From assembly GCF_003667315.2 (NCBI RefSeq), contig NZ_RCTZ02000002.1, positions 62,001-126,000 of the forward strand: a stretch of DNA of 64,000 nt. Reading direction: 5' to 3'. The notes under the pieces are model-generated. The model did no database searches, was not told the origin of the DNA, and saw nothing but the letters and a program-made list of their open reading frames with translations. A program made the translations under genes and the position numbers. Source of the stretch: Tropicibacter alexandrii. GTDB lineage: Bacteria > Pseudomonadota > Alphaproteobacteria > Rhodobacterales > Rhodobacteraceae. Of this stretch, positions 1 through 64,000 are shown piece after piece (the first letter of the stretch is position 1; every line of letters starts with the position of its first letter).

Positions 1-1593
1 GTTCTCGATGGGGACCAGTTCGTCCAGCCGCCACTCGGTCACGATGAAGCCGCCCACATGCTGGGAGAGGTGCCTTGGAAACCCGATGATCTCTTGGATC
101 AGGTCCAGCGTCATCAGCAGGTGGCGGTCGGTCGGGTCAAGGCCGATCTCGCGCAGGCGTTCGGGCTGGATGCCGTCCGAGGAAAAGAACCCCCACAACT
201 GAGAGGACAGCGCGCCGACAGTGTCTTGGCTCAGGCCCATGGCGGTGCCGACCTCGCGCACGGCGCGCTTGCCGCGATAGTGGATGACGGTGGCGCACAG
301 CCCCGCGCGGTGCCGCCCGTAGCGGTCATAGATGTGCTGGATCACCTCCTCGCGGCGTTCATGCTCGAAATCCACGTCGATATCGGGCGGCTCGTCGCGC
401 GCCTCTGACACGAAACGCTCAAAGACCATCGTACCGATCTCGGGCGAGACCGAGGTCACGCCGAGGCAGTAGCAGACCACGGAATTGGCGGCGCTCCCGC
501 GCCCCTGACACAGGATATTGCGCGAGCGGGCAAAGGCCACGATGTCGCGCACGGTCAGGAAATACGGTTCGTATTTCAGCTTGGCGATCAGGTCCAACTC
601 ATGCGCGAGCATGGCGCGCACCTTGTCCGGCGCGCCATGCGGATAGCGCCAGTTCAGCCCCTCATGGGCGAGGCGGGACAGGCGTTGGGTCGCGGTCTCG
701 TCCCCGGTGATCTCGGAGGGGTATTCATAGCGCAACTCGCCCAGATCGAAGCTGCATTGCTCGGCAAGGGCGGCGGCGCGGGTGACGGCCGTTTCATGGC
801 GACCGAGGATGCGGCGCATCTCGGCCTCGGAGCGCAGGCGCTGTTCGCCATTGGGCAGGGCAAAGCGGCCCAGTTGGTCGATCCGGCAGCCCTGTCGGAT
901 GGCGGTCAGCACGTCGGCCATGCGGCGGCGACGGCCATGATGCATCATGGGTGCGGCGCTGGCGAGGGTGGGCACGTTCAGCCGTTGCGCCAGCTTGTCA
1001 TGGGCGTCGAAGCGGGCCACGTCATGCCCGTCATAGCGGGGCGTCAGGGCAAGGTGGCAGGCATGGCGGGCCAGCATCTGGGCCTGCGCCATCCAGTCGT
1101 CAGACGGGGTCAGCGCGGCGGGCGGGTGCAGGATCAACTGCACCCCGTCCAGCGTCTTGGGCAGGTCGGTCAGGTGCAGCTCGCACGCGCCCTTGGGCGC
1201 GCGGCGGCGGCCCAGCGTCAGCAGGCGGCAGAGCGTGGCCCAGCCCTGACGGGTGGCGGCAAGCGCGGTGGCTTCGATCCCGTCGGTGAAGCACAGCCGC
1301 GCGGCGGGGATCAGCCGGGGCAGGTTGGTGACGGGCAGGCTGGCGGGGCGGGGAATGTGCTCGGGGCAGGGCGGGCCGATGGGGCCGTCTGGCAAGGCGG
1401 CGGCGCGTTCGGCGATCTGGTGGCGAATCTCGCGCAGCTGCGACCACGCCCGGACGATGCCCGCGACGGAATTGCTGTCGGCGATGGCGATGGCCGAGAG
1501 GCCGATCAGGGCGGCACGCTCGGCATATTCCTCGGGGTGGGAGGCCCCGGTGAGAAAGGTGAAGTTGGATGTGATGCAGAGCTCGGCGAACAT
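1..1593 (-). CDS. dnaE2: Error-prone DNA polymerase DnaE2, N-terminal half (cut by the window edge)
   Basis: Alpha-subunit-like translesion polymerase used in SOS mutagenesis. The visible 531 residues start with CITSNFTFLTG, typical of the PHP domain (about residues 1-270), and run into the polymerase palm. GRGSAANS lies near residue 363 and PDIDVDFEHE, carrying two of the metal-binding aspartates, near residue 400. The protein is normally about 1,000-1,100 residues, so the rest lies beyond position 1. The ATG follows a LexA box by 13 bases, so SOS control is likely. In the usual imuA-imuB-dnaE2 cassette imuB lies just upstream. Here the upstream neighbour is a metal transporter permease and no imuA or imuB is in the window. 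Replicative DnaE1 is less likely because of the LexA box and the short PHP-to-palm spacing. Confidence 0.9.
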   Translation of the reverse strand, partial: MFAELCITSNFTFLTGASHPEEYAERAALIGLSAIAIADSNSVAGIVRAWSQLREIRHQIAERAAALPDGPIGPPCPEHIPRPASLPVTNLPRLIPAARLCFTDGIEATALAATRQGWATLCRLLTLGRRRAPKGACELHLTDLPKTLDGVQLILHPPAALTPSDDWMAQAQMLARHACHLALTPRYDGHDVARFDAHDKLAQRLNVPTLASAAPMMHHGRRRRMADVLTAIRQGCRIDQLGRFALPNGEQRLRSEAEMRRILGRHETAVTRAAALAEQCSFDLGELRYEYPSEITGDETATQRLSRLAHEGLNWRYPHGAPDKVRAMLAHELDLIAKLKYEPYFLTVRDIVAFARSRNILCQGRGSAANSVVCYCLGVTSVSPEIGTMVFERFVSEARDEPPDIDVDFEHERREEVIQHIYDRYGRHRAGLCATVIHYRGKRAVREVGTAMGLSQDTVGALSSQLWGFFSSDGIQPERLREIGLDPTDRHLLMTLDLIQEIIGFPRHLSQHVGGFIVTEWRLDELVPIEN

Positions 1594-1606
1594 GTGCCCG
1601 AGTTTA

Positions 1607-1621
1607 GTTCCTGATTTGTTC
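1607..1621 (-). promoter_or_regulatory. LexA (SOS) box of dnaE2
   Basis: On the minus strand the site reads GAAC-AAATCAG-GAAC (GTTC-N7-GTTC on the plus strand), an exact match to the alphaproteobacterial LexA direct-repeat operator. It ends 13 bases before the dnaE2 start codon, so bound repressor would block the promoter or early transcript. No second copy was noticed in the window. Confidence 0.85.
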
Positions 1622-1644
1622 TTTTTGGAGTCCTTTTCGGAGGG

Positions 1645-1668
1645 GGGCGGGGCGCAGCCCCGCCCTAC
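1645..1668 (-). repeat. GTAG-footed GC hairpin at the end of sitD (family C)
   Basis: GGGCGGGGC-GCA-GCCCCGCCC forms a perfect 9-bp stem. On the minus strand the stem is preceded by GTAG, and the TAG stop codon of sitD lies in that foot. It probably ends the sitABCD transcript before dnaE2. A sister copy lies at 5219-5242. The GTAG foot plus hairpin resembles REP elements; that link is an inference. Confidence 0.6.
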
Positions 1669-2573
1669 GCCATGTTCCGCCGAAACGGAGTCAGCAGCGC
1701 CGCTGCGCCCAAGAGCAGGCCCGAGACGGTGGCGATCATTCCCGCCGCAGACACCGCGCTGTCATGGCCCAGCCAGAGCGGCAGATAGGTGGCGAGCACA
1801 AAGCCCGACACCGCCGAGGCCAGTGCAAAGACCAGCGACCACGCGATCTGCGCGCCCAGCCGGTCGGTGATCAGCCGAGCCGTGGCGGGGGGGCAGATGA
1901 ACATGGCGATCGGGATGATCGCCCCCACCGCGTCAAACGCCGCCACGGCGGCCAGCGCGGCGGACAAGCTGACGCCCAGCCCGATGGCTGCCACCGGCAG
2001 GCCGAGCGCGCGGGCAAAGCCTTCGTCGAAGCTGCTGAGCGCGAGCGGACGCCAGAACACCCATGTCAGGACAGTCAGGACCAAAAGCGCCCCGACCATG
2101 CGCGGCAGTTCCGGCGGCAGGCCCTGCAAGGCCTGCCAGTCCAGCAGCGAGCCCCAGCCGGTCGCATCGATCCAGATCAGGCTTTCGAGATTGCCGTAGA
2201 GCGCGTGTTCCACATCGAGATGGACGCTCGACGTATCCGTCTGTTCTAGCAGCAACACCCCGGCGGCGAACAGCGTGGTAAAGACCACGCCCATCGCCAC
2301 ACCGTTCTCGACGCCCGCGCGGCGCAGCGCCTCGATCAGGGCCACGGCCAGCACGCTGGCCCCGGCCGCGCCCAGCAGCATCGGCCATGTGCTGGCGCTG
2401 CCGGTCAGCAGAAAGCCCAGCACGATCCCCGGCAGGACGACGTGGCTGATGGCATCGCCCAAAAGCGCCTGCCGCCGCAGGATCAGGAAATTGCCGGGAA
2501 GGGCGCAGGCCAGCGCGGCGCAGATCCCGATCAGCAGCGGGGCGAGCGAGAGCATGACGAAATCCGCCCCCAT
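1665..2573 (-). CDS. sitD: Manganese/iron ABC transporter permease SitD
   Basis: Second membrane subunit of a cluster-9 (Mn/Zn/Fe) ABC importer of the inner membrane, ABC-3 permease family, 302 residues. It begins MGADFVMLSLAPLLIG and contains many hydrophobic segments plus the family-typical stretch GDAISHVVLPGIVLGF near the N-terminus. Its ATG overlaps the sitC TGA by one base, so the two are translationally coupled. It is the last gene of sitABCD; the order binding protein, ATPase, permease, permease is the Sit order. The metal cannot be read from this subunit. Manganese is favoured by the Fur/Mur-type operator in front of sitA. Confidence 0.85.
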   Translation of the reverse strand: MGADFVMLSLAPLLIGICAALACALPGNFLILRRQALLGDAISHVVLPGIVLGFLLTGSASTWPMLLGAAGASVLAVALIEALRRAGVENGVAMGVVFTTLFAAGVLLLEQTDTSSVHLDVEHALYGNLESLIWIDATGWGSLLDWQALQGLPPELPRMVGALLVLTVLTWVFWRPLALSSFDEGFARALGLPVAAIGLGVSLSAALAAVAAFDAVGAIIPIAMFICPPATARLITDRLGAQIAWSLVFALASAVSGFVLATYLPLWLGHDSAVSAAGMIATVSGLLLGAAALLTPFRRNMA

Positions 2574-3448
2574 CACGCGCGTCTCCACAGCAGGCCGCGC
2601 GCCGGGGCGGCAAACAGCGACAGAGTGAACAGCGCGCTTGCTGTCAGCACGATCAGCGGGCCCGTGGGCAGGTCCGGTGCCGTGGCCGACAGTGCCGCGC
2701 CCACATAGCCCGACAGAGCGCCGATCCCGCCCGAGATGGCGACCACGCGGGCCGCGCTTTCGGACCAGAACCGCGCGGCTGCTGACGGGATGATCAGCAG
2801 CGCCACGATCAGGATCAGGCCGACGATCTTCAGCCCCGTCACGGTCACGGCCAGCACCAGCAGCATCAAGGCGCGGTCCAGCCGGTCGGTGTCGATGCCC
2901 GTCACGCGGGCATAGCCGGGGTCGAAGGCGGCGATCAGCAGCGGGCGGCGCAGCGCCAGCGTGGCCGCCAGCACCAGCGCACCCCCGGCGGCAATGGTCA
3001 GCGCCTCGCTGCGCAGCATCCCGGCGGTGGCACCAAGGAGGAAGTCTTCGAGCCCGGCCTGCTGGCCCGTCGACAGGGTCTGGATCACCGTCAGCAGAAC
3101 GATTCCCGCCCCGAAGAAGACCGACAGGATCGCGCCGATCGCGGTGTCTTCGGTCAGGCGGGTGCGGCGCGTGAGCCAGCCCATGACCCACAGGCCCGCA
3201 GCGGCGGACAGCGCCGAGCCCAGCATCAGGCCGGGCAAGAACCGCCCGTCGCCGCCAAGCGACACCATGACCAGAAAGGCCAGCGCCAGCCCGGGCAGGG
3301 TGGCATGGCTGATCGCATCCGAGACGAGCGCGCGCTTGCGCAGGGTCAAAAACGCCCCGACCGTGCCCGCCGCCAGCCCGAGTGCCGTGGCACCAAGGGC
3401 GACCAGCGTGGCGTTATAGCCCAGTTGCAGCGTCAGCGCGTCCAGCAT
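2573..3448 (-). CDS. sitC: Manganese/iron ABC transporter permease SitC
   Basis: First membrane subunit of the importer, 291 residues, ABC-3 permease family. It starts MLDALTLQLGYNATLV and carries the conserved segment KRALVSDAISHATLPGLALAF near residues 40-60, followed by about eight hydrophobic spans. Its ATG overlaps the stop of sitB (ATGA), and its own stop overlaps the start of sitD. SitC and SitD, clearly related in sequence, should form a heterodimeric channel driven by SitB. Confidence 0.85.
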   Translation of the reverse strand: MLDALTLQLGYNATLVALGATALGLAAGTVGAFLTLRKRALVSDAISHATLPGLALAFLVMVSLGGDGRFLPGLMLGSALSAAAGLWVMGWLTRRTRLTEDTAIGAILSVFFGAGIVLLTVIQTLSTGQQAGLEDFLLGATAGMLRSEALTIAAGGALVLAATLALRRPLLIAAFDPGYARVTGIDTDRLDRALMLLVLAVTVTGLKIVGLILIVALLIIPSAAARFWSESAARVVAISGGIGALSGYVGAALSATAPDLPTGPLIVLTASALFTLSLFAAPARGLLWRRA

Positions 3449-4197
3449 CAATGCCCCGGCAGGGTGCCCCCATAGGTGCGAGCCAGCGTGGCGCGGGTAA
3501 AGGTGGTGGCGACAGGGCCTTCGGCCATGGCATGGCGGTTGAGCAGGAAGACCCGGTCGAAATAGGCCTCGACCGTGGACAGGTCGTGATGCACGGCGAC
3601 CACGGTCTTGCCCGCGTCGCGCAGGCCCTGAAGCACGGCGATGATCGCCGCTTCGGTGGCGGCATCGACCCCGGCCAAAGGTTCGTCGAGCAGGTAGAGG
3701 TCGGCCTCTTGGGCCAGCGCCCGCGCAAGGAAGACGCGCTGCTGCTGGCCGCCCGAAAGCTGGCCGATCTGGCGGGTGGCGTAATCCTCCATGCCCACGC
3801 GGGCAAGGCAGGCCTGCGCGCGGTCCAGATGCTGCGCCTTGACCCGGCCGAGCAGGCCCAGATCGCGGTAGAGACCCATCATCACCACGTCGAGCGCCCG
3901 GGCCGGAAACTCCCAATCGACCGAGGCGCGCTGCGGCACATAGGCGATGCGGGCGCGCTGACGGGGCAGGGGGTCGCCCCAGAACCGCACCAGCCCGCTG
4001 CGGGCCGATACAAGGCCGAGGCAGGTCTTGAGCAGGGTCGATTTGCCCGCGCCGTTGGGGCCGATGATCGCGGTCATCTGGCCCGGCGCGATGGTCATGT
4101 GGATGCCGTCCAGCACCGGCGCGCCGCGATAGGCGACGGTCAGGTCCTGCACCGAAAGCGGGCTATGGATCTGGCGCGCCACGTCGAACGGGCTCAT
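3448..4197 (-). CDS. sitB: Manganese/iron ABC transporter ATPase SitB
   Basis: Cytoplasmic ATPase of the metal importer, 249 residues. Walker A GPNGAGKST is at residues 46-54, the signature LSGGQQQR near 147 and Walker B LYLLDEPLAG shortly after, ending with the switch histidine in AVHHD. It overlaps the stop of sitA (ATGA) at its start and the start of sitC at its end, so the four genes form one coupled operon. Confidence 0.9.
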   Translation of the reverse strand: MSPFDVARQIHSPLSVQDLTVAYRGAPVLDGIHMTIAPGQMTAIIGPNGAGKSTLLKTCLGLVSARSGLVRFWGDPLPRQRARIAYVPQRASVDWEFPARALDVVMMGLYRDLGLLGRVKAQHLDRAQACLARVGMEDYATRQIGQLSGGQQQRVFLARALAQEADLYLLDEPLAGVDAATEAAIIAVLQGLRDAGKTVVAVHHDLSTVEAYFDRVFLLNRHAMAEGPVATTFTRATLARTYGGTLPGH

Positions 4198-5144
4198 GCC
4201 GGGCCTCCGAGCTTGCCGAAGAGGCCGGTTTCCGGTGCTTCGCCACCAAGCGCGCGGGTGATCGTGGTCACGTTATGGTCGATCATGCCCAGATAGGTGC
4301 CCTCATAGGTGCCGGGCTGGCCCATCGCGTCGGAATAGAGCGTGCCGCCGATCCGAACCTCGTGGCCCTCGGCGGCGGCGCCTTCGATCAGCGCGCGGAT
4401 GTTGCGATCGGAGACCGAGCTTTCGACGAAGACCGCCTTGATTTGGCGGGAGACAAGAGTGTCGACCAGTTCGGCAATGCGGGCAAGCCCCGCCTCGGAC
4501 TGGGTCGAGAGGCCTTGGATGCCCATCACCTCAAACCCGTAATCGGCGCCGAAGTAGCCGAACGCGTCGTGGGCTGTGACCAGCACGCGCGCCGCGTCCG
4601 GCACCGTGGCCAGCGCCGCGCGGGCGCGGGTGTCGCAGGTGTCTATGGCGTCGAGGTAGCGGGCCGCGTTGGTGCCGAACTCGGGGGCGTCCCGCTGTGC
4701 TGAGATCGCGTCGCGCGTGGCGGCAACCGCGTAGCGCCACAGGCGCGGCGCCATCCACAGATGCGGATCGGCGCGGCCCTCGTAATCGGCGTGGCGCAAG
4801 AGATGCTCGGCCGGGGTGGCCTCGGCCACGGCGGTCACCGGCACGCGCCGGGACAGGTCCGTCAGAAGGCGTTCCAGTTGCGCCTCCAGATAGAGGCCGT
4901 TCCACAGCACCAGATCGGCACGCGCGAGCGTGGCCACATCGCTGCGGGTCTGGCGGTAGGCGTGGGGGTCGACGCCGCTGCCCATCAGCTGGGTGACCTC
5001 GACCAGATCGCCGCCGATGGCGCGGGCCGCGTCGGCGATCATGCCGGTCGTGGCCACCACGTTGAGACGGGTTTGAGCAAACGCCGGGCGCGCCAGCAAG
5101 GGCGCGGCAAGGGCTCCGGTCAGGAATGAGCGACGTGTGGGCAT
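4194..5144 (-). CDS. sitA: Periplasmic metal-binding protein SitA
   Basis: Cluster-9 substrate-binding protein, 316 residues, delivering metal to SitBCD. The N-terminus MPTRRSFLTG with a hydrophobic core ending ARPAFAQ looks like a Tat or Sec signal peptide of 24 residues. Likely metal ligands are His61 (VDPHAY), the His of ADPHLWMAP, the Glu of VESSVS and the Asp of LYSDAMG, the pattern of the TroA/PsaA/SitA group. There is no long His-rich loop of the kind seen in many ZnuA proteins, which favours Mn (or Fe) over Zn. The start was chosen for its signal peptide; a longer in-frame extension would cross the operator. Confidence 0.85.
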   Translation of the reverse strand: MPTRRSFLTGALAAPLLARPAFAQTRLNVVATTGMIADAARAIGGDLVEVTQLMGSGVDPHAYRQTRSDVATLARADLVLWNGLYLEAQLERLLTDLSRRVPVTAVAEATPAEHLLRHADYEGRADPHLWMAPRLWRYAVAATRDAISAQRDAPEFGTNAARYLDAIDTCDTRARAALATVPDAARVLVTAHDAFGYFGADYGFEVMGIQGLSTQSEAGLARIAELVDTLVSRQIKAVFVESSVSDRNIRALIEGAAAEGHEVRIGGTLYSDAMGQPGTYEGTYLGMIDHNVTTITRALGGEAPETGLFGKLGGPA

Positions 5145-5194
5145 GGGGCCTCCTTTGATTGTGCATATGCGAGGCACTCGCAACAAGTCAAGGT

Positions 5195-5215
5195 TTTTGA
5201 GAATGATTCTCAAAA
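5195..5215 (-). promoter_or_regulatory. Fur/Mur-type operator of sitABCD
   Basis: A perfect 21-bp inverted repeat with centre G5205; its inner part reads TTTGAGAATGATTCTCAAA. The TGAGAAT-N-ATTCTCA form is a classical Fur-family box. In rhizobia and roseobacters sit operons are repressed by the Fur homologue Mur in response to manganese, so a Mur site is the best reading. It lies 50 bases upstream of the sitA start. Confidence 0.8.
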
Positions 5216-5218
5216 GGG

Positions 5219-5242
5219 GGTCGGGGCAAAGCCCCGACCTAC
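5219..5242 (-). repeat. GTAG-footed GC hairpin (family C)
   Basis: GGTCGGGGC-AAA-GCCCCGACC, a 9-bp perfect stem. On the minus strand it is preceded by GTAG, as in the copy at 1645-1668. It sits directly beside the sit operator in the region between sitA and deoC, which are divergent. Confidence 0.5.
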
Positions 5243-5354
5243 AGGCCGTCGTGAGGATATTGAGGACATGCATGGCCCCGAGGGAAGGCTTGAACTCGGG
5301 ATCAGGGCAAGGCAGGCTTGGCAGGTTCCGGCCTGATGCCGTGCGGAGACTGCG

Positions 5355-6347
5355 ATGACCTCAAGCCCTTTGAAACCCGGGATCGATCACCTGCCGCAGG
5401 TGCAGGATGCGCGCAATCCCGGCATGGAGCTGGACATGGACTGGGTGATGCGGGCGCGGGCGAACCGCTCTGCCATCGAGCGGCGCGCGGCGACCCTGCC
5501 GGGGCGGAGGTCGGTCAAGAAGGACTATCAGGCTGCATGGCTGGCGCGGGCGATTTCCTGCATCGACCTGACGACGCTGGCCGGGGATGACACGCCGGGC
5601 CGTGTCGCGCGGCTGTGCGCCAAGGCGCGCCAGCCGGTGCGCGCCGATCTTTTGCAGGCTTTGGGGCTTGAGGGGCTGACCGTGGGCGCGGTCTGCGTCT
5701 ATCACGACATGATCGCCCCTGCGGTTGCGGCGCTTGAGGGCTCGGGCATCCCGGTGGCCGCTGTCAGCACCGGTTTTCCGGCGGGGCTGTCGCCGATGCA
5801 TCTGCGGGTTGCCGAGATCGAGGAAAGCGTCAAGGCCGGTGCAGAGGAGATCGACATCGTGATTTCCCGCCGCAAGGTGCTGAGCGGCGATTGGCAGGGG
5901 CTTTATGACGAGATGCGGGCCTTTCGCGCCGCCTGCGGCCCGGCCCATGTCAAGGCGATCCTCGCCACGGGCGAGTTGGGGACGTTGCAGAACGTGGCAA
6001 AGGCCTCTCTGGTCTGCATGATGGCGGGGGCGGATTTCATCAAGACCTCAACCGGCAAGGAAAGCGTCAACGCGACGCTGCCCGTGTCGCTGGTGATGAT
6101 CCGCGCGATCCGGGAGTATCATGAAAAGACGGGCTGCCGTGTCGGCTACAAGCCCGCGGGCGGGATTTCCAAGGCCAAGGACGCGCTGGTCTACCTGTCC
6201 CTGATCAAGGAGGAACTGGGCGACCGCTGGCTGCGCCCGGATCTGTTCCGCTTTGGGGCCTCGTCGCTATTGGGCGATATCGAGCGGCAGTTGGAGCATC
6301 ATGTGACGGGCGCCTACTCCGCCTCGTGGCGGCACGCGATCGGGTGA
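5355..6347 (+). CDS. deoC: Deoxyribose-phosphate aldolase DeoC
   Basis: Cleaves 2-deoxyribose 5-phosphate to acetaldehyde and glyceraldehyde 3-phosphate in deoxynucleoside breakdown. It is a cytoplasmic TIM-barrel class I aldolase of 330 residues. The Schiff-base lysine lies in FIKTSTGK and the second active-site lysine in YKPAGGI; VCVYHDM is also typical. The protein is longer than E. coli DeoC (about 260) because of an N-terminal extension of about 60 residues, normal for the long type. A small membrane protein and an ALDH16 enzyme follow directly; the latter can oxidise the acetaldehyde released here. Confidence 0.92.
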   Translation: MTSSPLKPGIDHLPQVQDARNPGMELDMDWVMRARANRSAIERRAATLPGRRSVKKDYQAAWLARAISCIDLTTLAGDDTPGRVARLCAKARQPVRADLLQALGLEGLTVGAVCVYHDMIAPAVAALEGSGIPVAAVSTGFPAGLSPMHLRVAEIEESVKAGAEEIDIVISRRKVLSGDWQGLYDEMRAFRAACGPAHVKAILATGELGTLQNVAKASLVCMMAGADFIKTSTGKESVNATLPVSLVMIRAIREYHEKTGCRVGYKPAGGISKAKDALVYLSLIKEELGDRWLRPDLFRFGASSLLGDIERQLEHHVTGAYSASWRHAIG

Positions 6348-6355
6348 GCGGGCAT

Positions 6356-6378
6356 GGGTATTTTGACCAAGAAGAAAC
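6356..6378 (+). repeat. Short form of repeat family A
   Basis: The 23-bp stretch starting GGGTATTTTGACCAAGAAG, just after the deoC stop codon. An identical 23-bp copy lies at 34696-34718, and it is a diverged relative of the block found at six other gene ends in this window. This copy has no leading GC hairpin. Confidence 0.6.
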
Positions 6379-6394
6379 AGGGGGTCCGGTCGGC

Positions 6395-6688
6395 ATGATG
6401 CGGAGCAATCCCTATATGCTGCTGTTCGGCCTGTTCTTTGCCCTGTTTCTGGGCGCGCGGGGGTGGCGGCGGCGCGTGTTGAAGCGCGCGGTGCGTGATC
6501 TGCCGACGCGGTTGCGGCGCAGGGTGGGCGAGGAGCCCGGCTATGAGCCGCCCGACGATCTGCCCGAGGAGATGGAGGGATATGCCGCCCTGCATCGCCG
6601 CTCGGCGCGGATCATGCATGCCGTCTGGGCCGTCGCCTTTTGCTGGCTGGCTTACGTGATTTACCTCCTGTTGGAGCATCTGCAATGA
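6395..6688 (+). CDS. Small two-span membrane protein of unknown function
   Basis: 97 residues beginning MMRSNPYMLLFGLFFALFLG. One hydrophobic span lies near residues 6-18, a basic stretch (RGWRRRVLKRAVRD) follows, then an acidic-proline middle part and a second span near 78-95. Its stop overlaps the ATG of the ALDH gene (ATGA), so it is translated together with deoC and the dehydrogenase. I do not recognise the family. Position suggests an accessory role in the same pathway, but nothing in the sequence proves it. An in-frame start further upstream would overlap deoC and was rejected. Confidence 0.65.
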   Translation: MMRSNPYMLLFGLFFALFLGARGWRRRVLKRAVRDLPTRLRRRVGEEPGYEPPDDLPEEMEGYAALHRRSARIMHAVWAVAFCWLAYVIYLLLEHLQ

Positions 6689-9015
6689 CCGTCAAAGAGA
6701 TATTCGAGACCATGGAGTACGGCCCTGCCCCCGAAAGCGCGGGCGACGCGCTGGCTTGGATCACTGATCAGGGCGCGCGGTTCGGTTGCTTCATCGACGG
6801 GGCCTTTGCCGCGCCGGGCGAGGTGTTCGAAACCCGCAACCCGGCCACCGGCGAGGTGCTGGCGGAAGTGACGCAGGCGTCGCAGGCGGATATCGATGCG
6901 GCGGTTCGGGCGGCGCGGGCGGCACAGCCGAAATGGGAAAAGCTGGGCGGACCGGGGCGGGCGCGGTATCTGTACGCGCTGGCGCGGCTGGTGCAGAAAC
7001 ACGCGCGCCTGCTGACCGTGCTGGAAACGCTCGACAACGGCAAGCCGATCCGCGAGGCGCGCGACATCGACGTGCCCTTGGTGGCACGGCATTTCTATCA
7101 CCATGCCGGGATGGCGCAGCTGATGGAAACGGAACTGCCCGGGCGGCAGGCGCTGGGCGTGTGCGGGCAAATCATCCCGTGGAATTTCCCGCTGCTGATG
7201 CTGGCATGGAAGATCGCGCCGGCCTTGGCCATGGGCAATACGGTTGTGCTGAAACCGGCGGAGTGGACGTCTTTGACCGCCTTGTGCTTTGCCGATCTGT
7301 GTCGGCAGGCGGGCTTGCCCAAAGGTGTGGTGAACATCGTCACGGGTGATGGGGCGGTGGGCGAGAGGATCGTCGCGGCGGATGTGGATAAGATCGCTTT
7401 TACCGGTTCGACCGAGGTGGGGCGCAAGATCCGCGCGGCCACGGCGGGGCGCGGGATCGCGCTGACCTTGGAGCTGGGGGGCAAGTCGCCCTATATCGTC
7501 TTCGACGATGCCGATCTCGACTCGGCAGTCGAGGGGCTGGTGGATGCGATCTGGCTGAATGGCGGGCAGGTCTGCTGTGCTGGCTCGCGCCTGTTGGTGC
7601 AGGAAGGCGTGTCCGAGACGTTCTATACCCGCCTGCGCGAACGCATGGACAAGCTGCGCACCGGCAACCCGCTGGACAAGTGCATCGACGTGGGGGCCAT
7701 CGTCGATCCGGTGCAACGCGAGAGGATCGCGGCGCTGGTCGAGGGCTGCGGCGGGCAGGTGCATCGGGGCGCAGCGCCCGAGGGCTGTTTTTATCCGCCG
7801 ACGCTGATCACCGGCCTGTCGCCAGCGGATGCGCTGATGCAGGAGGAGATCTTTGGGCCGGTGCTGGTGGCCACGACCTTCCGCACGCCAGCCGAGGCGG
7901 TGCAGGTGGCGAATGACACGCGCTATGGGCTGGCGGCGAGCGTCTGGTCCGAGAACATCAACACCGCCTTGGATGTCGCGCCGAAACTGGCGGCGGGCGT
8001 GGTCTGGGTGAACGGGTCGAACATGTTCGACGCGGCCGCGCCCTTTGGCGGCGTGCGCGAAAGCGGCTTTGGCCGGGAAGGCGGCTGGGAAGGCTTGCAG
8101 GCCTATACGCGGCCCATGGGCAAGGCGAAGGCGCTGAAGCGGGTCGAGCCCTTTGCCGGGGACGAGGCCGAGCCGCAGCCCGTGGACCGCACCGCCAAGA
8201 TGTATATCGGCGGCAAGCAGGCCCGGCCCGATGGCGGCTACGCCCGGAACGTCTTTGACAAGCGGGGGCGGCTGATCGGGCAGGCCCCGCTGGCCAATCG
8301 CAAGGATATCCGCAACGCGGTCGAGGCGGCGCGCGGGGCCTCGGCGTGGTCCGGGGCGAGCGCCCATAACCGCGCGCAGGTGATCTATTACATCGCCGAG
8401 AACATGGCTGCCCGGAGCAAGGAGCTGGCGGCGCGGATCGACGCGCTGACCGGCGGCAAGGAGGGCGCCAAGGAGGTCGATCTGGCGGTGAACCGCCTGT
8501 TCACCTACGGCGCTTGGGCGGACAAGTTCGATGGCCGCGTGGCGCAGGCGCCGGTGCGCGGGCTGGCCGTGGCCTTGCGCGAGCCATGTGGCGTGATCGG
8601 AATGCTCTGCCCGGATGAGGCGCCCTTGCTGGGGATGATCTCGCTGATCGCGCCTGCGATTGCCATGGGCAACCGGGTGGTCTGTGTCGCCTCCGATCCC
8701 TTCCCGTTGATGGCGGCGGAGCTGATGCAGGTGCTGGAAACCTCGGATGTGCCGGGCGGCGTGGTGAATCTGCTCACCGGCGATCACGAGGAACTGGCGG
8801 GGACCTTGGCCACGCATATGGACGTGGACGCGGTCTGGTCCTTTTCGGGGGCGGATGTCTCGCTTGAGATCGAGCGCGGCGCGGCGGGTGTGCTGAAGCG
8901 GACTTGGGTCAATGACGGCATGGCGCGTGACTGGTCCGGGCCGGAGGGCGAAGGGCGGGCGTTTCTGGACGCCGCGACGGAGGTCAAGACCGTCTGGGTG
9001 CCCTATGGGGCGTGA
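6685..9015 (+). CDS. ALDH16-type double-domain aldehyde dehydrogenase
   Basis: NAD(P)-dependent aldehyde dehydrogenase with two ALDH units in 776 residues. The first (about residues 20-490) is intact: the IIPWNFPLLM cofactor region, Glu263 in LELGGKSP and nucleophile Cys297 in GGQVCCAGSR. The second (about 505-776) begins MYIGGKQARPDGGYARN and keeps ALDH features such as APAIAMGNRVV, but lacks the glutamate and cysteine motifs; RTWVNDG stands near the end. An active N-terminal unit with a dead C-terminal unit is the layout of family ALDH16. Sitting after deoC it probably converts acetaldehyde to acetate. The start overlaps the upstream stop codon. Confidence 0.85.
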   Translation: MTVKEIFETMEYGPAPESAGDALAWITDQGARFGCFIDGAFAAPGEVFETRNPATGEVLAEVTQASQADIDAAVRAARAAQPKWEKLGGPGRARYLYALARLVQKHARLLTVLETLDNGKPIREARDIDVPLVARHFYHHAGMAQLMETELPGRQALGVCGQIIPWNFPLLMLAWKIAPALAMGNTVVLKPAEWTSLTALCFADLCRQAGLPKGVVNIVTGDGAVGERIVAADVDKIAFTGSTEVGRKIRAATAGRGIALTLELGGKSPYIVFDDADLDSAVEGLVDAIWLNGGQVCCAGSRLLVQEGVSETFYTRLRERMDKLRTGNPLDKCIDVGAIVDPVQRERIAALVEGCGGQVHRGAAPEGCFYPPTLITGLSPADALMQEEIFGPVLVATTFRTPAEAVQVANDTRYGLAASVWSENINTALDVAPKLAAGVVWVNGSNMFDAAAPFGGVRESGFGREGGWEGLQAYTRPMGKAKALKRVEPFAGDEAEPQPVDRTAKMYIGGKQARPDGGYARNVFDKRGRLIGQAPLANRKDIRNAVEAARGASAWSGASAHNRAQVIYYIAENMAARSKELAARIDALTGGKEGAKEVDLAVNRLFTYGAWADKFDGRVAQAPVRGLAVALREPCGVIGMLCPDEAPLLGMISLIAPAIAMGNRVVCVASDPFPLMAAELMQVLETSDVPGGVVNLLTGDHEELAGTLATHMDVDAVWSFSGADVSLEIERGAAGVLKRTWVNDGMARDWSGPEGEGRAFLDAATEVKTVWVPYGA

Positions 9016-9023
9016 CGTTGGGG

Positions 9024-9045
9024 AGGATGGGTTGAAACCCATCCT
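9024..9045. repeat. Palindromic repeat family B, variant copy
   Basis: AGGATGGGTT-GA-AACCCATCCT, a 10-bp stem just downstream of the ALDH16 stop codon. It is a diverged copy of the 26-bp GTAGGATGGG palindrome found at five other loci here. It may act as a transcription end signal, but no T-run follows. Confidence 0.65.
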
Positions 9046-9198
9046 ACGGACAGGCCTGCCTACATTGAGATTTCACGACTCCGGTGTTATATCTGGGATA
9101 GGCCCAGCGTCGGGGCGTGATCGACGTGTGACCCATAGGAGGACAATGTCCTGTCATCTTTGGCAAATGCGGGTTCACCCGCAGAACGGGGACAGCCC

Positions 9199-9564
9199 AT
9201 GGCGGGTGTGACCCTTAACGCAGTGACCAGCGAGATGATCCTCGCCAAGGTGCTGGAAATTCTCGACGACAACAAGGCCGAGGACGTCGTGCAGGTCGAT
9301 CTGCGCGGCAAATCGTCCGTGTGCGATCACATGGTGATCTGCTCGGGGCGGTCGTCGCGTCAGGTCGCGGCGATCTCGGAAAAACTGTCGGAACAGCTCA
9401 AGGCCGATCTGGGCGTGATGTCCAAGATGGAAGGCAAGGAGACCGGCGACTGGGTGCTGATCGACACGGGCGACGTGGTCGTGCATGTCTTCCGGCCCGA
9501 GGTGCGAGAGTTCTACCAGTTGGAGAAGATGTGGCTGCCCGCAGCGCCGGGGGCGCAGGCCTGA
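9199..9564 (+). CDS. rsfS: Ribosomal silencing factor RsfS
   Basis: Binds ribosomal protein uL14 and keeps the 50S subunit from joining when nutrients are short. 121 residues, with the family core AEDVVQVDLRGKSSVCDHMVICSG-like region and GDWVLIDTGDVVVHVFRPEVREFY. Usually nadD-rsfS-rlmH; here rlmH follows but nadD is not upstream. The start is unsure. The ATG used has only a weak ribosome site, while a TTG 39 bases upstream would add 13 residues. A near-perfect AGGAGG at 9137-9142 serves neither well but sits 3 bases before a 21-codon out-of-frame ORF (9146-9211). Confidence 0.88.
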   Translation: MAGVTLNAVTSEMILAKVLEILDDNKAEDVVQVDLRGKSSVCDHMVICSGRSSRQVAAISEKLSEQLKADLGVMSKMEGKETGDWVLIDTGDVVVHVFRPEVREFYQLEKMWLPAAPGAQA

Positions 9565-9568
9565 GGCC

Positions 9569-10039
9569 ATGCGCGTGCATCTTTGCGTGGTCGGGCGCCT
9601 GCGAAAGGGGCCCGAGCGCGAGCTGATCGACGATTACCTGACACGGTTCGACAAGACCGGGCGGTCCATGGGACTTGGCCCGGTTTCCGTCGTCGAGGTC
9701 GAGGACAAGAAGGGCGGCGGCATGGCGGCCGAGGCGGCGCTGCTGCGCGCCAAGCTGCCCGCCGGGGCTGTTCTGTGTTGTCTGGATGAGCGGGGCGAGG
9801 TGATCTCATCTCCGGATTTCGCCGACCGTCTGGCGCGCTGGCGCGATACCGGGCGGCAGGATTTGGCCTTGGTCATTGGCGGGGCGGACGGGATCGACCC
9901 GGCCCTGCGGGCCGAGGCGGATATGCTGCTATCCTTCGGCAAGATGGTCTGGCCGCATATGCTGGTGCGGGTCATGCTGGCCGAGCAGTTGTACCGGGCG
10001 GCCTCGATCTTGGGCGGTTCGCCGTATCATCGGGTGTAA
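9569..10039 (+). CDS. rlmH: 23S rRNA (pseudouridine1915-N3)-methyltransferase RlmH
   Basis: SPOUT-class methyltransferase, 156 residues, that methylates pseudouridine 1915 in helix 69 of 23S rRNA on assembled ribosomes. LVIGGADGIDP is the S-adenosylmethionine-binding knot region, and the C-terminal RVMLAEQLYRAASILGGSPYHR is highly typical. It starts four bases after the rsfS stop, so the two are cotranscribed, as in most bacteria. Confidence 0.93.
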   Translation: MRVHLCVVGRLRKGPERELIDDYLTRFDKTGRSMGLGPVSVVEVEDKKGGGMAAEAALLRAKLPAGAVLCCLDERGEVISSPDFADRLARWRDTGRQDLALVIGGADGIDPALRAEADMLLSFGKMVWPHMLVRVMLAEQLYRAASILGGSPYHRV

Positions 10040-10098
10040 GGGGCTTTGCCCCTCGGCCCTGCGGGCCTCACCCCACGGTATTTCGGGCCAGAAGAAGC
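10040..10098 (+). repeat. Composite 3'-end element, family A
   Basis: Starts at the rlmH stop. A GGGGC-TTT-GCCCC hairpin (10040-10052) is followed by CACGGTATTTCGGGCCAGAA, a diverged form of the conserved family A block. It has the same direction as rlmH and ends just before the convergent uppP stop codon. Confidence 0.6.
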
Positions 10099-10099
10099 G

Positions 10100-10903
10100 T
10101 TATGTATACGCAATCCACAGCAGGATGACGCCGAGGATCACGCGGTAGACCACGTAAGGCGTAAAGCTGACCGAACGCAGCAGGCGCATCATCAGGGTCA
10201 GGGCGAGCAAAGCCGAGACGAAAGCAAGTGCGGCGGCAATCGCCCCGTCCTTGGCGGCCTGCAGATCGGCGGTGCTGGCGACTTCGAGGCCGAGCAGCGT
10301 GCCCGAGGCGATGATCGTCGGGATCGACATCAGCATCGAGAGTTTCGCAGCGTCGTGGCGCTTGTAGCCCAGTTGCCGCGCGGCGGTGATGGTGATGCCC
10401 GAACGGGATGTGCCGGGGATCAGGGCGATGGCCTGCGCCACGCCCATATACATCGCGTGTTTCAGAGACCAGTCGCGATCCTCGCGGATTTCGGGGGCGC
10501 GGGTGTCGGCCCACCACAGCACGATACCAAAGCCAAGCATCGTCCAGCCGATCACCGCGATCGAGCGCAGGCTGTCGTCAAGGCCGGTGAGTTTCAGGGC
10601 GAGGCCGAACAGCACGACGGGGATGGTCGCCATGATCAGCAGAAAGGCCAGTCGGCTGCCCGGGGTGTCGATCTTGCCGGTGACGAGGCGTGGCAGCCCC
10701 GCGACGGCGGTGCGCACATCGGCCCAGAAATACAGGATCACCGCGAACAGCGTGCCCACATGCACGGCAACGTCGATGACCTGTCCTTGGTCCTGCATGC
10801 CGCTCAGCGAGGGCAGGAGAATCAGGTGGCCCGACGAAGAAATCGGCAAGAACTCGGTAATGCCCTGAATAAGGGCGAGAATCAGAAGCTGGGTAAAGGT
10901 CAT
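10100..10903 (-). CDS. uppP: Undecaprenyl-diphosphatase UppP (BacA)
   Basis: Inner-membrane enzyme, 267 residues, that recycles undecaprenyl pyrophosphate to the monophosphate carrier for peptidoglycan and other envelope polymers. The catalytic motifs EFLPISSSGHL (about residues 16-26) and PGTSRSG are both present among roughly eight hydrophobic spans. It stands alone, convergent with rlmH and divergent from gltD. Expression confers bacitracin tolerance in other bacteria. Confidence 0.93.
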   Translation of the reverse strand: MTFTQLLILALIQGITEFLPISSSGHLILLPSLSGMQDQGQVIDVAVHVGTLFAVILYFWADVRTAVAGLPRLVTGKIDTPGSRLAFLLIMATIPVVLFGLALKLTGLDDSLRSIAVIGWTMLGFGIVLWWADTRAPEIREDRDWSLKHAMYMGVAQAIALIPGTSRSGITITAARQLGYKRHDAAKLSMLMSIPTIIASGTLLGLEVASTADLQAAKDGAIAAALAFVSALLALTLMMRLLRSVSFTPYVVYRVILGVILLWIAYT

Positions 10904-11124
10904 GGCAATGGGTCCGTCGCGTCGATGTCCGTGGTATAAACCCTTGGTTTGCAGGGGGAAGGAGATAATTGGGTCCGGTTTGTAACCTAAAATCGCCGCG
11001 ATGCCGCAAGATTTCGATGGGGCGGCAGGCTGTTTCTGCAATATAGGTCAGTATAATTGACTTTTATTCCATTTGGACATTGTGTAACAGGCTGCAAACG
11101 GATCTTCAGGAGAGGGCGTGGATT

Positions 11125-12564
11125 ATGGCCAAGCAGCCGATGCTCAAATTCGTCAACGTCGAACGGCAGATGCCGGAAAAGCGCGAGGCGACCGTCCGCC
11201 GCGCGGATTTCGACGAGATTTATGCCGAATACGCCGCCGCCAAGGCCGAGGAACAGGCCGCGCGGTGCAGCCAGTGTGGCGTGCCCTATTGCCAGTCGCA
11301 TTGTCCGCTGCACAACAATATCCCGGACTGGCTGCGTCTGACCGCGACCGGCCGTCTGGAAGAAGCCTACGAGATCAGCCAAGCCACCAACACCTTCCCG
11401 GAAATCTGTGGCCGCATCTGCCCGCAGGATCGCCTGTGCGAAGGCAATTGCGTGATCGAACAGTCGGGCCACGGCACCGTGACCATCGGCTCGGTCGAGA
11501 AATACATCACCGACACCGCGTGGGAGCGCGGCTGGGTCAAGCCCGCCGCCCCCGCACAGGAACGCCCTGAATCGGTTGGCATCATTGGCGCAGGCCCCGG
11601 GGGCCTTGCCGCCGCCGACATGCTGCGCCGCGCCGGTGTGCAGGTCACGGTCTATGACCGCTACGACCGTGCGGGCGGCTTGCTGACCTATGGCATCCCC
11701 GGCTTCAAGCTGGAGAAGGACATCGTGATGCGCCGCAACCAGCAGTTGACCGATGGCGGCGTGCGCTTTGTGATGAACTGCAACGTCGGCGAGGACATGT
11801 CCTTTGACGAGATCCGCGCGCAGCATGACGCGGTCATCATCGCCACAGGCGTCTACAAGTCGCGTGATCTGGGCGGGCCGGGTGCCGGGGCCAAGGGCAT
11901 CGTCAAAGCCATCGACTATCTGACCGCGTCCAACCGCGTGGCCAATTTCGGTGACAGCGTGGCCGAGTACGAGTCGGGCGAGCTGAACGCCAAGGGCAAG
12001 AAGGTCGTCGTGATCGGCGGCGGCGACACGGCGATGGACTGTGTGCGCACCGCGATCCGTCAGGGTGCAGAGTCGGTGAAGTGTCTCTATCGCCGCGACC
12101 GTGCGAACATGCCGGGGTCGCAGCGCGAAACGCAGAACGCCGAGGAAGAAGGCGTGATCTTCGAATGGCTGACCGCGCCCGCAGGCTTCAAGGGCGGTGA
12201 CGTTGTCAGCGCCGTCACCGTGCAAAAGATGCGCCTTGGCGCGCCGGATGCCACGGGTCGCCAAAGCCCGGAACTGGTCGAGGGCAGCGACTATGACGAG
12301 CCCGCCGATCTGGTGATCAAGGCGCTGGGCTTCGAGCCGGAAGAGGTGCAGACACTCTGGGGCGCGCCCGAGCTGGAAGTGACCCGCTGGGGCACCGTCA
12401 AGGCCGAGTTCACCACGGGTCGCACATCCTTGGATGGCGTCTACGCGGTGGGCGACATCGTGCGTGGCGCGTCTCTGGTGGTCTGGGCGATCCGCGACGG
12501 GCGCGATTGCGCCGAGGCGGTTCTGGCCGATCTGAACGCCAAAGCCTCGGTCGCGGCGGAGTGA
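11125..12564 (+). CDS. gltD: Glutamate synthase small (beta) subunit GltD
   Basis: NADPH-oxidising flavoprotein subunit of glutamate synthase, 479 residues; passes electrons to GltB. The N-terminal part holds Cys motifs for iron-sulfur clusters (CSQCGVPYCQSHCPLHN and CGRICPQDRLCEGNC). An FAD site IGAGPGGLAAADMLRRAG and an NADPH site VVVIGGGDTAMDCVRTA follow. The ATG is preceded by CAGGAGAGGG at a sensible distance. gltD comes first and gltB follows after one small gene, the reverse of the common gltB-gltD order. The 221-base gap to divergent uppP must hold both promoters; a TATAAT is seen at 11052-11057. Confidence 0.92.
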   Translation: MAKQPMLKFVNVERQMPEKREATVRRADFDEIYAEYAAAKAEEQAARCSQCGVPYCQSHCPLHNNIPDWLRLTATGRLEEAYEISQATNTFPEICGRICPQDRLCEGNCVIEQSGHGTVTIGSVEKYITDTAWERGWVKPAAPAQERPESVGIIGAGPGGLAAADMLRRAGVQVTVYDRYDRAGGLLTYGIPGFKLEKDIVMRRNQQLTDGGVRFVMNCNVGEDMSFDEIRAQHDAVIIATGVYKSRDLGGPGAGAKGIVKAIDYLTASNRVANFGDSVAEYESGELNAKGKKVVVIGGGDTAMDCVRTAIRQGAESVKCLYRRDRANMPGSQRETQNAEEEGVIFEWLTAPAGFKGGDVVSAVTVQKMRLGAPDATGRQSPELVEGSDYDEPADLVIKALGFEPEEVQTLWGAPELEVTRWGTVKAEFTTGRTSLDGVYAVGDIVRGASLVVWAIRDGRDCAEAVLADLNAKASVAAE

Positions 12565-13016
12565 CCGGCGCGGTTCGTCAGGGCGGCTGCATGTGTGGCG
12601 CGGTGCGGTTCGAGGCGCGCGACGTGCCGTCGAAATGCGGGGCGTGTCATTGCGAGATGTGTCGCCGCTGGACCGGATCGGCGCTGATCGGGGTGACGGT
12701 GCCGACCGATAGCATCACCTGGACCGGGCCGGTCAAAACGCTCCAGTCCAGCGACTGGGCCGAGCGGGGGTTTTGCCCGGACTGCGGCACGGGGCTGTTC
12801 TTTCGGGTGACGATGCAGGGCCAGTGGTTCGGCTCGACGGAACTGCCCGTTGGCGTGTTCGACGACCCGAACGGTTTCGAGATGACGAACGAGATCTATA
12901 TCGACCACAAGCCCGACAGCTTTGCCTATGAGGGCCAGTCGGGGCGGCGGTTGCTGACGCGGCAGGACTGCGTGGAAAAGTACGGTGTGCTGGAAGGTGG
13001 CGGGCCGGAAGATTGA
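12561..13016 (+). CDS. GFA/CENP-V family zinc protein
   Basis: 151 residues of the glutathione-dependent formaldehyde-activating (GFA)/CENP-V fold. Cysteine zinc ligands lie in GGCMCGAVRF (near residue 10), CGACHCEMCRRW (near 28) and FCPDCGTGLFFR (near 75), the standard family set. The GTG start overlaps the gltD stop (GTGA), so the gene is translationally coupled to glutamate synthase. Members of this family have diverse or unknown roles; a glutathione or formaldehyde link cannot be assumed from sequence alone. Its place between the two glutamate synthase genes is unusual. Confidence 0.8.
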   Translation: MTGAVRQGGCMCGAVRFEARDVPSKCGACHCEMCRRWTGSALIGVTVPTDSITWTGPVKTLQSSDWAERGFCPDCGTGLFFRVTMQGQWFGSTELPVGVFDDPNGFEMTNEIYIDHKPDSFAYEGQSGRRLLTRQDCVEKYGVLEGGGPED

Positions 13017-13026
13017 CGGGACGGGA

Positions 13027-13074
13027 CCGGGGGCCAGCCCCCGGACCCCCGAGGTATTTGGGGACCAAAGAAGC
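13027..13074 (+). repeat. Composite 3'-end element, family A
   Basis: Hairpin CCGGGGGC-CA-GCCCCCGG followed by ACCCCC and the conserved block GAGGTATTTGGGGACCAAAG plus AAGC. It lies directly downstream of the GFA gene, in the same direction, in the 129-base gap before gltB. Confidence 0.75.
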
Positions 13075-13145
13075 CGAGGCGGTCTTCACGGTCCGAGACG
13101 AGATAACGGTGCCGCGCAAGTGGCCATTCATGGAGGATGTGAACC

Positions 13146-16100
13146 ATGACCAAGTATGATGCAGACTGGGCGGCAGCCGAGGAAGCCAAGCGCAAGTGGA
13201 TGTCGGAAAACGGCATGTACCACGAAAGCGAGGAGCATTCTTCGTGCGGGGTGGGCCTTGTGGTCAGCCTGAATGGCAAGCCGTCGCGCAAGGTGGTCGA
13301 GGCGGGCATCACCGCGCTGAAGGCCGTCTGGCACCGGGGCGCTGTCGATGCCGATGGCAAGACCGGCGATGGCGCGGGCATCCATGTGCAGATCCCGGTT
13401 CCCTTCTTCTACGACCAGATCGAGCGGACGGGGCATACCCCGCGCAAGAACGAGCTGATCGCCGTGGGGCAGGTCTTTCTGCCGCGTACGGATCATGGCG
13501 CGCAGGAGATGTGCCGGACCATCGTCGAGTCCGAAGTGCTGCGCATGGGCTACTACATCTATGGCTGGCGGCATGTGCCGGTGAAGGTCGACTGCCTTGG
13601 TGAAAAGGCCAACGCGACCCGGCCCGAGATCGAGCAGATCCTGATCTCCAACGCCAAGGGCGTGGATGAGGAGCAGTTCGAGCGCGAGCTGTATGTCATC
13701 CGTCGCCGCATCGAAAAGGCCGCTGCTGCCGGTGGCGTGAACGGGCTGTATATCGCCTCGCTGTCCTGCCGGTCGATCATCTACAAGGGTATGATGCTGG
13801 CCGAGCAGGTGTCGGAATTCTATCCCGACCTTCAGGATGACCGTTTTGAATCGGCCTTCGCGATCTACCATCAGCGCTATTCGACCAACACTTTCCCGCA
13901 GTGGTGGCTGGCGCAGCCGTTCCGGATGCTGGCCCATAACGGCGAGATCAACACGCTCAAGGGCAACGTCAACTGGATGAAGTCGCACGAGATCCGCATG
14001 GCGAGCGGCACGTTCGGCGACACAGCCGAGGACATCAAGCCGATCATCCCGAACGGCTCGTCGGATTCGGCGGCGCTGGATGCGGTGTTCGAGGTGCTGG
14101 TCCGCGCCGGGCGCAACGCGCCGATGGCCAAGACGATGCTGGTGCCGGAATCGTGGTCCAAGCAGGCGGTCGAGCTGCCCGAGGCGTGGCGCGACATGTA
14201 TTCCTACTGCAACTCGGTGATGGAGCCGTGGGACGGCCCCGCCGCCCTTGCGATGACCGATGGCCGTTGGGTCTGTGGCGGTCTGGACCGTAACGGGTTG
14301 CGTCCCATGCGTTATGTCGTGACCGGCGACGGACTGCTGATCGCCGGATCGGAAATCGGCATGGTGCCGACGGACGAGGCGACCGCGCGCGAAAAAGGCG
14401 CGCTTGGGCCGGGCCAGATGATCGCCGTCGACATGAAAGAGGGCAAGCTTTACCACGACGTCGAGATCAAGAACGCGCTGGCGGCCAGCCAGCCGTTCGG
14501 CGAGTGGGTCGGCAAGATCAACGAGCTGGACGAGGAACTGGCCAGCGTGACCGAAAAGCCGATCTACGAGGGCGCAGAACTGCGCCGCCGCCAGATCGCT
14601 GCCGGCTACACCATCGAGGAACTGGAACAGATCCTTGCGCCCATGGCCGAGGATGCCAAGGAAACGCTGGCGTCGATGGGTGACGACACGCCCTCTGCCG
14701 TGCTGTCGAAAAAGTACCGCCCGCTGAGCCATTACTTCCGCCAGAACTTCAGCCAGGTGACCAACCCGCCGATCGACTCGTTGCGCGAATTCCGCGTCAT
14801 GAGCCTGAAAACGCGGTTCGGGAACCTCAAGAACGTGCTGGATGAATCCAGCGCGCAGACCGAGATTCTGGTCGTGGACAGCCCGTTTGTCGGCAATGCA
14901 CAGTTCGAGGAGCTGACCAAGCAGTTCAACGCGCCCTGCACGACCATCGATTGTACCTTTGGCGACGGGCCGAACGCCCTGCGTGACGGGCTGGCCCGCA
15001 TCCGCGCCGAGGCCGAGGATGCCGTGCGCTCGGGTGCCGGCCACCTGATCCTGACGGATCAGAACGTGTCCGAAGACAAGGTCGCGATGCCGATGATCCT
15101 TGCCACCAGCGCGGTGCACAGCCACCTGACGCGCAAGGGGCTGCGGACCTTCTGCTCGATCAACGTGCGCTCTGCCGAATGCATCGACCCGCACTATTTC
15201 GCCGTGCTGATTGGCGCCGGCGCGACCGTCGTGAACGCCTATCTGGCCGAGGACAGCCTTGCCGACCGCATCAATCGCGGCCTGCTGGATGGCACCTTGA
15301 CCGAAAACGTCGCGCGCTATCGCGAGGCGGTGGACCAAGGTCTGCTCAAGATCATGGCCAAGATGGGGATTTCCGTCGTGTCGTCCTATCGCGGCGGTCT
15401 GAACTTCGAGGCGGTGGGCCTGTCGCGCGCCATGTGCGCCGAATACTTCCCCGGCATGATCTCGCGCATTTCCGGCATCGGTCTGAACGGCTTGCAGCGC
15501 AAGGCGGTGGATGTGCATGCGTTGGGTTTCAAGGGGACCAATGTCCTGCCCATCGGTGGCTTCTACAAGGCGCGCAAATCGGGCGAGACGCATGCTTGGG
15601 GTGCGCAGACCATGCACCTGATGCAGGCGGCCTGTGACAAGGCGTCGTTCGAGCTGTGGAAGCAGTATTCCAACGCGATGCAGGCCAACCCGCCGATCCA
15701 TCTGCGCGACCTGCTGGCGATCAAGCCGCTGGGCAAGGCGATCCCGATCGAAGAGGTCGAAAGCATCACCTCGATCCGCAAGCGGTTCGTGACGCCGGGC
15801 ATGTCGCTGGGCGCGCTGAGCCCGGAGGCACACAAGACGCTGAACGTCGCGATGAACCGCATCGGGGCCAAGTCGGACTCGGGTGAGGGAGGCGAAGATC
15901 CGGCACATTTCGTGCCGGAGCCGAATGGCGACAACCCGTCGGCCAAGATCAAGCAGGTGGCCTCGGGTCGCTTTGGTGTGACCGCCGAATACCTGAACCA
16001 TTGCGAGGAACTGGAAATCAAGGTCGCGCAGGGTGCCAAGCCCGGCGAGGGTGGCCAGTTGCCCGGCATGAAGGTCACCGACCTGATCGCGCGTCTGCGG

Positions 16101-17678
16101 CACTCGACCAAGGGCGTGACGCTGATCTCGCCGCCGCCGCACCACGACATCTACTCGATTGAGGACCTCGCGCAGCTGATCTACGACCTCAAGCAGATCA
16201 ACCCCACCGTGAAGGTGACGGTGAAGCTGGTGGCGTCTTCCGGTGTCGGCACGATTGCCGCTGGTGTGGCCAAGGCCGAGGCCGACGTGATCCTGATCTC
16301 GGGTCACAATGGTGGTACAGGCGCGTCGCCCGCGACCTCGATCAAATATGCCGGTCTGCCGTGGGAAATGGGCCTGACCGAGGCGCATCAGGTTCTGGCG
16401 ATGAACAACCTGCGGAGCCGCGTGCTGCTGCGGACCGATGGTGGTCTGCGCACGGGTCGTGACATCGTCATGGCCGCGATGCTGGGGGCCGAGGAATACG
16501 GCATCGGCACGGCGGCGCTGATCGCCATGGGCTGCATCATGGTGCGCCAGTGCCAGTCGAACACCTGCCCGGTCGGTGTCTGCACGCAGGATGAATCCCT
16601 GCGGGCCAAGTTCACCGGCAATGCGGACAAGGTCGTGAACCTGATCACCTTCTACGCGCAGGAAGTGCGCGAGATACTGGCGTCGATTGGTGCCCGGTCG
16701 CTGGAAGAGGTCATCGGTCGCGCCGATCTGCTGTCGCAGGTCAGCCGTGGCTCTGAACACTTGGACGATCTCGACCTGAACCCGCTGCTGATCCGCGTCG
16801 ATGGCTCGGACAAAATCAAGTACGATCTGAACCGCCCCCGCAACGAGGTGCCGGAAACGCTGGACGCGGAAATCGTCCGCGATGCCGCGCGCTTCCTGAA
16901 GGATGGCGAAAAGATGCAGCTGTCCTACGCGGTGATGAACACGCACCGCACCGTGGGCACGCGGGTGTCGTCGCATATCGTGCGCAAGTTCGGGATGCGC
17001 AACGCGCTGCAGCCCGATCACCTGCACGTCAAGCTGACGGGCTCTGCCGGTCAGTCGTTGGGCGCGTTCGCCGCACCGGGGCTGAAGCTGGAAGTGTCGG
17101 GCGATGCCAACGACTACGTGGGCAAAGGGCTTTCGGGTGGTCTGATCGTCGTGCGCCCGCCGCTGGTCTCGCCGCTGGAGGCGTCCGAGAACACGATCAT
17201 CGGCAACACCGTGCTGTACGGCGCGACCGATGGCCACCTGTTTGCCGCCGGTAAGGCGGGGGAGCGGTTCGCTGTGCGCAACTCGGGCGCCAAGGTGGTG
17301 ATCGAGGGCTGTGGATCGAACGGCTGTGAATACATGACCGGCGGTGTCGCTGTCATTCTGGGCGAGATCGGTGCGAACTTTGGCGCGGGCATGACCGGCG
17401 GCATGGCGTACCTGTACGACCCCGAGGGCAAGTCGGCGGACATGATGAACATGGAAAGCCTCGTCACCTGCAAGGTGCGCACCCCGGAATGGGAAGCGCA
17501 GCTCAAGGGCTTGATCGAAGCGCATGTGACCGAGACTCGCTCGCGCAAGGGCGAGTCGATCTTGCAGAACTGGGACCTGGAAAAGGACAACTTCGTTCAG
17601 GTCTGTCCGAAGGAGATGCTCAACAAGATCGAGTACCCCTTGGGAATCGAAGAGGACCTCGCCGTTCCGGCAGAGTGA
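13146..17678 (+). CDS. gltB: Glutamate synthase large (alpha) subunit GltB
   Basis: Makes two glutamates from glutamine and 2-oxoglutarate with GltD. 1,510 residues, the normal length. Residues 1-33 form the propeptide, removed to expose Cys34 (HSSCGVG) as N-terminal nucleophile of the class II amidotransferase domain. The central domain and FMN synthase barrel follow (KPGEGGQLPG, SGHNGGTGASP), then the 3Fe-4S cysteines in CIMVRQCQSNTCPVGVC. A C-terminal beta-helix contains GSNGCEYMTGG. It is transcribed after gltD and the GFA gene and ends in its own terminator. With glnK-amtB it forms the ammonium assimilation theme of the window. Confidence 0.96.
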   Translation: MTKYDADWAAAEEAKRKWMSENGMYHESEEHSSCGVGLVVSLNGKPSRKVVEAGITALKAVWHRGAVDADGKTGDGAGIHVQIPVPFFYDQIERTGHTPRKNELIAVGQVFLPRTDHGAQEMCRTIVESEVLRMGYYIYGWRHVPVKVDCLGEKANATRPEIEQILISNAKGVDEEQFERELYVIRRRIEKAAAAGGVNGLYIASLSCRSIIYKGMMLAEQVSEFYPDLQDDRFESAFAIYHQRYSTNTFPQWWLAQPFRMLAHNGEINTLKGNVNWMKSHEIRMASGTFGDTAEDIKPIIPNGSSDSAALDAVFEVLVRAGRNAPMAKTMLVPESWSKQAVELPEAWRDMYSYCNSVMEPWDGPAALAMTDGRWVCGGLDRNGLRPMRYVVTGDGLLIAGSEIGMVPTDEATAREKGALGPGQMIAVDMKEGKLYHDVEIKNALAASQPFGEWVGKINELDEELASVTEKPIYEGAELRRRQIAAGYTIEELEQILAPMAEDAKETLASMGDDTPSAVLSKKYRPLSHYFRQNFSQVTNPPIDSLREFRVMSLKTRFGNLKNVLDESSAQTEILVVDSPFVGNAQFEELTKQFNAPCTTIDCTFGDGPNALRDGLARIRAEAEDAVRSGAGHLILTDQNVSEDKVAMPMILATSAVHSHLTRKGLRTFCSINVRSAECIDPHYFAVLIGAGATVVNAYLAEDSLADRINRGLLDGTLTENVARYREAVDQGLLKIMAKMGISVVSSYRGGLNFEAVGLSRAMCAEYFPGMISRISGIGLNGLQRKAVDVHALGFKGTNVLPIGGFYKARKSGETHAWGAQTMHLMQAACDKASFELWKQYSNAMQANPPIHLRDLLAIKPLGKAIPIEEVESITSIRKRFVTPGMSLGALSPEAHKTLNVAMNRIGAKSDSGEGGEDPAHFVPEPNGDNPSAKIKQVASGRFGVTAEYLNHCEELEIKVAQGAKPGEGGQLPGMKVTDLIARLRHSTKGVTLISPPPHHDIYSIEDLAQLIYDLKQINPTVKVTVKLVASSGVGTIAAGVAKAEADVILISGHNGGTGASPATSIKYAGLPWEMGLTEAHQVLAMNNLRSRVLLRTDGGLRTGRDIVMAAMLGAEEYGIGTAALIAMGCIMVRQCQSNTCPVGVCTQDESLRAKFTGNADKVVNLITFYAQEVREILASIGARSLEEVIGRADLLSQVSRGSEHLDDLDLNPLLIRVDGSDKIKYDLNRPRNEVPETLDAEIVRDAARFLKDGEKMQLSYAVMNTHRTVGTRVSSHIVRKFGMRNALQPDHLHVKLTGSAGQSLGAFAAPGLKLEVSGDANDYVGKGLSGGLIVVRPPLVSPLEASENTIIGNTVLYGATDGHLFAAGKAGERFAVRNSGAKVVIEGCGSNGCEYMTGGVAVILGEIGANFGAGMTGGMAYLYDPEGKSADMMNMESLVTCKVRTPEWEAQLKGLIEAHVTETRSRKGESILQNWDLEKDNFVQVCPKEMLNKIEYPLGIEEDLAVPAE

Positions 17679-17700
17679 TCCGATCCGAGCAAAGACACGA

Positions 17701-17726
17701 AGCCCGGGCGATTGCCCGGGCTTTTT
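17701..17726 (+). terminator. Intrinsic terminator of gltB
   Basis: AGCCCGGGC-GATT-GCCCGGGCT, a 9-bp perfect stem, followed directly by a T-run. It starts 22 bases after the gltB stop codon. Confidence 0.92.
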
Positions 17727-17961
17727 CGTCGCAGGGTTGCACGATGCGCGCCCGACGTGCATCCACTTTAGGTTTCAACCTGACGTTGGGTCAAATTCCA
17801 TAATTTGGCCACAGTTCAAACGCCCCGGGAACCAATTGCGCGGGCATAAAGAAACTGTTCTCACGTGGTATCAAGCGTATCCGGTTCAGGTAGATGGTCA
17901 GTGAATGCCGCATGGGCGTTTCGGTGTATGGCGGGGTCCCCTTGCGGGGCCTCGCCTTTTT
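17727..17961 (+). other. Gene-free stretch between two terminators; small-RNA candidate
   Basis: No convincing protein gene lies in the 321 bases between gltB and mtgA. After the gltB terminator comes about 200 bases of lower-GC sequence with small inverted repeats (AGGTTTCAACCT, AAATTCCATAATTT). A second strong intrinsic terminator closes it: a GC stem at 17930-17956 followed by TTTTT at 17957-17961. A terminator with no gene in front suggests either a small RNA of up to 230 nt or attenuation in the mtgA leader. No promoter was firmly identified. Confidence 0.35.
17930..17961 (+). terminator. Orphan intrinsic terminator upstream of mtgA
   Basis: GGCGGGGTCCC pairs with GGGCCTCGCC-type sequence: an 11-bp stem with two G-T pairs and a 5-base loop, followed by five T. 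It lies 38 bases before the mtgA ATG and belongs to no visible gene. Confidence 0.7.
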
Positions 17962-17999
17962 CCTGTCGCAAAACCGGCCATGCAGGGTATGAAAAAGCC

Positions 18000-18725
18000 A
18001 TGGCGAAAAAGGCAAAACAGGCAAGGAAAACCGGCAATACGCCGCGCCGGGTGCGCCCGGTGCGCTGGCTGTTGCGGCAATGCTTGCGGATCGGGGGGCT
18101 GGCCGTGGGTCTGATACTGGCGATGGTGGTGGTCTATGCCGGGTTGAACCCGCCCACCACGCACACGATCTGGAGCGAGGGCCGCCGCCTTGGCGGTGTC
18201 GACCGCAGTTGGGTCGAGATCGACCGGGTGGCGCCGGTCATGCTGCGCTCTGTCGTGGCGGCAGAGGATGCGAATTTCTGCAATCACTGGGGGTTCGACA
18301 TGTCGGCGATCCGCGCGGCGATCGCCGATGGCGCTGCGCGTGGCGGATCGACGATCAGCCAGCAAGTGGTCAAGAACGTCTATCTCTGGCAGGACCGCAG
18401 CTGGCTGCGCAAACTGCTGGAAGCGGGCATGACACCGCTGGTCGAGGCGGTCTGGTCGAAACGGCGCATTCTGGAGGTCTATCTGAACGTGGCCGAGTTC
18501 GACGAGGGCGTGTTCGGGGTCGAGGCTGCGGCGCGGCATTATTTCGACACCGGTCCGGACAGGCTGACGGCGCGACAGGCGGCCTTGCTGGCGGCGGTGC
18601 TGCCCTCGCCGAAACGCCGCGACGCGGCGAACCCGACGGCGGCGGTGTCGCGCCGGGCGCGATCCATTCAGGACGGGGCGGCGACGATCGCCGCGGATGG
18701 CCGCGCCGCCTGTTTCGAAAACTGA
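18000..18725 (+). CDS. mtgA: Monofunctional peptidoglycan glycosyltransferase MtgA
   Basis: Polymerises lipid II into glycan strands at the inner membrane without a transpeptidase domain. 241 residues: a basic cytoplasmic tail, one membrane span (about residues 24-46) and a GT51 domain. Family motifs are AAEDANFCNHWGFD with the catalytic Glu, RGGSTISQQVVKN and KRRILEVYLNVAEF. The start ATGGCGAAAAAG follows the orphan terminator region. An overlapping out-of-frame ATG 11 bases upstream was rejected. Confidence 0.9.
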   Translation: MAKKAKQARKTGNTPRRVRPVRWLLRQCLRIGGLAVGLILAMVVVYAGLNPPTTHTIWSEGRRLGGVDRSWVEIDRVAPVMLRSVVAAEDANFCNHWGFDMSAIRAAIADGAARGGSTISQQVVKNVYLWQDRSWLRKLLEAGMTPLVEAVWSKRRILEVYLNVAEFDEGVFGVEAAARHYFDTGPDRLTARQAALLAAVLPSPKRRDAANPTAAVSRRARSIQDGAATIAADGRAACFEN

Positions 18726-18735
18726 GCAGGTGCGC

Positions 18736-18748
18736 GGGGCTCAGCCCC
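18736..18748. repeat. Solo GGGGC/GCCCC hairpin after mtgA
   Basis: GGGGC-TCA-GCCCC, 10 bases after the mtgA stop. It matches the hairpin part of family A, but the conserved block that normally follows is missing. Confidence 0.4.
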
Positions 18749-18876
18749 GGCCCGCCATCGGACCGGTGGCCGAAAGGCCCCGGCGCGCGTGATCCCGCCG
18801 GCGCGCGGGCGGCGCTTGAATCCGGGGCGGCTTCGCCTGTATCAGGGGGCGTATTCCCCAAGTCTCAGGGTTCTCG

Positions 18877-19545
18877 ATGGCTGCCATCCTCTATCACGTT
18901 CCGCTCTCCCCATTCTGTCGCAAGGTGCGCCTGTCGCTGGCGGAGAAGCGCATCGAATGCAATCTCGAGAGCGAGCCCTACTGGGAAAAGGACCCGGATT
19001 TCCTGCGCCGCAACCCGGCGGCCAAGGTGCCGGTGCTGAAGATCGACGGCAAGACCATGGCCGAAAGCGCCGCCATTTGCGAATGGCTGGAGGAAAAGTA
19101 CCCAGAGCCCGCCTTGATGCCCAAGGGCGCCGATGCGCGGCTCGAAGTGCGGCGGCTGGTGGGGTGGTTCGACGACAAGTTCCACAACGAGGTCACCTCG
19201 AAGCTGCTCTATGAGCGGGTCAACAAGAAGGTGATGAAGATGGGCTTCCCCGACAGCGGCAACGTGAAGGCCGGGGCCAAGGCGATCAAGTATCATCTCG
19301 ATTACATGGCTTGGCTGCTGGATCACCGGCGCTGGCTGGCCGGGGATAGCATGACGCTGGCGGATTTTGCCGCTGCGGCGCACTTGTCGTCGCTGGATTA
19401 TATCTCGGATGTGGATTGGAACCGCAGCCAGACCGTGAAGGACTGGTATGCCAAGATCAAGTCGCGCCCGGCCTTCCGCAGCATCCTGGCTGACCAGGTA
19501 CCGGGCTTTCCGCCGCCGCCGCATTATGCCGATCTGGATTTCTGA
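18877..19545 (+). CDS. fzlA: FzlA-like glutathione S-transferase family protein
   Basis: 222 residues with an N-terminal thioredoxin-fold half (LYHVPLSPFCRKVRLSLAEK) and a C-terminal helical half. In Caulobacter, the GST-like protein FzlA binds FtsZ and is needed for constriction. The overall sequence, the conserved C-terminal tail PPPPHYADLDF and the queG neighbour agree with that alphaproteobacterial family better than with a detoxifying GST. Assignment as FzlA is from memory of the family, so an ordinary GST remains possible. Confidence 0.72.
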   Translation: MAAILYHVPLSPFCRKVRLSLAEKRIECNLESEPYWEKDPDFLRRNPAAKVPVLKIDGKTMAESAAICEWLEEKYPEPALMPKGADARLEVRRLVGWFDDKFHNEVTSKLLYERVNKKVMKMGFPDSGNVKAGAKAIKYHLDYMAWLLDHRRWLAGDSMTLADFAAAAHLSSLDYISDVDWNRSQTVKDWYAKIKSRPAFRSILADQVPGFPPPPHYADLDF

Positions 19546-19559
19546 GATCGGCTGTCGGA

Positions 19560-19610
19560 GCGAGGGGCCAGCCCCTCGCGCTCCCCGAGGTATTTGGGGA
19601 CCAAAGAAGC
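19560..19610 (+). repeat. Composite 3'-end element, family A, also serving queG
   Basis: Hairpin GCGAGGGGC-CA-GCCCCTCGC, then CTCCCC and GAGGTATTTGGGGACCAAAG plus AAGC. It follows fzlA in the same direction. Here the element runs directly into AGGGGG and the queG GTG start, so it forms the 5' flank and possibly part of the ribosome site of queG. Confidence 0.75.
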
Positions 19611-19620
19611 AGGGGGTTTC

Positions 19621-20673
19621 GTGCAGGATCTCGCGGCACGGCTGAAGGCGGAGGCAGAGGCGGTCGGGTTCTCGGCCTGCCGGGTCTGCAAGCCTTGGGA
19701 TGTGCCGCAGGTGGCCGAGCGGCTGGCGGCGTTCGTGGCGCAGGGGCGTCATGGGCAGATGGGCTGGATGGCTGAGCGGATGCATTGGCGCGGCGCGCCG
19801 GATGTGCTTTGGCCAGAGGCGCGGTCGGTGATCATGCTGGCAGAGGAGTACGGGCCGGATCACGATCCGCTGGAGGTGCTGGGCCAGCGCGACCGCGCGG
19901 CGATTTCTGTCTATGCGCAGAACCGCGACTATCACGACGTGGTCAAGAAGCGGCTGAAGCGGCTGGGGCGCTGGTTGATCGAGGCTGCGGGCGGGGCGCC
20001 GGAAATCAAGGTTTTCGTCGACACGGCGCCGGTCATGGAAAAGCCGCTGGGGCAGGCGGCGGGCCTTGGCTGGCAGGGCAAGCATACCAACCTCGTCAGC
20101 CGCGATCTGGGGTCGTGGTTTTTCCTGGGCTGTATCTTTACGACCTTGGAATTGCCGGTGGACGGGGCCGAGGTCGATCATTGCGGCTCCTGCAGGCGCT
20201 GTCTGGATGTGTGCCCGACCGATGCCTTTCCGGCGCCCTACCAGCTGGATGCACGTCGCTGCATTTCCTACCTGACGATCGAGCATCACGGGCCGGTGCC
20301 GGTCGACTTGCGCGCGAAAATGGGCAACCGGATCTATGGCTGTGACGATTGCCTTGCGGTCTGCCCGTGGAACAAGTTCGCCCGGCAGGCCCACGAGGTG
20401 AAGTATCATGCGCGCGACGATCTGCGCGCGCCCGAGTTGCGCGGTTTGGCAGGGCTGGACGATGCGGGGTTTCGCGCGCGGTTCTCGGGCTCGCCGATCA
20501 AGCGGATCGGGCGCGACCGCTTCGTGCGCAATGTTCTGTATGCGATCGGCAATTCCGGCGATTCCAAATTGCTGGACGCGGCGCAAGCGCTATGTGAGGA
20601 TGCGGACGAGGTGGTCCGGGATGCGGCGCGATGGGCCGTGGACCGTCTCGGGGGGATCCACGGCGGGTCATGA
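19621..20673 (+). CDS. queG: tRNA epoxyqueuosine(34) reductase QueG
   Basis: Last step of queuosine synthesis: reduces epoxyqueuosine to queuosine in tRNA, using cobalamin and two 4Fe-4S clusters. 350 residues. The cluster ligands are in [16 protein letters not shown] and [13 protein letters not shown], and the C-terminal part carries HEAT-like repeats. The likely start is GTG ([12 protein letters not shown]), 6 bases after AGGGGG. An upstream TTG would lie inside the repeat element and was rejected. It follows fzlA, as in many alphaproteobacteria. Confidence 0.93.
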
Positions 20674-20741
20674 CGGGCGCCAGGCTGCCATCCCAGCGCC
20701 CGGAGCGACTCCTTCGATCCTTGGGAGAAAAAAGAATGTCA

Positions 20742-20803
20742 CCCGCCTGTTAGATAGGCGGGCCATCCCCGTTCGCGCAAGCACAACGCACACAGATGTG
20801 CGT
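20742..20803 (+). promoter_or_regulatory. Two hairpins in the msrB leader region
   Basis: CCCGCCT-N7-AGGCGGG (20742-20762) and ACGCACA-CAGA-TGTGCGT (20786-20803) stand in the 212-base gap between queG and msrB. The first may end queG transcription (no T-run is seen). The second is a perfect 7-bp inverted repeat that could be a regulator site for the msr genes. No family was recognised. Confidence 0.35.
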
Positions 20804-20885
20804 GTTGTTTCAGATGGGTTCCCTTTTTGCATCCATGCCCCATTTAAGGAACTGAGTTTGAGCCTGCACTAAACAGGAGGGGAAA

Positions 20886-21332
20886 TTGGCAAAATATGAG
20901 CGAAGACCGGAGGTTATCCACAGCCTGACGCCCGAGCAATACCGCGTGACCCAAGAGAACGGGACAGAGCGGCCGGGCACCGGCGAATATCTGCACAACA
21001 AGGCGTCTGGCCTGTATGTGGACGTGGTTTCGGGCGAACCGCTGTTCGTCAGCGCCGCCAAATACGAATCGGGCTGCGGCTGGCCGAGCTTTGTGAAGCC
21101 GGTGGAACCTGACAATATTGTCGAGCTGCGCGATACCACGCACGGGATGATCCGGGTCGAGGTCCGCTCGCGCCACGGCGACAGCCATCTTGGCCATGTC
21201 TTTCCGGACGGGCCGCAGGACCGGGGCGGGCTGCGCTACTGCATCAACTCGGCCTCGCTGCGCTTCATCCCCAAGGAAGAGATGGAAGCCGAGGGCTATG
21301 GCCAATATATCGACCAAGTGGAGGATTTGTGA
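20886..21332 (+). CDS. msrB: Peptide-methionine (R)-S-oxide reductase MsrB
   Basis: Repairs methionine-R-sulfoxide in oxidised proteins. 148 residues with SGCGWPSF and the catalytic cysteine in [11 protein letters not shown]. The CxxC pairs that bind zinc in many MsrB proteins are absent (DVVSGEPLF stands at the first position), so this is the zinc-free type. The TTG start is supported by AGGAGGGG ten bases upstream. msrA follows with overlapping stop and start (TGATG). Confidence 0.92.
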
Positions 21333-21838
21333 TGACCGAACGCGCCGTTCTGGCGGGGGGCTGCTTCTGGGGTATGGAAGAGCTGATCCGCAAGCTGCCG
21401 GGGGTCGAAAAGACCCGCGTCGGCTATACCGGGGGCGATGTGCCCAACGCGACCTATCGCAACCATGGCACCCATGCAGAGGGGATCGAGATCCTGTTCG
21501 ATCCCGAGCGCATCAGCTATCGCCGCATCCTGGAATATTTCTTTCAGATCCACGATCCGACCACGATGAATCGTCAGGGCAATGACGTGGGCATGAGCTA
21601 TCGCTCGGCGATCTACTACTGCTCGGACGAACAGCGCGCCTGCGCGCTGGAGACCATCGCCGATGTCGAGGCCTCGGGCCTGTGGCCGGGCAAGGTGGTG
21701 ACCGAGGTCGAGCCGGTGGGCGATTTCTGGGAGGCCGAGCCCGAGCATCAGGATTACCTGCAACGCTATCCGGGCGGCTATACCTGCCACTTCCCGCGGG
21801 TCGACTGGGTCTTGCCGCGACGGGATGCCGCCGAATAG
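21332..21838 (+). CDS. msrA: Peptide-methionine (S)-S-oxide reductase MsrA
   Basis: Repairs methionine-S-sulfoxide, the partner activity to MsrB. 168 residues; the catalytic motif GGCFWGMEE is near residue 10, and [15 protein letters not shown] and the HxEGIEI region are typical. The ATG overlaps the msrB stop codon, so the pair is coupled. A GTG one codon upstream is possible but unnecessary. Confidence 0.94.
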
Positions 21839-21902
21839 CGGGCGTTAATCTCGTCGTAAACGCGGTCGGATATCAGGGGGTTACAAATCGAAGGAACCCC
21901 CA

Positions 21903-23474
21903 GTGACGACCCGACCAAACTTGGACACGCTCAAGGACCGCAAGCTTGCGGTCCTTTCCCTTTTGTTGATTGCGCCCTTTCCGATCGGGGCGGCCATGGT
22001 CGCAGGCAATGCGATCATGCCGGAGGCCATCGCGGCCGTGCTGCTGCTCGGGCTGGGTCTGGCCTGCACCCGCCTGAAGGCAAGCGCGGCGGAGTATGGC
22101 CTTGTCGCGGCGCTGGTCGGGATGCCGATGCTGGCGGTGGCGGCGGCCTCCGGGCAGGCTTGGCAGTTGGACATGCATATGCTGTTCTTCGTCCAGTTGG
22201 CTGCGGTGTCGATGCTGTCGCGGGTGCGGCTGCTGATCTGGGGGGCGGGGCTGATCGCCGTGCATCACGTGCTGTTGACGGTCGTCATGCCGCAGCTTGT
22301 CTATCCCTCGTTCGACCTGTGGGCGAATGTGCTGCGCAGCGGTCTGCATGCTGTCGTCGTGGTGATCGAGACTTTCGGTCTGGCTATGATCGTGCTCAAC
22401 CGGAACGCGGCGCTGTCACAGGCCGCGACCGCCGTGCAGGAGGCGGCCCGTCAGACCGGGCTCGCCAGCGAGGCGCAGACGGCCTCTGCCCGTGCCGAAG
22501 AGGCGGCGAACACCGTGGTCGACCTGCTGCGCGCGCATCTGGGCCGACTTGCCAATCGCGACCTGACCTGCACCATCGAGGCCCCGCTCGATGGCCGGTA
22601 CGAGGCGATGCGGCAGGACTTCAACCGCGCGGTGGATATCCTGCGCGACACGATTCGCGACACCGCCGAGGCCGCCTGCGCCTTCCGAGACGAGGCATCG
22701 GGCCTGAACGGCGCAGCGATCGAGATGTCGCAACGCGGTGAGCGGCAGGCCAGCGACCTGAGCGCGGCGAATGAGGGCTTTGCCGCCATGTCCGGCAGCG
22801 TCCGCATGACCGCGCAGCGCGCCGCCGAGGCATTTCGGCTGGCCACCGAGGCGAACGAGCGCGCGGCGCGCTCGGGCGAGGTGACGACGCGGGCGGTCGA
22901 GGCGATGAAATCCATCGAGTCCTCGTCGGGGGAGATCGCGCGGATCATCGACCTGATCGACGACATCTCTTTCCAGACCAACCTGCTGGCGCTGAATGCC
23001 GGGGTCGAGGCCGCGCGGGCTGGTGTCGCGGGCAAGGGCTTTGCCGTGGTGGCCACCGAGGTCCAGCAATTGGCGCAACGCACCGCGCAGGCCGCCAGCG
23101 GCATCCGCACGCTCATCGTCGACAGCGAGCAGCGGGTCAGCGAGGGCGTGGAACTGGTGTCCAACGCCATCGCCTCGCTGGGGGAAATCCGCGAGACGGT
23201 GCATGCGGTCAGCCGGGTCAATCAGGATATCAACGCCGAGAGCGCCCAGCAGAGCAAGGCGCTGGATGCCTTCACCGATACGATTGGTGCGATCGACAGC
23301 AATACACAGGCGAATGCCGCCATGGGCGAGCAGATGGCCGCCCTGTCCGAACGCATCGCCACCGCGGCGCAGGAACTGGCCCAGCGGATGAGCGGGTTTG
23401 GCGTGGCGCAACCGGCCGAGGCTGGCTTTGCCGCCCCCGACCCGCACCGGGAGGCGGTGTTGGCGGTGGCGTGA
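21903..23474 (+). CDS. Methyl-accepting chemotaxis protein, multi-span membrane type
   Basis: Chemoreceptor of 523 residues. The first 165 residues hold about five hydrophobic spans with short loops, so there is no large periplasmic sensor domain; the stimulus may be sensed within the membrane. A HAMP-like segment (LANRDLTCTIEAPLDGRYEAM) follows. The long coiled coil has the hairpin tip ISFQTNLLALNAGVEAARAG, where CheA and CheW dock; the GVEAARAG variant is common in alphaproteobacteria. The start is GTG after AAGGAACC. No other chemotaxis gene is nearby, so it is an orphan receptor. Confidence 0.88.
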   Translation: MTTRPNLDTLKDRKLAVLSLLLIAPFPIGAAMVAGNAIMPEAIAAVLLLGLGLACTRLKASAAEYGLVAALVGMPMLAVAAASGQAWQLDMHMLFFVQLAAVSMLSRVRLLIWGAGLIAVHHVLLTVVMPQLVYPSFDLWANVLRSGLHAVVVVIETFGLAMIVLNRNAALSQAATAVQEAARQTGLASEAQTASARAEEAANTVVDLLRAHLGRLANRDLTCTIEAPLDGRYEAMRQDFNRAVDILRDTIRDTAEAACAFRDEASGLNGAAIEMSQRGERQASDLSAANEGFAAMSGSVRMTAQRAAEAFRLATEANERAARSGEVTTRAVEAMKSIESSSGEIARIIDLIDDISFQTNLLALNAGVEAARAGVAGKGFAVVATEVQQLAQRTAQAASGIRTLIVDSEQRVSEGVELVSNAIASLGEIRETVHAVSRVNQDINAESAQQSKALDAFTDTIGAIDSNTQANAAMGEQMAALSERIATAAQELAQRMSGFGVAQPAEAGFAAPDPHREAVLAVA

Positions 23475-23523
23475 CGGCTCTGACGCGACGTTTCACCGTG
23501 ACAGCGCGGGCCGGATCGGGTGA

Positions 23524-25575
<2,052 letters not shown>

Positions 25576-25580
25576 CGGCG

Positions 25581-26105
25581 CTAGCGGTCTTCGAAGAAGT
25601 CCTCGGGCAGGCGGTCGCGGATCGCGTGTGCGAAGAGGTCGACTTCGAGCGCGAGACCGACTTCGAATTCGTTCAGCTCGGGCCCGCTCCAGCGGCGGGT
25701 TTCGAGCTGGGCCAGAAGGCTGCGCCGGGTCTGGTCGTCGCGCGGGTCGAGCTCGAACGCGCCTGCGGCACGCAGCAGGTCGATGCGCTTGTGGACTTCG
25801 CGCATGGCGGCGAAGGCCTCGATCATGACGCGGGTCAGGCGCGGTTCGGTCTGCCAAGACCGGCCGTCGAACACCTCTTGCACCACGCGGTTGCCAGCGC
25901 CGAGGCAATCATAGGCGACACAGCCTTTCATGCCCCGTTCGGTCAGGTCGTCATGGATGGCGCAGTCATAGCCAGACAGGTTGCGGCACGGCTCGCCCGG
26001 GTTCTTGTCGAAGGCAAAGTCGCGGCCCTTGTCGAAGGCCAGCGCGAGGCAACACAGGGCAGCGCATTGCGAGCAGTCGGTCCGGAGGGGGGCGGTGCGG
26101 GGCAT
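25581..26105 (-). CDS. YkgJ-type cysteine-cluster protein
   Basis: 174 residues beginning MPRTAPLRTDCSQC. The early cysteines (CSQCAALCC) and the later C-x(6)-C (CRNLSGYDC) plus GCVAYDC match the zinc/iron-chelating YkgJ/UPF0153 pattern. The C-terminal half is helical and acidic without recognised motifs. Function unknown. It is convergent with the flavin oxidoreductase (5-base gap) and divergent from the DJ-1 gene. Confidence 0.72.
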   Translation of the reverse strand: MPRTAPLRTDCSQCAALCCLALAFDKGRDFAFDKNPGEPCRNLSGYDCAIHDDLTERGMKGCVAYDCLGAGNRVVQEVFDGRSWQTEPRLTRVMIEAFAAMREVHKRIDLLRAAGAFELDPRDDQTRRSLLAQLETRRWSGPELNEFEVGLALEVDLFAHAIRDRLPEDFFEDR

Positions 26106-26243
26106 GTGCGGTGTATCCGATGGAACGGGCCAAGAATGCAAGGGGCTGCGGAAGGGGGCACCTGTCCACGGCCTGTCGGTGGGTGGCGGAACGTTGTGGC
26201 CGGTGGCGGGTTGGGCCTGTGAACGCCTGATATGGAGGGTACC

Positions 26244-26804
26244 ATGACAAAGATTACAGACGCCAAGATCGTCCTCATTTCCAGCCACGGTTTCGAGCAG
26301 TCGGAACTGGAATTCCCCCGTGACCAGCTGCGCGCCAAGGGCGCGGAACTGCACGTTGCCACGCCCGACGGCAAGGCCGTCAAGGGTTGGGAAGGCAGCG
26401 ACTGGGGCCGTGAGGCCGAAGCCGATCTGAAGATCGCCGATGTCGATGCGACGCAATACGACGCGATCGTCATTCCCGGCGGCCAGATCAATCCGGACCT
26501 GCTGCGGGTCGACGCTGCGGCGGTCGAACTGGTGCGGTCCTTTGCCCGGCAGGGCAAGGTCATCGCGGCCATCTGCCACGCACCGTGGGTGCTGATCGAG
26601 GCGGACATCGTGGCGGGACGCGAAATGACGTCCTACCCGTCGCTGCGCACCGATCTGAAGAATGCGGGCGCACGAGTGATGGACGAGCCGGTGGTTGCCG
26701 ATAGCGGCATCGTGACGTCGCGCAACCCCGACGATTTGAAGGCTTTCGTCAGCAAGATCGTCGAAGAAATCGAAGAAGGCCGCCACAATCAAAAGGCGGC
26801 GTGA
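26244..26804 (+). CDS. DJ-1/PfpI family protein
   Basis: 186 residues of the class I glutamine amidotransferase-like fold. The nucleophile elbow is AAICHAPWVLIEA, with the cysteine followed by His, and the early Glu (FEQSELEFP) completes the pattern. Relatives act as glyoxalases/deglycases or chaperones for protein damage; the exact activity is unproven. TATGGAGGG precedes the ATG. It ends in a family B hairpin with a T-run. Confidence 0.88.
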   Translation: MTKITDAKIVLISSHGFEQSELEFPRDQLRAKGAELHVATPDGKAVKGWEGSDWGREAEADLKIADVDATQYDAIVIPGGQINPDLLRVDAAAVELVRSFARQGKVIAAICHAPWVLIEADIVAGREMTSYPSLRTDLKNAGARVMDEPVVADSGIVTSRNPDDLKAFVSKIVEEIEEGRHNQKAA

Positions 26805-26810
26805 TCCGGG

Positions 26811-26843
26811 GTAGGATGGGTTCAGACCCATCCTACTTTTTTT
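26811..26843. terminator. Family B palindrome with T-run: terminator between convergent genes
   Basis: GTAGGATGGGT-TCAG-ACCCATCCTAC (11-bp stem) followed by seven T on the plus strand. It lies between the convergent DJ-1 and DUF4399 genes and is the only family B copy with a clear T-run, so it should stop DJ-1 transcription. Confidence 0.8.
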
Positions 26844-26844
26844 G

Positions 26845-27288
26845 TCAGTCGACCGTGATCGTGATCCGCTCGGACACGATCGGGGTGCTGTGCGGCACGT
26901 GCCCCGCATCACCCATGACCAATTGCAGCGTGTGGTCCCCCGGGGCCAGATCGAGCGAGACCTCGGTCTGTCCGCCGCCGAAATGCCTGTGATTGTCGTC
27001 GGCGGGCAGGCCCATGGCCATCTCGCCCTCTTCGCCTTCGCCAAACGCAGGGCGGTCGATCAGCAGGTGGTGATGACCGGTGTTCTCCTTGTCCGTTCCG
27101 GCCGGGGCGACGCCCATGCCTTTCAGGCCAAAGACAACCGTGACCGGTGCGCTGACCGTGTCACCATCCGACAGATTGACGAAGTAGACCTGCGCGCCGT
27201 CAGGTGCGGGCGTCTCTCCGCCCTCTTGCGCGACAAGCGACAGCGGCATCAGCAACAGACCCGTGGCCACGACCGTTTTCCAAAGCAT
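26845..27288 (-). CDS. DUF4399 exported protein
   Basis: 147 residues with a signal peptide (MLWKTVVATGLLLMPLSLVAQ). The domain has the conserved stretches VYFVNLSDGDTVSAPVTVVFG, NTGHHHLLID and APGDHTLQLVMGD, which match DUF4399. The histidine cluster could bind a metal, but no function is known. It is divergent from the LysR gene 197 bases away, so control by that regulator is possible but unproven. Confidence 0.8.
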   Translation of the reverse strand: MLWKTVVATGLLLMPLSLVAQEGGETPAPDGAQVYFVNLSDGDTVSAPVTVVFGLKGMGVAPAGTDKENTGHHHLLIDRPAFGEGEEGEMAMGLPADDNHRHFGGGQTEVSLDLAPGDHTLQLVMGDAGHVPHSTPIVSERITITVD

Positions 27289-27485
27289 GACAATCCTCCC
27301 ATGTGTTCGCGCAGGAACGATAACACGATTCCGCGTCCCTCGGTGTGAGCCGCATCACGGCGCGCCGTTTCCAGCCTACAAACGGCTGACCCAGATTCCC
27401 CTGAATTGTCGCTGCGCTGCCCCAGTTGCGCCCCTTTTGCCGGGCAAACCTGTACGGGACAGTGAACGAGTGATGGGAGACGCGC

Positions 27486-28391
27486 ATGGATCGTCTGACC
27501 GAAATGGAGGCCTTCGCGACCGTGGTGGACCAAGGTGGTTTCACGGATGCGGCCAAGAAGATGGGGATTTCCAAATCCGCCGTCTCCAAGCACGTCTCCA
27601 GCCTTGAGGCCCGCCTTGGCGCGCGGCTTCTGAACCGGACGACCCGGCGGGTATCCCCCACCGAGATCGGCCTAGCCTATTACGACCGCGCCCGGCGCGT
27701 GCTGAACGATGCGGGCGAGGCGGATGCGCTGGTGACCTCGATGCAATCGGCGCCTTCGGGGTTGCTGCGGATTTCCGTGGCCACCGATTTTGGCGTCAAT
27801 CACCTGTCGCCGGTTCTGGGGGAGTTCCTTGCGGAATTCCCGGACATCACCGTCAACATGGTGCTGAACAACCGCTACGTCGAACTGATTTCCGAAGGCT
27901 TCGACATGGCCGTGCGCATCGGCGAGTTGGAGGACAGCACCCTGCGCGCCCGCAAGCTGACCGAGACGACGAAGCGCATGATCGCCGCGCCGTCGTATTT
28001 CGAGAAATTCGGGCGGCCGCAGCGGATCGATGATCTGAACGAACACAAGCTCTTGCACTACTCCAACCAAGCGTCTGGCAACGTGTGGAAGCTGACCGCG
28101 CCCTCGGGGGAAAAGCGTCAGGTGCGGACTGCGGGCTGGCTGACGGTCAATGACGGCCAGTCGCTGCTGAACGCCTGTATCGCGGGCCTCGGGATCGCCT
28201 ACCTGCCGTCCTACCTGTATCACGATGCGATGGAGCAGGGGCTGGTCGAGGACGCGATCCCCGATCTGCCGATGGAGACGCAGGGCGTCTATGCCGTCTA
28301 TCCGCCGGGCAGGTTCACCCAGCCGAAGGTGCGTGCCTTCATCGACTTCCTTGCGCATGCCTTTGCCGAAAAGGGTCCGCAGAAGTGGTGA
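27486..28391 (+). CDS. LysR family transcriptional regulator
   Basis: 301 residues. An N-terminal winged helix-turn-helix (about residues 1-60, MEAFATVVDQGGFTDAAKKM then SKSAVSKHVSSLEARLG) is followed by the periplasmic-binding-like effector domain. LysR proteins often control the divergent neighbour, here the DUF4399 gene. The effector cannot be read from the sequence. The gene ends in an intrinsic terminator. Confidence 0.92.
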   Translation: MDRLTEMEAFATVVDQGGFTDAAKKMGISKSAVSKHVSSLEARLGARLLNRTTRRVSPTEIGLAYYDRARRVLNDAGEADALVTSMQSAPSGLLRISVATDFGVNHLSPVLGEFLAEFPDITVNMVLNNRYVELISEGFDMAVRIGELEDSTLRARKLTETTKRMIAAPSYFEKFGRPQRIDDLNEHKLLHYSNQASGNVWKLTAPSGEKRQVRTAGWLTVNDGQSLLNACIAGLGIAYLPSYLYHDAMEQGLVEDAIPDLPMETQGVYAVYPPGRFTQPKVRAFIDFLAHAFAEKGPQKW

Positions 28392-28464
28392 GATGCGTGT
28401 GGGCCGTCCGGCCCGCGCCAACATTGTTCTTCCCCAGCCTGAGATGAACACGGGCCACCTGAAT

Positions 28465-28492
28465 GCCCCGGACCGCGTGTCCGGGGCTTTTT
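28465..28492 (+). terminator. Intrinsic terminator after the LysR gene
   Basis: GCCCCGGAC-CGCGT-GTCCGGGGC, a 9-bp perfect stem followed by five T, 73 bases after the stop codon. Confidence 0.88.
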
Positions 28493-28535
28493 CTTGGGCG
28501 GCCCGGCATTGCAGACCCTATCTGCTCGGGCAAGA

Positions 28536-29438
28536 TCATTCGGTCGACAGCAACACCGCCTCGACGCGGCGATTGGCCTCGCGCCCCTCGGGGGTCAGGT
28601 TCGAGGCGACCGGCGCCATGTATCCCGCGCCCTCGGCCGAGAGTTGCTCGGCAGGCACGCCTTGGGCGCGCAGATAGGCCACCGCCGCCTGCGCGCGGGC
28701 CAGCGAGACCTTGCGGTTGGCGTCGAGCGAGCCGGTCGCATCCGTATGTCCGACCAGCAGCACGCGCCGCGCCGGATTGGACTTGAGATAGGTGGCAATC
28801 GCGTCCAGCGAGGGGATCGCGCCGTCCCCAAGCCGGGTGGAGCCCGAGGCGAATTCCACATCGCGCAGCACCGCGTGCCCCGCCAGTTCCAGCCCCTTGG
28901 CCACGTCGCCCAGATCGCCCGGCGCGGCCAGCGGCAGGGCAGGGGCGGCGGGCTTGGTCGCGCTGGGGGGCGCGCTTCCGGCGCGGATGATCTGGACATA
29001 GCCACGGCTGCGGTCGCGGCTGGCGAGGATCGACACCGCGCCCTCGGGCGCGCGGGCCGAGACGAAGTGATAGTCGGTCAGCGACACGAACATTTCGGGC
29101 GCGGGCAAGACCAGCGTGGCAAAGCGGAAGTCGAAGCCGCCGCAGGCGCGCGCCGCGCAGTCCAACAGGATTTCGAACCCCGAATCCTCCAACGTGTCGC
29201 GCAGCGGCTGCACCAGTTGGAACGGCGTCTGCGACGAGCCGGGCAGGCGCCATGCCTCGACCTCGATCCGGCCTTCGACGCGGGTGGTGGGCAGGCCGTC
29301 CACCGTCCACGGGCCGGTGGGCAGATCATAGGCGCCGGGATCGCGCACCGTCTGAAAGCTGCGCTCGGCACCGGCAGGCAGCGACAGGTCCTGCGCCTGT
29401 GCCGCCCCCGCCAGCAGGCAGAGCCATAGGCGCCACAT
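28536..29438 (-). CDS. OmpA-family C-terminal domain protein
   Basis: 300 residues with a short signal peptide (MWRLWLCLLAGAAQAQ). Residues about 20-150 form an unrecognised domain with a cysteine pair (LLDCAARACGG). A proline/alanine linker follows, then an OmpA-like peptidoglycan-binding domain (EFASGSTRLGDG, VGHTDATGSLDANRKVSLARA, NRRVEAVL). It probably anchors something to the cell wall in the periplasm. Its ATG overlaps the stop of the AhpD-like gene; it is the last gene of a four-gene operon. Confidence 0.85.
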   Translation of the reverse strand: MWRLWLCLLAGAAQAQDLSLPAGAERSFQTVRDPGAYDLPTGPWTVDGLPTTRVEGRIEVEAWRLPGSSQTPFQLVQPLRDTLEDSGFEILLDCAARACGGFDFRFATLVLPAPEMFVSLTDYHFVSARAPEGAVSILASRDRSRGYVQIIRAGSAPPSATKPAAPALPLAAPGDLGDVAKGLELAGHAVLRDVEFASGSTRLGDGAIPSLDAIATYLKSNPARRVLLVGHTDATGSLDANRKVSLARAQAAVAYLRAQGVPAEQLSAEGAGYMAPVASNLTPEGREANRRVEAVLLSTE

Positions 29439-30007
29439 CACCGCGCCTGCGCGTGATACTCGTCATTGGGGCGCATATCGGTGGCCGAGGCCACGCGGTT
29501 CGTCATGTTGAAGAACCCGGCCACGTTGGCAATGTCCCAGATGTCACGATCGGAAAAGCCCGCATCGCGCAGCGCCTCGCGGTCGTATTCGGCGATCTTG
29601 AACGACTCGACCGTCATTTTCTCGGCAAAGGTCAGCATCGCGCGCTGGCGGTGGTTCAGGTCGGCCACGCGCCAGTTCATCACCAGCATCTCGCCCAGTT
29701 TCGGATCGCCCGACAGCTGCCGCACGGCGGCGCCATGGGCGGTCAGGCAGTAAAAGCACTTGTTGATCGAGGAAACGACCACCGCGATCATCTCGCGTTC
29801 GAGCTTGGTCAGACCGCTATTGGCCAGCATCAGGTCGTTATACATCGCCGTGAAGCTGTTGAGCTTGTCGATGTCGAAGGCATAGGCACGCAGGACGTTC
29901 GGTACCATGCCCAACTTGTCCTGGCAGATGTCGAAGTAGTTCTGCGTCTGCTCGGGCAGCGGGTCGACCATCGGCAGATTGAGCGCGGTGGGAGAAGTCT
30001 CGGTCAC
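29438..30007 (-). CDS. AhpD-like peroxidase-related protein (carboxymuconolactone decarboxylase fold)
   Basis: 189 residues of the AhpD/CMD fold. The redox motif NKCFYCLTAHG gives CxxC with the following histidine, the AhpD active-site pattern, which points to a thiol-based peroxidase or disulfide activity. The GTG start overlaps the stop of the acetyltransferase gene (GTGA). The final codons overlap the OmpA-like gene. No ahpC lies beside it. Confidence 0.85.
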   Translation of the reverse strand: MTETSPTALNLPMVDPLPEQTQNYFDICQDKLGMVPNVLRAYAFDIDKLNSFTAMYNDLMLANSGLTKLEREMIAVVVSSINKCFYCLTAHGAAVRQLSGDPKLGEMLVMNWRVADLNHRQRAMLTFAEKMTVESFKIAEYDREALRDAGFSDRDIWDIANVAGFFNMTNRVASATDMRPNDEYHAQAR

Positions 30008-30750
30008 GTGTCGTCACTTTCTGCATCGTTCAGGATGCGGTAATGGTACTGCCCCACGACCTGCATCCGCAAGGTGGTGTAAAGCGCGGCGGCGGCGGTG
30101 TTCTGCTCAGTGGCGGCGAGGCTCATCCAGCGCGCGCCCTTGCGCCGTGCCCATAGCGCGGCACAGCGGGTCATCCAAGCGCCAAGGCCCTTGCCCCGGT
30201 GCTGGTCGAGGATCGTCAGCGCGTGCAGCATGGCGATGCCGTCATGGCTGGCGACGAAGCCGGCCCCTGCGGATTTGTCGCTGACCCGGCCAAACAGCGC
30301 GGTCTTGGGCAGCGGGCAGCGGTCCATCACGGCAAAGCGTTCCGGACCGATGCCGCCATCGGCCCAGATTTCATGCATGATCGCCAGCGGTTCCCAGATC
30401 GCAAAGGCGGTGACGGGCGGCAGCTTGCGGTCGGTCAACAGGTCGATGTCGCAGACCCACAGGTTGGTCACGTCGCGCTTGGCATAGCCACGCGCCGCCA
30501 ATTCGCGGTCCAGTTCCATCTCGCCGGGGCGGATCATGAACAAGGGCGCCTGCCCCATCAGGCGCATGGATTTCTCGGCGGCGGCGATGTCCTCGGGGCG
30601 CCACGGTCCGCGCAGGGTCGCCGCCGACACGCGGCTGCCGCCCCCGCGCCCCTCGCGCAGCGTCCAAGGCCCCGCCTCGACCCGTGCCGCGGCGGGCCAT
30701 GTCGCGTCGAGCGTGGTCAGCAGGCGGTTCGCGTCGGGGGCCATGGCCAT
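30004..30750 (-). CDS. GNAT family N-acetyltransferase
   Basis: 248 residues. The C-terminal half has the acetyl-CoA site (ILDQHRGKGLGAWMTR, the Q/RxxGxG pattern) and the following LAATEQNTAAAALYTTLRM helix. The N-terminal half is a second degenerate unit. The substrate is unknown. It lies between the CinA-domain gene (3-base gap) and the AhpD-like gene (overlap), so it belongs to their operon. Confidence 0.82.
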   Translation of the reverse strand: MAMAPDANRLLTTLDATWPAAARVEAGPWTLREGRGGGSRVSAATLRGPWRPEDIAAAEKSMRLMGQAPLFMIRPGEMELDRELAARGYAKRDVTNLWVCDIDLLTDRKLPPVTAFAIWEPLAIMHEIWADGGIGPERFAVMDRCPLPKTALFGRVSDKSAGAGFVASHDGIAMLHALTILDQHRGKGLGAWMTRCAALWARRKGARWMSLAATEQNTAAAALYTTLRMQVVGQYHYRILNDAESDDT

Positions 30751-30753
30751 GCG

Positions 30754-31479
30754 TCACGCCTCCGGGAACAGGGCGGCGAGCCGCCCGATCGCGGCATCGA
30801 CTCGCGCGCCATCCGCACCCCGGATGACGATATTGGCGCCGAACACGCCGTTCTGGCTGTAGGGATAAGAGCCAAAGGACAGGTCGCTGAACTCAGCCGC
30901 CAGTTCGCCCAGCGGCCCGGCAATGTCGCCTTCGCCGCGCTGGATCCGCAGGGTCTGGGACAGCAGCGGCTGGCCGCCGGTCAGGGTCGGCAGGATGCTC
31001 GCGACCATCGCCTGAAAGATCGCCGGGACTCCGGCCATCACGTGCACGTTCTCCATGGTAAAGCCGGGCGCGATCGAAACCGGGTTCTCGATCAAGGTGG
31101 CCCCGTCGGGGATGCGGGCCATGCGCTTGCGGGCATCGTTGAACTCGATCCCGCGCGCGTCGTAATGCGCCTGCAAGAGGGCTGCGGCATCGGCGCGCAC
31201 GTCGATCTGCGCGCCAAAGGCCTCGGCCACGCAATCAGCGGTGATGTCGTCATGGGTCGGCCCGATACCACCGGAGGTGACGACGGTGTCATAGGCCCCG
31301 CGCAGCGCGTTCAACGCCCCGACGATGGCGGCGCGGTCATCGCTGACCACCCGGACCTCTTTCAGGTCGATGCCGTGCTTGGTGAATTCCTGCGCAAGGT
31401 AATGCATGTTCGCGTCGCGCGTCCGCCCTGACAGGATCTCGTCCCCGATGACAAGCATGGCGGCGGTGGGGTTGGGCAT
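30754..31479 (-). CDS. CinA N-terminal (molybdopterin-binding) domain protein
   Basis: 241 residues matching the COG1058 half of CinA: AMLVIGDEILSGRTRDAN at the start, VVTSGGIGPTHDD and the VHVMAGVPAIFQAM region. The C-terminal nicotinamide-nucleotide amidase half is absent, as in many stand-alone alphaproteobacterial versions. Related domains act as ADP-ribose pyrophosphatases. It is the first gene of the minus-strand operon and is divergent from sfsA (45-base gap). Confidence 0.85.
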   Translation of the reverse strand: MPNPTAAMLVIGDEILSGRTRDANMHYLAQEFTKHGIDLKEVRVVSDDRAAIVGALNALRGAYDTVVTSGGIGPTHDDITADCVAEAFGAQIDVRADAAALLQAHYDARGIEFNDARKRMARIPDGATLIENPVSIAPGFTMENVHVMAGVPAIFQAMVASILPTLTGGQPLLSQTLRIQRGEGDIAGPLGELAAEFSDLSFGSYPYSQNGVFGANIVIRGADGARVDAAIGRLAALFPEA

Positions 31480-31524
31480 GGCGGGCTCCTTGGCGACGGG
31501 GTTCGTGATCGGTATAGGACGCGG

Positions 31525-32232
31525 ATGATGCGCTTTCAATCTGACCTGATCCCCGCGACGCTCTTGCGGCGCTACAAACGCTTCCTCGCCGATTGCCGGC
31601 TGGAGGATGGGCGCGAGGTGACCGCCCATGTGGCCAATCCCGGCTCGATGCTGGGATTGAAGGACGAAGGGCTGCGCATCTGGCTGGAACCCAATGACGA
31701 TCCGAAGAAGAAACTGAAATACGCTTGGCGGCTGGTCGAGCATCCCGGCGGGCAGTTCACCGGTGTCGATACCGGGGTGCCCAACCGGATGCTGCGCGCC
31801 GCGCTGATGGCGGGCCAGGTGCCGGGCCTCGACGGCTACGACCTTGTCCGCCCCGAGGTGAAATACGGCGAAAACTCCCGCATCGACTTTCTGCTGACAG
31901 GCCGGGACCGCACCGATTGCTATGTCGAGGTCAAATCCGTCACCCTGTCCCGCCAGCCCGGCCTTGCCGAGTTCCCCGACAGCGTCACCGCGCGCGGGGC
32001 AAAACACCTCGCGGAACTGGCCAATATGGCCGCGCAGGGGCATTGCGCCGTGATGCTCTACCTCGTGCAGCGCACCGATTGCGACCGCGTCACGCTGGCG
32101 CGTGACCTCGACCCGGCCTACGCGCAGGCCTTCGCCCAAGCCGCCACGGCGGGTGTCCAAGCCTTGGCCTTTGGCTGCGCCATCACCCCGCAATCCGTGA
32201 CTCTCGGCCCCAAACTGCCCTTCACCCCATAG
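31525..32232 (+). CDS. sfsA: SfsA family protein
   Basis: 235 residues, normal length for the family named after sugar fermentation stimulation in E. coli; a nuclease-like fold is predicted for it. Typical parts are HVANPGSMLGL, VEVKSVTLSRQP and FPDSVTARGAKHLAEL. The PEVKYGENSRIDFLL segment with acidic residues resembles a PD-(D/E)xK site. Two adjacent ATG codons are possible starts; the first was used. The molecular role is unknown. Confidence 0.9.
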   Translation: MMRFQSDLIPATLLRRYKRFLADCRLEDGREVTAHVANPGSMLGLKDEGLRIWLEPNDDPKKKLKYAWRLVEHPGGQFTGVDTGVPNRMLRAALMAGQVPGLDGYDLVRPEVKYGENSRIDFLLTGRDRTDCYVEVKSVTLSRQPGLAEFPDSVTARGAKHLAELANMAAQGHCAVMLYLVQRTDCDRVTLARDLDPAYAQAFAQAATAGVQALAFGCAITPQSVTLGPKLPFTP

Positions 32233-32261
32233 AAAAAGGGCCGCCGCAACTGCGCCGACCC
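32233..32261 (-). terminator. Terminator of ppaC (minus), possibly also of sfsA
   Basis: On the minus strand GGGTCGGCGC-AGTT-GCGGCGGCCC (ten positions with one mismatch and one G-T pair) is followed by five T. It lies right at the sfsA stop codon, so it can serve both convergent genes. Confidence 0.65.
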
Positions 32262-32263
32262 TT

Positions 32264-32310
32264 GTTTCTTCTTGGCTCAAATACCCCGGGGGTTCGGGGG
32301 CTGGCCCCCG
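32264..32310 (-). repeat. Composite 3'-end element, family A
   Basis: On the minus strand CGGGGGC-CA-GCCCCCG hairpin, then AACCCCC and GGGGTATTTGAGCCAAGAAG, a variant of the conserved block. It begins 5 bases after the ppaC stop codon, in the ppaC direction. Confidence 0.7.
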
Positions 32311-32314
32311 ATCC

Positions 32315-33235
32315 TCAGACCTTGAGATTCGGGATGATCTGCTTTTTCCGGGACATGATCCCCGGCAGCACCACGGTATCGCCGGTCACGGTTGCGCCAA
32401 AGCTCTTCTCGGCCACGGTCTTCACCAGGTCGTTGGGGACGAGCAGGGTGGCTTCCTCGTTGAGGATATCGACGACAAACAGCAGGACCTGATCGGCGCC
32501 ATCTTCCTTGGCCACGTCGACCATCGACGCCATCAGGCTGTCCTTGCGGTCCAGCACCAGCTTGGGCGCGGTGGTTTCCAGCACGGAAACGCGGAAGTCC
32601 TTGCCGTCGACGGTGTATTCCTTGGAATCCATCCGCAGCAGTTCGGCATCGGAGAAGGCCGAGACGTCGGACTTGGCTTCGAACATCTGGCTGGCATAGG
32701 CGGACAGGTCGACGCCCAGATCATCGGCCAGCGCATGGGCGATGGCCATGTCTTCCTGCGTCGTGGTGGGCGAACGGAATTCCAGCGTGTCCGACAGGAT
32801 GCAGGACAGCATCGCACCCTTGATCGCCTTGGGGGCCTGCGCCAGATCGTCGCCGATCATCTTGTGCATAATGGTGGCGGTGCAGGCCAGCGGCTCGATC
32901 CGGATGTCGATCGGGCCCTTGGTTTCCAGCCCACCCACCAGCTTGTGGTGGTCGATGATGGCGCGGATGTCGGCGCTGTTGATGTCGGCGGGCAGTTCGG
33001 CGGGGTTGTTGGTGTCGACGATGACGACGGGGGTGCCGGCGTCCACGCCCGAGATGATCTCGGGCTTGTCGAGACCCCAATGGGTCAGGACAAAGGCGGC
33101 TTCGGTATTGGGTTCGCCCAGCAGGACGGGCTTGGCGGTTTCGCCTTTGATTTCGTTCAGGTACCAAGCCCAGATGATGGGCGAGCCGGTGGAATCGGTG
33201 TCTGGCGACTTGTGGCCGAAAACGAGGGTGGTCAT
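32315..33235 (-). CDS. ppaC: Manganese-dependent inorganic pyrophosphatase (family II)
   Basis: Hydrolyses pyrophosphate and so pulls biosynthetic reactions forward. 306 residues of the DHH family: FGHKSPDTDS at residues 7-16, VDTNN near 75, the DHHK motif (IIDHHKLVGG) near 95 and the C-terminal substrate loop SRKKQIIP. Family II enzymes need Mn or Co, in line with the Mn-type importer elsewhere in the window. It is preceded by the family D palindrome cluster. Confidence 0.94.
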   Translation of the reverse strand: MTTLVFGHKSPDTDSTGSPIIWAWYLNEIKGETAKPVLLGEPNTEAAFVLTHWGLDKPEIISGVDAGTPVVIVDTNNPAELPADINSADIRAIIDHHKLVGGLETKGPIDIRIEPLACTATIMHKMIGDDLAQAPKAIKGAMLSCILSDTLEFRSPTTTQEDMAIAHALADDLGVDLSAYASQMFEAKSDVSAFSDAELLRMDSKEYTVDGKDFRVSVLETTAPKLVLDRKDSLMASMVDVAKEDGADQVLLFVVDILNEEATLLVPNDLVKTVAEKSFGATVTGDTVVLPGIMSRKKQIIPNLKV

Positions 33236-33323
33236 GCGGGAATCCTCTGTCTGAAAGGCTGTTCGCGCGCGCTATAGCCGCGCGCGCGCCGCTTGTCACC
33301 CCGGGTGCGACCTTGAGGCCGGG

Positions 33324-33418
33324 CAAGGCCCTTCGAAGGGCCTTGGATCAAGCGCATTGCAATGCGCTTGTGACGCATCTTCGAAGATGCGTGTCCCAAG
33401 GCGCTTCGAAGCGCCTTG
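33324..33418. repeat. Cluster of four tandem 20-22 bp palindromes (family D)
   Basis: Four perfect inverted repeats, spaced by 2-4 bases: 33324-33345 (CAAGGCCCTTC and its mirror), 33349-33370 (CAAGCGCATTG), 33373-33392 (ACGCATCTTC) and 33397-33418 (CAAGGCGCTTC). Arms differ between units but each is fully self-complementary, and three have a CTTCGAAG core. The cluster starts 6 bases after the stop codon of the AlkB-like gene in its direction. It could be a run of 3' RNA hairpins or protein sites. Confidence 0.85.
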
Positions 33419-33423
33419 CGCGC

Positions 33424-34554
33424 CTAATTCGGGGCGGGGTGCCGCGCCTTGTTGTAGGGGTGCCAATCGGTGATCTCCGGGTAATAGCGTTGCCGCCACG
33501 CCCGGACGCGTGGGTTCATGATGCGCCTCCACAGCGGCGGGATCATCGCCGCCAGCGCCATCAAAGGGTAGCCGTAGGGCAGTTGCGGGGCCTCATCCTC
33601 GGCATAGGTCTGGAGCAGCGGAAAGCGACGGTCCGGTTTGTAATGGTGGTCCGAATGCCGCTGCAGGTTGATCATCAGCCAGTTGGTCGCGGTGTGGCTG
33701 GCATTCCAGCTGTGACGCGGCAACACGCGTTCGTATTTGCCATCGCCCAGATATTTCCGCGTCAGGCCGTAATGTTCGACATAGTTGACCACCTCCAGTT
33801 GCCAGATGGCAACGCCGGCCTGCAACATGAACAGCCCCAGCCCCGCCCAACCGGACAGTGCCAGCGCCAGCGCCAGCATGGCGCCTTGCAGAGCGAGATA
33901 GGTCCAGAACGGATTGCGGCGGTCCCACCACGGGCGGCCCTTCCGGGCCAGCATCTCGCGCTCGGCCCGGAAGGACGACAGCAGGCTTTGCCGCAGCACA
34001 CGAGGATAAAACCGGTGGAACCCCTCGTTGTAGCGCGCCGTGACGGGGTCGCGGGGCGTGCCCACATGGCGGTGATGCACCAGAAGATGCTCGGACCGGA
34101 AATGTGAATAAAGCACCATGGCGAGCAGCAGGTCGCCGAGCCTGCGCTCGGCCCGGTTGCGCTGGTGCAGCAGTTCGTGGGCATAGACGATGCCCACGGT
34201 GCCGGTCATCACCCCGGTCCCGAACACCACGCCAAAGGTTTCCCAGCCATTCAGCCCGGCGCGCGGCACATACCAGACCAGACCGAACAGGGTGGCCGCT
34301 TGCAGCGGCACCCAGAGTTGCGTCAGCAGCTTGTACCAGAACAGCTGGTCCTCGGAGGTGTCCGGATCGGCGTTTTCGCCATTCAACCCGATGGCAAAGT
34401 CGATGGCGGTGAACAGGTACCACGTACACAGCGGCGTCAGCAGCACCCACCAGTCGCCCCAAAGCGCCCCGATCCAGACCAGCGGGACGAGGATGAACGA
34501 CAAGAAGAACGGGGCGGCTGCGGACAGCCGGGCGATGTGCTGGGCGGGGATCAT
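33424..34554 (-). CDS. alkB: AlkB-type membrane alkane/fatty acyl hydroxylase
   Basis: Integral-membrane non-haem di-iron monooxygenase, 376 residues. The histidine boxes fit alkane 1-monooxygenase: HELLHQ, EHLLVHHRHVGTPRDP, NYVEHYGLTR and LQRHSDHHYKPDRRFP. Several hydrophobic spans lie near the N-terminus. Box 1 ends in Gln where alkane hydroxylases usually have Lys. No rubredoxin gene adjoins it, so electrons must come from elsewhere. The natural substrate may be a medium-chain alkane, but other terminal methyl groups are possible. Confidence 0.87.
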   Translation of the reverse strand: MIPAQHIARLSAAAPFFLSFILVPLVWIGALWGDWWVLLTPLCTWYLFTAIDFAIGLNGENADPDTSEDQLFWYKLLTQLWVPLQAATLFGLVWYVPRAGLNGWETFGVVFGTGVMTGTVGIVYAHELLHQRNRAERRLGDLLLAMVLYSHFRSEHLLVHHRHVGTPRDPVTARYNEGFHRFYPRVLRQSLLSSFRAEREMLARKGRPWWDRRNPFWTYLALQGAMLALALALSGWAGLGLFMLQAGVAIWQLEVVNYVEHYGLTRKYLGDGKYERVLPRHSWNASHTATNWLMINLQRHSDHHYKPDRRFPLLQTYAEDEAPQLPYGYPLMALAAMIPPLWRRIMNPRVRAWRQRYYPEITDWHPYNKARHPAPN

Positions 34555-34695
34555 GTTTCTGCTCCGGTGATACCCTTTTGGCCAGCATAGCGCAGGCAAG
34601 CGGCGGTTTCGCGCCTTGCGCGAGGTCAAATCGCGGCAATTTGAGGGGGATTTGTCGGAAATCGCCAGTGCTGTGGGCTTTGCGGTGTCGGATTT

Positions 34696-34718
34696 GGGTA
34701 TTTTGACCAAGAAGAAAC
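34696..34718 (+). repeat. Short form of repeat family A
   Basis: The same 23 bases as at 6356-6378 (starting GGGTATTTTGACCAAGAAG), directly next to the mutY stop codon but in the opposite direction to mutY. The 164 bases between mutY and alkB otherwise hold only the alkB promoter region. Confidence 0.6.
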
Positions 34719-35819
34719 CTATTTCGCGCCTTTGGTCAGGTCGAAAGCCTTGCGCATCACCGTTGGAAGGTCGGCGGGCGAGAAGTCCTCGAGCGGGATG
34801 AAATCGCCGCGATCGGGGCTGCGTTCCATCGGGACGAGGGCGGTTTTGACCGTCAGGTGCAGGTGGAAATGGGTGAAGGTGTGGCGGGCCTCACCCGGCA
34901 GGGTCTTCCATTCGGCGCGGATCGGCGGGGCTTCGGCGGGTATGTCCTCGGACCAGTCGGTGCCGGGCCAGCCGAGCATGCCGCCGAGCAGCCCCTTGTC
35001 GGGGCGGCGTTCCAAAAGCCACGCACCGTCGACGCGGCGGGCGAGATAGGCGGTGCCTTGGCGCGTCGGTTTGCGTTTCTTGGGGGCCTTGCGCGGCAGG
35101 TCGGCGGCGGTGCCATTGACCCATGCCGCACAGGCGGGGCGCCACGGGCAGAGGCCGCAGGCCGGGCGTTTCGGCGTGCAGATCGTCGCGCCGAGGTCCA
35201 TGACCGCCTGCGCGTAATCGCCGGGGCGCTGTTGCGGGGTCAGGGCGGCGGCGTATTGCGTGAAAAGCGGCTTGGCACCGGGCAGAGGGGTCGGGTCGTC
35301 ATGCAGGCGGGCCATGACCCGCTCGACATTGCCATCCAGCACGGTCTGCGGGTCGTCGAAGGCGATGGCGGCGATGGCGGCAGCGGTATAGGGTCCGATG
35401 CCTGGCAGGGTCAGCAGCGTGGCGTGATCGTTGGGGAATTGCCCGCCATGATGCTCCACCACCGCGCGGGCGCATTTCAGCAGGTTGCGGGCGCGGGCAT
35501 AGTAGCCGAGCCCCGCCCATGCGGCCATCACGTCCTCGTCCCGCGCGGCGGCCAGCGCCTGAACCGTCGGCCAGAGCGTGGTGAATTTGTGGAAGTAGTC
35601 CTTGACCGCGGCCACCGTCGTCTGTTGCAGCATGATCTCTGACAGCCAGACCCGGTAGGGGTCGGGCAGCACCCCCGCCTTGCGCGCGGCGGGGGGCACA
35701 CGCCATGGCAAACTGCGTGCATGACGGTCGTACCAGTCGAGCAGGTCGGCGGCTTGGGCGGTTTCACGCAAGGGTGAGGCTCCGTTATGGATAAGGGGGC
35801 TGGCATGCCCCTGTCGCAT
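34719..35819 (-). CDS. mutY: A/G-specific adenine glycosylase MutY
   Basis: Removes adenine mispaired with 8-oxoguanine. 366 residues. The HhH domain has the catalytic Glu in SEIMLQQTTV and LPGIGPYTAAAIAAIAF. The 4Fe-4S motif C-x6-C-x2-C-x5-C is intact (CTPKRPACGLCPWRPAC). The NUDIX-like C-terminal domain recognises 8-oxoG (GLLGGMLGWPGT, HTFTHFHLHL). The ATG start gives a 15-residue leader; a TTG start at LRETAQAADLL, behind an ACGGAG site, is also possible. It is divergent from dciA with only 36 bases between. Confidence 0.93.
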   Translation of the reverse strand: MRQGHASPLIHNGASPLRETAQAADLLDWYDRHARSLPWRVPPAARKAGVLPDPYRVWLSEIMLQQTTVAAVKDYFHKFTTLWPTVQALAAARDEDVMAAWAGLGYYARARNLLKCARAVVEHHGGQFPNDHATLLTLPGIGPYTAAAIAAIAFDDPQTVLDGNVERVMARLHDDPTPLPGAKPLFTQYAAALTPQQRPGDYAQAVMDLGATICTPKRPACGLCPWRPACAAWVNGTAADLPRKAPKKRKPTRQGTAYLARRVDGAWLLERRPDKGLLGGMLGWPGTDWSEDIPAEAPPIRAEWKTLPGEARHTFTHFHLHLTVKTALVPMERSPDRGDFIPLEDFSPADLPTVMRKAFDLTKGAK

Positions 35820-35855
35820 GCCCCTAGAATAGGCTCCGAGAGAGGGATTCAACCC

Positions 35856-36368
35856 ATGTCGCGACGCAATACAAGCACCTATGGTTTCAAGCCGACCTCG
35901 ACCTTCCTGACGGGGCAGGTGCGGGCGGCGTCCGAGCAGCGCGGATTCGCGCAGTCTCGTATCCTCACCCATTGGGAGGAGATCGCCGGTGCGGAGATCG
36001 CCGCCATGGCGCGCCCCGTCGAGGTCAATTATGGGCGCGGCAGTTTCGGGGCGACTCTGGTCTTGCTGACCACGGGCGCGCAGGCGCCGCTGGTGCACAT
36101 GCGATCCGAGGAAATCCGGGCAAAGATCAACGCGGTCTACGGCTACAACGCCATCACCCGCATCCGGGTGACGCAGACCGCCGCCACGGGCTTTGCCGAG
36201 GGCAAGGTCTCGTTTCAGCATCGGCCAAAGCCGAAAGCGCCCGCCGTGCCGCCCGAAGAGGTGCAGGCCCGGGCGCGGGATGTTACGGGCGAGGTGGGTG
36301 ATCCGGGGCTGCGGGCGGCGCTTGAACGGCTCGCGGCAAATGTCATATCGAAAGGGGGGCGGGGATAA
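35856..36368 (+). CDS. dciA: DUF721/DciA family protein
   Basis: 170 residues with the DUF721 core (WEEIAGAEIAAMARPVEV, VLLTTGAQAPLVHM), the family that includes the DnaB helicase loader DciA used by bacteria lacking DnaC. The C-terminal part is a proline/alanine linker and a short helix. The stop codon lies in the loop of a GC hairpin. The dsbA-like gene follows 36 bases later. Confidence 0.8.
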   Translation: MSRRNTSTYGFKPTSTFLTGQVRAASEQRGFAQSRILTHWEEIAGAEIAAMARPVEVNYGRGSFGATLVLLTTGAQAPLVHMRSEEIRAKINAVYGYNAITRIRVTQTAATGFAEGKVSFQHRPKPKAPAVPPEEVQARARDVTGEVGDPGLRAALERLAANVISKGGRG

Positions 36369-36376
36369 CCCCGCCC
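36357..36376. repeat. GC hairpin across the dciA stop codon
   Basis: GGGCGGGG-ATAA-CCCCGCCC, 8-bp perfect stem; the TAA stop of dciA straddles loop and stem. Similar in base pattern to the family C hairpins but without the GTAG foot. Confidence 0.5.
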
Positions 36377-36404
36377 GACGCAAGGACAGGAGAGGTTCTC
36401 AGGC

Positions 36405-37100
36405 ATGAAGATGGTACAAACCGCAGGCGCGCTGGCGCTGGTCGCGCTCGCCGGTGGGGCGTGGTTCTACACGCAGGAACAGGCCGTGCAAGGTCCGCAA
36501 TTCACGCTGCCCGGCGCGGCGATCGCGCAGGAAGGCGATGCCGCCGCCGAGGAGGCCGAGGCCTATGTCGTTCAGGAGATGACCCTCGGTGCCGAGGATG
36601 CGCCGGTCGAGGTGATCGAATACGCGTCCTACACCTGCCCGCATTGCGCCAGTTTCCACCAGAACGTCTTCAAGGACATCAAGGCGAATTACATCGACAC
36701 CGGCAAGGTGAAGTTCACCTATCGCGAGGTCTATTTCGACAAGTTCGGCATGTGGGCCAGCATGATCGCGCGCTGCGGCGGCGACACGCAGCGCTTCTTT
36801 GGCATCACCGAGATGATGTATCAGGGTCAGTCCACATGGGCGCGGGCCGGGTCCGAGGCGGCCATTGCCGACGAGCTGCGCAAGATCGGGCGCTTGGCCG
36901 GGATCGAGAAGGATGAGCTGGACGCCTGCCTGTCCGATGGTGACAAGCTGCGCGCGCTGGTCGGCTGGTATCAGGAAAACGCCACCGCCGACGGAATCGA
37001 TTCGACCCCGTCCTTCATCATCAACGGAGAGAAGGCGTCGAATATGAACTACGCCGATTTCTCGGCGCGGCTGGACGAAGAACTGGCCAAGGCGGAATGA
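36405..37100 (+). CDS. DsbA-like periplasmic thiol oxidoreductase
   Basis: 231 residues with an N-terminal membrane/signal segment (ALALVALAGGAWFYT). The thioredoxin fold carries the active site CPHC in EYASYTCPHCASFH and the cis-proline near STPSFIING. It should form or shuffle disulfides in the periplasm; the sequence resembles DsbA/ScsC-type proteins. It overlaps the start of the CoA-transferase gene (ATGA), a link that looks incidental to function. Confidence 0.88.
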   Translation: MKMVQTAGALALVALAGGAWFYTQEQAVQGPQFTLPGAAIAQEGDAAAEEAEAYVVQEMTLGAEDAPVEVIEYASYTCPHCASFHQNVFKDIKANYIDTGKVKFTYREVYFDKFGMWASMIARCGGDTQRFFGITEMMYQGQSTWARAGSEAAIADELRKIGRLAGIEKDELDACLSDGDKLRALVGWYQENATADGIDSTPSFIINGEKASNMNYADFSARLDEELAKAE

Positions 37101-38212
37101 CCTCTGCCCCACGCGGCCCGCTGGAGGGCGTGAAGGTCATCGAACTGGCCCGCATTCTTGCGGGCCCGTTTGCCGGTCAGACATTGGCCGATCTGGGGGC
37201 AGAAGTCCTCAAGATCGAGGCCGAGGCGGGCGATGACACCCGCCAATGGGGGCCACCTTTCATCGAGCATGACGGTCAGCGGACGGCGGCCTATTTCCAT
37301 TCCTGCAACCGGGGCAAGGCGTCGGAGGTGGTCAACATCGCAACCGAGGCCGGGCAGGCGCGGCTGCGCGAGTTGGTGGCGGATGCGGATGTGCTGATCG
37401 AGAATTTCAAGGTCGGCGGGCTGGCGAAATACGGGCTGGATTATGCCTCGCTCAGCGCGGTGAACCCGCGGCTGATCTATTGCTCGATCACCGGTTTCGG
37501 GCAGGACGGGCCTTATGCGCATCGCGCCGGGTACGACTATATCATCCAAGGCATGTCCGGTTTCATGTCGATCACGGGCGACCCGGATGGCCAGCCGCAG
37601 CGCGCGGGCGTGGCGATCACCGACCTGTTCACGGGTCTCTATTCGGTCAACGGCATCCTCTCGGCGCTGTACCAGCGCGAGCGGACGGGCAAAGGCCAGC
37701 ATGTCGACATGGCGCTGCTGGATTGCGCGGTGGCGGCGATGGCCAATCAGGCGCTGAATTACCTGAGCACCGGCACGCCGCCGGGACGGACGGGGAATTA
37801 TCACCCGAACCTGACGCCCTATCAGGTCTTCGACTGTGCGGACGGCCATATCATCATTGCCACGGGCAATGACGCGCAATACCGGCGGCTATGTGGGCTT
37901 TTGGGGCTGGAGGAGATGGCCGAAGCGCCGGAATTCCTGCGGAATGCAGACCGCGTGGCCAATCGCGAAGAGATGATCCGCCGCCTGACTGAGGCGACCT
38001 TGCAGCGGACCAAGGCCGAGTTGCTGGCCGCCTGCGAGGCGCAGGGCGTGCCCGCCGGGCCGATCAACGACATGGCCGAGGTGTTTGCCGACCCGCAGGT
38101 CGTGGCGCGGGGGATGCAGATCGCTCCGGGCGGCGTTCCGGGGGTGCGGACACCGATCCGCTTTTCGGATGCGGAACTGGTTCTGGATCGGCCCGCCCCG
38201 AAACTTGGGTAG
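37097..38212 (+). CDS. CaiB/BaiF (class III) CoA-transferase
   Basis: 371 residues of the CoA-transferase III family. Typical parts are GVKVIELARILAGPFAGQTLADLGAEVLKIE, the NFKVGGLAKYGLDY segment and the catalytic Asp in GYDYIIQGMSG. Acts on CoA esters of carboxylic acids; the acid is unknown because no pathway neighbour is present. The TAG stop codon is part of a family B palindrome. Confidence 0.88.
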   Translation: MTSAPRGPLEGVKVIELARILAGPFAGQTLADLGAEVLKIEAEAGDDTRQWGPPFIEHDGQRTAAYFHSCNRGKASEVVNIATEAGQARLRELVADADVLIENFKVGGLAKYGLDYASLSAVNPRLIYCSITGFGQDGPYAHRAGYDYIIQGMSGFMSITGDPDGQPQRAGVAITDLFTGLYSVNGILSALYQRERTGKGQHVDMALLDCAVAAMANQALNYLSTGTPPGRTGNYHPNLTPYQVFDCADGHIIIATGNDAQYRRLCGLLGLEEMAEAPEFLRNADRVANREEMIRRLTEATLQRTKAELLAACEAQGVPAGPINDMAEVFADPQVVARGMQIAPGGVPGVRTPIRFSDAELVLDRPAPKLG

Positions 38213-38234
38213 GATGGGTGATCACCCATCCTAC
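38209..38234. repeat. Family B palindrome, perfect 26-bp copy, overlapping a stop codon
   Basis: GTAGGATGGGTGA followed by its exact mirror. The TAG stop codon of the CoA-transferase gene is bases 2-4 of the element. It lies between convergent genes, so it may end transcription from both sides. Confidence 0.85.
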
Positions 38235-38236
38235 TT

Positions 38237-38689
38237 TCAATCGACGTAGCGCAAACAGACGGTGATCGCCCCGTCATTGTCGTCCAACAGATCATCCCCT
38301 TCGTTGATCCGGAACTCCATCCGGTCGAGGTTCATGTTGAACGCGCCGGATTGCTCGGTGAACGCCAAGAGCCGCGCCCACGGCATCATCCGCGTCTCGC
38401 CCGCGATCTCGAACCGCACCAGCAGCGCGCCATGGCCGGCATTGGGGTCGATCCGCGCGACCCCTTCGTCGAACAGCATCTTGCCGGCATCGCCGCCATG
38501 GCCCCGTGTCCCCACCGGCCCAAGCTCTCCGGCGCGGGTCGTCCAGAAGCCCTGCGCATACAGCACTTGCACGAGGCCCTCGGGGAACGCCCCGGCCTGC
38601 CACCCGGCCTTGGAAGATATCTCGTGGCAGATATCGGCGGCGGCGACCGGCGCGGCCGCCAGAACCAACGCCAGTGCCAGCCGCGTCAT
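38237..38689 (-). CDS. Small exported protein of unknown function
   Basis: 150 residues with a clear signal peptide (MTRLALALVLAAAPVAAADIC). There are two cysteines, one just after the cleavage site and one near the end (VCLRYVD), which may form a disulfide. I do not recognise the domain. Its ATG overlaps the stop codon of the upstream saccharopine-dehydrogenase gene, so it is the last gene of that three-gene operon. Confidence 0.72.
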   Translation of the reverse strand: MTRLALALVLAAAPVAAADICHEISSKAGWQAGAFPEGLVQVLYAQGFWTTRAGELGPVGTRGHGGDAGKMLFDEGVARIDPNAGHGALLVRFEIAGETRMMPWARLLAFTEQSGAFNMNLDRMEFRINEGDDLLDDNDGAITVCLRYVD

Positions 38690-39816
38690 GCCAACTGGTC
38701 CACGACCATCAGGTGCTGCGCAAGCTTCTGGACCTCATCCAGCCAGCGGCCCACCAGTTTGGGGTCGCTGGGCGCGGCATGCACACCCGGCGCCATCTCG
38801 CGCGCCATGACCGCCTCGACCGCGAGCGAGACCGGTACCGAGACCAGCCGCGCCATTGCCGTGCCGCGCGCATCGCCCCATGCGTCCATGACATAGCTCT
38901 TGTGCCAGACGGTCTCGCCCTCCCGCTCGGCCTTCAGGTCGACGCACAGCACGACGCGGTCCGGCTCATCCGGTTTATAGCTGTTCTCGGCCAGAAGCCG
39001 ATCCGCGATCTCCTGCAGGCGCGCATCCGTTGCGTTGGGGGCCTCGGCAAAGATGTCCTTCCACGCCTCGGCCCAGCCGTTCAGGCGCAGGGTGCCGCGC
39101 ACGAAATTCTTGACCTTCCAGTCCTCACCAAAGCCGTATTCCGCCATGAAGGGCAGAGAGTCGCGGTTCGGATAGACCTCGAACGCCTCGGGGCTGGGCA
39201 GCGGCGCGTCGTAGCGGGTCAGCGCGTCCCACGGGCGGTTGACCTCCAGCACCGAGAAGTGCCGGATCGACCGCGAGGGCGAGCGCAGCGCCTTGAGCAC
39301 GCCGACGGGCGCCCAAGAAAACTTGTAGCGGAAGGCGTTGGCGATCTTCGGCACGCCGCCGCAATAGGACAGGAAGCTGAGCTCGTTCTCCTTGGAGAAC
39401 GCAGATGATGAGGTGTAGTCGGCGACAAGGGCATGCGCCATCAGGTGGTCGATGCCCGGGTCCAGACCGACCTCGTTGACCAGCCGTGCGCCCGCTTCGC
39501 GCGCCTTGGCATCCAGCGCGCGCATCTCGGGGGCGATGTAGCTGGACGAGACGAAATGCGCGCCCGCGTCGATGGCCATGTCGGCCAGCGTCACGTGCCA
39601 GTCGCCGGGCAGCATCGAGACGACGATATCGTCCTTGGCCAGCGCGGCGCGCAGGGCGTCCGGGTCGAAGGCCCGGATGTCGTCGGTCAGGTCACCCACG
39701 GCGGCGCGGGCCTTGTCGGTGGTCCGGTTCCAGACGGTGACCGGGTGGCCTGCCTCGATCAGGCGGCGCAGGCCCGGGATCGAGGACAGGCCGGTGCCAC
39801 ACCAGTGTACAGTCAT
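38686..39816 (-). CDS. Saccharopine dehydrogenase family protein, glutamate-forming type (LYS9-like)
   Basis: 376 residues. A Rossmann start (HWCGTGLSSIPGLRRLIEAG) is followed by the typical VVSMLPGDWHVTLADMAIDAGAHFVSSSY region and NEVGLDPGIDHLMAH. This matches the enzyme that splits saccharopine to glutamate and aminoadipate semialdehyde. The lysine-forming homologue lies 4 bases upstream in the same operon, so the pair probably runs the two-step saccharopine route for lysine breakdown. A different substrate is possible. Confidence 0.82.
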   Translation of the reverse strand: MTVHWCGTGLSSIPGLRRLIEAGHPVTVWNRTTDKARAAVGDLTDDIRAFDPDALRAALAKDDIVVSMLPGDWHVTLADMAIDAGAHFVSSSYIAPEMRALDAKAREAGARLVNEVGLDPGIDHLMAHALVADYTSSSAFSKENELSFLSYCGGVPKIANAFRYKFSWAPVGVLKALRSPSRSIRHFSVLEVNRPWDALTRYDAPLPSPEAFEVYPNRDSLPFMAEYGFGEDWKVKNFVRGTLRLNGWAEAWKDIFAEAPNATDARLQEIADRLLAENSYKPDEPDRVVLCVDLKAEREGETVWHKSYVMDAWGDARGTAMARLVSVPVSLAVEAVMAREMAPGVHAAPSDPKLVGRWLDEVQKLAQHLMVVDQLA

Positions 39817-39820
39817 GTCG

Positions 39821-40867
39821 TCAGCCTTTCTTGTGTTGGTCGTAGATCGCCGCCGCGCGGCCCCAGACCCCGGCTTCGGGGTCGGTCAGCGTCTCCAAAG
39901 ACGGCAGCAGTTGCGCCGCGAAATCCTGCGAGCTTTCCAGCGGCAGGAGCGAGGGCAGGTTGTCGATGGCCATCACGTCGAGCGGCGGATCGGTGAACAC
40001 CCGCGTGACGGGCGTGTGCCAGTCGGTTTCCCGGTCATAGACCTTGATGGGCGAGAAATCCGATTGCGGGTCACAGGCGATGTCCCCGATGACGCGCAGT
40101 TTGCGCGGCATCGCGGCGGCAGAGGCCGGGACGAAGACCGGGCAGCCGGGCGCGGCAAGGATGCAGTTGAAGAACAGTGCGTGGTCAAGGACTTCGGGGA
40201 AGGGACCGCCATGGGCGGTCTCGGCCATGTCCCATCGGGTCACGGGGATGTCGAGTTGCTCACACAGGTCCGACGCGCCAGTGCCGACGCGCCCCAGCGC
40301 GCCGATCACCAGCGCGTCTGCGGGGCGCTGGCCGTCCAGCGCGGCGCGCAGATCGGCCAGCATGGCATCGGAGTTGGGCCAGGTGGTCACAGTCGGGCAG
40401 ATCTCGCCACGCTGTTGCGCTGCCCAGGCCAGCACGCTGACCGCCGCCCCCGCATAGCCCGCCCAGTAACCAAAGGCGGCGACGCGCCGCCCGGTCTCGT
40501 CCAGCAGGTATTCGAGGTCGTACAGCCGCCCGCCTCCGGCGGCGAAGCGGTCTAGCAGACGCTGGCCCGCGGTCTGCCCCTTGTAGGCATGGCCGAACAT
40601 GATGTGGCGGTGGGGCAAGGGCGTGCCGTCATCGGGCAATTCCTTGAGGCCGAAGATGATCGCGTCGCGCGGCGCGTCGGGCCAGCTGCCCTCTTGGGCA
40701 AGCGTCGCACCGGCATCGACGAAGGCCTCCGAGCCGATCACTCGGGTCGGACTGTCCTCGACGGTGACATGAATGCCGCGCGCGATCAGGGTGCGCACAC
40801 CGTCCGGGGTGATGCCTGTGCGCTCCTCGTTGGGGCGGCTTTCGGCGCGGATCCAGAGATGGGTCAT
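39821..40867 (-). CDS. Saccharopine dehydrogenase, lysine-forming type (LYS1-like)
   Basis: 348 residues related to NAD-dependent saccharopine dehydrogenase and alanine dehydrogenase. The start MTHLWIRAESRPNEERTG and IIFGLKELPDD, HRHIMFGHAYKGQ and ALVIGALGRVGTGASDLC are typical. With its neighbour it would join lysine and 2-oxoglutarate into saccharopine and then split it. Most bacteria make lysine by the diaminopimelate route, so breakdown is the likely direction. Confidence 0.84.
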   Translation of the reverse strand: MTHLWIRAESRPNEERTGITPDGVRTLIARGIHVTVEDSPTRVIGSEAFVDAGATLAQEGSWPDAPRDAIIFGLKELPDDGTPLPHRHIMFGHAYKGQTAGQRLLDRFAAGGGRLYDLEYLLDETGRRVAAFGYWAGYAGAAVSVLAWAAQQRGEICPTVTTWPNSDAMLADLRAALDGQRPADALVIGALGRVGTGASDLCEQLDIPVTRWDMAETAHGGPFPEVLDHALFFNCILAAPGCPVFVPASAAAMPRKLRVIGDIACDPQSDFSPIKVYDRETDWHTPVTRVFTDPPLDVMAIDNLPSLLPLESSQDFAAQLLPSLETLTDPEAGVWGRAAAIYDQHKKG

Positions 40868-40945
40868 GGGGGGCCTCCGTTTGCCGGGACTGTCGCCAAG
40901 ACGTAAGCCGAGGGCAAGGGGGCGTGGCGTCGAAATCGCGCGGTT

Positions 40946-41073
40946 CAAAAATCTTCGAAGATTTTTGGCAAATTCCTTTCAAGGAATTTGATCGCGCAAG
41001 CTGCCAGCCAGAGCGCCCTTTTTTATGTCCCGACTTCGTCGCGCGCGCCCTCAAAATTCTTCGAAGAATTTTG
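40946..41073. repeat. Second palindrome cluster (family D), three units
   Basis: 40946-40967 (CAAAAATCTTC and mirror, perfect 22 bp), 40969-40990 (CAAATTCCTT with a 2-base TC centre, 10-bp arms) and 41052-41073 (CAAAATTCTTC and mirror, perfect 22 bp). The last unit starts 5 bases after the stop codon of the histidine phosphatase gene in its direction. Same format as 33324-33418 but AT-rich arms. The 61 bases between the second and third units show no gene. Confidence 0.82.
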
Positions 41074-41077
41074 CCCC

Positions 41078-41728
41078 TCAAAGATGGCTGCGGGCGTGCT
41101 GCCGTTCCGGCGTATCCAGATGCGGGATGGCGTTGAACTGGGTCAGCGCCAGCCCGGTCTGCAGCGGTTGCACCCGATGCAGCGAACTGTTCTCGATCGA
41201 CAACATCGCATGGGCCAAGGCGCCGATATCGAGTCGCATGATCACGCGCATCGCCATGCCGATCAGCCCGCCCGACGTGACCACCAGCGCGCGCCCGTCT
41301 CCGGCCGCGATTTCGCGCAGCACATCCGTCACGCGCGCCTCGAATTCCGAGAACCGCTCCGGCGCGCCCTCGATCCGGTCCGCCTGCCAATGTTGCAATA
41401 GCACCGGAATATGGGGAATGAACGTCTCGCGATCCGTGGGCATGGCGATGCCGTGCTGCTCTTCGAGCAGGCTTGCCAGCGTGAAATAGGTCATCTCGTT
41501 CAGGCGCGGATCCTGTTCGGGCGCGTCGAATCCGATCCCCGCCGCAGTTTCCACATGCCGCCGCAACGTGCCGCTATAGACCCGCGCAAACCGGTCGCCC
41601 GCCTGCGCGAAATACGCGCCCAGCCAGCGCGCCTGCTGCCAGCCAAGGTCGCTCAGCTTGTCATAGCCCTCTTCGTCGCGGGCGCCGGAATTGGCCTGAC
41701 CGTGGCGAACCAGCGTGATGAAGGACAT
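41078..41728 (-). CDS. Histidine phosphatase (phosphoglycerate mutase-like) family protein
   Basis: 216 residues. The catalytic motif LVRHGQANSG lies near residue 8, and a second histidine is expected in the C-terminal VVTSGGLIGM region, where a Ser/Gly motif stands. Substrate unknown; these enzymes act on sugar phosphates or phosphoproteins. The ATG used has AGGAG 7 bases upstream; a TTG two codons earlier is unlikely. Confidence 0.85.
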   Translation of the reverse strand: MSFITLVRHGQANSGARDEEGYDKLSDLGWQQARWLGAYFAQAGDRFARVYSGTLRRHVETAAGIGFDAPEQDPRLNEMTYFTLASLLEEQHGIAMPTDRETFIPHIPVLLQHWQADRIEGAPERFSEFEARVTDVLREIAAGDGRALVVTSGGLIGMAMRVIMRLDIGALAHAMLSIENSSLHRVQPLQTGLALTQFNAIPHLDTPERQHARSHL

Positions 41729-41788
41729 GGGCAAGCTCCTGTTCTGCTCGCCCGTGCCTTACCCCGCCGGCTGCCGGTTGAAAAGCCG

Positions 41789-42727
41789 TCAGGCCGCGTT
41801 GTCCTGACCCTCGTCCTGCCCGTCGAGACCCTTGCGCGGGCGGGGCCGCGACCGCTCCTGAGCCGCGTCATCCGACGCGTCGTCCCAAACCAGCGTCCGC
41901 GTAGGAAAAGGGATGTCGACCCCAGCCGCGTCCAACGCCTCCTTGACCGCGCGCTTCATGTCCGCCTGATACTGGAAGTAATCGGCGCTATCGACCCAGA
42001 CCCGTACGAGGAAATCGACCGAACTGTCGCCCAGCCCATTCACTTGGATGAATGGGGCGGGATCGTCATGCGAGCGTGGATCGCCCATGATCGTCTCGCG
42101 GATCACCTGCTCGGCCTGTTTCAGATTCGCCCCATAGCCCACGCCAAAGGTCCATTCCGCCCGCCGTGTCGGGTAGATCGAATAGTTCTCGATCGTGTTT
42201 CCCCAGACCTCGGAATTGGGGATGATGATCTGCACATTGGACAAGCTCGCCAGCTCGGTGGTGTTCAAGGTGATGTCCTTGACCGTACCCATCTCGCCCC
42301 CAACCTCGACGAAATCGCCGATCTTGATCGGGCGAAAGGCGATGATCATGACCCCCGCCGCAACATTCGACAGGGTGCCCTGCAAGGCCAGCCCCACCGC
42401 CAGACCCGCCGCGCCGATCGCTGCGACGATCGAGGTCGTCTGCACGCCGAAAGTGTTCAGAACGAACAGAATGGCAAAGGCCAGCACCACGTAGCGCGCC
42501 CCATTGCCAAGAAAATGGAACAGCGTCCGGTCAAAGCGCGCATGCCGCTCGCCGATGCCCTGAATCCGCCGACGCACCCAGTTGGCGACGATCCAGCCCA
42601 CCAGCAGGATCACGATGGCCGCAAGAACGTTGCCCAGCATCTGGGCAAGGAATTCAAGCGTCAGCACGTCCGAGATCGATGTTCCGTTATGGATTTCCGT
42701 ATTCAACAGCTGCTGCAGCCGATCCAT
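41789..42727 (-). CDS. Small-conductance mechanosensitive channel (MscS family)
   Basis: 312 residues. About three hydrophobic spans come first; the pore helix is AAIGAAGLAVGLALQGTLSNVAAGVMI, the glycine/alanine-packed TM3 of MscS (longest part quoted from two adjoining motifs, AIGAAGLAVG and LSNVAAGVMI). The beta domain FRPIKIGDFVEVGG and IIPNSEVWGNTIENYS follow, then a charged C-terminal tail. It should release solutes on hypo-osmotic shock. The ATG follows GGAGAAGGG. Confidence 0.9.
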   Translation of the reverse strand: MDRLQQLLNTEIHNGTSISDVLTLEFLAQMLGNVLAAIVILLVGWIVANWVRRRIQGIGERHARFDRTLFHFLGNGARYVVLAFAILFVLNTFGVQTTSIVAAIGAAGLAVGLALQGTLSNVAAGVMIIAFRPIKIGDFVEVGGEMGTVKDITLNTTELASLSNVQIIIPNSEVWGNTIENYSIYPTRRAEWTFGVGYGANLKQAEQVIRETIMGDPRSHDDPAPFIQVNGLGDSSVDFLVRVWVDSADYFQYQADMKRAVKEALDAAGVDIPFPTRTLVWDDASDDAAQERSRPRPRKGLDGQDEGQDNAA

Positions 42728-42852
42728 ATGTCCCTTCTCCGTCTTGCCAGTTGGCCTAACGATTTCGCGACCCAACGGTTCCCGCCGCCTGCCTCTGGCA
42801 AATCGCGCCGGGCGCGGTTAAATAGCGCAAAGACAACCGAAAGGACGAGACC

Positions 42853-43665
42853 TTGAACGCAGATGGCGGCCGAGTGACCCGCGACGGGATCCGGATCTAC
42901 GACGACAGCGACTTTGCCGGGATGCACAAGGCGGGCCGCGTGGCGGCGCAGATCCTCGACGAGGTGGCGGAGCATGTCTTTCCCGGCCAGACCACCGGCG
43001 CGATCGACGATTTCATCCGCAACCGCGTGGTCGAACTGGGCTCGACCTCGGCGACGATCGGCTACAAGGGCTACCAGCACGCCTCCTGCATCAGCGTCAA
43101 CCACGTGGTCTGCCACGGCATCCCCGGTGACAAGAAGCTGAAGGAAGGCGATATCCTCAACATCGACGTCACGGTGATCGTCGATGGCTGGTTCGGCGAC
43201 ACCTCGCGCATGTACGTGGCGGGCAAGCTGCCCCGCAAGGCCGAGCGCCTGATCCAAGTAACGCACGATGCGCTGATGCTGGGGATCGAGGCGGTCAAGC
43301 CGGGCAACACCTTCGGCGATATCGGCTTTGCCATCCAAAGCTATGTCGAGGCGCAGCGCATGTCTGTCGTCCGCGACTTCTGCGGCCACGGTCTGGGCCG
43401 CGTCTTCCACGCCCCGCCGAACGTGCTGCATTACGGGCGCGCGGGATCGGGCCCGGTCCTCGAAGAGGGCATGTTCTTCACCATCGAACCGATGGTCAAT
43501 ATCGGCCGCCCGGAAACCAAGGTTCTGGCCGATGACTGGACAGCCGTCACCCGCGACAAGTCGCTATCCGCGCAGTTCGAACATTCGGTCGGCGTGACGG
43601 CGGACGGGGTCGACATCTTCACCCTTTCGCCCGCAGGCAAGTTCCACCCCACTTACCAAGGCTGA
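42853..43665 (+). CDS. map: Methionine aminopeptidase, type I
   Basis: Removes the initiator methionine from new proteins. 270 residues. Metal ligands follow the family pattern: Asp in NIDVTVIVDGWFGD, Asp in FGDTSRMY, His in CGHGLGRVFH, Glu in TIEPMVN and Glu in FEHSVGVT. The TTG start is supported by AAGGACGAG at a good distance; it is divergent from the mscS gene by 125 bases. Confidence 0.94.
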   Translation: MNADGGRVTRDGIRIYDDSDFAGMHKAGRVAAQILDEVAEHVFPGQTTGAIDDFIRNRVVELGSTSATIGYKGYQHASCISVNHVVCHGIPGDKKLKEGDILNIDVTVIVDGWFGDTSRMYVAGKLPRKAERLIQVTHDALMLGIEAVKPGNTFGDIGFAIQSYVEAQRMSVVRDFCGHGLGRVFHAPPNVLHYGRAGSGPVLEEGMFFTIEPMVNIGRPETKVLADDWTAVTRDKSLSAQFEHSVGVTADGVDIFTLSPAGKFHPTYQG

Positions 43666-43676
43666 CGCGCCCCCGT

Positions 43677-43724
43677 CTTCTTTGGTCCTCAAATACCTCG
43701 GGGGTCCGGGGGCAGAGCCCCCGG
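43677..43724 (-). repeat. Composite 3'-end element, family A
   Basis: On the minus strand CCGGGGGC-TCT-GCCCCCGG hairpin, then ACCCCC and GAGGTATTTGAGGACCAAAG plus AAG. It follows the metallo-beta-lactamase gene in the same direction and lies between it and convergent map. Confidence 0.75.
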
Positions 43725-43745
43725 TTCCGTCCGATCAGCTTGCGC

Positions 43746-44714
43746 TCACCACTGCCACAGCGCCGGAACGAACTGATATGCTTCGCCCTCGCGCCGCACA
43801 TGGCCGACGCCGGGGAAGGGGAAGTGATAGCCCAGCACCGCCATCCGGTCGGTCGCCGCCATGTCCAGCAGGCGCAGACGGGTGGCCACGGTTTCCATCC
43901 CGTCCATGTCGAAGCCGTTATACCAGTCTGGGCGGGCGAAGTTCATGTAGGCATGGTTCATCGCATCCCCCAGCGCGATCAGCTGCTGGCCGTTCGATTC
44001 CACGATCACCGACATGTGGCCCGGCGTATGACCGGGCGTGTCGATGACGCGCACGCCGGGGGCGATTTCCTGCTCGTTTGACAGCATCTCCCATTCGGCG
44101 CCCTCGGCGGTCAGCGAATTGACCGCCCCCACGACGAACTGTTGCAACTCGGTGGGCACCGATGTGGCCAACCCGTCCTGCATCCAGAAATCGTACTCGG
44201 CCCCGCCGATGAAGAATTGCGCATCGGGCAGGATCGCCTCGTCGAAATCGTCGCGGATGCCCCAGACGTGGTCGGGATGGGCATGGGTGATGATGACATG
44301 GGTGATCGAGGCCGGATCGATTCCGGCGCTTTCGAGATTTCCCATCAGGTCACCGGCGGTGGGCAGAAAGCGATTGCCCGAGCCGACATCGACCAGTACC
44401 ACGGCCCCGCCGATCTCGATGACGAGGTGGTTGGTGTGGGAATAGTTGGTCTCGGGCGAGAGGAAATAACTGGTCAGAAAGGCCTGTACCTCGGCGGGAT
44501 CGATATTGACGCCCAGCCCGCTGGCCGGCGTTTCGAGATGCCCGTCGCTGACGACGGTGATCTTGGCCTCTCCGAGCGTAAAGGAGAAATGCGCAGGGTT
44601 CGAGACGCCGGGCGCGCCAAGCGTCTGTGCGCGCAGGCTGACCGGCAGGGTCAGGGCGGGGGCTGCGGCGGCCATGGTCAGGATCTCGCGGCGGGTGGGT
44701 TTCAGGATCGTCAT
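43746..44714 (-). CDS. Exported metallo-beta-lactamase-fold hydrolase
   Basis: 322 residues. The start TRREILTMAAAAPALTLPVS followed by LRAQ looks like a Tat-type signal peptide. The zinc motif HAHPDHVWG (HxHxDH) is near residue 140, with further ligands in DTPGHTPGHMS, LALGDAMNH-like and GYHFPFPG segments. Such proteins include lactonases and other hydrolases; beta-lactamase activity should not be assumed. Two inverted repeats in front of it suggest a regulated promoter. Confidence 0.87.
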   Translation of the reverse strand: MTILKPTRREILTMAAAAPALTLPVSLRAQTLGAPGVSNPAHFSFTLGEAKITVVSDGHLETPASGLGVNIDPAEVQAFLTSYFLSPETNYSHTNHLVIEIGGAVVLVDVGSGNRFLPTAGDLMGNLESAGIDPASITHVIITHAHPDHVWGIRDDFDEAILPDAQFFIGGAEYDFWMQDGLATSVPTELQQFVVGAVNSLTAEGAEWEMLSNEQEIAPGVRVIDTPGHTPGHMSVIVESNGQQLIALGDAMNHAYMNFARPDWYNGFDMDGMETVATRLRLLDMAATDRMAVLGYHFPFPGVGHVRREGEAYQFVPALWQW

Positions 44715-44729
44715 GGGGCCTCCCTTTAT

Positions 44730-44757
44730 TCATGCATTCGCATGAGATGATATCATC
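44730..44757 (-). promoter_or_regulatory. Paired inverted repeats before the metallo-beta-lactamase gene
   Basis: TCATGC-ATTC-GCATGA (44730-44745) and GATGATATCATC (44746-44757) abut each other 16-43 bases upstream of the start codon. Both are perfect palindromes and resemble a repressor operator, but no family was recognised. Confidence 0.45.
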
Positions 44758-44914
44758 GGCGCGGCGCTTTGCCACGATTTCTTGACGGGGGCCGGCCACT
44801 GCGCCGACCTGCGCCCTGTCACCCGCGCGTAGGGTGTCGCGGATCGGGAAAAGCGTTTCGATATTCCCCGTTTGACGCGAAAAGGAAACTTTATCAATTG
44901 GTTAAAAGCGGAAT

Positions 44915-44990
44915 TGCACTGCGGTGCAGCCGGGTTTGCCTTGTGAAGCCCGGCGGGGTGCATTATCTGAACCGCGTCGCTGCACCGCAG
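44915..44990 (+). promoter_or_regulatory. Structured leader candidate upstream of dctP
   Basis: CTGCGGTGCAG (44919-44929) pairs perfectly with CTGCACCGCAG (44980-44990), enclosing a 9-bp hairpin from 44929 to 44954. Alternative pairings exist: GGTGCA at 44957-44962 can also pair with TGCACC at 44981-44986, and TGCAC-TGCG-GTGCA (44915-44928) can fold alone. The structure ends 24 bases before the dctP ATG. The 300-base gap between this gene and the divergent hydrolase has no gene. Confidence 0.45.
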
Positions 44991-45014
44991 CACCATCGAA
45001 AAGGAGATCGCCCC

Positions 45015-46052
45015 ATGTCGATCAAACCGATTCTTTCCCTTGCCATCGCCGCTGGTCTGCTGGGCTCGACCGCCTTCGCACAAGAGGTCACCCTGCGCTT
45101 CCAGCATTTCGTGTCGCCCAATTCCGCGAACCCGAAATATTTCATCGAACCGTGGGCCGAGAAGGTCGAGGCGGACTCGAACGGGCGCATCAAGGTCGAG
45201 ATCTATCCCTTCATGCAGATGGGCGGTTCCGCGCCGGACCAATTCGACATGATCCAGGATGGGGTGATCGATGGCGGCTGGGTGATCCCCGGCTACCAAG
45301 CCGGGCGATTCCCGGAAACCGAGGCGCTGGAACTGCCCTTCATGGTGACCAAATCCGCCGAGGAGGCGAGCCGCGTGGCTTGGGACTACACGCAGGAATA
45401 CCTTGCCGACGACTTTGAGAACGTCCACCTGATCGCGGCGCATATGCATGGGCGCGGGCTGGTCCACAAAAAGGGAGCGCCGGTTTCGGACCTGTCCGAT
45501 TTCGAAGGGCTCAAGCTGCGCGGCCCGTCGCGTCCCGCGACCTTGTTGCTGGAGAAGCTGGGCGCGCAGCCGATCGGCATGCCCGTCCCGCAATTCACCG
45601 AGGCGCTGTCCAAGGGCGTGGTCGATGGTGGCGTGATCACGTGGGAGATGTCGCCCTCGCTCAAGCTCGACGAGTTGACCGACAGCCATACGGATGTGGC
45701 GGGGGATTACTCGCTGTATAATCTGTTCTTCATCTGGGCGATGAACAAGGACGTCTATGACAGCCTCCCCGACGACCTGCGCGCGGTGATCGACGCCAAT
45801 TCCGGGGCCGAGACCTCGGCTTGGGCGGGGCGCGCGCATGATCTGGGCGATGCGGATGGCAAAGCGGCGATGATCGCGGGCGGCAACGTGGTGGCCGAGA
45901 TGTCGCCCGAGGTGACCGAGGTGATCCGCGCGCGCGGCGAGGAGGTGGTTCAGGACTGGATCGCCGACATGGAGGCCAAGGGCCTGCCGGGCGCGCAGAT
46001 GGTCGAGGATGCGCGGGCGCTGGTGGCCAAGCATACGGGCGCGGCGCAGTGA
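45015..46052 (+). CDS. TRAP transporter solute-binding protein (DctP family)
   Basis: 345 residues with a signal peptide (MSIKPILSLAIAAGLLGSTA, cleaved after FAQ). Family parts include FQHFVSPNSANPKYFIEPWAE, the LKLRGPSR segment with the substrate-binding arginine, and the FTEALSKGVVDGG region. It should bind an organic acid in the periplasm, but the DctQ and DctM membrane subunits are not adjacent, so it works with a distant pair or is a stand-alone sensor. AAGGAG precedes the ATG. Confidence 0.9.
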   Translation: MSIKPILSLAIAAGLLGSTAFAQEVTLRFQHFVSPNSANPKYFIEPWAEKVEADSNGRIKVEIYPFMQMGGSAPDQFDMIQDGVIDGGWVIPGYQAGRFPETEALELPFMVTKSAEEASRVAWDYTQEYLADDFENVHLIAAHMHGRGLVHKKGAPVSDLSDFEGLKLRGPSRPATLLLEKLGAQPIGMPVPQFTEALSKGVVDGGVITWEMSPSLKLDELTDSHTDVAGDYSLYNLFFIWAMNKDVYDSLPDDLRAVIDANSGAETSAWAGRAHDLGDADGKAAMIAGGNVVAEMSPEVTEVIRARGEEVVQDWIADMEAKGLPGAQMVEDARALVAKHTGAAQ

Positions 46053-46060
46053 AACATCCA

Positions 46061-46086
46061 GTAGGATGGGTGATCACCCATCCTAC
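46061..46086. repeat. Family B palindrome, perfect 26-bp copy
   Basis: GTAGGATGGGTGA and mirror between the convergent dctP and rsmD genes. It ends directly at the rsmD stop codon. Confidence 0.85.
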
Positions 46087-46638
46087 CTAAGCTTCGAGCA
46101 GCGTCACCGTCGTATCGCCGTAGCGCCGGGTTTCCAGCAGCCCAAAGCCCTCGGGCGCGGCCTGCTCGGCGTTTTCTTCCCAAACGATCAGCGCGCCGGG
46201 GGCGATCCAGCCGCGCGCGCGCGCCGCCGCCAAGGCCTTGTCGCCCAGACTCTTGCCATAGGGCGGGTCGAGGAAGACGAGGTCGCATGGCCGCCCCTCG
46301 GGCAGCCGCGTCGCATCGGCCCCGATCAGCGTGGCGCGTGGGCCCGTGCCCAACAGCTTCATGTTGTCACGGATCAGTCGCGCGCCCACGCGGCCGTTCT
46401 CGACGAAGGTCACATGGGACGCGCCGCGCGACAGCGCCTCCAGCCCCAGCGCGCCTGTGCCTGCAAACAGGTCCAGCACGCGCGTGCCGTCGAACGGCTC
46501 GCCAAAGCGCCCGCCCGCCAACATGTTGAACAGTGCCTCGCGCACCCGGTCGGTGGTTGGGCGCAGATGCGCGCCCGCGTCGCCCTTGCCCACCGGCGTC
46601 AGGACGCGCCCGCGCCATTCTCCGGCGACGATCCTCAC
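46087..46638 (-). CDS. rsmD: 16S rRNA (guanine966-N2)-methyltransferase RsmD
   Basis: Methylates G966 in helix 31 of 16S rRNA. 183 residues; MRIVAGEWRGRVL and RPTTDRVREALFN at the start, a SAM site VLDLFAGTGALGLEALSRG and the catalytic FLDPPYGK. The GTG start overlaps the stop of the flavoprotein gene upstream (GTGA). Confidence 0.93.
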   Translation of the reverse strand: MRIVAGEWRGRVLTPVGKGDAGAHLRPTTDRVREALFNMLAGGRFGEPFDGTRVLDLFAGTGALGLEALSRGASHVTFVENGRVGARLIRDNMKLLGTGPRATLIGADATRLPEGRPCDLVFLDPPYGKSLGDKALAAARARGWIAPGALIVWEENAEQAAPEGFGLLETRRYGDTTVTLLEA

Positions 46639-47840
46639 GCCTTCAGCAGTGCCTTGAGTTCGGTCGCAGGGTCCGCCACGGCGGCCTTGTCCGCCGTTTT
46701 CCCGCTTTCGATCAGGCGCTTGGCGACCATGTAGGCGCGGCTGTCATTCATCGCGTCCACCGCCAGCAGCTTGTCGCCCGCGTAGTACCAGAAGGACACC
46801 GTGCCCTCACCCTGCCGCGTGACGATCTCGTCATAGCCTGTCGACAGGCCCGCGATCTGCAATTTCACGTCGTATTGATCCGACCAGAACCACGGCTTGG
46901 CGATATAGGCCTTGCCCGCGCCAAGGATGTTTTCCGCGACAAGCTCGCCCATGTCGATGGCATTGCCGACACTTTCCAGCCGCAGCCGGTCCTCGCCCAC
47001 GGGGAAGGAGGCGCAGTCGCCCGCCGCCCAGATCGCCGGGTCCGAGGTCTGGCACAAGGCGTTGACCTTGATGCCGTTCTCGATCTCAAGCCCCGCCTCT
47101 TCGGCCAGTTGGCTCGCCGGGGTGATGCCGACGCCGACGATGGCAAAGTCGATGTCGAGTGTCGTACCGTCGCCCAGTTCCGCCCCGGTCACATGGGTCT
47201 CGCCCAGCAGGCGCACCAGCCCGGTGCCCTCGCGGATATCCACCCCATGCGCGCCATGCAGCTTGCGGAAATAGTCCGAGGTCTCGGGCGAGGCGACGCG
47301 GCCAAGGATACGCTCGGCGGCCTCGACCAGCGTGACCTTCATGCCCAGCTTTGCGGCGACGGCGGCGGCCTCCAGCCCGATATAGCCGCCGCCGACGACC
47401 AGCACGCGCTTGCCTTCGGTGAACCCAGGCGCCATGGCATCCACATCCGCCAGCGTGCGCACCACACGCACCCCCTCCAGCGCGCCGCCGATGGCGGCGG
47501 GCAGCTGGCGGGGGACCGAGCCGGTGCACAGCACGAGGTCGTCATAGGCGTGTTCATGCCCGCCCGCCTGAACCACCTTGGCGTCGCGGTCGATCCGCGT
47601 CGCGCGCTCGTTCAGATGCACGGTGATGGCATTGTCGGCGTACCACTGCTCGGGGCGCAAAAACAGCCGGTCCAGCGTCATGTCGCCCAACAGGTAGCCC
47701 TTGGACAGCGGCGGGCGCTGGTAGGGCAGGGCGGGTTCCTCGCCGATCAGCGTGATGCTGCCGTCAAAGCCGCCCGACCGCAGTTTCGCCACGCAGGACG
47801 CCGCCGCCTGCCCGCCCCCGATGACCACAACCTTGCGCAT
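46635..47840 (-). CDS. FAD-dependent ferredoxin/rubredoxin reductase-like oxidoreductase
   Basis: 401 residues of the pyridine-nucleotide disulfide-oxidoreductase fold, close to ferredoxin reductases of P450 and dioxygenase systems. FAD motif VVVIGGGQAAASCVAKLR, LPYQRPPLSKGYL, NAD motif VLVVGGGYIGLEAAAVA and the FAD-side AAGDCASF. No redox cysteine pair is visible. It could feed electrons to a ferredoxin or to the AlkB-type hydroxylase, but no partner gene is near. Overlaps rsmD. Confidence 0.86.
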   Translation of the reverse strand: MRKVVVIGGGQAAASCVAKLRSGGFDGSITLIGEEPALPYQRPPLSKGYLLGDMTLDRLFLRPEQWYADNAITVHLNERATRIDRDAKVVQAGGHEHAYDDLVLCTGSVPRQLPAAIGGALEGVRVVRTLADVDAMAPGFTEGKRVLVVGGGYIGLEAAAVAAKLGMKVTLVEAAERILGRVASPETSDYFRKLHGAHGVDIREGTGLVRLLGETHVTGAELGDGTTLDIDFAIVGVGITPASQLAEEAGLEIENGIKVNALCQTSDPAIWAAGDCASFPVGEDRLRLESVGNAIDMGELVAENILGAGKAYIAKPWFWSDQYDVKLQIAGLSTGYDEIVTRQGEGTVSFWYYAGDKLLAVDAMNDSRAYMVAKRLIESGKTADKAAVADPATELKALLKA

Positions 47841-47922
47841 CCGTCATTCTCCCATTTCCCTCTGTGTGGCGCACCCTATAGTCCCGGTCACGGGAAACGC
47901 AATTCCAAGGAGGGATCAGTTC

Positions 47923-48411
47923 ATGGCAATTTCCGAAGGCGACAGCCTGCCCAACGCAACTTTGTCGCGGATGGGCGCCGAAGGCCCCGAAACGGTCGAG
48001 CTTTCGACCCTGACGGCGGGCCGCAAGGTGGTGATTTTCGCGCTGCCCGGCGCCTATACCGGCACCTGCACCACGGCGCATGTGCCGAGCTTCATCCGCA
48101 CCATCGGCGACTTCAAGGCCAAGGGCGTGGACGAGGTGATCTGCCTGTCGGTCAACGATCCCTTCGTCATGGGGGCTTGGGGCGAGTCGACGGGCGCGAC
48201 CGAGGCCGGGATCACCATGCTGGGCGATCCGGCGGCCGAGTTCACCAAGGCGGTCGGCATGGATTTCACCGCACCGCCCGCGGGCCTGATCGACCGGTCC
48301 AAGCGCTATGCGCTGATGGCCGAGGATGGAGTCGTCAAGGTGCTGCATGCCGAGGAAAACCCCGGCGTCTGCGAGACCTCGGGCGGCGAGGCGATGCTGG
48401 CGGCGATCTGA
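47923..48411 (+). CDS. Peroxiredoxin (Prx5/AhpE-like, glutaredoxin-type)
   Basis: 162 residues of the Prx5 subfamily. The peroxidatic cysteine lies in PGAYTGTCTTAHVPSF near residue 50, and a second cysteine in NPGVCETSGG near the end may resolve it. It reduces hydrogen peroxide and organic peroxides with glutathione/glutaredoxin or thioredoxin. CAAGGAGG stands 11 bases before the ATG. Confidence 0.9.
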   Translation: MAISEGDSLPNATLSRMGAEGPETVELSTLTAGRKVVIFALPGAYTGTCTTAHVPSFIRTIGDFKAKGVDEVICLSVNDPFVMGAWGESTGATEAGITMLGDPAAEFTKAVGMDFTAPPAGLIDRSKRYALMAEDGVVKVLHAEENPGVCETSGGEAMLAAI

Positions 48412-48441
48412 GCCGTCGGTCTGCGTGGCAGTCGTCACGCC

Positions 48442-48490
48442 GTGGGGGCTCTGCCCCCACACCCCCGAGGTATTTGGGGACCAAAGAAGC
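48442..48490 (+). repeat. Composite 3'-end element, family A
   Basis: Hairpin GTGGGGGC-TCT-GCCCCCAC, then ACCCCC and GAGGTATTTGGGGACCAAAG plus AAGC. It follows the peroxiredoxin gene in the same direction and ends 9 bases before the convergent PCD stop codon. Confidence 0.75.
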
Positions 48491-48499
48491 AGGGGGGCG

Positions 48500-48790
48500 T
48501 CAGAGGCCGTCCATCTTGCGGGCCAGTTTCGCGTCGAGCGAGGAGAGGCCATCGACATCATGGGTGGTCAGCGTGACCTGCACGGTGTTGTAGGTGTTGG
48601 CCCATTCCGGGTGGTGATCCCACTTTTCCGCAAAGAAGGCGGCGCGGGTCATCCAGCCGAAGGCTTCGGTGAAGTCCTTGAACTTGAACGTTTTCGAGAT
48701 GGCATCGCGGCCTTCTACCATGGCCCAGCCGTTTTCCAGCAAGGGGGCGAGCACGGTCTTGCGGGCGGTGTCTGACAGTTTCTCGGTCAT
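48500..48790 (-). CDS. phhB: Pterin-4a-carbinolamine dehydratase
   Basis: 96 residues with the family signature EKWDHHPEW and [14 protein letters not shown]. It recycles 4a-hydroxytetrahydrobiopterin formed by phenylalanine hydroxylase; no phhA is in the window. In bacteria without that enzyme the protein may serve pterins for other uses. Its ATG overlaps the stop of the DUF482 gene. Confidence 0.9.
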
Positions 48791-49965
48791 GGCTGTTCCT
48801 CCTCATGGGTTTTGCGGAAGGGGCCGTAGCTGGTGAGGATCTCGATATCCTCATCGACCGCTTCGCGTTCCCTTTGCAGGTAGTGGTCCACCGCCTCGCG
48901 GAAAGAGGGGTTGGCGATCCAATGCAGCGAATGCGTGGCGGCTGGCAGGTATCCGCGTGCCAGCTTGTGTTCGCCCTGCGCGCCGGCCTCGACCCGTTTC
49001 AGGCCGTTTTCAATCACAAAGTCGATGGCCTGATAGTAGCAGGCCTCGAAATGCAGGCAGGGGTAGTGTTCCACGCAGCCCCAATAGCGCCCGAACAGCA
49101 CGTGGCGCCCGATGAAGTTCAGCGCGCCCGCCATTGGCCGCCCGTCGCGTTCGCAGATCACCAGCGCGATGTCGTCACGCATCGTTTCATGCGCCATGTC
49201 GAAGAAGGCGCGGGTCAGGTAGGGCGTGCCCCATTTGCGGCTGCCGGTATCCATGTAGAACAGCCAGAAGGCGTCCCAGTGGTGGGGTTTGATGTCGTCG
49301 CCGGTGAGCGTGCGGATGGTGCCGCCGAAGTCCTGCGCGGTGCGGCGTTCCTTGCGGATGGTCTTGCGCTTGCGCGAGCTGAGCGCGCTCAGGAAATCGT
49401 CGAACGTGGCGTAGCCGTCGTTCAGCCAGTGATACTGGGTCGTGATGCGGTGCAGCAGGCCCATCTCCGCCCCCGCCAGCGCCTCGGCCTCGGTGCAGAA
49501 GGTGGCATGGACCGAGGACAGCTCGTTCTGCGCGGCCAGTTGCACCGCGCCTTGGATCAGTGCCGACATGCCGGTGATGTCGTGGCCCGGTTTCGTCAGG
49601 AACCTGCGCCCGGTGGCCGGGGTGAAGGGCACGGCGATCTGGAGTTTCGGGTAGTAGTCGCCGCCCGCGTTTTCCAGCGCATGCGCCCAAGAGTGGTCGA
49701 AGATGTATTCGCCCTGACTGTGATGCTTGCCGTATAGCGGCGTCACGGCGATGATGTCATCCCCGTCCTGCACCGTCAGATAGCGCGGGTCCCAGCCCGA
49801 GCGCCCGCCGACCGAGCCGCTTTGTTCCAACGCATACAGGAACCTATGCGTGGTGAACGGGTCGCGCGGGCGGCCCGTTTCGGCTTCGGGGCAGGCGCAG
49901 GCATCCCAGTCGGCCTCTGCGATCTGGGACAGGCTGGTGAGGACATTGACGCTGAGTTCGCTCAT
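48787..49965 (-). CDS. DUF482 GNAT-fold protein
   Basis: 392 residues matching the DUF482/COG3146 group, annotated as predicted N-acyltransferases. Recognisable parts are the [17 protein letters not shown] basic stretch, [41 protein letters not shown] and the C-terminal [15 protein letters not shown]. The activity is unknown. A start 21 bases upstream (MRQIEPT) is possible; the one used has GAG 6 bases before it. It lies between the GDPD gene (33-base gap) and PCD (overlap). Confidence 0.83.
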
Positions 49966-49998
49966 TGTGGGCTCAATCTGGCGCATGTGGCGCGGCGT

Positions 49999-50748
49999 TC
50001 AAGCGCTGTAGCCCTCGAAGGTGACATTATCCGCAACGCGGCGCGCCTGTGCCTCTTCTTCTGGCGTGCGGATCGTCCAGCACAGGATCGGGACGCCCTC
50101 GCCATGCAGGCGCTGGACGGCGGGGCTGTGCAGATGGCGATGGTTGTGGCTGACGAAACAGGCGCCCACGCGCTCGAAATCCGGGATGCGGCGCAGGTGG
50201 TCGCGGGTTTCGGGCTTCAGCACCTGCCAGTCGTCGGGGTGATAGCCGCAAGTGGTCAGGCCGCGCGGCCGGTCAGGGCACAGGCGCGCCATCTCGGCCA
50301 TGCTGTGCGGGTTGAAGGACATCAGGGCGACGTCGCCGTCGTAACCGGCCAAGGCATCGGCGGTGGCCTGTTCCAGCGGGCCGATATCGGGACCCATCTG
50401 GCCGTCCTGATCCTTGATCTCGATCAGCAGGGGCACGCGGCCCGCGACGAGGGTGAGGATCTCTGTCAGCGTCGGGATGGTCTCGTCGCCGTGGTTGAGC
50501 GGGATCCGGGCCAGGTCAGCGGCGCTGCACTGGCGGATCGCGCCGGTCTCGGGGGTGAGCCGTTGCAGGGCGTAGTCGTGAAAGACCATGGCCTGATCGT
50601 CGGCTGAGAGTTGCAGGTCGATTTCTATGCCGTAGCCCGCCTTTATCGCGGCGCGGATGGCGGCGCGGCTGTTTTCGGGGCGGGCCTTGGTGAGGTCATG
50701 CAGCGCCCGATGGGCGATCGGGCGCGCAAGGAAACTGTCAGGCAGCAT
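49999..50748 (-). CDS. ugpQ: Glycerophosphodiester phosphodiesterase
   Basis: 249 residues of the GDPD family, TIM-barrel fold. The catalytic histidines are in PIAHRALHD and VFHDYALQRL, with metal-binding ENS and IEIDLQLS. It hydrolyses glycerophosphodiesters to glycerol 3-phosphate and an alcohol. No signal peptide is seen, so it is cytoplasmic like UgpQ. The ATG overlaps the stop of the RidA gene. Confidence 0.88.
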   Translation of the reverse strand: MLPDSFLARPIAHRALHDLTKARPENSRAAIRAAIKAGYGIEIDLQLSADDQAMVFHDYALQRLTPETGAIRQCSAADLARIPLNHGDETIPTLTEILTLVAGRVPLLIEIKDQDGQMGPDIGPLEQATADALAGYDGDVALMSFNPHSMAEMARLCPDRPRGLTTCGYHPDDWQVLKPETRDHLRRIPDFERVGACFVSHNHRHLHSPAVQRLHGEGVPILCWTIRTPEEEAQARRVADNVTFEGYSA

Positions 50749-51212
50749 CAGGCCAGCTCGAAGATCGCTTCGACTTCCACCGCGACGTTGAAGGGCAGGG
50801 CCCCCGCCGAGACGGCGCTGCGCGCGTGGCGGCCGGCCTCGCCAAAGACCGCGACCATCAGGTCGGACGCGCCGTTGATGACCTTGGGCTGGTCGGTGAA
50901 GTCGGGGGTCGAATTGACGAAGCCCACCAGTTTCACCACGCGGGCGATTTTCGTCAGGTCACCGCCGGTGGCGGCCTTGGCTTGCGCGATCAGCGACAGG
51001 GCGCAGGCCTTGGCGGCTTCGGCACCCTCTTCGGTGGTCAGCTCCGCGCCGACCTTGCCGGTCCAGAAGGTGCCGTCCTTCATGGCCACCTGTCCGGAGA
51101 CGAAGACCTGATTGCCCGTGATCACGAAGGGCACGTAATTGGCGGCGGGAGCCGGGGCGTCGGGCAGGGTCAGGCCCAGCTCGGCGATGCGGGATTCGAT
51201 GGCGTTGGTCAT
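50748..51212 (-). CDS. RidA/YjgF family protein
   Basis: 154 residues of the RidA fold. Relatives hydrolyse reactive enamine/imine intermediates from pyridoxal enzymes. Parts such as VFVSGQVAMKDGTFWTGKVG and GRHARSAVSAGALPFNVAVEV are typical of the longer RidA-like subgroup; the strict RidA arginine appears in HARSA. First gene of the operon with GDPD, DUF482 and PCD. Confidence 0.86.
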   Translation of the reverse strand: MTNAIESRIAELGLTLPDAPAPAANYVPFVITGNQVFVSGQVAMKDGTFWTGKVGAELTTEEGAEAAKACALSLIAQAKAATGGDLTKIARVVKLVGFVNSTPDFTDQPKVINGASDLMVAVFGEAGRHARSAVSAGALPFNVAVEVEAIFELA

Positions 51213-51278
51213 GGCGTCCTCCTGTCGTTTGCGGGCACGCTATGCGCAGGGCTTTGTCAGGGAAAGAGCCAATCTGAA

Positions 51279-51304
51279 GTAGGATGGGTGATCACCCATC
51301 CTAC
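51279..51304. repeat. Family B palindrome, perfect 26-bp copy
   Basis: GTAGGATGGGTGA and mirror, between the hlyD stop codon and the start of the RidA gene (both minus strand). It is the only family B copy between two genes that point the same way on the minus strand. Confidence 0.85.
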
Positions 51305-51310
51305 CCGTGC

Positions 51311-52615
51311 TCAGCTTTCGCGGAACGCCTTGGCGAAGTAGTCGGTGAAGGGTTTCAGCAGGTAGGCCAGCGGGGTGCGGTCATCGGTGCGGATGAACGC
51401 CTCGACCGGCATGCCGGGGATCAGCGCGGCGCCTTCGGGCAAGCGGTCGATTTCGCCCTCGTCCAGCACGATTTCAGCGCGGTAGTAGCGCAGGCGGCTG
51501 GCCTCGTCCTGAAACGCATCGGCGGAGATCTGCACCACGTGACCGAACAGTTCGGGCGTCCGGCGCTGGTCCAGCGAGGAAAACCGCAGATGCACGTCCT
51601 GATTGACGAACAGCCGGTCGATATGGATCGGCTCGACCTGCGCGATGATCACCAGCGGCCGGTCCTGCGGCACGAGGTACATCACCGGGTCGGCCGGGCG
51701 GATCACCGAGCGCGGGGTCGAGACCTGCAGCCCGTAGATCACCCCCGAGACCGGGGCGGTGATCTCCATCCGGGACAGGCGCTCGTGCAGGGCGCGGCGT
51801 TTCTCGGCCAGTTCGCGTTCGCGGTATTGCAGGTCGCGCAACTGGCTGATCGCCTCTTCGCGGCGCTTGGTCTGAAGGCCGAGGATCTGGATGTCGATCT
51901 CCGTGATGCGGCCCTCGGCCTGCGCCTTGGTGGCGGTCAGTTCGCCCACCGTGCCCGACAGGCGCGCCTCTTCGCGGCGCAGGGCCAGCACCTCGGCCAC
52001 CCGGACCAGTTGCCGGCGCAACAGGTCATCCTTGTCGGCCAGTTCGTCGCGGATCAGATCGAGCTGGCTGTTCAGCGCAACCTGCTGCGCCTCGATCCCC
52101 TTGATCTGGTCGGCGATCTGGTCGCGGCGCTTGTCCAACTGCTCGATCTCGCGGTTGATGCTGTCGTTGCGGGCGGTGAACAGGTTGCGCTGGCCCCCGA
52201 CAAGGTCGGCAACCTCCGGGTCCTCGGCGGCGCGGTCCATCAACGCATCGGAAAATGCAAGATCGGGGACCTCGTCGCGTTCGGCCTCCAGCCGCGCGCG
52301 GCGGGCCAGCATCTCGAAATACTGGCCTTCGACGATGGTCAGTTCCGATTGCAGAAGCGTCGGGTCCAGCCGGATCAGTACGTCGCCCTCGGCCACGGTG
52401 TCGCCCTCGTCCACGAGGATCTCGGCCACGACCCCGCCATCGGGGTGCTGGACGATCTGGCGATTGCGGTCGACCTCGATCTGGCCACTGGCCACGATCG
52501 CGCCCGAGATCTGGGTGGTCACCGCCCAAGTGCCGAAGCCGCCAACCAGCAGGGCCAGCCCGAAGATCCCGAGGATCATCAGGCGACGCAGGGGGAAGTC
52601 GCTTTCGACGCTCAT
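51311..52615 (-). CDS. Type I secretion membrane-fusion protein (HlyD family)
   Basis: 434 residues. A single membrane span near residues 12-33, a biotinyl-lipoyl-like half (GGVVAEILVDEGDTVAEGDVL), a long coiled coil (about residues 95-290) and the returning half (ITAPVSGVIYGLQV) give the standard adaptor layout; the C-terminal beta-barrel follows. It links the inner-membrane ABC transporter to an outer-membrane TolC channel. Its ATG overlaps the ABC gene stop. Confidence 0.9.
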   Translation of the reverse strand: MSVESDFPLRRLMILGIFGLALLVGGFGTWAVTTQISGAIVASGQIEVDRNRQIVQHPDGGVVAEILVDEGDTVAEGDVLIRLDPTLLQSELTIVEGQYFEMLARRARLEAERDEVPDLAFSDALMDRAAEDPEVADLVGGQRNLFTARNDSINREIEQLDKRRDQIADQIKGIEAQQVALNSQLDLIRDELADKDDLLRRQLVRVAEVLALRREEARLSGTVGELTATKAQAEGRITEIDIQILGLQTKRREEAISQLRDLQYRERELAEKRRALHERLSRMEITAPVSGVIYGLQVSTPRSVIRPADPVMYLVPQDRPLVIIAQVEPIHIDRLFVNQDVHLRFSSLDQRRTPELFGHVVQISADAFQDEASRLRYYRAEIVLDEGEIDRLPEGAALIPGMPVEAFIRTDDRTPLAYLLKPFTDYFAKAFRES

Positions 52616-54345
52616 CGCACGCCTCCCGGGCCGGCGTTTCGGGTGATCTGCTGGTGGTTCTTGACCATCTTCTGCAGCACCTCTTCCTTGGGTCCAAAGG
52701 CGGCGCGCTGGCCGTTCTCGATCATCAGCAGGGTATCACATTCCTTGATGGCGGCGGGGCGGTGCGCCATGATCAGCACTGTGCGCCCGCGTTCCTTGAA
52801 GCCGCGAATGGCCTTGTTCACCGCCTCCGATCCCTCGTTGTCGAGGTTCGAGTTCGGCTCGTCCAGCACGAGGATCACCGGGTCGCCATACATCGCGCGG
52901 GCCAGCCCGATGCGCTGCATCTGCCCGCCCGACAGACGCCCGCCCGCCGCCGAAACCTGCGTGTCATAGCCCTGCGGCAGCTTCAGGATCATGTCATGCG
53001 CATCGGCCTGCCGGGCCGCCTCGACGACCTTCTCGGCATCCGGTTGCGGCGACAGTCGGGCGATGTTCTCGGCAATCGTGCCGTCGAACAGGGTTACGCG
53101 CTGCGGCAGGTAGCCGATATGGCTGCCCAGAACGTCCGGCCCATATTGGTCGATCGAGGCACCGTCGAGCCGGATCTTGCCACCGGCGGGCCGCCAGATG
53201 CCGGTCAGGGCGCGGGCCAGCGTCGACTTGCCCGAGCCGGACGGCCCGATCACGCCACAGGCCTGCCCCGGCAGCAAGGTGAACGAGATCAGCCGCAGCG
53301 CCGCCTGCTGTTCCCCCGGCGGCACCACCGTCAGTTGCTGCACCTCCAGCTTGGCCTGCGGTTTCGGCAGTTGGGTGCGCGGCGGTTCGACCGGGATTTC
53401 CGAAAGCAGCCGGACGAGGTTGTCCCAGCCCTTGCGGGCGCGTTCCACCAACGGCCACTGGCCGATGGCCAGTTCGACCGGCGCCAGCGCGCGCCCCATG
53501 AGGATCGACCCGGCGATCATCGCGCCGGGCGTCAGTTCGCCCCGCAGCACGAGCAGCGCGCCAAGGCCCAGCATCGCCGATTGCAGCATCAATCGGATCG
53601 TCTTGGTGATGGTCGAGAAGGTGCCGGTCAGGTCGGCGGTGGCGATCTGTCCGCCAAGGCTTTGCGAACGGGCCTTCATCCAGCGGGTGAAGGCATCGCG
53701 GCGCATGCCAAGCGCCTGCACCATCTCGGCCTCCTGCCGGATCTGCTCGGCCGTGCGTTCGGATTGCACGACGGCCATGTTGGATTTCAGCGTCGGTTCG
53801 CGCGACATGCGCTGGTTGATCACCGTCACGCCGATCAGCAGGACGCCCCCCGCCAGCGCCAGATAGCCCAGCCACGGGTGAAAGATCATGATCCCGATGA
53901 TGAAGACCGGCGACCACGGCATGTCGAACATCGCCATCAGAACCGGCGAGGCCAGCAGGCGCTGCACGGATTCGAGGTCGCGCAATCCGGTCTGGGCGAT
54001 TTCGTCGGGCATCACCGCCGAGCGCCGCACCACCGCGTCGAAGACCCGCAGATCGAGCGAGGCCTGAAACCGCGCCGCGACCCGCGCCATCACGCGCCCG
54101 CGCACATAGTCGAGAATGCCCATCATCGAGTAGAGGAACACCACCAGCACCGACAGCGCCACCAGCGTCGCGATGGAGCGCGACCCAAGCACCCGGTCAT
54201 AGACCTGCATCATGTAAAGCGGCCCGGTCAGCATCAGCAGGTTGACGAAAAAGCTGAAGATCGCGACGAACCAGAAATAGGGTCGGCTTCTGCGACGCAC
54301 GGCGCGCAGTTCCTCCAGGCCTTTGTCCGTCGGGGTCTTGCTCAT
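52612..54345 (-). CDS. Type I secretion ABC permease/ATPase (PrtD-like)
   Basis: 577 residues: six-span membrane half, then an ATPase with Walker A GPSGSGKST, signature LSGGQMQRIGLARA, Walker B VILVLDEPNSNLD and switch AHR. There is no N-terminal C39 peptidase or C39-like domain, so it is the PrtD/RsaD type that exports RTX proteins and proteases with an uncleaved C-terminal signal. No RTX substrate or TolC gene lies in the window. Confidence 0.9.
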   Translation of the reverse strand: MSKTPTDKGLEELRAVRRRSRPYFWFVAIFSFFVNLLMLTGPLYMMQVYDRVLGSRSIATLVALSVLVVFLYSMMGILDYVRGRVMARVAARFQASLDLRVFDAVVRRSAVMPDEIAQTGLRDLESVQRLLASPVLMAMFDMPWSPVFIIGIMIFHPWLGYLALAGGVLLIGVTVINQRMSREPTLKSNMAVVQSERTAEQIRQEAEMVQALGMRRDAFTRWMKARSQSLGGQIATADLTGTFSTITKTIRLMLQSAMLGLGALLVLRGELTPGAMIAGSILMGRALAPVELAIGQWPLVERARKGWDNLVRLLSEIPVEPPRTQLPKPQAKLEVQQLTVVPPGEQQAALRLISFTLLPGQACGVIGPSGSGKSTLARALTGIWRPAGGKIRLDGASIDQYGPDVLGSHIGYLPQRVTLFDGTIAENIARLSPQPDAEKVVEAARQADAHDMILKLPQGYDTQVSAAGGRLSGGQMQRIGLARAMYGDPVILVLDEPNSNLDNEGSEAVNKAIRGFKERGRTVLIMAHRPAAIKECDTLLMIENGQRAAFGPKEEVLQKMVKNHQQITRNAGPGGVR

Positions 54346-54525
54346 GCGCCTGTCCTGCCTGTCCGTTCCATTCTTGTCCCGAAGCCCGGTCCGGCCATGT
54401 CGCCATTGTGTCACACGGTCGGGTAAACCGGCCCTTTCCATTGGGTTTCGGCCCGGTTACTTTTACATTGTCTTTTAGGGAATTGCTGCCGCTCTCCCAA
54501 GGAAAGATTGAAAGGTCCGCGCGAA

Positions 54526-55275
54526 ATGTCTGGCTTCCGTGCATTTTTTGCCATTGCGATCCTCGTGCTTGCGGGGGCGTGCTCTGTGCCGGGCCCCGGG
54601 CAGGCGCCCGACGGGATTTGGGACCCGAACGAGACCGCCAACCGCAAGGTGCATGCCTTCAACACCCGCATCGACGAAAAGCTGCTGCGCGGCACGGGCG
54701 GCGGCTATGCCGACAAGGTGCCCGAAGACGTGCAGATGGTCGTGACCAACGTGGCCGATGCGGTCTCGCTGCCCGCGACGGTGGTGAACCAACTGCTTCA
54801 GGGCCGATTGGTCGATGCGTCGCGCAACACGCTGCGCTTTACCATCAACGCCACGCTGGGCTTTGGCGGCATGTTCGACCCCGCCACCGAGGCGGGCCTG
54901 CCCAAGGACGAAAGCGACTTTGGCGCGACGCTGGCCGCATGGGGCGTGCCCGAAGGCGGCTACCTCGTGCTGCCAATTGTTGGCCCTTCGACGGAACGCG
55001 ATGCAGTCGGGCGCGTTGTCGATCTGTTCACCAACCCATTGGACCGGGTCCTGACGGTGCCGCAACGGCGCACCAAGACGGCCTTCGTCCTGCTCGACAA
55101 GGTGGGCAGCCGTGGGCAATACGCCGCCACCGTGGACGGCGTGCTTTACGACAGCGCGGACAGCTACGCCCAATTGCGGCTGATCTATCTGCAAAACCGC
55201 CGGTTCGAACTGGGCGAAGAAGCGCCTGCGGCAGACGTCATCGACCCGACAGAAATTGATACGACTGGATTTTGA
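54526..55275 (+). CDS. mlaA: MlaA (VacJ) outer-membrane lipoprotein
   Basis: 249 residues. A signal peptide ending LVLAGAC makes the first mature residue a lipid-modified cysteine. MlaA parts include IWDPNETANRKVHAFNTRIDE-like start, RFTINATLGFGGMFDPA and GYLVLPIVGPST-like stretches. MlaA removes misplaced phospholipids from the outer leaflet and hands them to MlaC, the next gene. A TTG 18 bases upstream, behind AAGGA, is an alternative start. Confidence 0.9.
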   Translation: MSGFRAFFAIAILVLAGACSVPGPGQAPDGIWDPNETANRKVHAFNTRIDEKLLRGTGGGYADKVPEDVQMVVTNVADAVSLPATVVNQLLQGRLVDASRNTLRFTINATLGFGGMFDPATEAGLPKDESDFGATLAAWGVPEGGYLVLPIVGPSTERDAVGRVVDLFTNPLDRVLTVPQRRTKTAFVLLDKVGSRGQYAATVDGVLYDSADSYAQLRLIYLQNRRFELGEEAPAADVIDPTEIDTTGF

Positions 55276-55276
55276 C

Positions 55277-55855
55277 ATGGACTGGACCAGACGCAGCCTT
55301 CTGACCACCGGAGCGGCCCTCCTGATCGCGGGCCCGGCTCTCGCCCTGACCGAAGCGCAGGCCAGCGGCATGGTCGGCAACCTCGTGAACGAGATCAACC
55401 GCGTGATCGCCTCGGGCAAGTCCGAGCGCGCGATGTATGGCGATTTCGAACGCATCTTCAAGAAATACGCCGATACGCGCGCAATCGCGGCCTACGCGAT
55501 GGGCGTGGACGGGCGGCGCGCAACCAACGCCCAGAAGAAGGCATTCACGGATGCCTTTACCGGCTATATCTCGCGCAAGTATGGCAAGCGGTTCCGTGAA
55601 TTCATCGGCGGGCGGCTCGAAGTGCAGGGCGTGTCGCGCAACCGGAACTTCTACGACGTGTCGACCATCGCCTATCTCAAGGGCGAAGCCCCGTTCGAGG
55701 TGAATTTCCACGTCAGCGACAACAACAAGTTCTACAACATGTACATCGAAGGCGTGAACATGCTGCTCACCGAGCGGACGGAAATCGGCGCCATGCTGGA
55801 TCGCCGCCGGGGCGATATCGACGCGCTCATCGCGGACCTGCGCAGCGCGTCGTGA
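55277..55855 (+). CDS. mlaC: MlaC-type periplasmic phospholipid-binding protein
   Basis: 192 residues with a signal peptide (MDWTRRSLLTTGAALLIAG, twin arginine). The MlaC/Ttg2D domain includes YADTRAIAAYAMG, the KAFTDAFTGYISRKYGKRF segment and FYNMYIEGVNM. It ferries phospholipid across the periplasm from MlaA to the inner-membrane MlaFEDB complex, which is not in the window. It starts one base after the mlaA stop. Confidence 0.9.
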   Translation: MDWTRRSLLTTGAALLIAGPALALTEAQASGMVGNLVNEINRVIASGKSERAMYGDFERIFKKYADTRAIAAYAMGVDGRRATNAQKKAFTDAFTGYISRKYGKRFREFIGGRLEVQGVSRNRNFYDVSTIAYLKGEAPFEVNFHVSDNNKFYNMYIEGVNMLLTERTEIGAMLDRRRGDIDALIADLRSAS

Positions 55856-55863
55856 TCCCTAAA

Positions 55864-55889
55864 GTAGGATGGGTGATCACCCATCCTAC
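55864..55889. repeat. Family B palindrome, perfect 26-bp copy
   Basis: GTAGGATGGGTGA and mirror, 8 bases after the mlaC stop codon, between convergent mlaC and PBP1A. Confidence 0.85.
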
Positions 55890-55914
55890 CCTAATCTCCC
55901 GCGTGGTCCTGAAA

Positions 55915-56014
55915 GTAGGATGGCATTTTCCCGGGGCTCCGCCCGTTCAGGCCTCGATCCGTCCCCCGGACGGCTCGACGCGCAAGGCGCGGACCGGCCT
56001 TCACCCCATCCTAC
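55915..56014. repeat. Split family B element with nested hairpins
   Basis: The half-site GTAGGATGG (55915-55923) and its mirror CCATCCTAC (56006-56014) are separated by 82 bases. Within, AGGCC/GGCCT (55949-55953 and 55996-56000) and CCGTCC-CCC-GGACGG (55959-55973) are nested inverted repeats. It looks like a family B palindrome with an insert, ending at the PBP1A stop codon. Confidence 0.6.
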
Positions 56015-56015
56015 C

Positions 56016-58181
56016 TTAATTCCCCCCGAAGATATCCCGCAACACCTGCTGCAACACCCCTTCGCCGACGCGCTCGCGCCCGCCTGTCAGCGGAGCCTGC
56101 GGTTGCGGCTCGGGCTCGGGCGCGCGGACCGGGGGCGCGGGTTCGATGCTGGGCAGGGCGCGCACCGGCAGGCCCTCATGCACCCGCGCCATCACTTCGT
56201 GCCAGATCTCGGCGGGCAGCCCGCTGCCGGTCACCCCGGTCAGCGGCGTGTTGTCGTCATATCCCATCCAGACCCCGGCCACGTAATCCGCCGTGAAGCC
56301 CACGAACCACGCATCGCGCGCCTCGTTGCTGGTGCCGGTCTTGCCCGCCGCCGGGCGGTCGGACAGCCGCGCACGACCGCCTGTGCCCTCGGACACCACC
56401 TTCTCCATCATCCAGACCAGCTGGCCTGCTGCCTCGGGGCGGATCACCCGCTCGCCCATGCCGCCCGGCGTGCCCATCAGCGGCTCGCTGTCGCCCTTCA
56501 GGCGCAATTCGCGCAGCCCGTAGGGCGTGACCGACGAGCCGCCGTTCAGGATGCCCGCATAGGCGCCCGTCATCTCCAGCAGGTTCGCCTCGGACACCCC
56601 CAGTGCCAGCGAGGGCGTGTCCTTGAGGTCGCGATAGATGCCGAAATCGCGCGCCACGCGCATCACCAGATCGCGTCCCACCCCTTCGGAGACCTTCACC
56701 GCCGGGATGTTGAGCGAGCGTTTCAGCGCCTCGGTCAGGGTGACGCGCCCGTAATGCTGGCGCGAGTAGTTCTCGGGGCACCATTGGCCCGAACCGGGGA
56801 TGGTCATGCAGAAGGGCTCATCCACCACCGTGTCGAGCGGCGACCAGCCCAGTTCCAGCGCCGTGGCATAGACGAAGGGCTTGAACGCGCTGCCGGTCTG
56901 GCGCACCGCCTGCACCGCGCGGTTCCATTCGCCCGAGGCATCCACGTCGCGCCCGCCGACCATGGCGCGCACCGCCCCGTCCGAGCTCATGACGATGACC
57001 GCCACCTGTGCCTTCGACCCCTCGCGGACCTTCTCGGAAAAGACCTGTCGCACCGCCGCCGCCGTGGCGGCCTGTATTGCCGGGTCCAGCGTGGTTTCGA
57101 TCACCACGTCCTCGGTCGTGTCGCGGGTGTAGAATTCCGGCCCCGATTGCATCACCCAGTCGGCGAAATACCCGCCGCGCAACCGTTCGGACCCTTCGGC
57201 GAGGGTCGCGGGATTGGCCTGCCAATAGGCGGTTTCCTCGTTGGTCAGGTAGCCCTGTTCATTCATCAGCCGCAGCACCGTCGCCGCGCGATCCTGCGAG
57301 CGTTTCAGGTTCGCGGTGGGAGCCAGCGACGAGGGCGCCGTCAATAGCCCCGCCAACATGGCCGATTCTGCCGGGTTCAGCGCCGCTGCCGACTTGCCGA
57401 AATAGCGTTCCGCCGCGGCGGCCACGCCGTAGGCGCCGCTGCCCATATAGGCGCGGTTGAGGTAGATTCTGAGGATTTCGTCCTTGGTGTATTTCGTTTC
57501 CATCGCCAGCGCATAGATCGCCTCGGTGATCTTCCGCCGCATCGAGGATTCGCGGCAATCGGCGATGTATTCGGCTTCCGACTGCCATTTTCCGGGGTCG
57601 TAATCCTCGCCGAGGCACATCAGTTTCGCGGTCTGCTGCGTGATGGTCGAGCCGCCATGGCCCGATAGTGGCCCGCGCCCCTCGGACAGGTTGATGCGGA
57701 TCGCGCCCGCCACGCCACGCGGGCTGACGCCCAGATGCCGGTAGAACCGCTTGTCCTCGGTGGCGACCACGGCGTTCTTCAGGTGTTCGGACACGGTATC
57801 GGCGGTGACCGCGCCGCCATATTGATCGCCGCGCAGCGCAAACACGTCGCCGTAGCGGTCCATCAAGGTGACAGAACCGCGCGCGCGCCCATCGGTGATC
57901 TGGTCGACCGGCGGAATCGTCGTGCCGGTATAGAACACGGCCGCGCCGATGATCAGCGCCAGAACGACGGTCGCGAACACCGTGGCCCGCCAGACCAGCC
58001 GCCACAGCAGCAAGAACGGCCACAGCACCCAGCCCAGCACGCGCCGGATCGGGCCGCGCGGCTTGCGGGCGCGGGGCGCGGGCTTGCGCCGGGGCGCCGC
58101 CTTGCGCGGGGTCGATTCGGCTTTGCGCGGATACCGTCGATCCGCGACCAGCCGCTTGCCGCCTTTTCCTGAAGAACTCAT
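56016..58181 (-). CDS. mrcA: Class A penicillin-binding protein (PBP1A family)
   Basis: Bifunctional glycosyltransferase/transpeptidase of 721 residues. A basic proline-rich tail and one span (about residues 60-85) precede the GT51 domain (TEDKRFYRHLGV, GHGGSTITQQTAK, KDEILRIYLN). The transpeptidase has the SxxK serine in TGSAFKPFVYA, an SxN-type motif and KTGTSNEARD. The C-terminus ends with a proline/acidic linker and a short tail. Convergent with mlaC; the 259-base gap before glnK holds both promoters. Confidence 0.92.
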   Translation of the reverse strand: MSSSGKGGKRLVADRRYPRKAESTPRKAAPRRKPAPRARKPRGPIRRVLGWVLWPFLLLWRLVWRATVFATVVLALIIGAAVFYTGTTIPPVDQITDGRARGSVTLMDRYGDVFALRGDQYGGAVTADTVSEHLKNAVVATEDKRFYRHLGVSPRGVAGAIRINLSEGRGPLSGHGGSTITQQTAKLMCLGEDYDPGKWQSEAEYIADCRESSMRRKITEAIYALAMETKYTKDEILRIYLNRAYMGSGAYGVAAAAERYFGKSAAALNPAESAMLAGLLTAPSSLAPTANLKRSQDRAATVLRLMNEQGYLTNEETAYWQANPATLAEGSERLRGGYFADWVMQSGPEFYTRDTTEDVVIETTLDPAIQAATAAAVRQVFSEKVREGSKAQVAVIVMSSDGAVRAMVGGRDVDASGEWNRAVQAVRQTGSAFKPFVYATALELGWSPLDTVVDEPFCMTIPGSGQWCPENYSRQHYGRVTLTEALKRSLNIPAVKVSEGVGRDLVMRVARDFGIYRDLKDTPSLALGVSEANLLEMTGAYAGILNGGSSVTPYGLRELRLKGDSEPLMGTPGGMGERVIRPEAAGQLVWMMEKVVSEGTGGRARLSDRPAAGKTGTSNEARDAWFVGFTADYVAGVWMGYDDNTPLTGVTGSGLPAEIWHEVMARVHEGLPVRALPSIEPAPPVRAPEPEPQPQAPLTGGRERVGEGVLQQVLRDIFGGN

Positions 58182-58287
58182 GACTCTGCCCGTCTTTTGC
58201 GCCTTTTGCCGGTGAACATAGTCATTCAGGGCGCGAATGTTGACCACCTGCGAACGCAATGAGCGTTTTTGTTCTGACTAAATTTTG

Positions 58288-58323
58288 TGCGCAATGGCGC
58301 ATGTGCGCAAAAATTAGGCGCAC
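58288..58323 (+). promoter_or_regulatory. Inverted repeats upstream of glnK (NtrC candidate)
   Basis: TGCGC-AATG-GCGCA (58288-58301) and GTGCGC-N9-GCGCAC (58303-58323) stand next to each other about 118-153 bases before the glnK start. The GTGCGC half-site is used three times. NtrC of Rhodobacter binds paired CGC-N9-GCG-like sites, and glnK-amtB is a classic NtrC target, so this is a plausible activator site. Confidence 0.45.
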
Positions 58324-58440
58324 GACCTCGGAAATTGCCCGGTTTTTCGCCCAATTCCCTTCAAATCGCAGGCCTCAAGCCGTTTTGCTGCAGGTGCAAG
58401 ACCGCGGGGCCAGCCTCGCCATGACGACAAGGGGACCAAG

Positions 58441-58779
58441 GTGAAACTGATCATTGCAACGATCAAGCCGTTCAAACTCGAAGAGGTGCGCGAGGCGCTC
58501 ACCGGGATCGGGGTACGCGGCATGATGGTCACGGAAATCAAGGGCTTCGGCTCTCAATCCGGCCATACCGAAATCTATCGTGGCGCGGAATATGCCGTGA
58601 ACTTCGTGCCGAAAATCAAGCTCGAGATCGTGGTCTCGTCCGCGATGGCCGATCAGGTGGTCGAAACCATCAAGTCGACCGCCCAGACCGGCAAGATCGG
58701 CGACGGCAAGATCTTCGTGCTGGACGTAAGCCAAGCCGTGCGCGTGCGCACCGGCGAAACCGACGCAGACGCGCTCTGA
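58441..58779 (+). CDS. glnK: PII nitrogen regulatory protein GlnK
   Basis: Trimeric sensor of nitrogen and energy state; regulates AmtB by plugging it. 112 residues, with the uridylylation site Tyr51 in GHTEIYRGAEY on the T-loop, KIGDGKIFVLDVSQAVRVRTGE in the C-terminal half and the family start MKLIIATIKPFK. The GTG start follows ACAAGGGGACCAAG. amtB follows 33 bases later, the standard pairing. Confidence 0.95.
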   Translation: MKLIIATIKPFKLEEVREALTGIGVRGMMVTEIKGFGSQSGHTEIYRGAEYAVNFVPKIKLEIVVSSAMADQVVETIKSTAQTGKIGDGKIFVLDVSQAVRVRTGETDADAL

Positions 58780-58812
58780 CGCGACCGAGGGGGAACCTTT
58801 AGGAAAATGACC

Positions 58813-60150
58813 ATGAAACTGACCAAGACTCTGGTATCCGCAGCTGCGCTGCTGGCTCTGCCGACACTGGGCTTTGCGCAGGAGGCCGCAGAGGCCGCCG
58901 CCGAAGCGCCCGTCGACACCTTCCCGTTCATCATGACCTCGGTGCTGTTCCTGATGGGCGGCTTCCTTGTGTTCTGGATGGCTGCGGGCTTTGCGATGCT
59001 CGAAGCGGGCCTCGTGCGCGGCAAGAACGTCACCATGCAGCTGACCAAGAACGTCGCGCTGTTCTCGCTGGCGTCGATCTTCTACTACCTGATCGGCTAC
59101 AACCTGATGTACCCGCTGGGCACATGGTCGGTCGAAGGCGTCCTGTCCGGCGTCTGGGGTCCGGGCGTTCTGGAAGCGGTGGGCGTGTCGCCGGCCGATG
59201 CGGACGATATCGGCTATGCCTCCACCGGCTCCGACTTCTTCTTCCAGCTGATGTTCTGTGCCGCCACCGCGTCGATCGTGTCCGGTACGCTCGCCGAGCG
59301 CATCAAGCTGTGGCCCTTCCTGATCTTCACCGTGATCCTGACCTCCATCATCTACCCGCTGCAGGCGTCGTGGAAGTGGGGCGGCGGTTTCCTGGACGAA
59401 GCAGGCTTCCTCGATTTCGCTGGCTCGACCGTCGTGCACTCGGTTGGTGGCTGGGCGGCTCTGACCGGCGCGCTGATCCTCGGCCCGCGTATCGGCAAGT
59501 ACAAGGACGGCCGCGTCATCCCGATGCCCGGTTCCAACCTTGCCCTCGCAACGCTTGGCACGTTCATCCTGTGGCTCGGCTGGTTCGGCTTCAACGGTGG
59601 TTCGCAGCTTGCCATGGGCACTGTGGGTGACGTTGCCGACGTGTCGCGCATCTTTGCCAACACCAACGCAGCCGCCGCAGGGGGTGCCGTCGCAGCCCTG
59701 ATCCTGACCCAGCTGATGTACAAGAAGCCCGACCTGACGATGATCCTGAACGGCGCACTGGCCGGTCTGGTTTCGATCACCGCCGAGCCGCTGACCCCGT
59801 CCTTGGGTCTGGCGACCGTCATCGGCATGATCGGCGGCGTGATCGTGGTCTTCGCAGTCCCGATGCTGGACAAGCTCAAGATCGACGACGTGGTCGGTGC
59901 GATCCCGGTCCACCTGATGGCGGGCATCTGGGGCACCATCGCCGTGGTCCTGTCCAACGGTGACGCATCCATCGGCGCGCAGCTGTACGGCATCGTCGTG
60001 GTCGGCATCTACACCGTGGTCGCCTCGGGCGTGGTCTGGTTCATCCTGAGCATGACCATGGGCATCCGGGTCTCGGAAGAAGACGAGATCAACGGCCTCG
60101 ACATGGCGGAACTGGGGATGGAAGCCTACCCCGAGTTCTCCAAGGGCTAA
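58813..60150 (+). CDS. amtB: Ammonium transporter AmtB
   Basis: Inner-membrane ammonium channel, 445 residues. A signal peptide (MKLTKTLVSAAALLALPTLG) is followed by 11 spans. The twin histidines are in VVHSVGGWAALTGAL and VHLMAGIWGT; the signature DFAGSTVVH is present. The ATG used is the one 8 bases after AGGA; an ATG two codons upstream is also possible. It forms an operon with glnK and ends in a strong terminator. Confidence 0.95.
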   Translation: MKLTKTLVSAAALLALPTLGFAQEAAEAAAEAPVDTFPFIMTSVLFLMGGFLVFWMAAGFAMLEAGLVRGKNVTMQLTKNVALFSLASIFYYLIGYNLMYPLGTWSVEGVLSGVWGPGVLEAVGVSPADADDIGYASTGSDFFFQLMFCAATASIVSGTLAERIKLWPFLIFTVILTSIIYPLQASWKWGGGFLDEAGFLDFAGSTVVHSVGGWAALTGALILGPRIGKYKDGRVIPMPGSNLALATLGTFILWLGWFGFNGGSQLAMGTVGDVADVSRIFANTNAAAAGGAVAALILTQLMYKKPDLTMILNGALAGLVSITAEPLTPSLGLATVIGMIGGVIVVFAVPMLDKLKIDDVVGAIPVHLMAGIWGTIAVVLSNGDASIGAQLYGIVVVGIYTVVASGVVWFILSMTMGIRVSEEDEINGLDMAELGMEAYPEFSKG

Positions 60151-60199
60151 GTCGCTCTCCCTCGGATCGGGGTCTCCTTCCCCCCGATCCGGACACGAC

Positions 60200-60230
60200 C
60201 CCCCGGCACCGCAAGGGCCGGGGGTTTTTT
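60200..60230 (+). terminator. Intrinsic terminator of glnK-amtB
   Basis: CCCCCGGC-N9-GCCGGGGG followed by six T. A second inverted repeat (GGATCGGGG and its mirror) lies just before it at about 60164-60191. Confidence 0.9.
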
Positions 60231-60303
60231 GTTTGAGGGGACTGCACAGGTCAGGTCTGCGGGCCTAGGGGACAGGGCCCCGGCGCGGAATCAAGGCGAA
60301 GCC

Positions 60304-60445
60304 GCCGCGCATCGACGGGCCGCCCCCACGGCCTGTCGATTTGTCGACGCTGGCGCAACGTGTCGGGCTTTCCCGGACTTGGCAGGGATAAATCAAGAGG
60401 ATCATCGGTTTGCATCGACAGACCGCGGCCCTTTCGATGCGCGGC
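60304..60445. other. Gene-free structured region after amtB; RNA candidate
   Basis: In the 323 bases between amtB and the convergent GntR gene no protein gene is convincing. After the terminator lie GCCGCGCATCGA (60304-60315) with its mirror at 60434-60445, a 12-bp hairpin ATCGACGGGCCG/CGGCCTGTCGAT (60311-60340, one G-T pair), and GCATCGA (60412-60418), which pairs with part of the same mirror (60434-60440). The long-range and the local stem exclude each other. Strand and function are unknown. Confidence 0.4.
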
Positions 60446-60473
60446 TCACCCGCACGTCGGTTTGGCCCGCACC

Positions 60474-61241
60474 TCACCGATCCATTTCACGCTGAAGACG
60501 TTGGCGCGCGATGGCCTCGTTGGCCTCGCTTCGCCGGTCGGCCTGCAACGCCTCTTCGACATAGCTCAGATGCCTTTCGACAGCGGCCCGCGCCGCTGCC
60601 GGATCGCGGGCCTGAAGCGCGTCGTTAATGTCTTTGTGTTGCGCCAGAAGCGCCTCGCGCGTGGTGCGCTGCTTGAACATAATCTGCCGGTTGTAGAACA
60701 CGCCCTCGCGGAGCAACTGATACATCGACCGCATCATGTGCAGCATGATGACGTTGTGGCTGGCCTCGATGATGGCCAGATGGAAATCCGCGTCCAGCCG
60801 TGCCTCGTCCGCCGGGTTGCGCTTGCCATGGGCGGACTCCATCTTGGCGTAAATCTCCGAGATCACGCGCAAATCCGTCTCTGTCCCATGTTGCGCGGCG
60901 CGCTCGGCAGCGAGGCCTTCCATGTCGCGGCGAAACGACAAGTAGTCAAAGACCGCCTCATCATGGTTCGCGAACAGCTGGATCAGCGCGTCGGAAAAGG
61001 CCGATCCCAGCACGTCGGTCACATAGATCCCGGCACTGGCGCGCGCCTCCAGCAGGCCGCGCTTTTGCAACTCGGACACCGCCTCGCGCAAGCTGGGACG
61101 AGACACGCCCAGACGCTCGGACAACTCCCGCTCGGAGGGCAGCCGTTCGCCGGGTCGCAGGATGCCGCGCAGGATGAGCAGTTCGATCTGGTTGACCACC
61201 GCGCTGGCAAGCTTTTCCGGCTGGACCTTCTGAAACGGCAT
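60474..61241 (-). CDS. GntR/FadR-family transcriptional regulator
   Basis: 255 residues. N-terminal winged helix (GERLPSERELSERLGVSRPSLREAV-type motif, residues about 30-55) and an all-helical FCD effector domain with metal-binding histidines (FHLAIIEASHN, ERHLSYVEE). The FadR/PdhR/LldR subgroup responds to organic acids or acyl-CoA. Target genes are not next to it. A TGGTC half-site lies about 17 bases upstream of the start and might be autoregulatory. Confidence 0.9.
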   Translation of the reverse strand: MPFQKVQPEKLASAVVNQIELLILRGILRPGERLPSERELSERLGVSRPSLREAVSELQKRGLLEARASAGIYVTDVLGSAFSDALIQLFANHDEAVFDYLSFRRDMEGLAAERAAQHGTETDLRVISEIYAKMESAHGKRNPADEARLDADFHLAIIEASHNVIMLHMMRSMYQLLREGVFYNRQIMFKQRTTREALLAQHKDINDALQARDPAAARAAVERHLSYVEEALQADRRSEANEAIARQRLQREMDR

Positions 61242-61401
61242 GGCGGCTCCTGTTGCTGGTCAGAAACCTTTACCAAACTCCGGGAGGTGCCGCAAAGGGC
61301 TGGTTAATATCGACAAAGCCGCAATTTTTCCCGGATTGTTGCTGAAATTATGCCGCAATCGACCTGCAAACCCAAAGCATGCCACGTCGAGGGAGCGCCT
61401 C

Positions 61402-61632
61402 ATGTTCACCAATTACCTGACACCGATCACCGGATTCGGCGAGAACGATTATCTGACGGTCAGCTACGATGCCAGCACCGGTGCCGTGCCGCCGATCGTC
61501 GTGGTGCGCACGCTGGAAGATGGCGATCAGGTGATCCTTGCCGATGGCGTTGCGGTGGCACATCTGGTGCAGCCCGACGTTCCGGCCACCCCCGAGAGCA
61601 TCGAACTCGTCGGACTGTTCACCAGCGCGTAA
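61402..61632 (+). CDS. Small protein of unknown function
   Basis: 76 residues beginning MFTNYLTPITGFGENDY. Rich in Val, Asp and Pro with beta-type patterning and no membrane span or signal peptide. GAGGGAG stands 6 bases before the ATG. The stop codon overlaps the 3' end of convergent moaE by 14 bases. No family was recognised; it could be a lineage-specific protein. It sits 160 bases from the divergent GntR regulator, so control by it is possible. Confidence 0.6.
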   Translation: MFTNYLTPITGFGENDYLTVSYDASTGAVPPIVVVRTLEDGDQVILADGVAVAHLVQPDVPATPESIELVGLFTSA

Positions 61633-62059
61633 GCGCGTCCTCGTCCTCATCCCGCGCCGCAACCCAAGACGCGTCGCCCCCGGCATGTTCCTTCTTCCAG
61701 AAGGGCGCGCGGGATTTGAGGTAATCCATCAGGTATTCCGCCGCCTCGAAGGCATCCTTGCGGTGGCGCGCGGCGGTTGCGACCATCATGATCTTTTCCC
61801 CCGGACCCATCGGGCCAAAGCGATGGATCACCAGCACATCCCCCAAAGACCAGCGGTCCACGGCCTCCTGCGCGATCTTTTCCAGCGCGCGCTCGGTCAT
61901 GCCGGGGTAATGCTCGATCTCCATGGTCGACAGCCCGCCCGCGACGTCGCGCACGACGCCGGTAAATGTCACGACAGCGCCCATGTCATGGCGGCCATCG
62001 GCAAAACCGGCGGCCTCGGCGCCATAGTCGAACGGCTCCTGCTGGACGACGACACGCAT
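61619..62059 (-). CDS. moaE: Molybdopterin synthase catalytic subunit MoaE
   Basis: Large subunit of molybdopterin synthase, 146 residues. The conserved parts are VTFTGVVRD, HYPGMTERALEKI, VIHRFGPMGPGE and the catalytic-lysine region RHRKDAFEAAEYLMDYLKS with PFWKKE. It works with MoaD, the next gene upstream (1-base gap), to add two sulfurs to precursor Z. Confidence 0.94.
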   Translation of the reverse strand: MRVVVQQEPFDYGAEAAGFADGRHDMGAVVTFTGVVRDVAGGLSTMEIEHYPGMTERALEKIAQEAVDRWSLGDVLVIHRFGPMGPGEKIMMVATAARHRKDAFEAAEYLMDYLKSRAPFWKKEHAGGDASWVAARDEDEDALTRW

Positions 62060-62060
62060 C

Positions 62061-62306
62061 TCAGCCCCCGGTCATCGGCGGAAAGAACGCGACCTCACGC
62101 GCGCCGGTGATCGACGCATCGAAATCCGTCAAGTCTTGATCGACGGCCACCCGCAGCGCCGACAGATCGGCAAAGGCGGCGGCATAGCGATCCTCGCGCG
62201 CGCGCAGTTCCTGGACCAGTTCGGCGACGGTGGTGGCGGTCGTCTCGATCCGCTCTTTCGGTTGGCCGATCCGTTCGCGCACCCATGCGAAATAGAGCAC
62301 ATCCAT
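62061..62306 (-). CDS. moaD: Molybdopterin synthase sulfur carrier MoaD
   Basis: Ubiquitin-like small subunit, 81 residues, ending in the FFPPMTGG di-glycine that carries the thiocarboxylate. MDVLYFAWVRERIG is a typical start. Its ATG overlaps the pgsA stop (ATGA), giving the order pgsA-moaD-moaE. Confidence 0.93.
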   Translation of the reverse strand: MDVLYFAWVRERIGQPKERIETTATTVAELVQELRAREDRYAAAFADLSALRVAVDQDLTDFDASITGAREVAFFPPMTGG

Positions 62307-62971
62307 CAGCGATCCTCCTTCAGGAAGGGCAGGGCCTTGCGGAAGTAATCCCACCCCGTCATCAGCGTCAGCGCCGCGGCGATCCACAGCAGGATCAGCC
62401 CGATGCGCCCGGTCCAGATCATGCCCTGATACTTCCAGCCAAGGCCAAGGTGATCATCCTCGATCCCGGTCAGGATGGCGTTGATCATCGCGTCGTCCAT
62501 GCCGAAGACCGACATGCCGAGGTAATGCTCGAACACGCCTTGCGAGAACAGGACGGCGATGGCGACCATCTGCGCGGTGGTCTTCCACTTGGCAAGCTTC
62601 GTGACCTTCAGCGTTCCGGCAGTGTCGCCGAGATATTCCCGAAGGCCCGAGACGAACACCTCGCGGAACAGGATCACCGTGGCGGGCAGCACCAGCCAAG
62701 GCGACATCGACGAATAGCCGACGATGACCATCAGCGCGATCACCACCATCGCCTTGTCGGCGATCGGGTCCAGCATGGTGCCCAGCTTGGTCACCTGCTT
62801 CCAGCTACGCGCCAGATGCCCGTCGAACCAGTCGGTGACGGCGGCAAGGACGAACAGCGACAGCGCCAGCCAGTCCGCGAAGGGCCGCGAGAAATACAGG
62901 AACATCACCGCGACGCCGGGGGCTGCCAGCAGGCGCAGGACAGTGAGGATATTTGGCAAGGTCCATTTCAT
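62306..62971 (-). CDS. pgsA: CDP-diacylglycerol-glycerol-3-phosphate 3-phosphatidyltransferase PgsA
   Basis: Makes phosphatidylglycerol phosphate in the inner membrane. 221 residues with about five spans. The CDP-alcohol phosphotransferase motif D-G-x2-A-R-x8-G-x3-D-x3-D is clear in DGHLAR then KLGTMLDPIADK. Cotranscribed with moaD and moaE, a common alphaproteobacterial arrangement. Confidence 0.93.
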   Translation of the reverse strand: MKWTLPNILTVLRLLAAPGVAVMFLYFSRPFADWLALSLFVLAAVTDWFDGHLARSWKQVTKLGTMLDPIADKAMVVIALMVIVGYSSMSPWLVLPATVILFREVFVSGLREYLGDTAGTLKVTKLAKWKTTAQMVAIAVLFSQGVFEHYLGMSVFGMDDAMINAILTGIEDDHLGLGWKYQGMIWTGRIGLILLWIAAALTLMTGWDYFRKALPFLKEDR

Positions 62972-63043
62972 TGGTGTCTACGTAGCGTGGATCGCGGGGC
63001 GGGGGAAGATGCGGCGTTTTCCTGCTTATACGCGCGGGCCGCG

Positions 63044-63775
63044 CTATCCCGCCGCAGGCCGCGCCAATCTGTCGATGAATTGTCCGCGCGCCGGCGGCAG
63101 GGGGCGGTCGCCGAGGCTGGGCGCAAGGTGGTGTGACAGGAAATGCCCGGTGGTGCGCAGCGCCTCGGCGATGTCGGGGTTGTCCGCCGGGTCATGGCCC
63201 AGCAGGACCGGGGGCAGGGGAAGCAGCTTGTCCGCCCAGATGCCAGCGCCCGCGCGGGTCACCGCGCGACCCGTCTTGGGCGAGACATAGGCCAGATCCT
63301 CGGTCGCACCGGTGACGGCGCAGCGGGTCAGATCGAGGCCAAAGCCCATCTCGTCGAGCAGCGCCAGTTCCCAGCGCAGATAGGCCAACGGCCACAGTGC
63401 GATCTGCGGCAACAGGTCGAGCAATTGCTCCGAGCGCTTGTACAGCGCTGGGTGCGGTTCGCGGTCGGGCAGGGTGAAGGACAACAGCGCGGTGACCGCG
63501 TTCAGCCCCGCCAGCGCCAGCCGGTCCCCCATCGCCGCCGCCGCACGGGAGCGCTGCGGCTCGGCGGTGAAGCTGCCCAGATGGTCCTCCAGCCGCGCCC
63601 GCCAGTGCAGGTCAAGCTGCGCGCCCGGTTGCAGATGCGGGGCCAGCTTGCGCGAGGTCCCGCCCCGCACGACGCCCGCATGGCGCCCGTGTTCGGGGGT
63701 AAAGACCTCGATGATCAGCGAGGTCTCGCCATGTTTTCGGGTGTTCAGCAAGATGCCGGTGTCGCGCCAATCCAT
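63044..63775 (-). CDS. recO: DNA repair protein RecO
   Basis: Recombination mediator of the RecFOR pathway, 243 residues. An N-terminal OB-fold ([19 protein letters not shown]) and a helical C-terminal domain with [22 protein letters not shown], where the zinc-site cysteines of other RecO proteins are mostly missing (one Cys left). Loss of the four-Cys site is common in alphaproteobacteria. Confidence 0.92.
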
Positions 63776-63849
63776 GGCGGCAAATTGATCCGCAAAACGT
63801 GAGGGCGCAAGGCCTTGTGCGGGTCGGTGGAGATGGGCAATTTGACGGC

Positions 63850-64000
63850 ATGTCCAAACCTGCCCGTCTCTTCGCCGCCCTGTTGGCCAGTCTCGCTTGG
63901 GTGACGCTGTACCACTATGTCCAGATCGGTCTGGACCGCCGCCCGCATTGGACGCTGTGGCAGGAATTGTGGCGCACGGGGCGCTACTTCACCTTTCTGA
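63850..64000 (+). CDS. Membrane protein, probably Pr6Pr family, N-terminus only
   Basis: The first 50 residues are visible before the window ends: [20 protein letters not shown] begins a membrane span, then HYVQIGLD and [16 protein letters not shown]. The RYFT element after a first span fits Pr6Pr/FAR-17a-like six-span proteins. The family call rests on this short piece only. Confidence 0.5.

Follow-up and report, generated by a model that had tools for sequence, protein, structure and literature searches.

What keeps four neighbouring palindromes perfectly symmetric while their arms differ, and what could such an array do between two genes? These questions are raised by positions 33324-33418 of the 64,000-nucleotide stretch of the Tropicibacter alexandrii genome analysed here (hereafter designated the window). 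As described in the initial annotation, the element consists of four perfect palindromes of 22, 22, 20, and 22 bp, each identical to its own reverse complement and separated by gaps of 3, 2, and 4 nt; the CTTCGAAG core in three of the four and the CAAG start and CTTG end in three of the four were likewise found. The element and the features around it are as follows.

33324-33418, no strand assigned: whole 95-bp four-hairpin element (BLAST and covariance model R1)
33324-33345, no strand assigned: hairpin 1, CAAGGCCCTTCGAAGGGCCTTG, perfect self-complement in the outer slot of the family
33349-33370, no strand assigned: hairpin 2 (AAGCG type, TTGCAA core), perfect self-complement in an inner slot
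33373-33392, no strand assigned: hairpin 3 (ACGC type, 20 bp), perfect self-complement in an inner slot
33397-33418, no strand assigned: hairpin 4 (outer), perfect self-complement, closest to the upstream stop codon
33424-34554, minus strand: upstream gene, membrane fatty-acid desaturase/alkane hydroxylase-like (PF00487, FA_desaturase, E 2.4e-38)
32315-33235, minus strand: downstream gene ppaC, manganese-dependent inorganic pyrophosphatase (NF003877 above cut-off; PF01368, PF02833)
33271-33299, minus strand: promoter-like site (GTGACA and TATAGC, 17 nt apart) for ppaC, lying between this gene and the element, read by eye
40946-41073, no strand assigned: AT-rich CAAA...TTTG cousin hairpins, an adjacent pair at 40946-40990 and a third at 41052-41073, from a palindrome search

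The upstream gene ends with a TAG codon on the minus strand (33424-33426), and 5 bases separate this stop from the nearest palindrome. It matches the Pfam family given above; for the earlier label "AlkB-type" there was no NCBIfam match; the naming of the downstream gene as ppaC was borne out by NF003877. A GTGACA box with a CTATAAG- or CTAGAAG-like site was present in 9/9 ppaC upstream regions inspected by eye rather than by a scan (nine regions out of 30 loci), and the assignment as a promoter is accordingly a putative one. In the relatives G001, G003, and G026, inspection by eye of the alkB-ppaC site revealed two hairpins, not four; those of G001 and G026 are A+T-rich adjacent pairs similar to the window cousin, and one of the two in G003 shares its arm with hairpin 4.

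The window contained 11 perfect palindromes of at least 20 bp, whereas 60 order-2 Markov shuffles gave 0.25 on average; four of the 11 belong to the element, two to the AT-rich cousin, and the remaining five to neither. The lone cousin hairpin lies 61 bases beyond the adjacent pair. As a separate observation, four identical 26-bp palindromes, GTAGGATGGGTGATCACCCATCCTAC, occur at 38209-38234, 46061-46086, 51279-51304, and 55864-55889, with looped variants at 26811-26836 and 9024-9045, several of them between convergent genes; these belong to a GTAG-type REP-like family, a label taken from PMC3733652, though the own genome has no Y1_Tnp match.

The excess extends beyond the window, since the pattern CAAGN4TTCGAAN4CTTG occurs at 121 places in the own genome and its reversed control at none. 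BLAST with the window element gave 96 matches in the same genome (both strands, partial matches counted), and 45 loci were parsed into 44 clusters of at least two palindromes. From 30 regular four-palindrome copies, which were aligned, covariance model R1 was built; it scores the window element, itself one of the 30, at 117.1 bits. The original observation of the four hairpins was thus right and bigger than first noted. In Rfam 15, no match in the window reached its gathering cut-off, and the sole match with E up to 1 was a weak one to the Caulobacter sRNA CC3552 (RF01529; E 0.32, 19.7 bits where the gathering score is 50). Together with the titles and abstract openings of the literature searched, among which no description of a four-hairpin element was found, this agrees with the earlier remark that its author knew of no named family with such a form.

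The frame of the element is nearly fixed. In a strict collection from the own genome and relatives, 131 of 135 elements measured 93-96 bp, and the hairpin centres were spaced at about 25/23/25, mostly exactly or one off; some own copies missing one inner palindrome are still 94-95 bp long. A relaxed collection, which overlaps the strict one and contains a few false copies, comprised 201 copies, 193 of them at a score of at least 29. Outer hairpins have the form CAAG-N4-TTCGAA-N4-CTTG, and inner ones are of the AAGCG type (22 bp) or the ACGC type (20 bp), with cores mostly TTCGAA or TTGCAA. The arm of hairpin 4, AAGGCGCT, is the commonest outer arm of the own genome (32 of the 80 outer arms in 40 own copies). 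Two five-hairpin versions with near-regular spacing were seen; one, L360, lies upstream of trpB in G345 and the other, L058, in the own genome. GATC was found in the linkers or flanks of 55/193 elements against 8.9 expected, and at the window it is formed by the linker 33346-33348 and the next base; since the sequence CTTG-GATC-CAAG is palindromic too, adjacent arms could form pairs in an alternative register.

Within this frame, the arms vary and their pairing persists. The 193 copies bear 59 distinct outer and 92 distinct inner arms, and all eight stem positions were perfect in 361/382 outer and 342/374 inner even-centred hairpins; Watson-Crick pairing per stem position was 98.7-100% for the outer and 97.3-99.2% for the inner hairpins, with 84% at the inner centre pair. 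Among the 30 aligned own copies, 23 pairs had changed on both sides, and the covariation score was 0.288 against 0.081 in shuffles, none of 500 being as high, both counts including a trial closing stem that later failed. The failed candidate, a GGGG/CCCC stem around the four hairpins, had 1.90 of 4 positions paired against 1.85 when shuffled and reflects composition only. The claim that pairing, not sequence, is kept therefore stands in so far as pairing survives changes of arm, both among copies and at orthologous sites, but the CAAG/CTTG ends and the TTCGAA core are conserved as well.

Conserved CAAG and TTCGAA around four variable positions, in a unit of 22 bp, might also be expected of a series of operators recognised by a single dimeric DNA-binding protein with the half-site CAAG-N4-TTC. 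We regard this as very improbable. The variable outer positions show self-complementarity of 98.7-100%, whereas an operator has no need of it where the protein makes no contact, 16% of the inner hairpins are non-symmetric at the centre, and the sites follow stop codons instead of promoters, 6/191 being divergent. For the first two reasons, the protein-binding array on plain double-stranded DNA, one of the possibilities raised initially, is unlikely. Two elements of G032 (L065 and L069) have the same four-hairpin architecture with other, A+T-richer arms and odd-length or non-complementary loops, which suggests that the folded single strand, not the symmetric double strand, is what is kept; they perhaps represent a separate branch that model R1 undercounts.

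The two outer hairpins of one element are almost never alike. Identical outer arms were found in 1 of the 142 copies (of 193) that bear a genome label, whereas shuffling of outer arms within genomes gave 23.5 as the expected number and 10 as the minimum of 2000 shuffles. The own genome gave 0/40 (8.9 expected); one genome had no deficit (1/8, 1.0 expected), and most small sets are uninformative alone. The deficit may come partly from the descent of two slot lineages. In a folding control in which hairpin 4 was copied from hairpin 1, the median margin by which other folds surpass local folding rose from 7.1 to 21.5 kcal/mol. The outer arms might be kept different because the hairpins then fold locally, or because direct repeats, with their risk of deletion, are thereby avoided.

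The position of the copies points to the ends of genes. Contexts of the 201 copies, with genes called by a purpose-built small gene finder retrained on named loci and not taken from annotation, were tandem for 99, convergent for 86, divergent for 6, and at an edge for 10, so that 185 of the 191 copies with both neighbours called follow a stop codon, as the single window copy had led the initial annotation to suppose. Of the two outcomes that the annotation named as refuting its observation, palindromes no commoner than in shuffled sequence and clusters unrelated to gene ends, neither occurred. Compared with the proportion of intergenic bp that is divergent in the own sample (464 kb), divergent copies are strongly depleted (p 1e-20); intergenic spaces of at least 40 bp in this sample numbered 167 tandem, 69 divergent, and 32 convergent. 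The nearest stop codon lies at a median of 10 nt and within 15 nt in 122/192 copies, and 51 of the 84 convergent copies are within 30 nt of both stops. In tandem copies, the median distance is 12.5 nt to the upstream stop and 78.5 nt to the next start, this start being less than 40 nt away in 23/94 according to the starts called in this analysis, which makes full termination hard to square with the array. The 3' flank is C-rich, with C making up 55-69% at every one of its first five positions, and on the 5' side there is a corresponding richness in G; no T-tract was found 3' of the elements, nor at the window copy. Other convergent spaces of the own sample hold GTAG-type hairpins, other G+C-rich hairpins, or none, as if the hairpin types were interchangeable there.

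The distribution of the family among genomes is patchy. Model R1 detected the element in 44 of 394 genomes of the bacterial family, the own genome included, and, in a class-wide draw, in 1 of 385, which was the own genome; by the same model, the same-genus genome G001 has no element. A pattern scan of 84,980 species gave at least 94 stretches, and the matches listed were all from Rhodobacteraceae/Paracoccaceae or unplaced alphaproteobacterial bins, with Roseovarius, Marivita, Pseudoponticoccus, Maliponia, Nioella, Ruegeria, Rhodovulum, Shimia, and others among the genera. Distant versions are undercounted in these figures because R1 was built from own copies and the large searches used stricter filters. 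On a tree of 30 genomes built from the first two codon positions of trpB, with good support for 4 of its 27 inner branches, presence of the element needs 9 changes and shows no clustering. A single clade of element genomes is thereby rejected, and the 9 changes are compatible with repeated wholesale loss or gain.

At orthologous sites, the elements nevertheless recur. In 32 element pairs with both neighbouring proteins matching, 770 stem pairs were the same, 169 showed two-sided changes, and 37 were one-sided or mismatched, a tally that is descriptive because many pairs are from the trpB site and hence non-independent, pairs with reversed inner order are counted, and two of the 32 are self-pairs arising from overlapping artefacts of the relaxed set (L064 and L323). 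Hairpin centres differed in 49/122 cases and positions within linkers of equal length in 64/93; the tally leaves out 6 slots and the 53 linkers whose lengths were unequal. The inner hairpin order is reversed at some orthologous sites. Upstream of trpB, a site chosen since it had already been seen in several element genomes, at least two hairpins were present in 16 of 20 element genomes (20 of the 44 being examined), compared with 0/10 genomes without the element, in none of which was there any hairpin at this site. The 20 divide into 14 with at least three hairpins, 2 with two, and 4 with one or none; six of them (G026, G036, G211, G278, G370, and G393) were known beforehand to have a trpB element, and the other 14 gave at least two hairpins in 10. 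In the own genome, trpB has a different neighbour, and at a distance of about 1.2 kb an element follows the gene homologous to the small upstream one. Since positions are common to different genera while the arms differ, the elements are largely inherited in place. The same outer arm recurs at a frequency of 0.195 within and 0.064 between genomes, and the same inner arm at 0.126 and 0.039, so that spread or conversion within genomes also takes place.

The last observation bears on the mobile-palindrome system proposed in the initial annotation. A REP-like repeat might be spread by a candidate transposase or by gene conversion, landing harmlessly after stop codons, with distinct outer arms that avoid direct-repeat deletion. 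Indeed, the genome-specific outer arms, the patchy presence, and the reversed inner order are all in line with such a repeat; many dispersed intergenic copies were found in convergent and tandem spaces, a placement also typical of REPs according to PMC3733652. Against it, positions are kept across genera with changed arms, Y1_Tnp (PF01797), the domain looked for as a sign of a RAYT, was not found in the own genome (G000) and occurred in 2/15 element genomes and 2/15 others, and neither REP tag is in excess in the linkers and 12-nt flanks (CGTC in 33/193 with 44.1 expected; GTAG in 11/193 with 16.7 expected). Flanking direct repeats of 3-5 nt showed no excess, those of at least 6 nt being present in 5/193 elements (1.9 expected), and carriage by plasmid or phage was rejected on one half-length plasmid match (Ponticoccus alexandrii) and no phage match. 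We consequently reject a REP/RAYT origin and hold the broader mobile reading to be rather unlikely, the genome-specific arm vocabularies being the part of the earlier idea that stands.

REP/PU elements and BIMEs (GTAG- or CGTC-tagged), as described in PMC3733652, resemble the element in being short dispersed palindromes of convergent and tandem spaces, often grouped and patchy between species; the element differs in its fixed 95-bp four-hairpin frame, its covarying arms, and the lack of a tag excess, of a G-U excess, and of a Y1 transposase match in its own genome. To REPs near stop codons that slow translation (PMC12306157), it is alike by position alone, many copies lying within 15 nt of the stop, but with four hairpins, not one. 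We class the family as a variant among the dispersed intergenic palindromes and outside the REPs.

In tandem copies, mismatches on the mRNA strand were GU 7, AC 10, and other 32 among 2772 pairs, and in a stricter set GU 1, AC 9, and other 12; from the direction of the AC:GU ratio, 9 to 1 (strict) or 10 to 7 (relaxed), nothing is drawn. Control hairpins, drawn from the same sequences downstream of 1026 stop codons, gave GU 49, AC 16, other 56, and perfect 108, a significant difference in GU versus AC (Fisher, p 0.017), although the one-mismatch rule for control hairpins differs from the rule behind the 2772 pairs. When element-like hairpins were taken under the control rule (GU 0, AC 1, other 16, perfect 111), the difference in GU among mismatches had a p of 0.0006. 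G-T stem pairs are taken as a sign that REPs act as RNA in PMC3733652, and the element, with the counts above, lacks this sign. Ordinary 3' hairpins thus bear the mark of RNA selection and the element is without it. RNA selection alone, which should leave G-U pairs, does not account for the perfect pairing, and we infer that symmetry is renewed at the DNA level.

In template switching, one arm is copied from the other, so that two-sided changes arise without intermediates. Upkeep of RNA hairpins by this process is proposed in PMC8794818, and arm homogenisation and spacer inversion are described in PMC8604942. The likeness to the hairpins treated there lies in two-sided changes, few intermediates, changed centres, and reversed inner order at some sites; those hairpins belong to RNA genes and coding inverted repeats, and the present ones to a dispersed intergenic family. 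As a pattern, not as a traced event, the four-hairpin data appear to fit template-switch upkeep.

The same wobble data could be explained by an element that acts as DNA, the arrays forming single-stranded or cruciform hairpins that serve a nucleoid, gyrase-like, or repair factor in need of strict Watson-Crick symmetry, or relieving supercoils between converging genes. Transcription torsion collects at gene 3' ends. Symmetry on both strands, Watson-Crick pairing of 97-100% at every stem position with just 84% at the inner centre, no G-U excess on the mRNA strand, and the enrichment of GATC all speak for this reading, which we nevertheless think unlikely; it is without a known factor, and the close placement by stop codons fits an mRNA role better. 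The hairpin-cutting SbcD, above cut-off in 25/394 genomes, was absent from all 44 element genomes and present in 25/350 others (p 0.094, assuming the same 394 genomes in the element and SbcD draws; a first look covered 48 genomes), but it is rare anyway. As a cause of the patchiness, SbcD was set aside and kept as a lead.

The reading that we prefer, at a probability of roughly 0.5, is an array of hairpins at mRNA 3' ends that is for the most part inherited and would regain its symmetry through a process acting on DNA. Transcripts of the upstream gene would continue into four strong, separately folding hairpins about 10 nt past the stop codon; these may mark and guard the mRNA 3' end as a barrier to 3'-to-5' exonucleases, and the array may give termination or attenuation ahead of the next promoter. 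Because it is symmetric, an array between convergent genes could serve both mRNAs. The strict symmetry would be renewed in DNA, most likely by template-switch copying of arm from arm. The multi-hairpin 3' RNA element of the initial annotation is thus retained for its link to gene 3' ends, but strict Watson-Crick pairing without wobble excess misfits selection on RNA alone. Intrinsic (Rho-independent) terminators are comparable as strong G+C-rich hairpins after stops and between convergent genes; the element differs in lacking a T-tract, having four hairpins, and being strictly symmetric, most centres included.

Equilibrium folding would count against this 3'-end array. For RNA at 25 C, the four-hairpin form is less stable than alternative folds by a median of 7.1 kcal/mol and comes within 1 kcal of the best in just 8/193 copies. 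The RNA fold of the window copy, with a z of -8.44, speaks for the array, but the best fold of this copy joins the two outer palindromes to each other. These predicted folds, with the outer palindromes pairing together, and the C-rich flank without a T-tract are points against the array, and its all-or-none spread over genomes is odd for a simple terminator. Tentatively, the family may also be viewed as an interspersed element defined by shape, in which a fixed four-hairpin frame, arms rewritten by template switching, and outer hairpins that must differ go together with a presence, all or none in each genome, as if it needed a trans-acting factor reading folded arrays at gene ends.

The family bears on an old puzzle, namely how RNA stems change on both sides without a broken intermediate. 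It offers hundreds of short natural replicates, orthologous and paralogous, some of them from named marine isolates, with a built-in control in the ordinary 3' hairpins that carry G-U pairs, and would thereby allow a clean test between selection and template switching. It also bears on how mRNAs are ended and protected in G+C-rich alphaproteobacteria without T-tracts.
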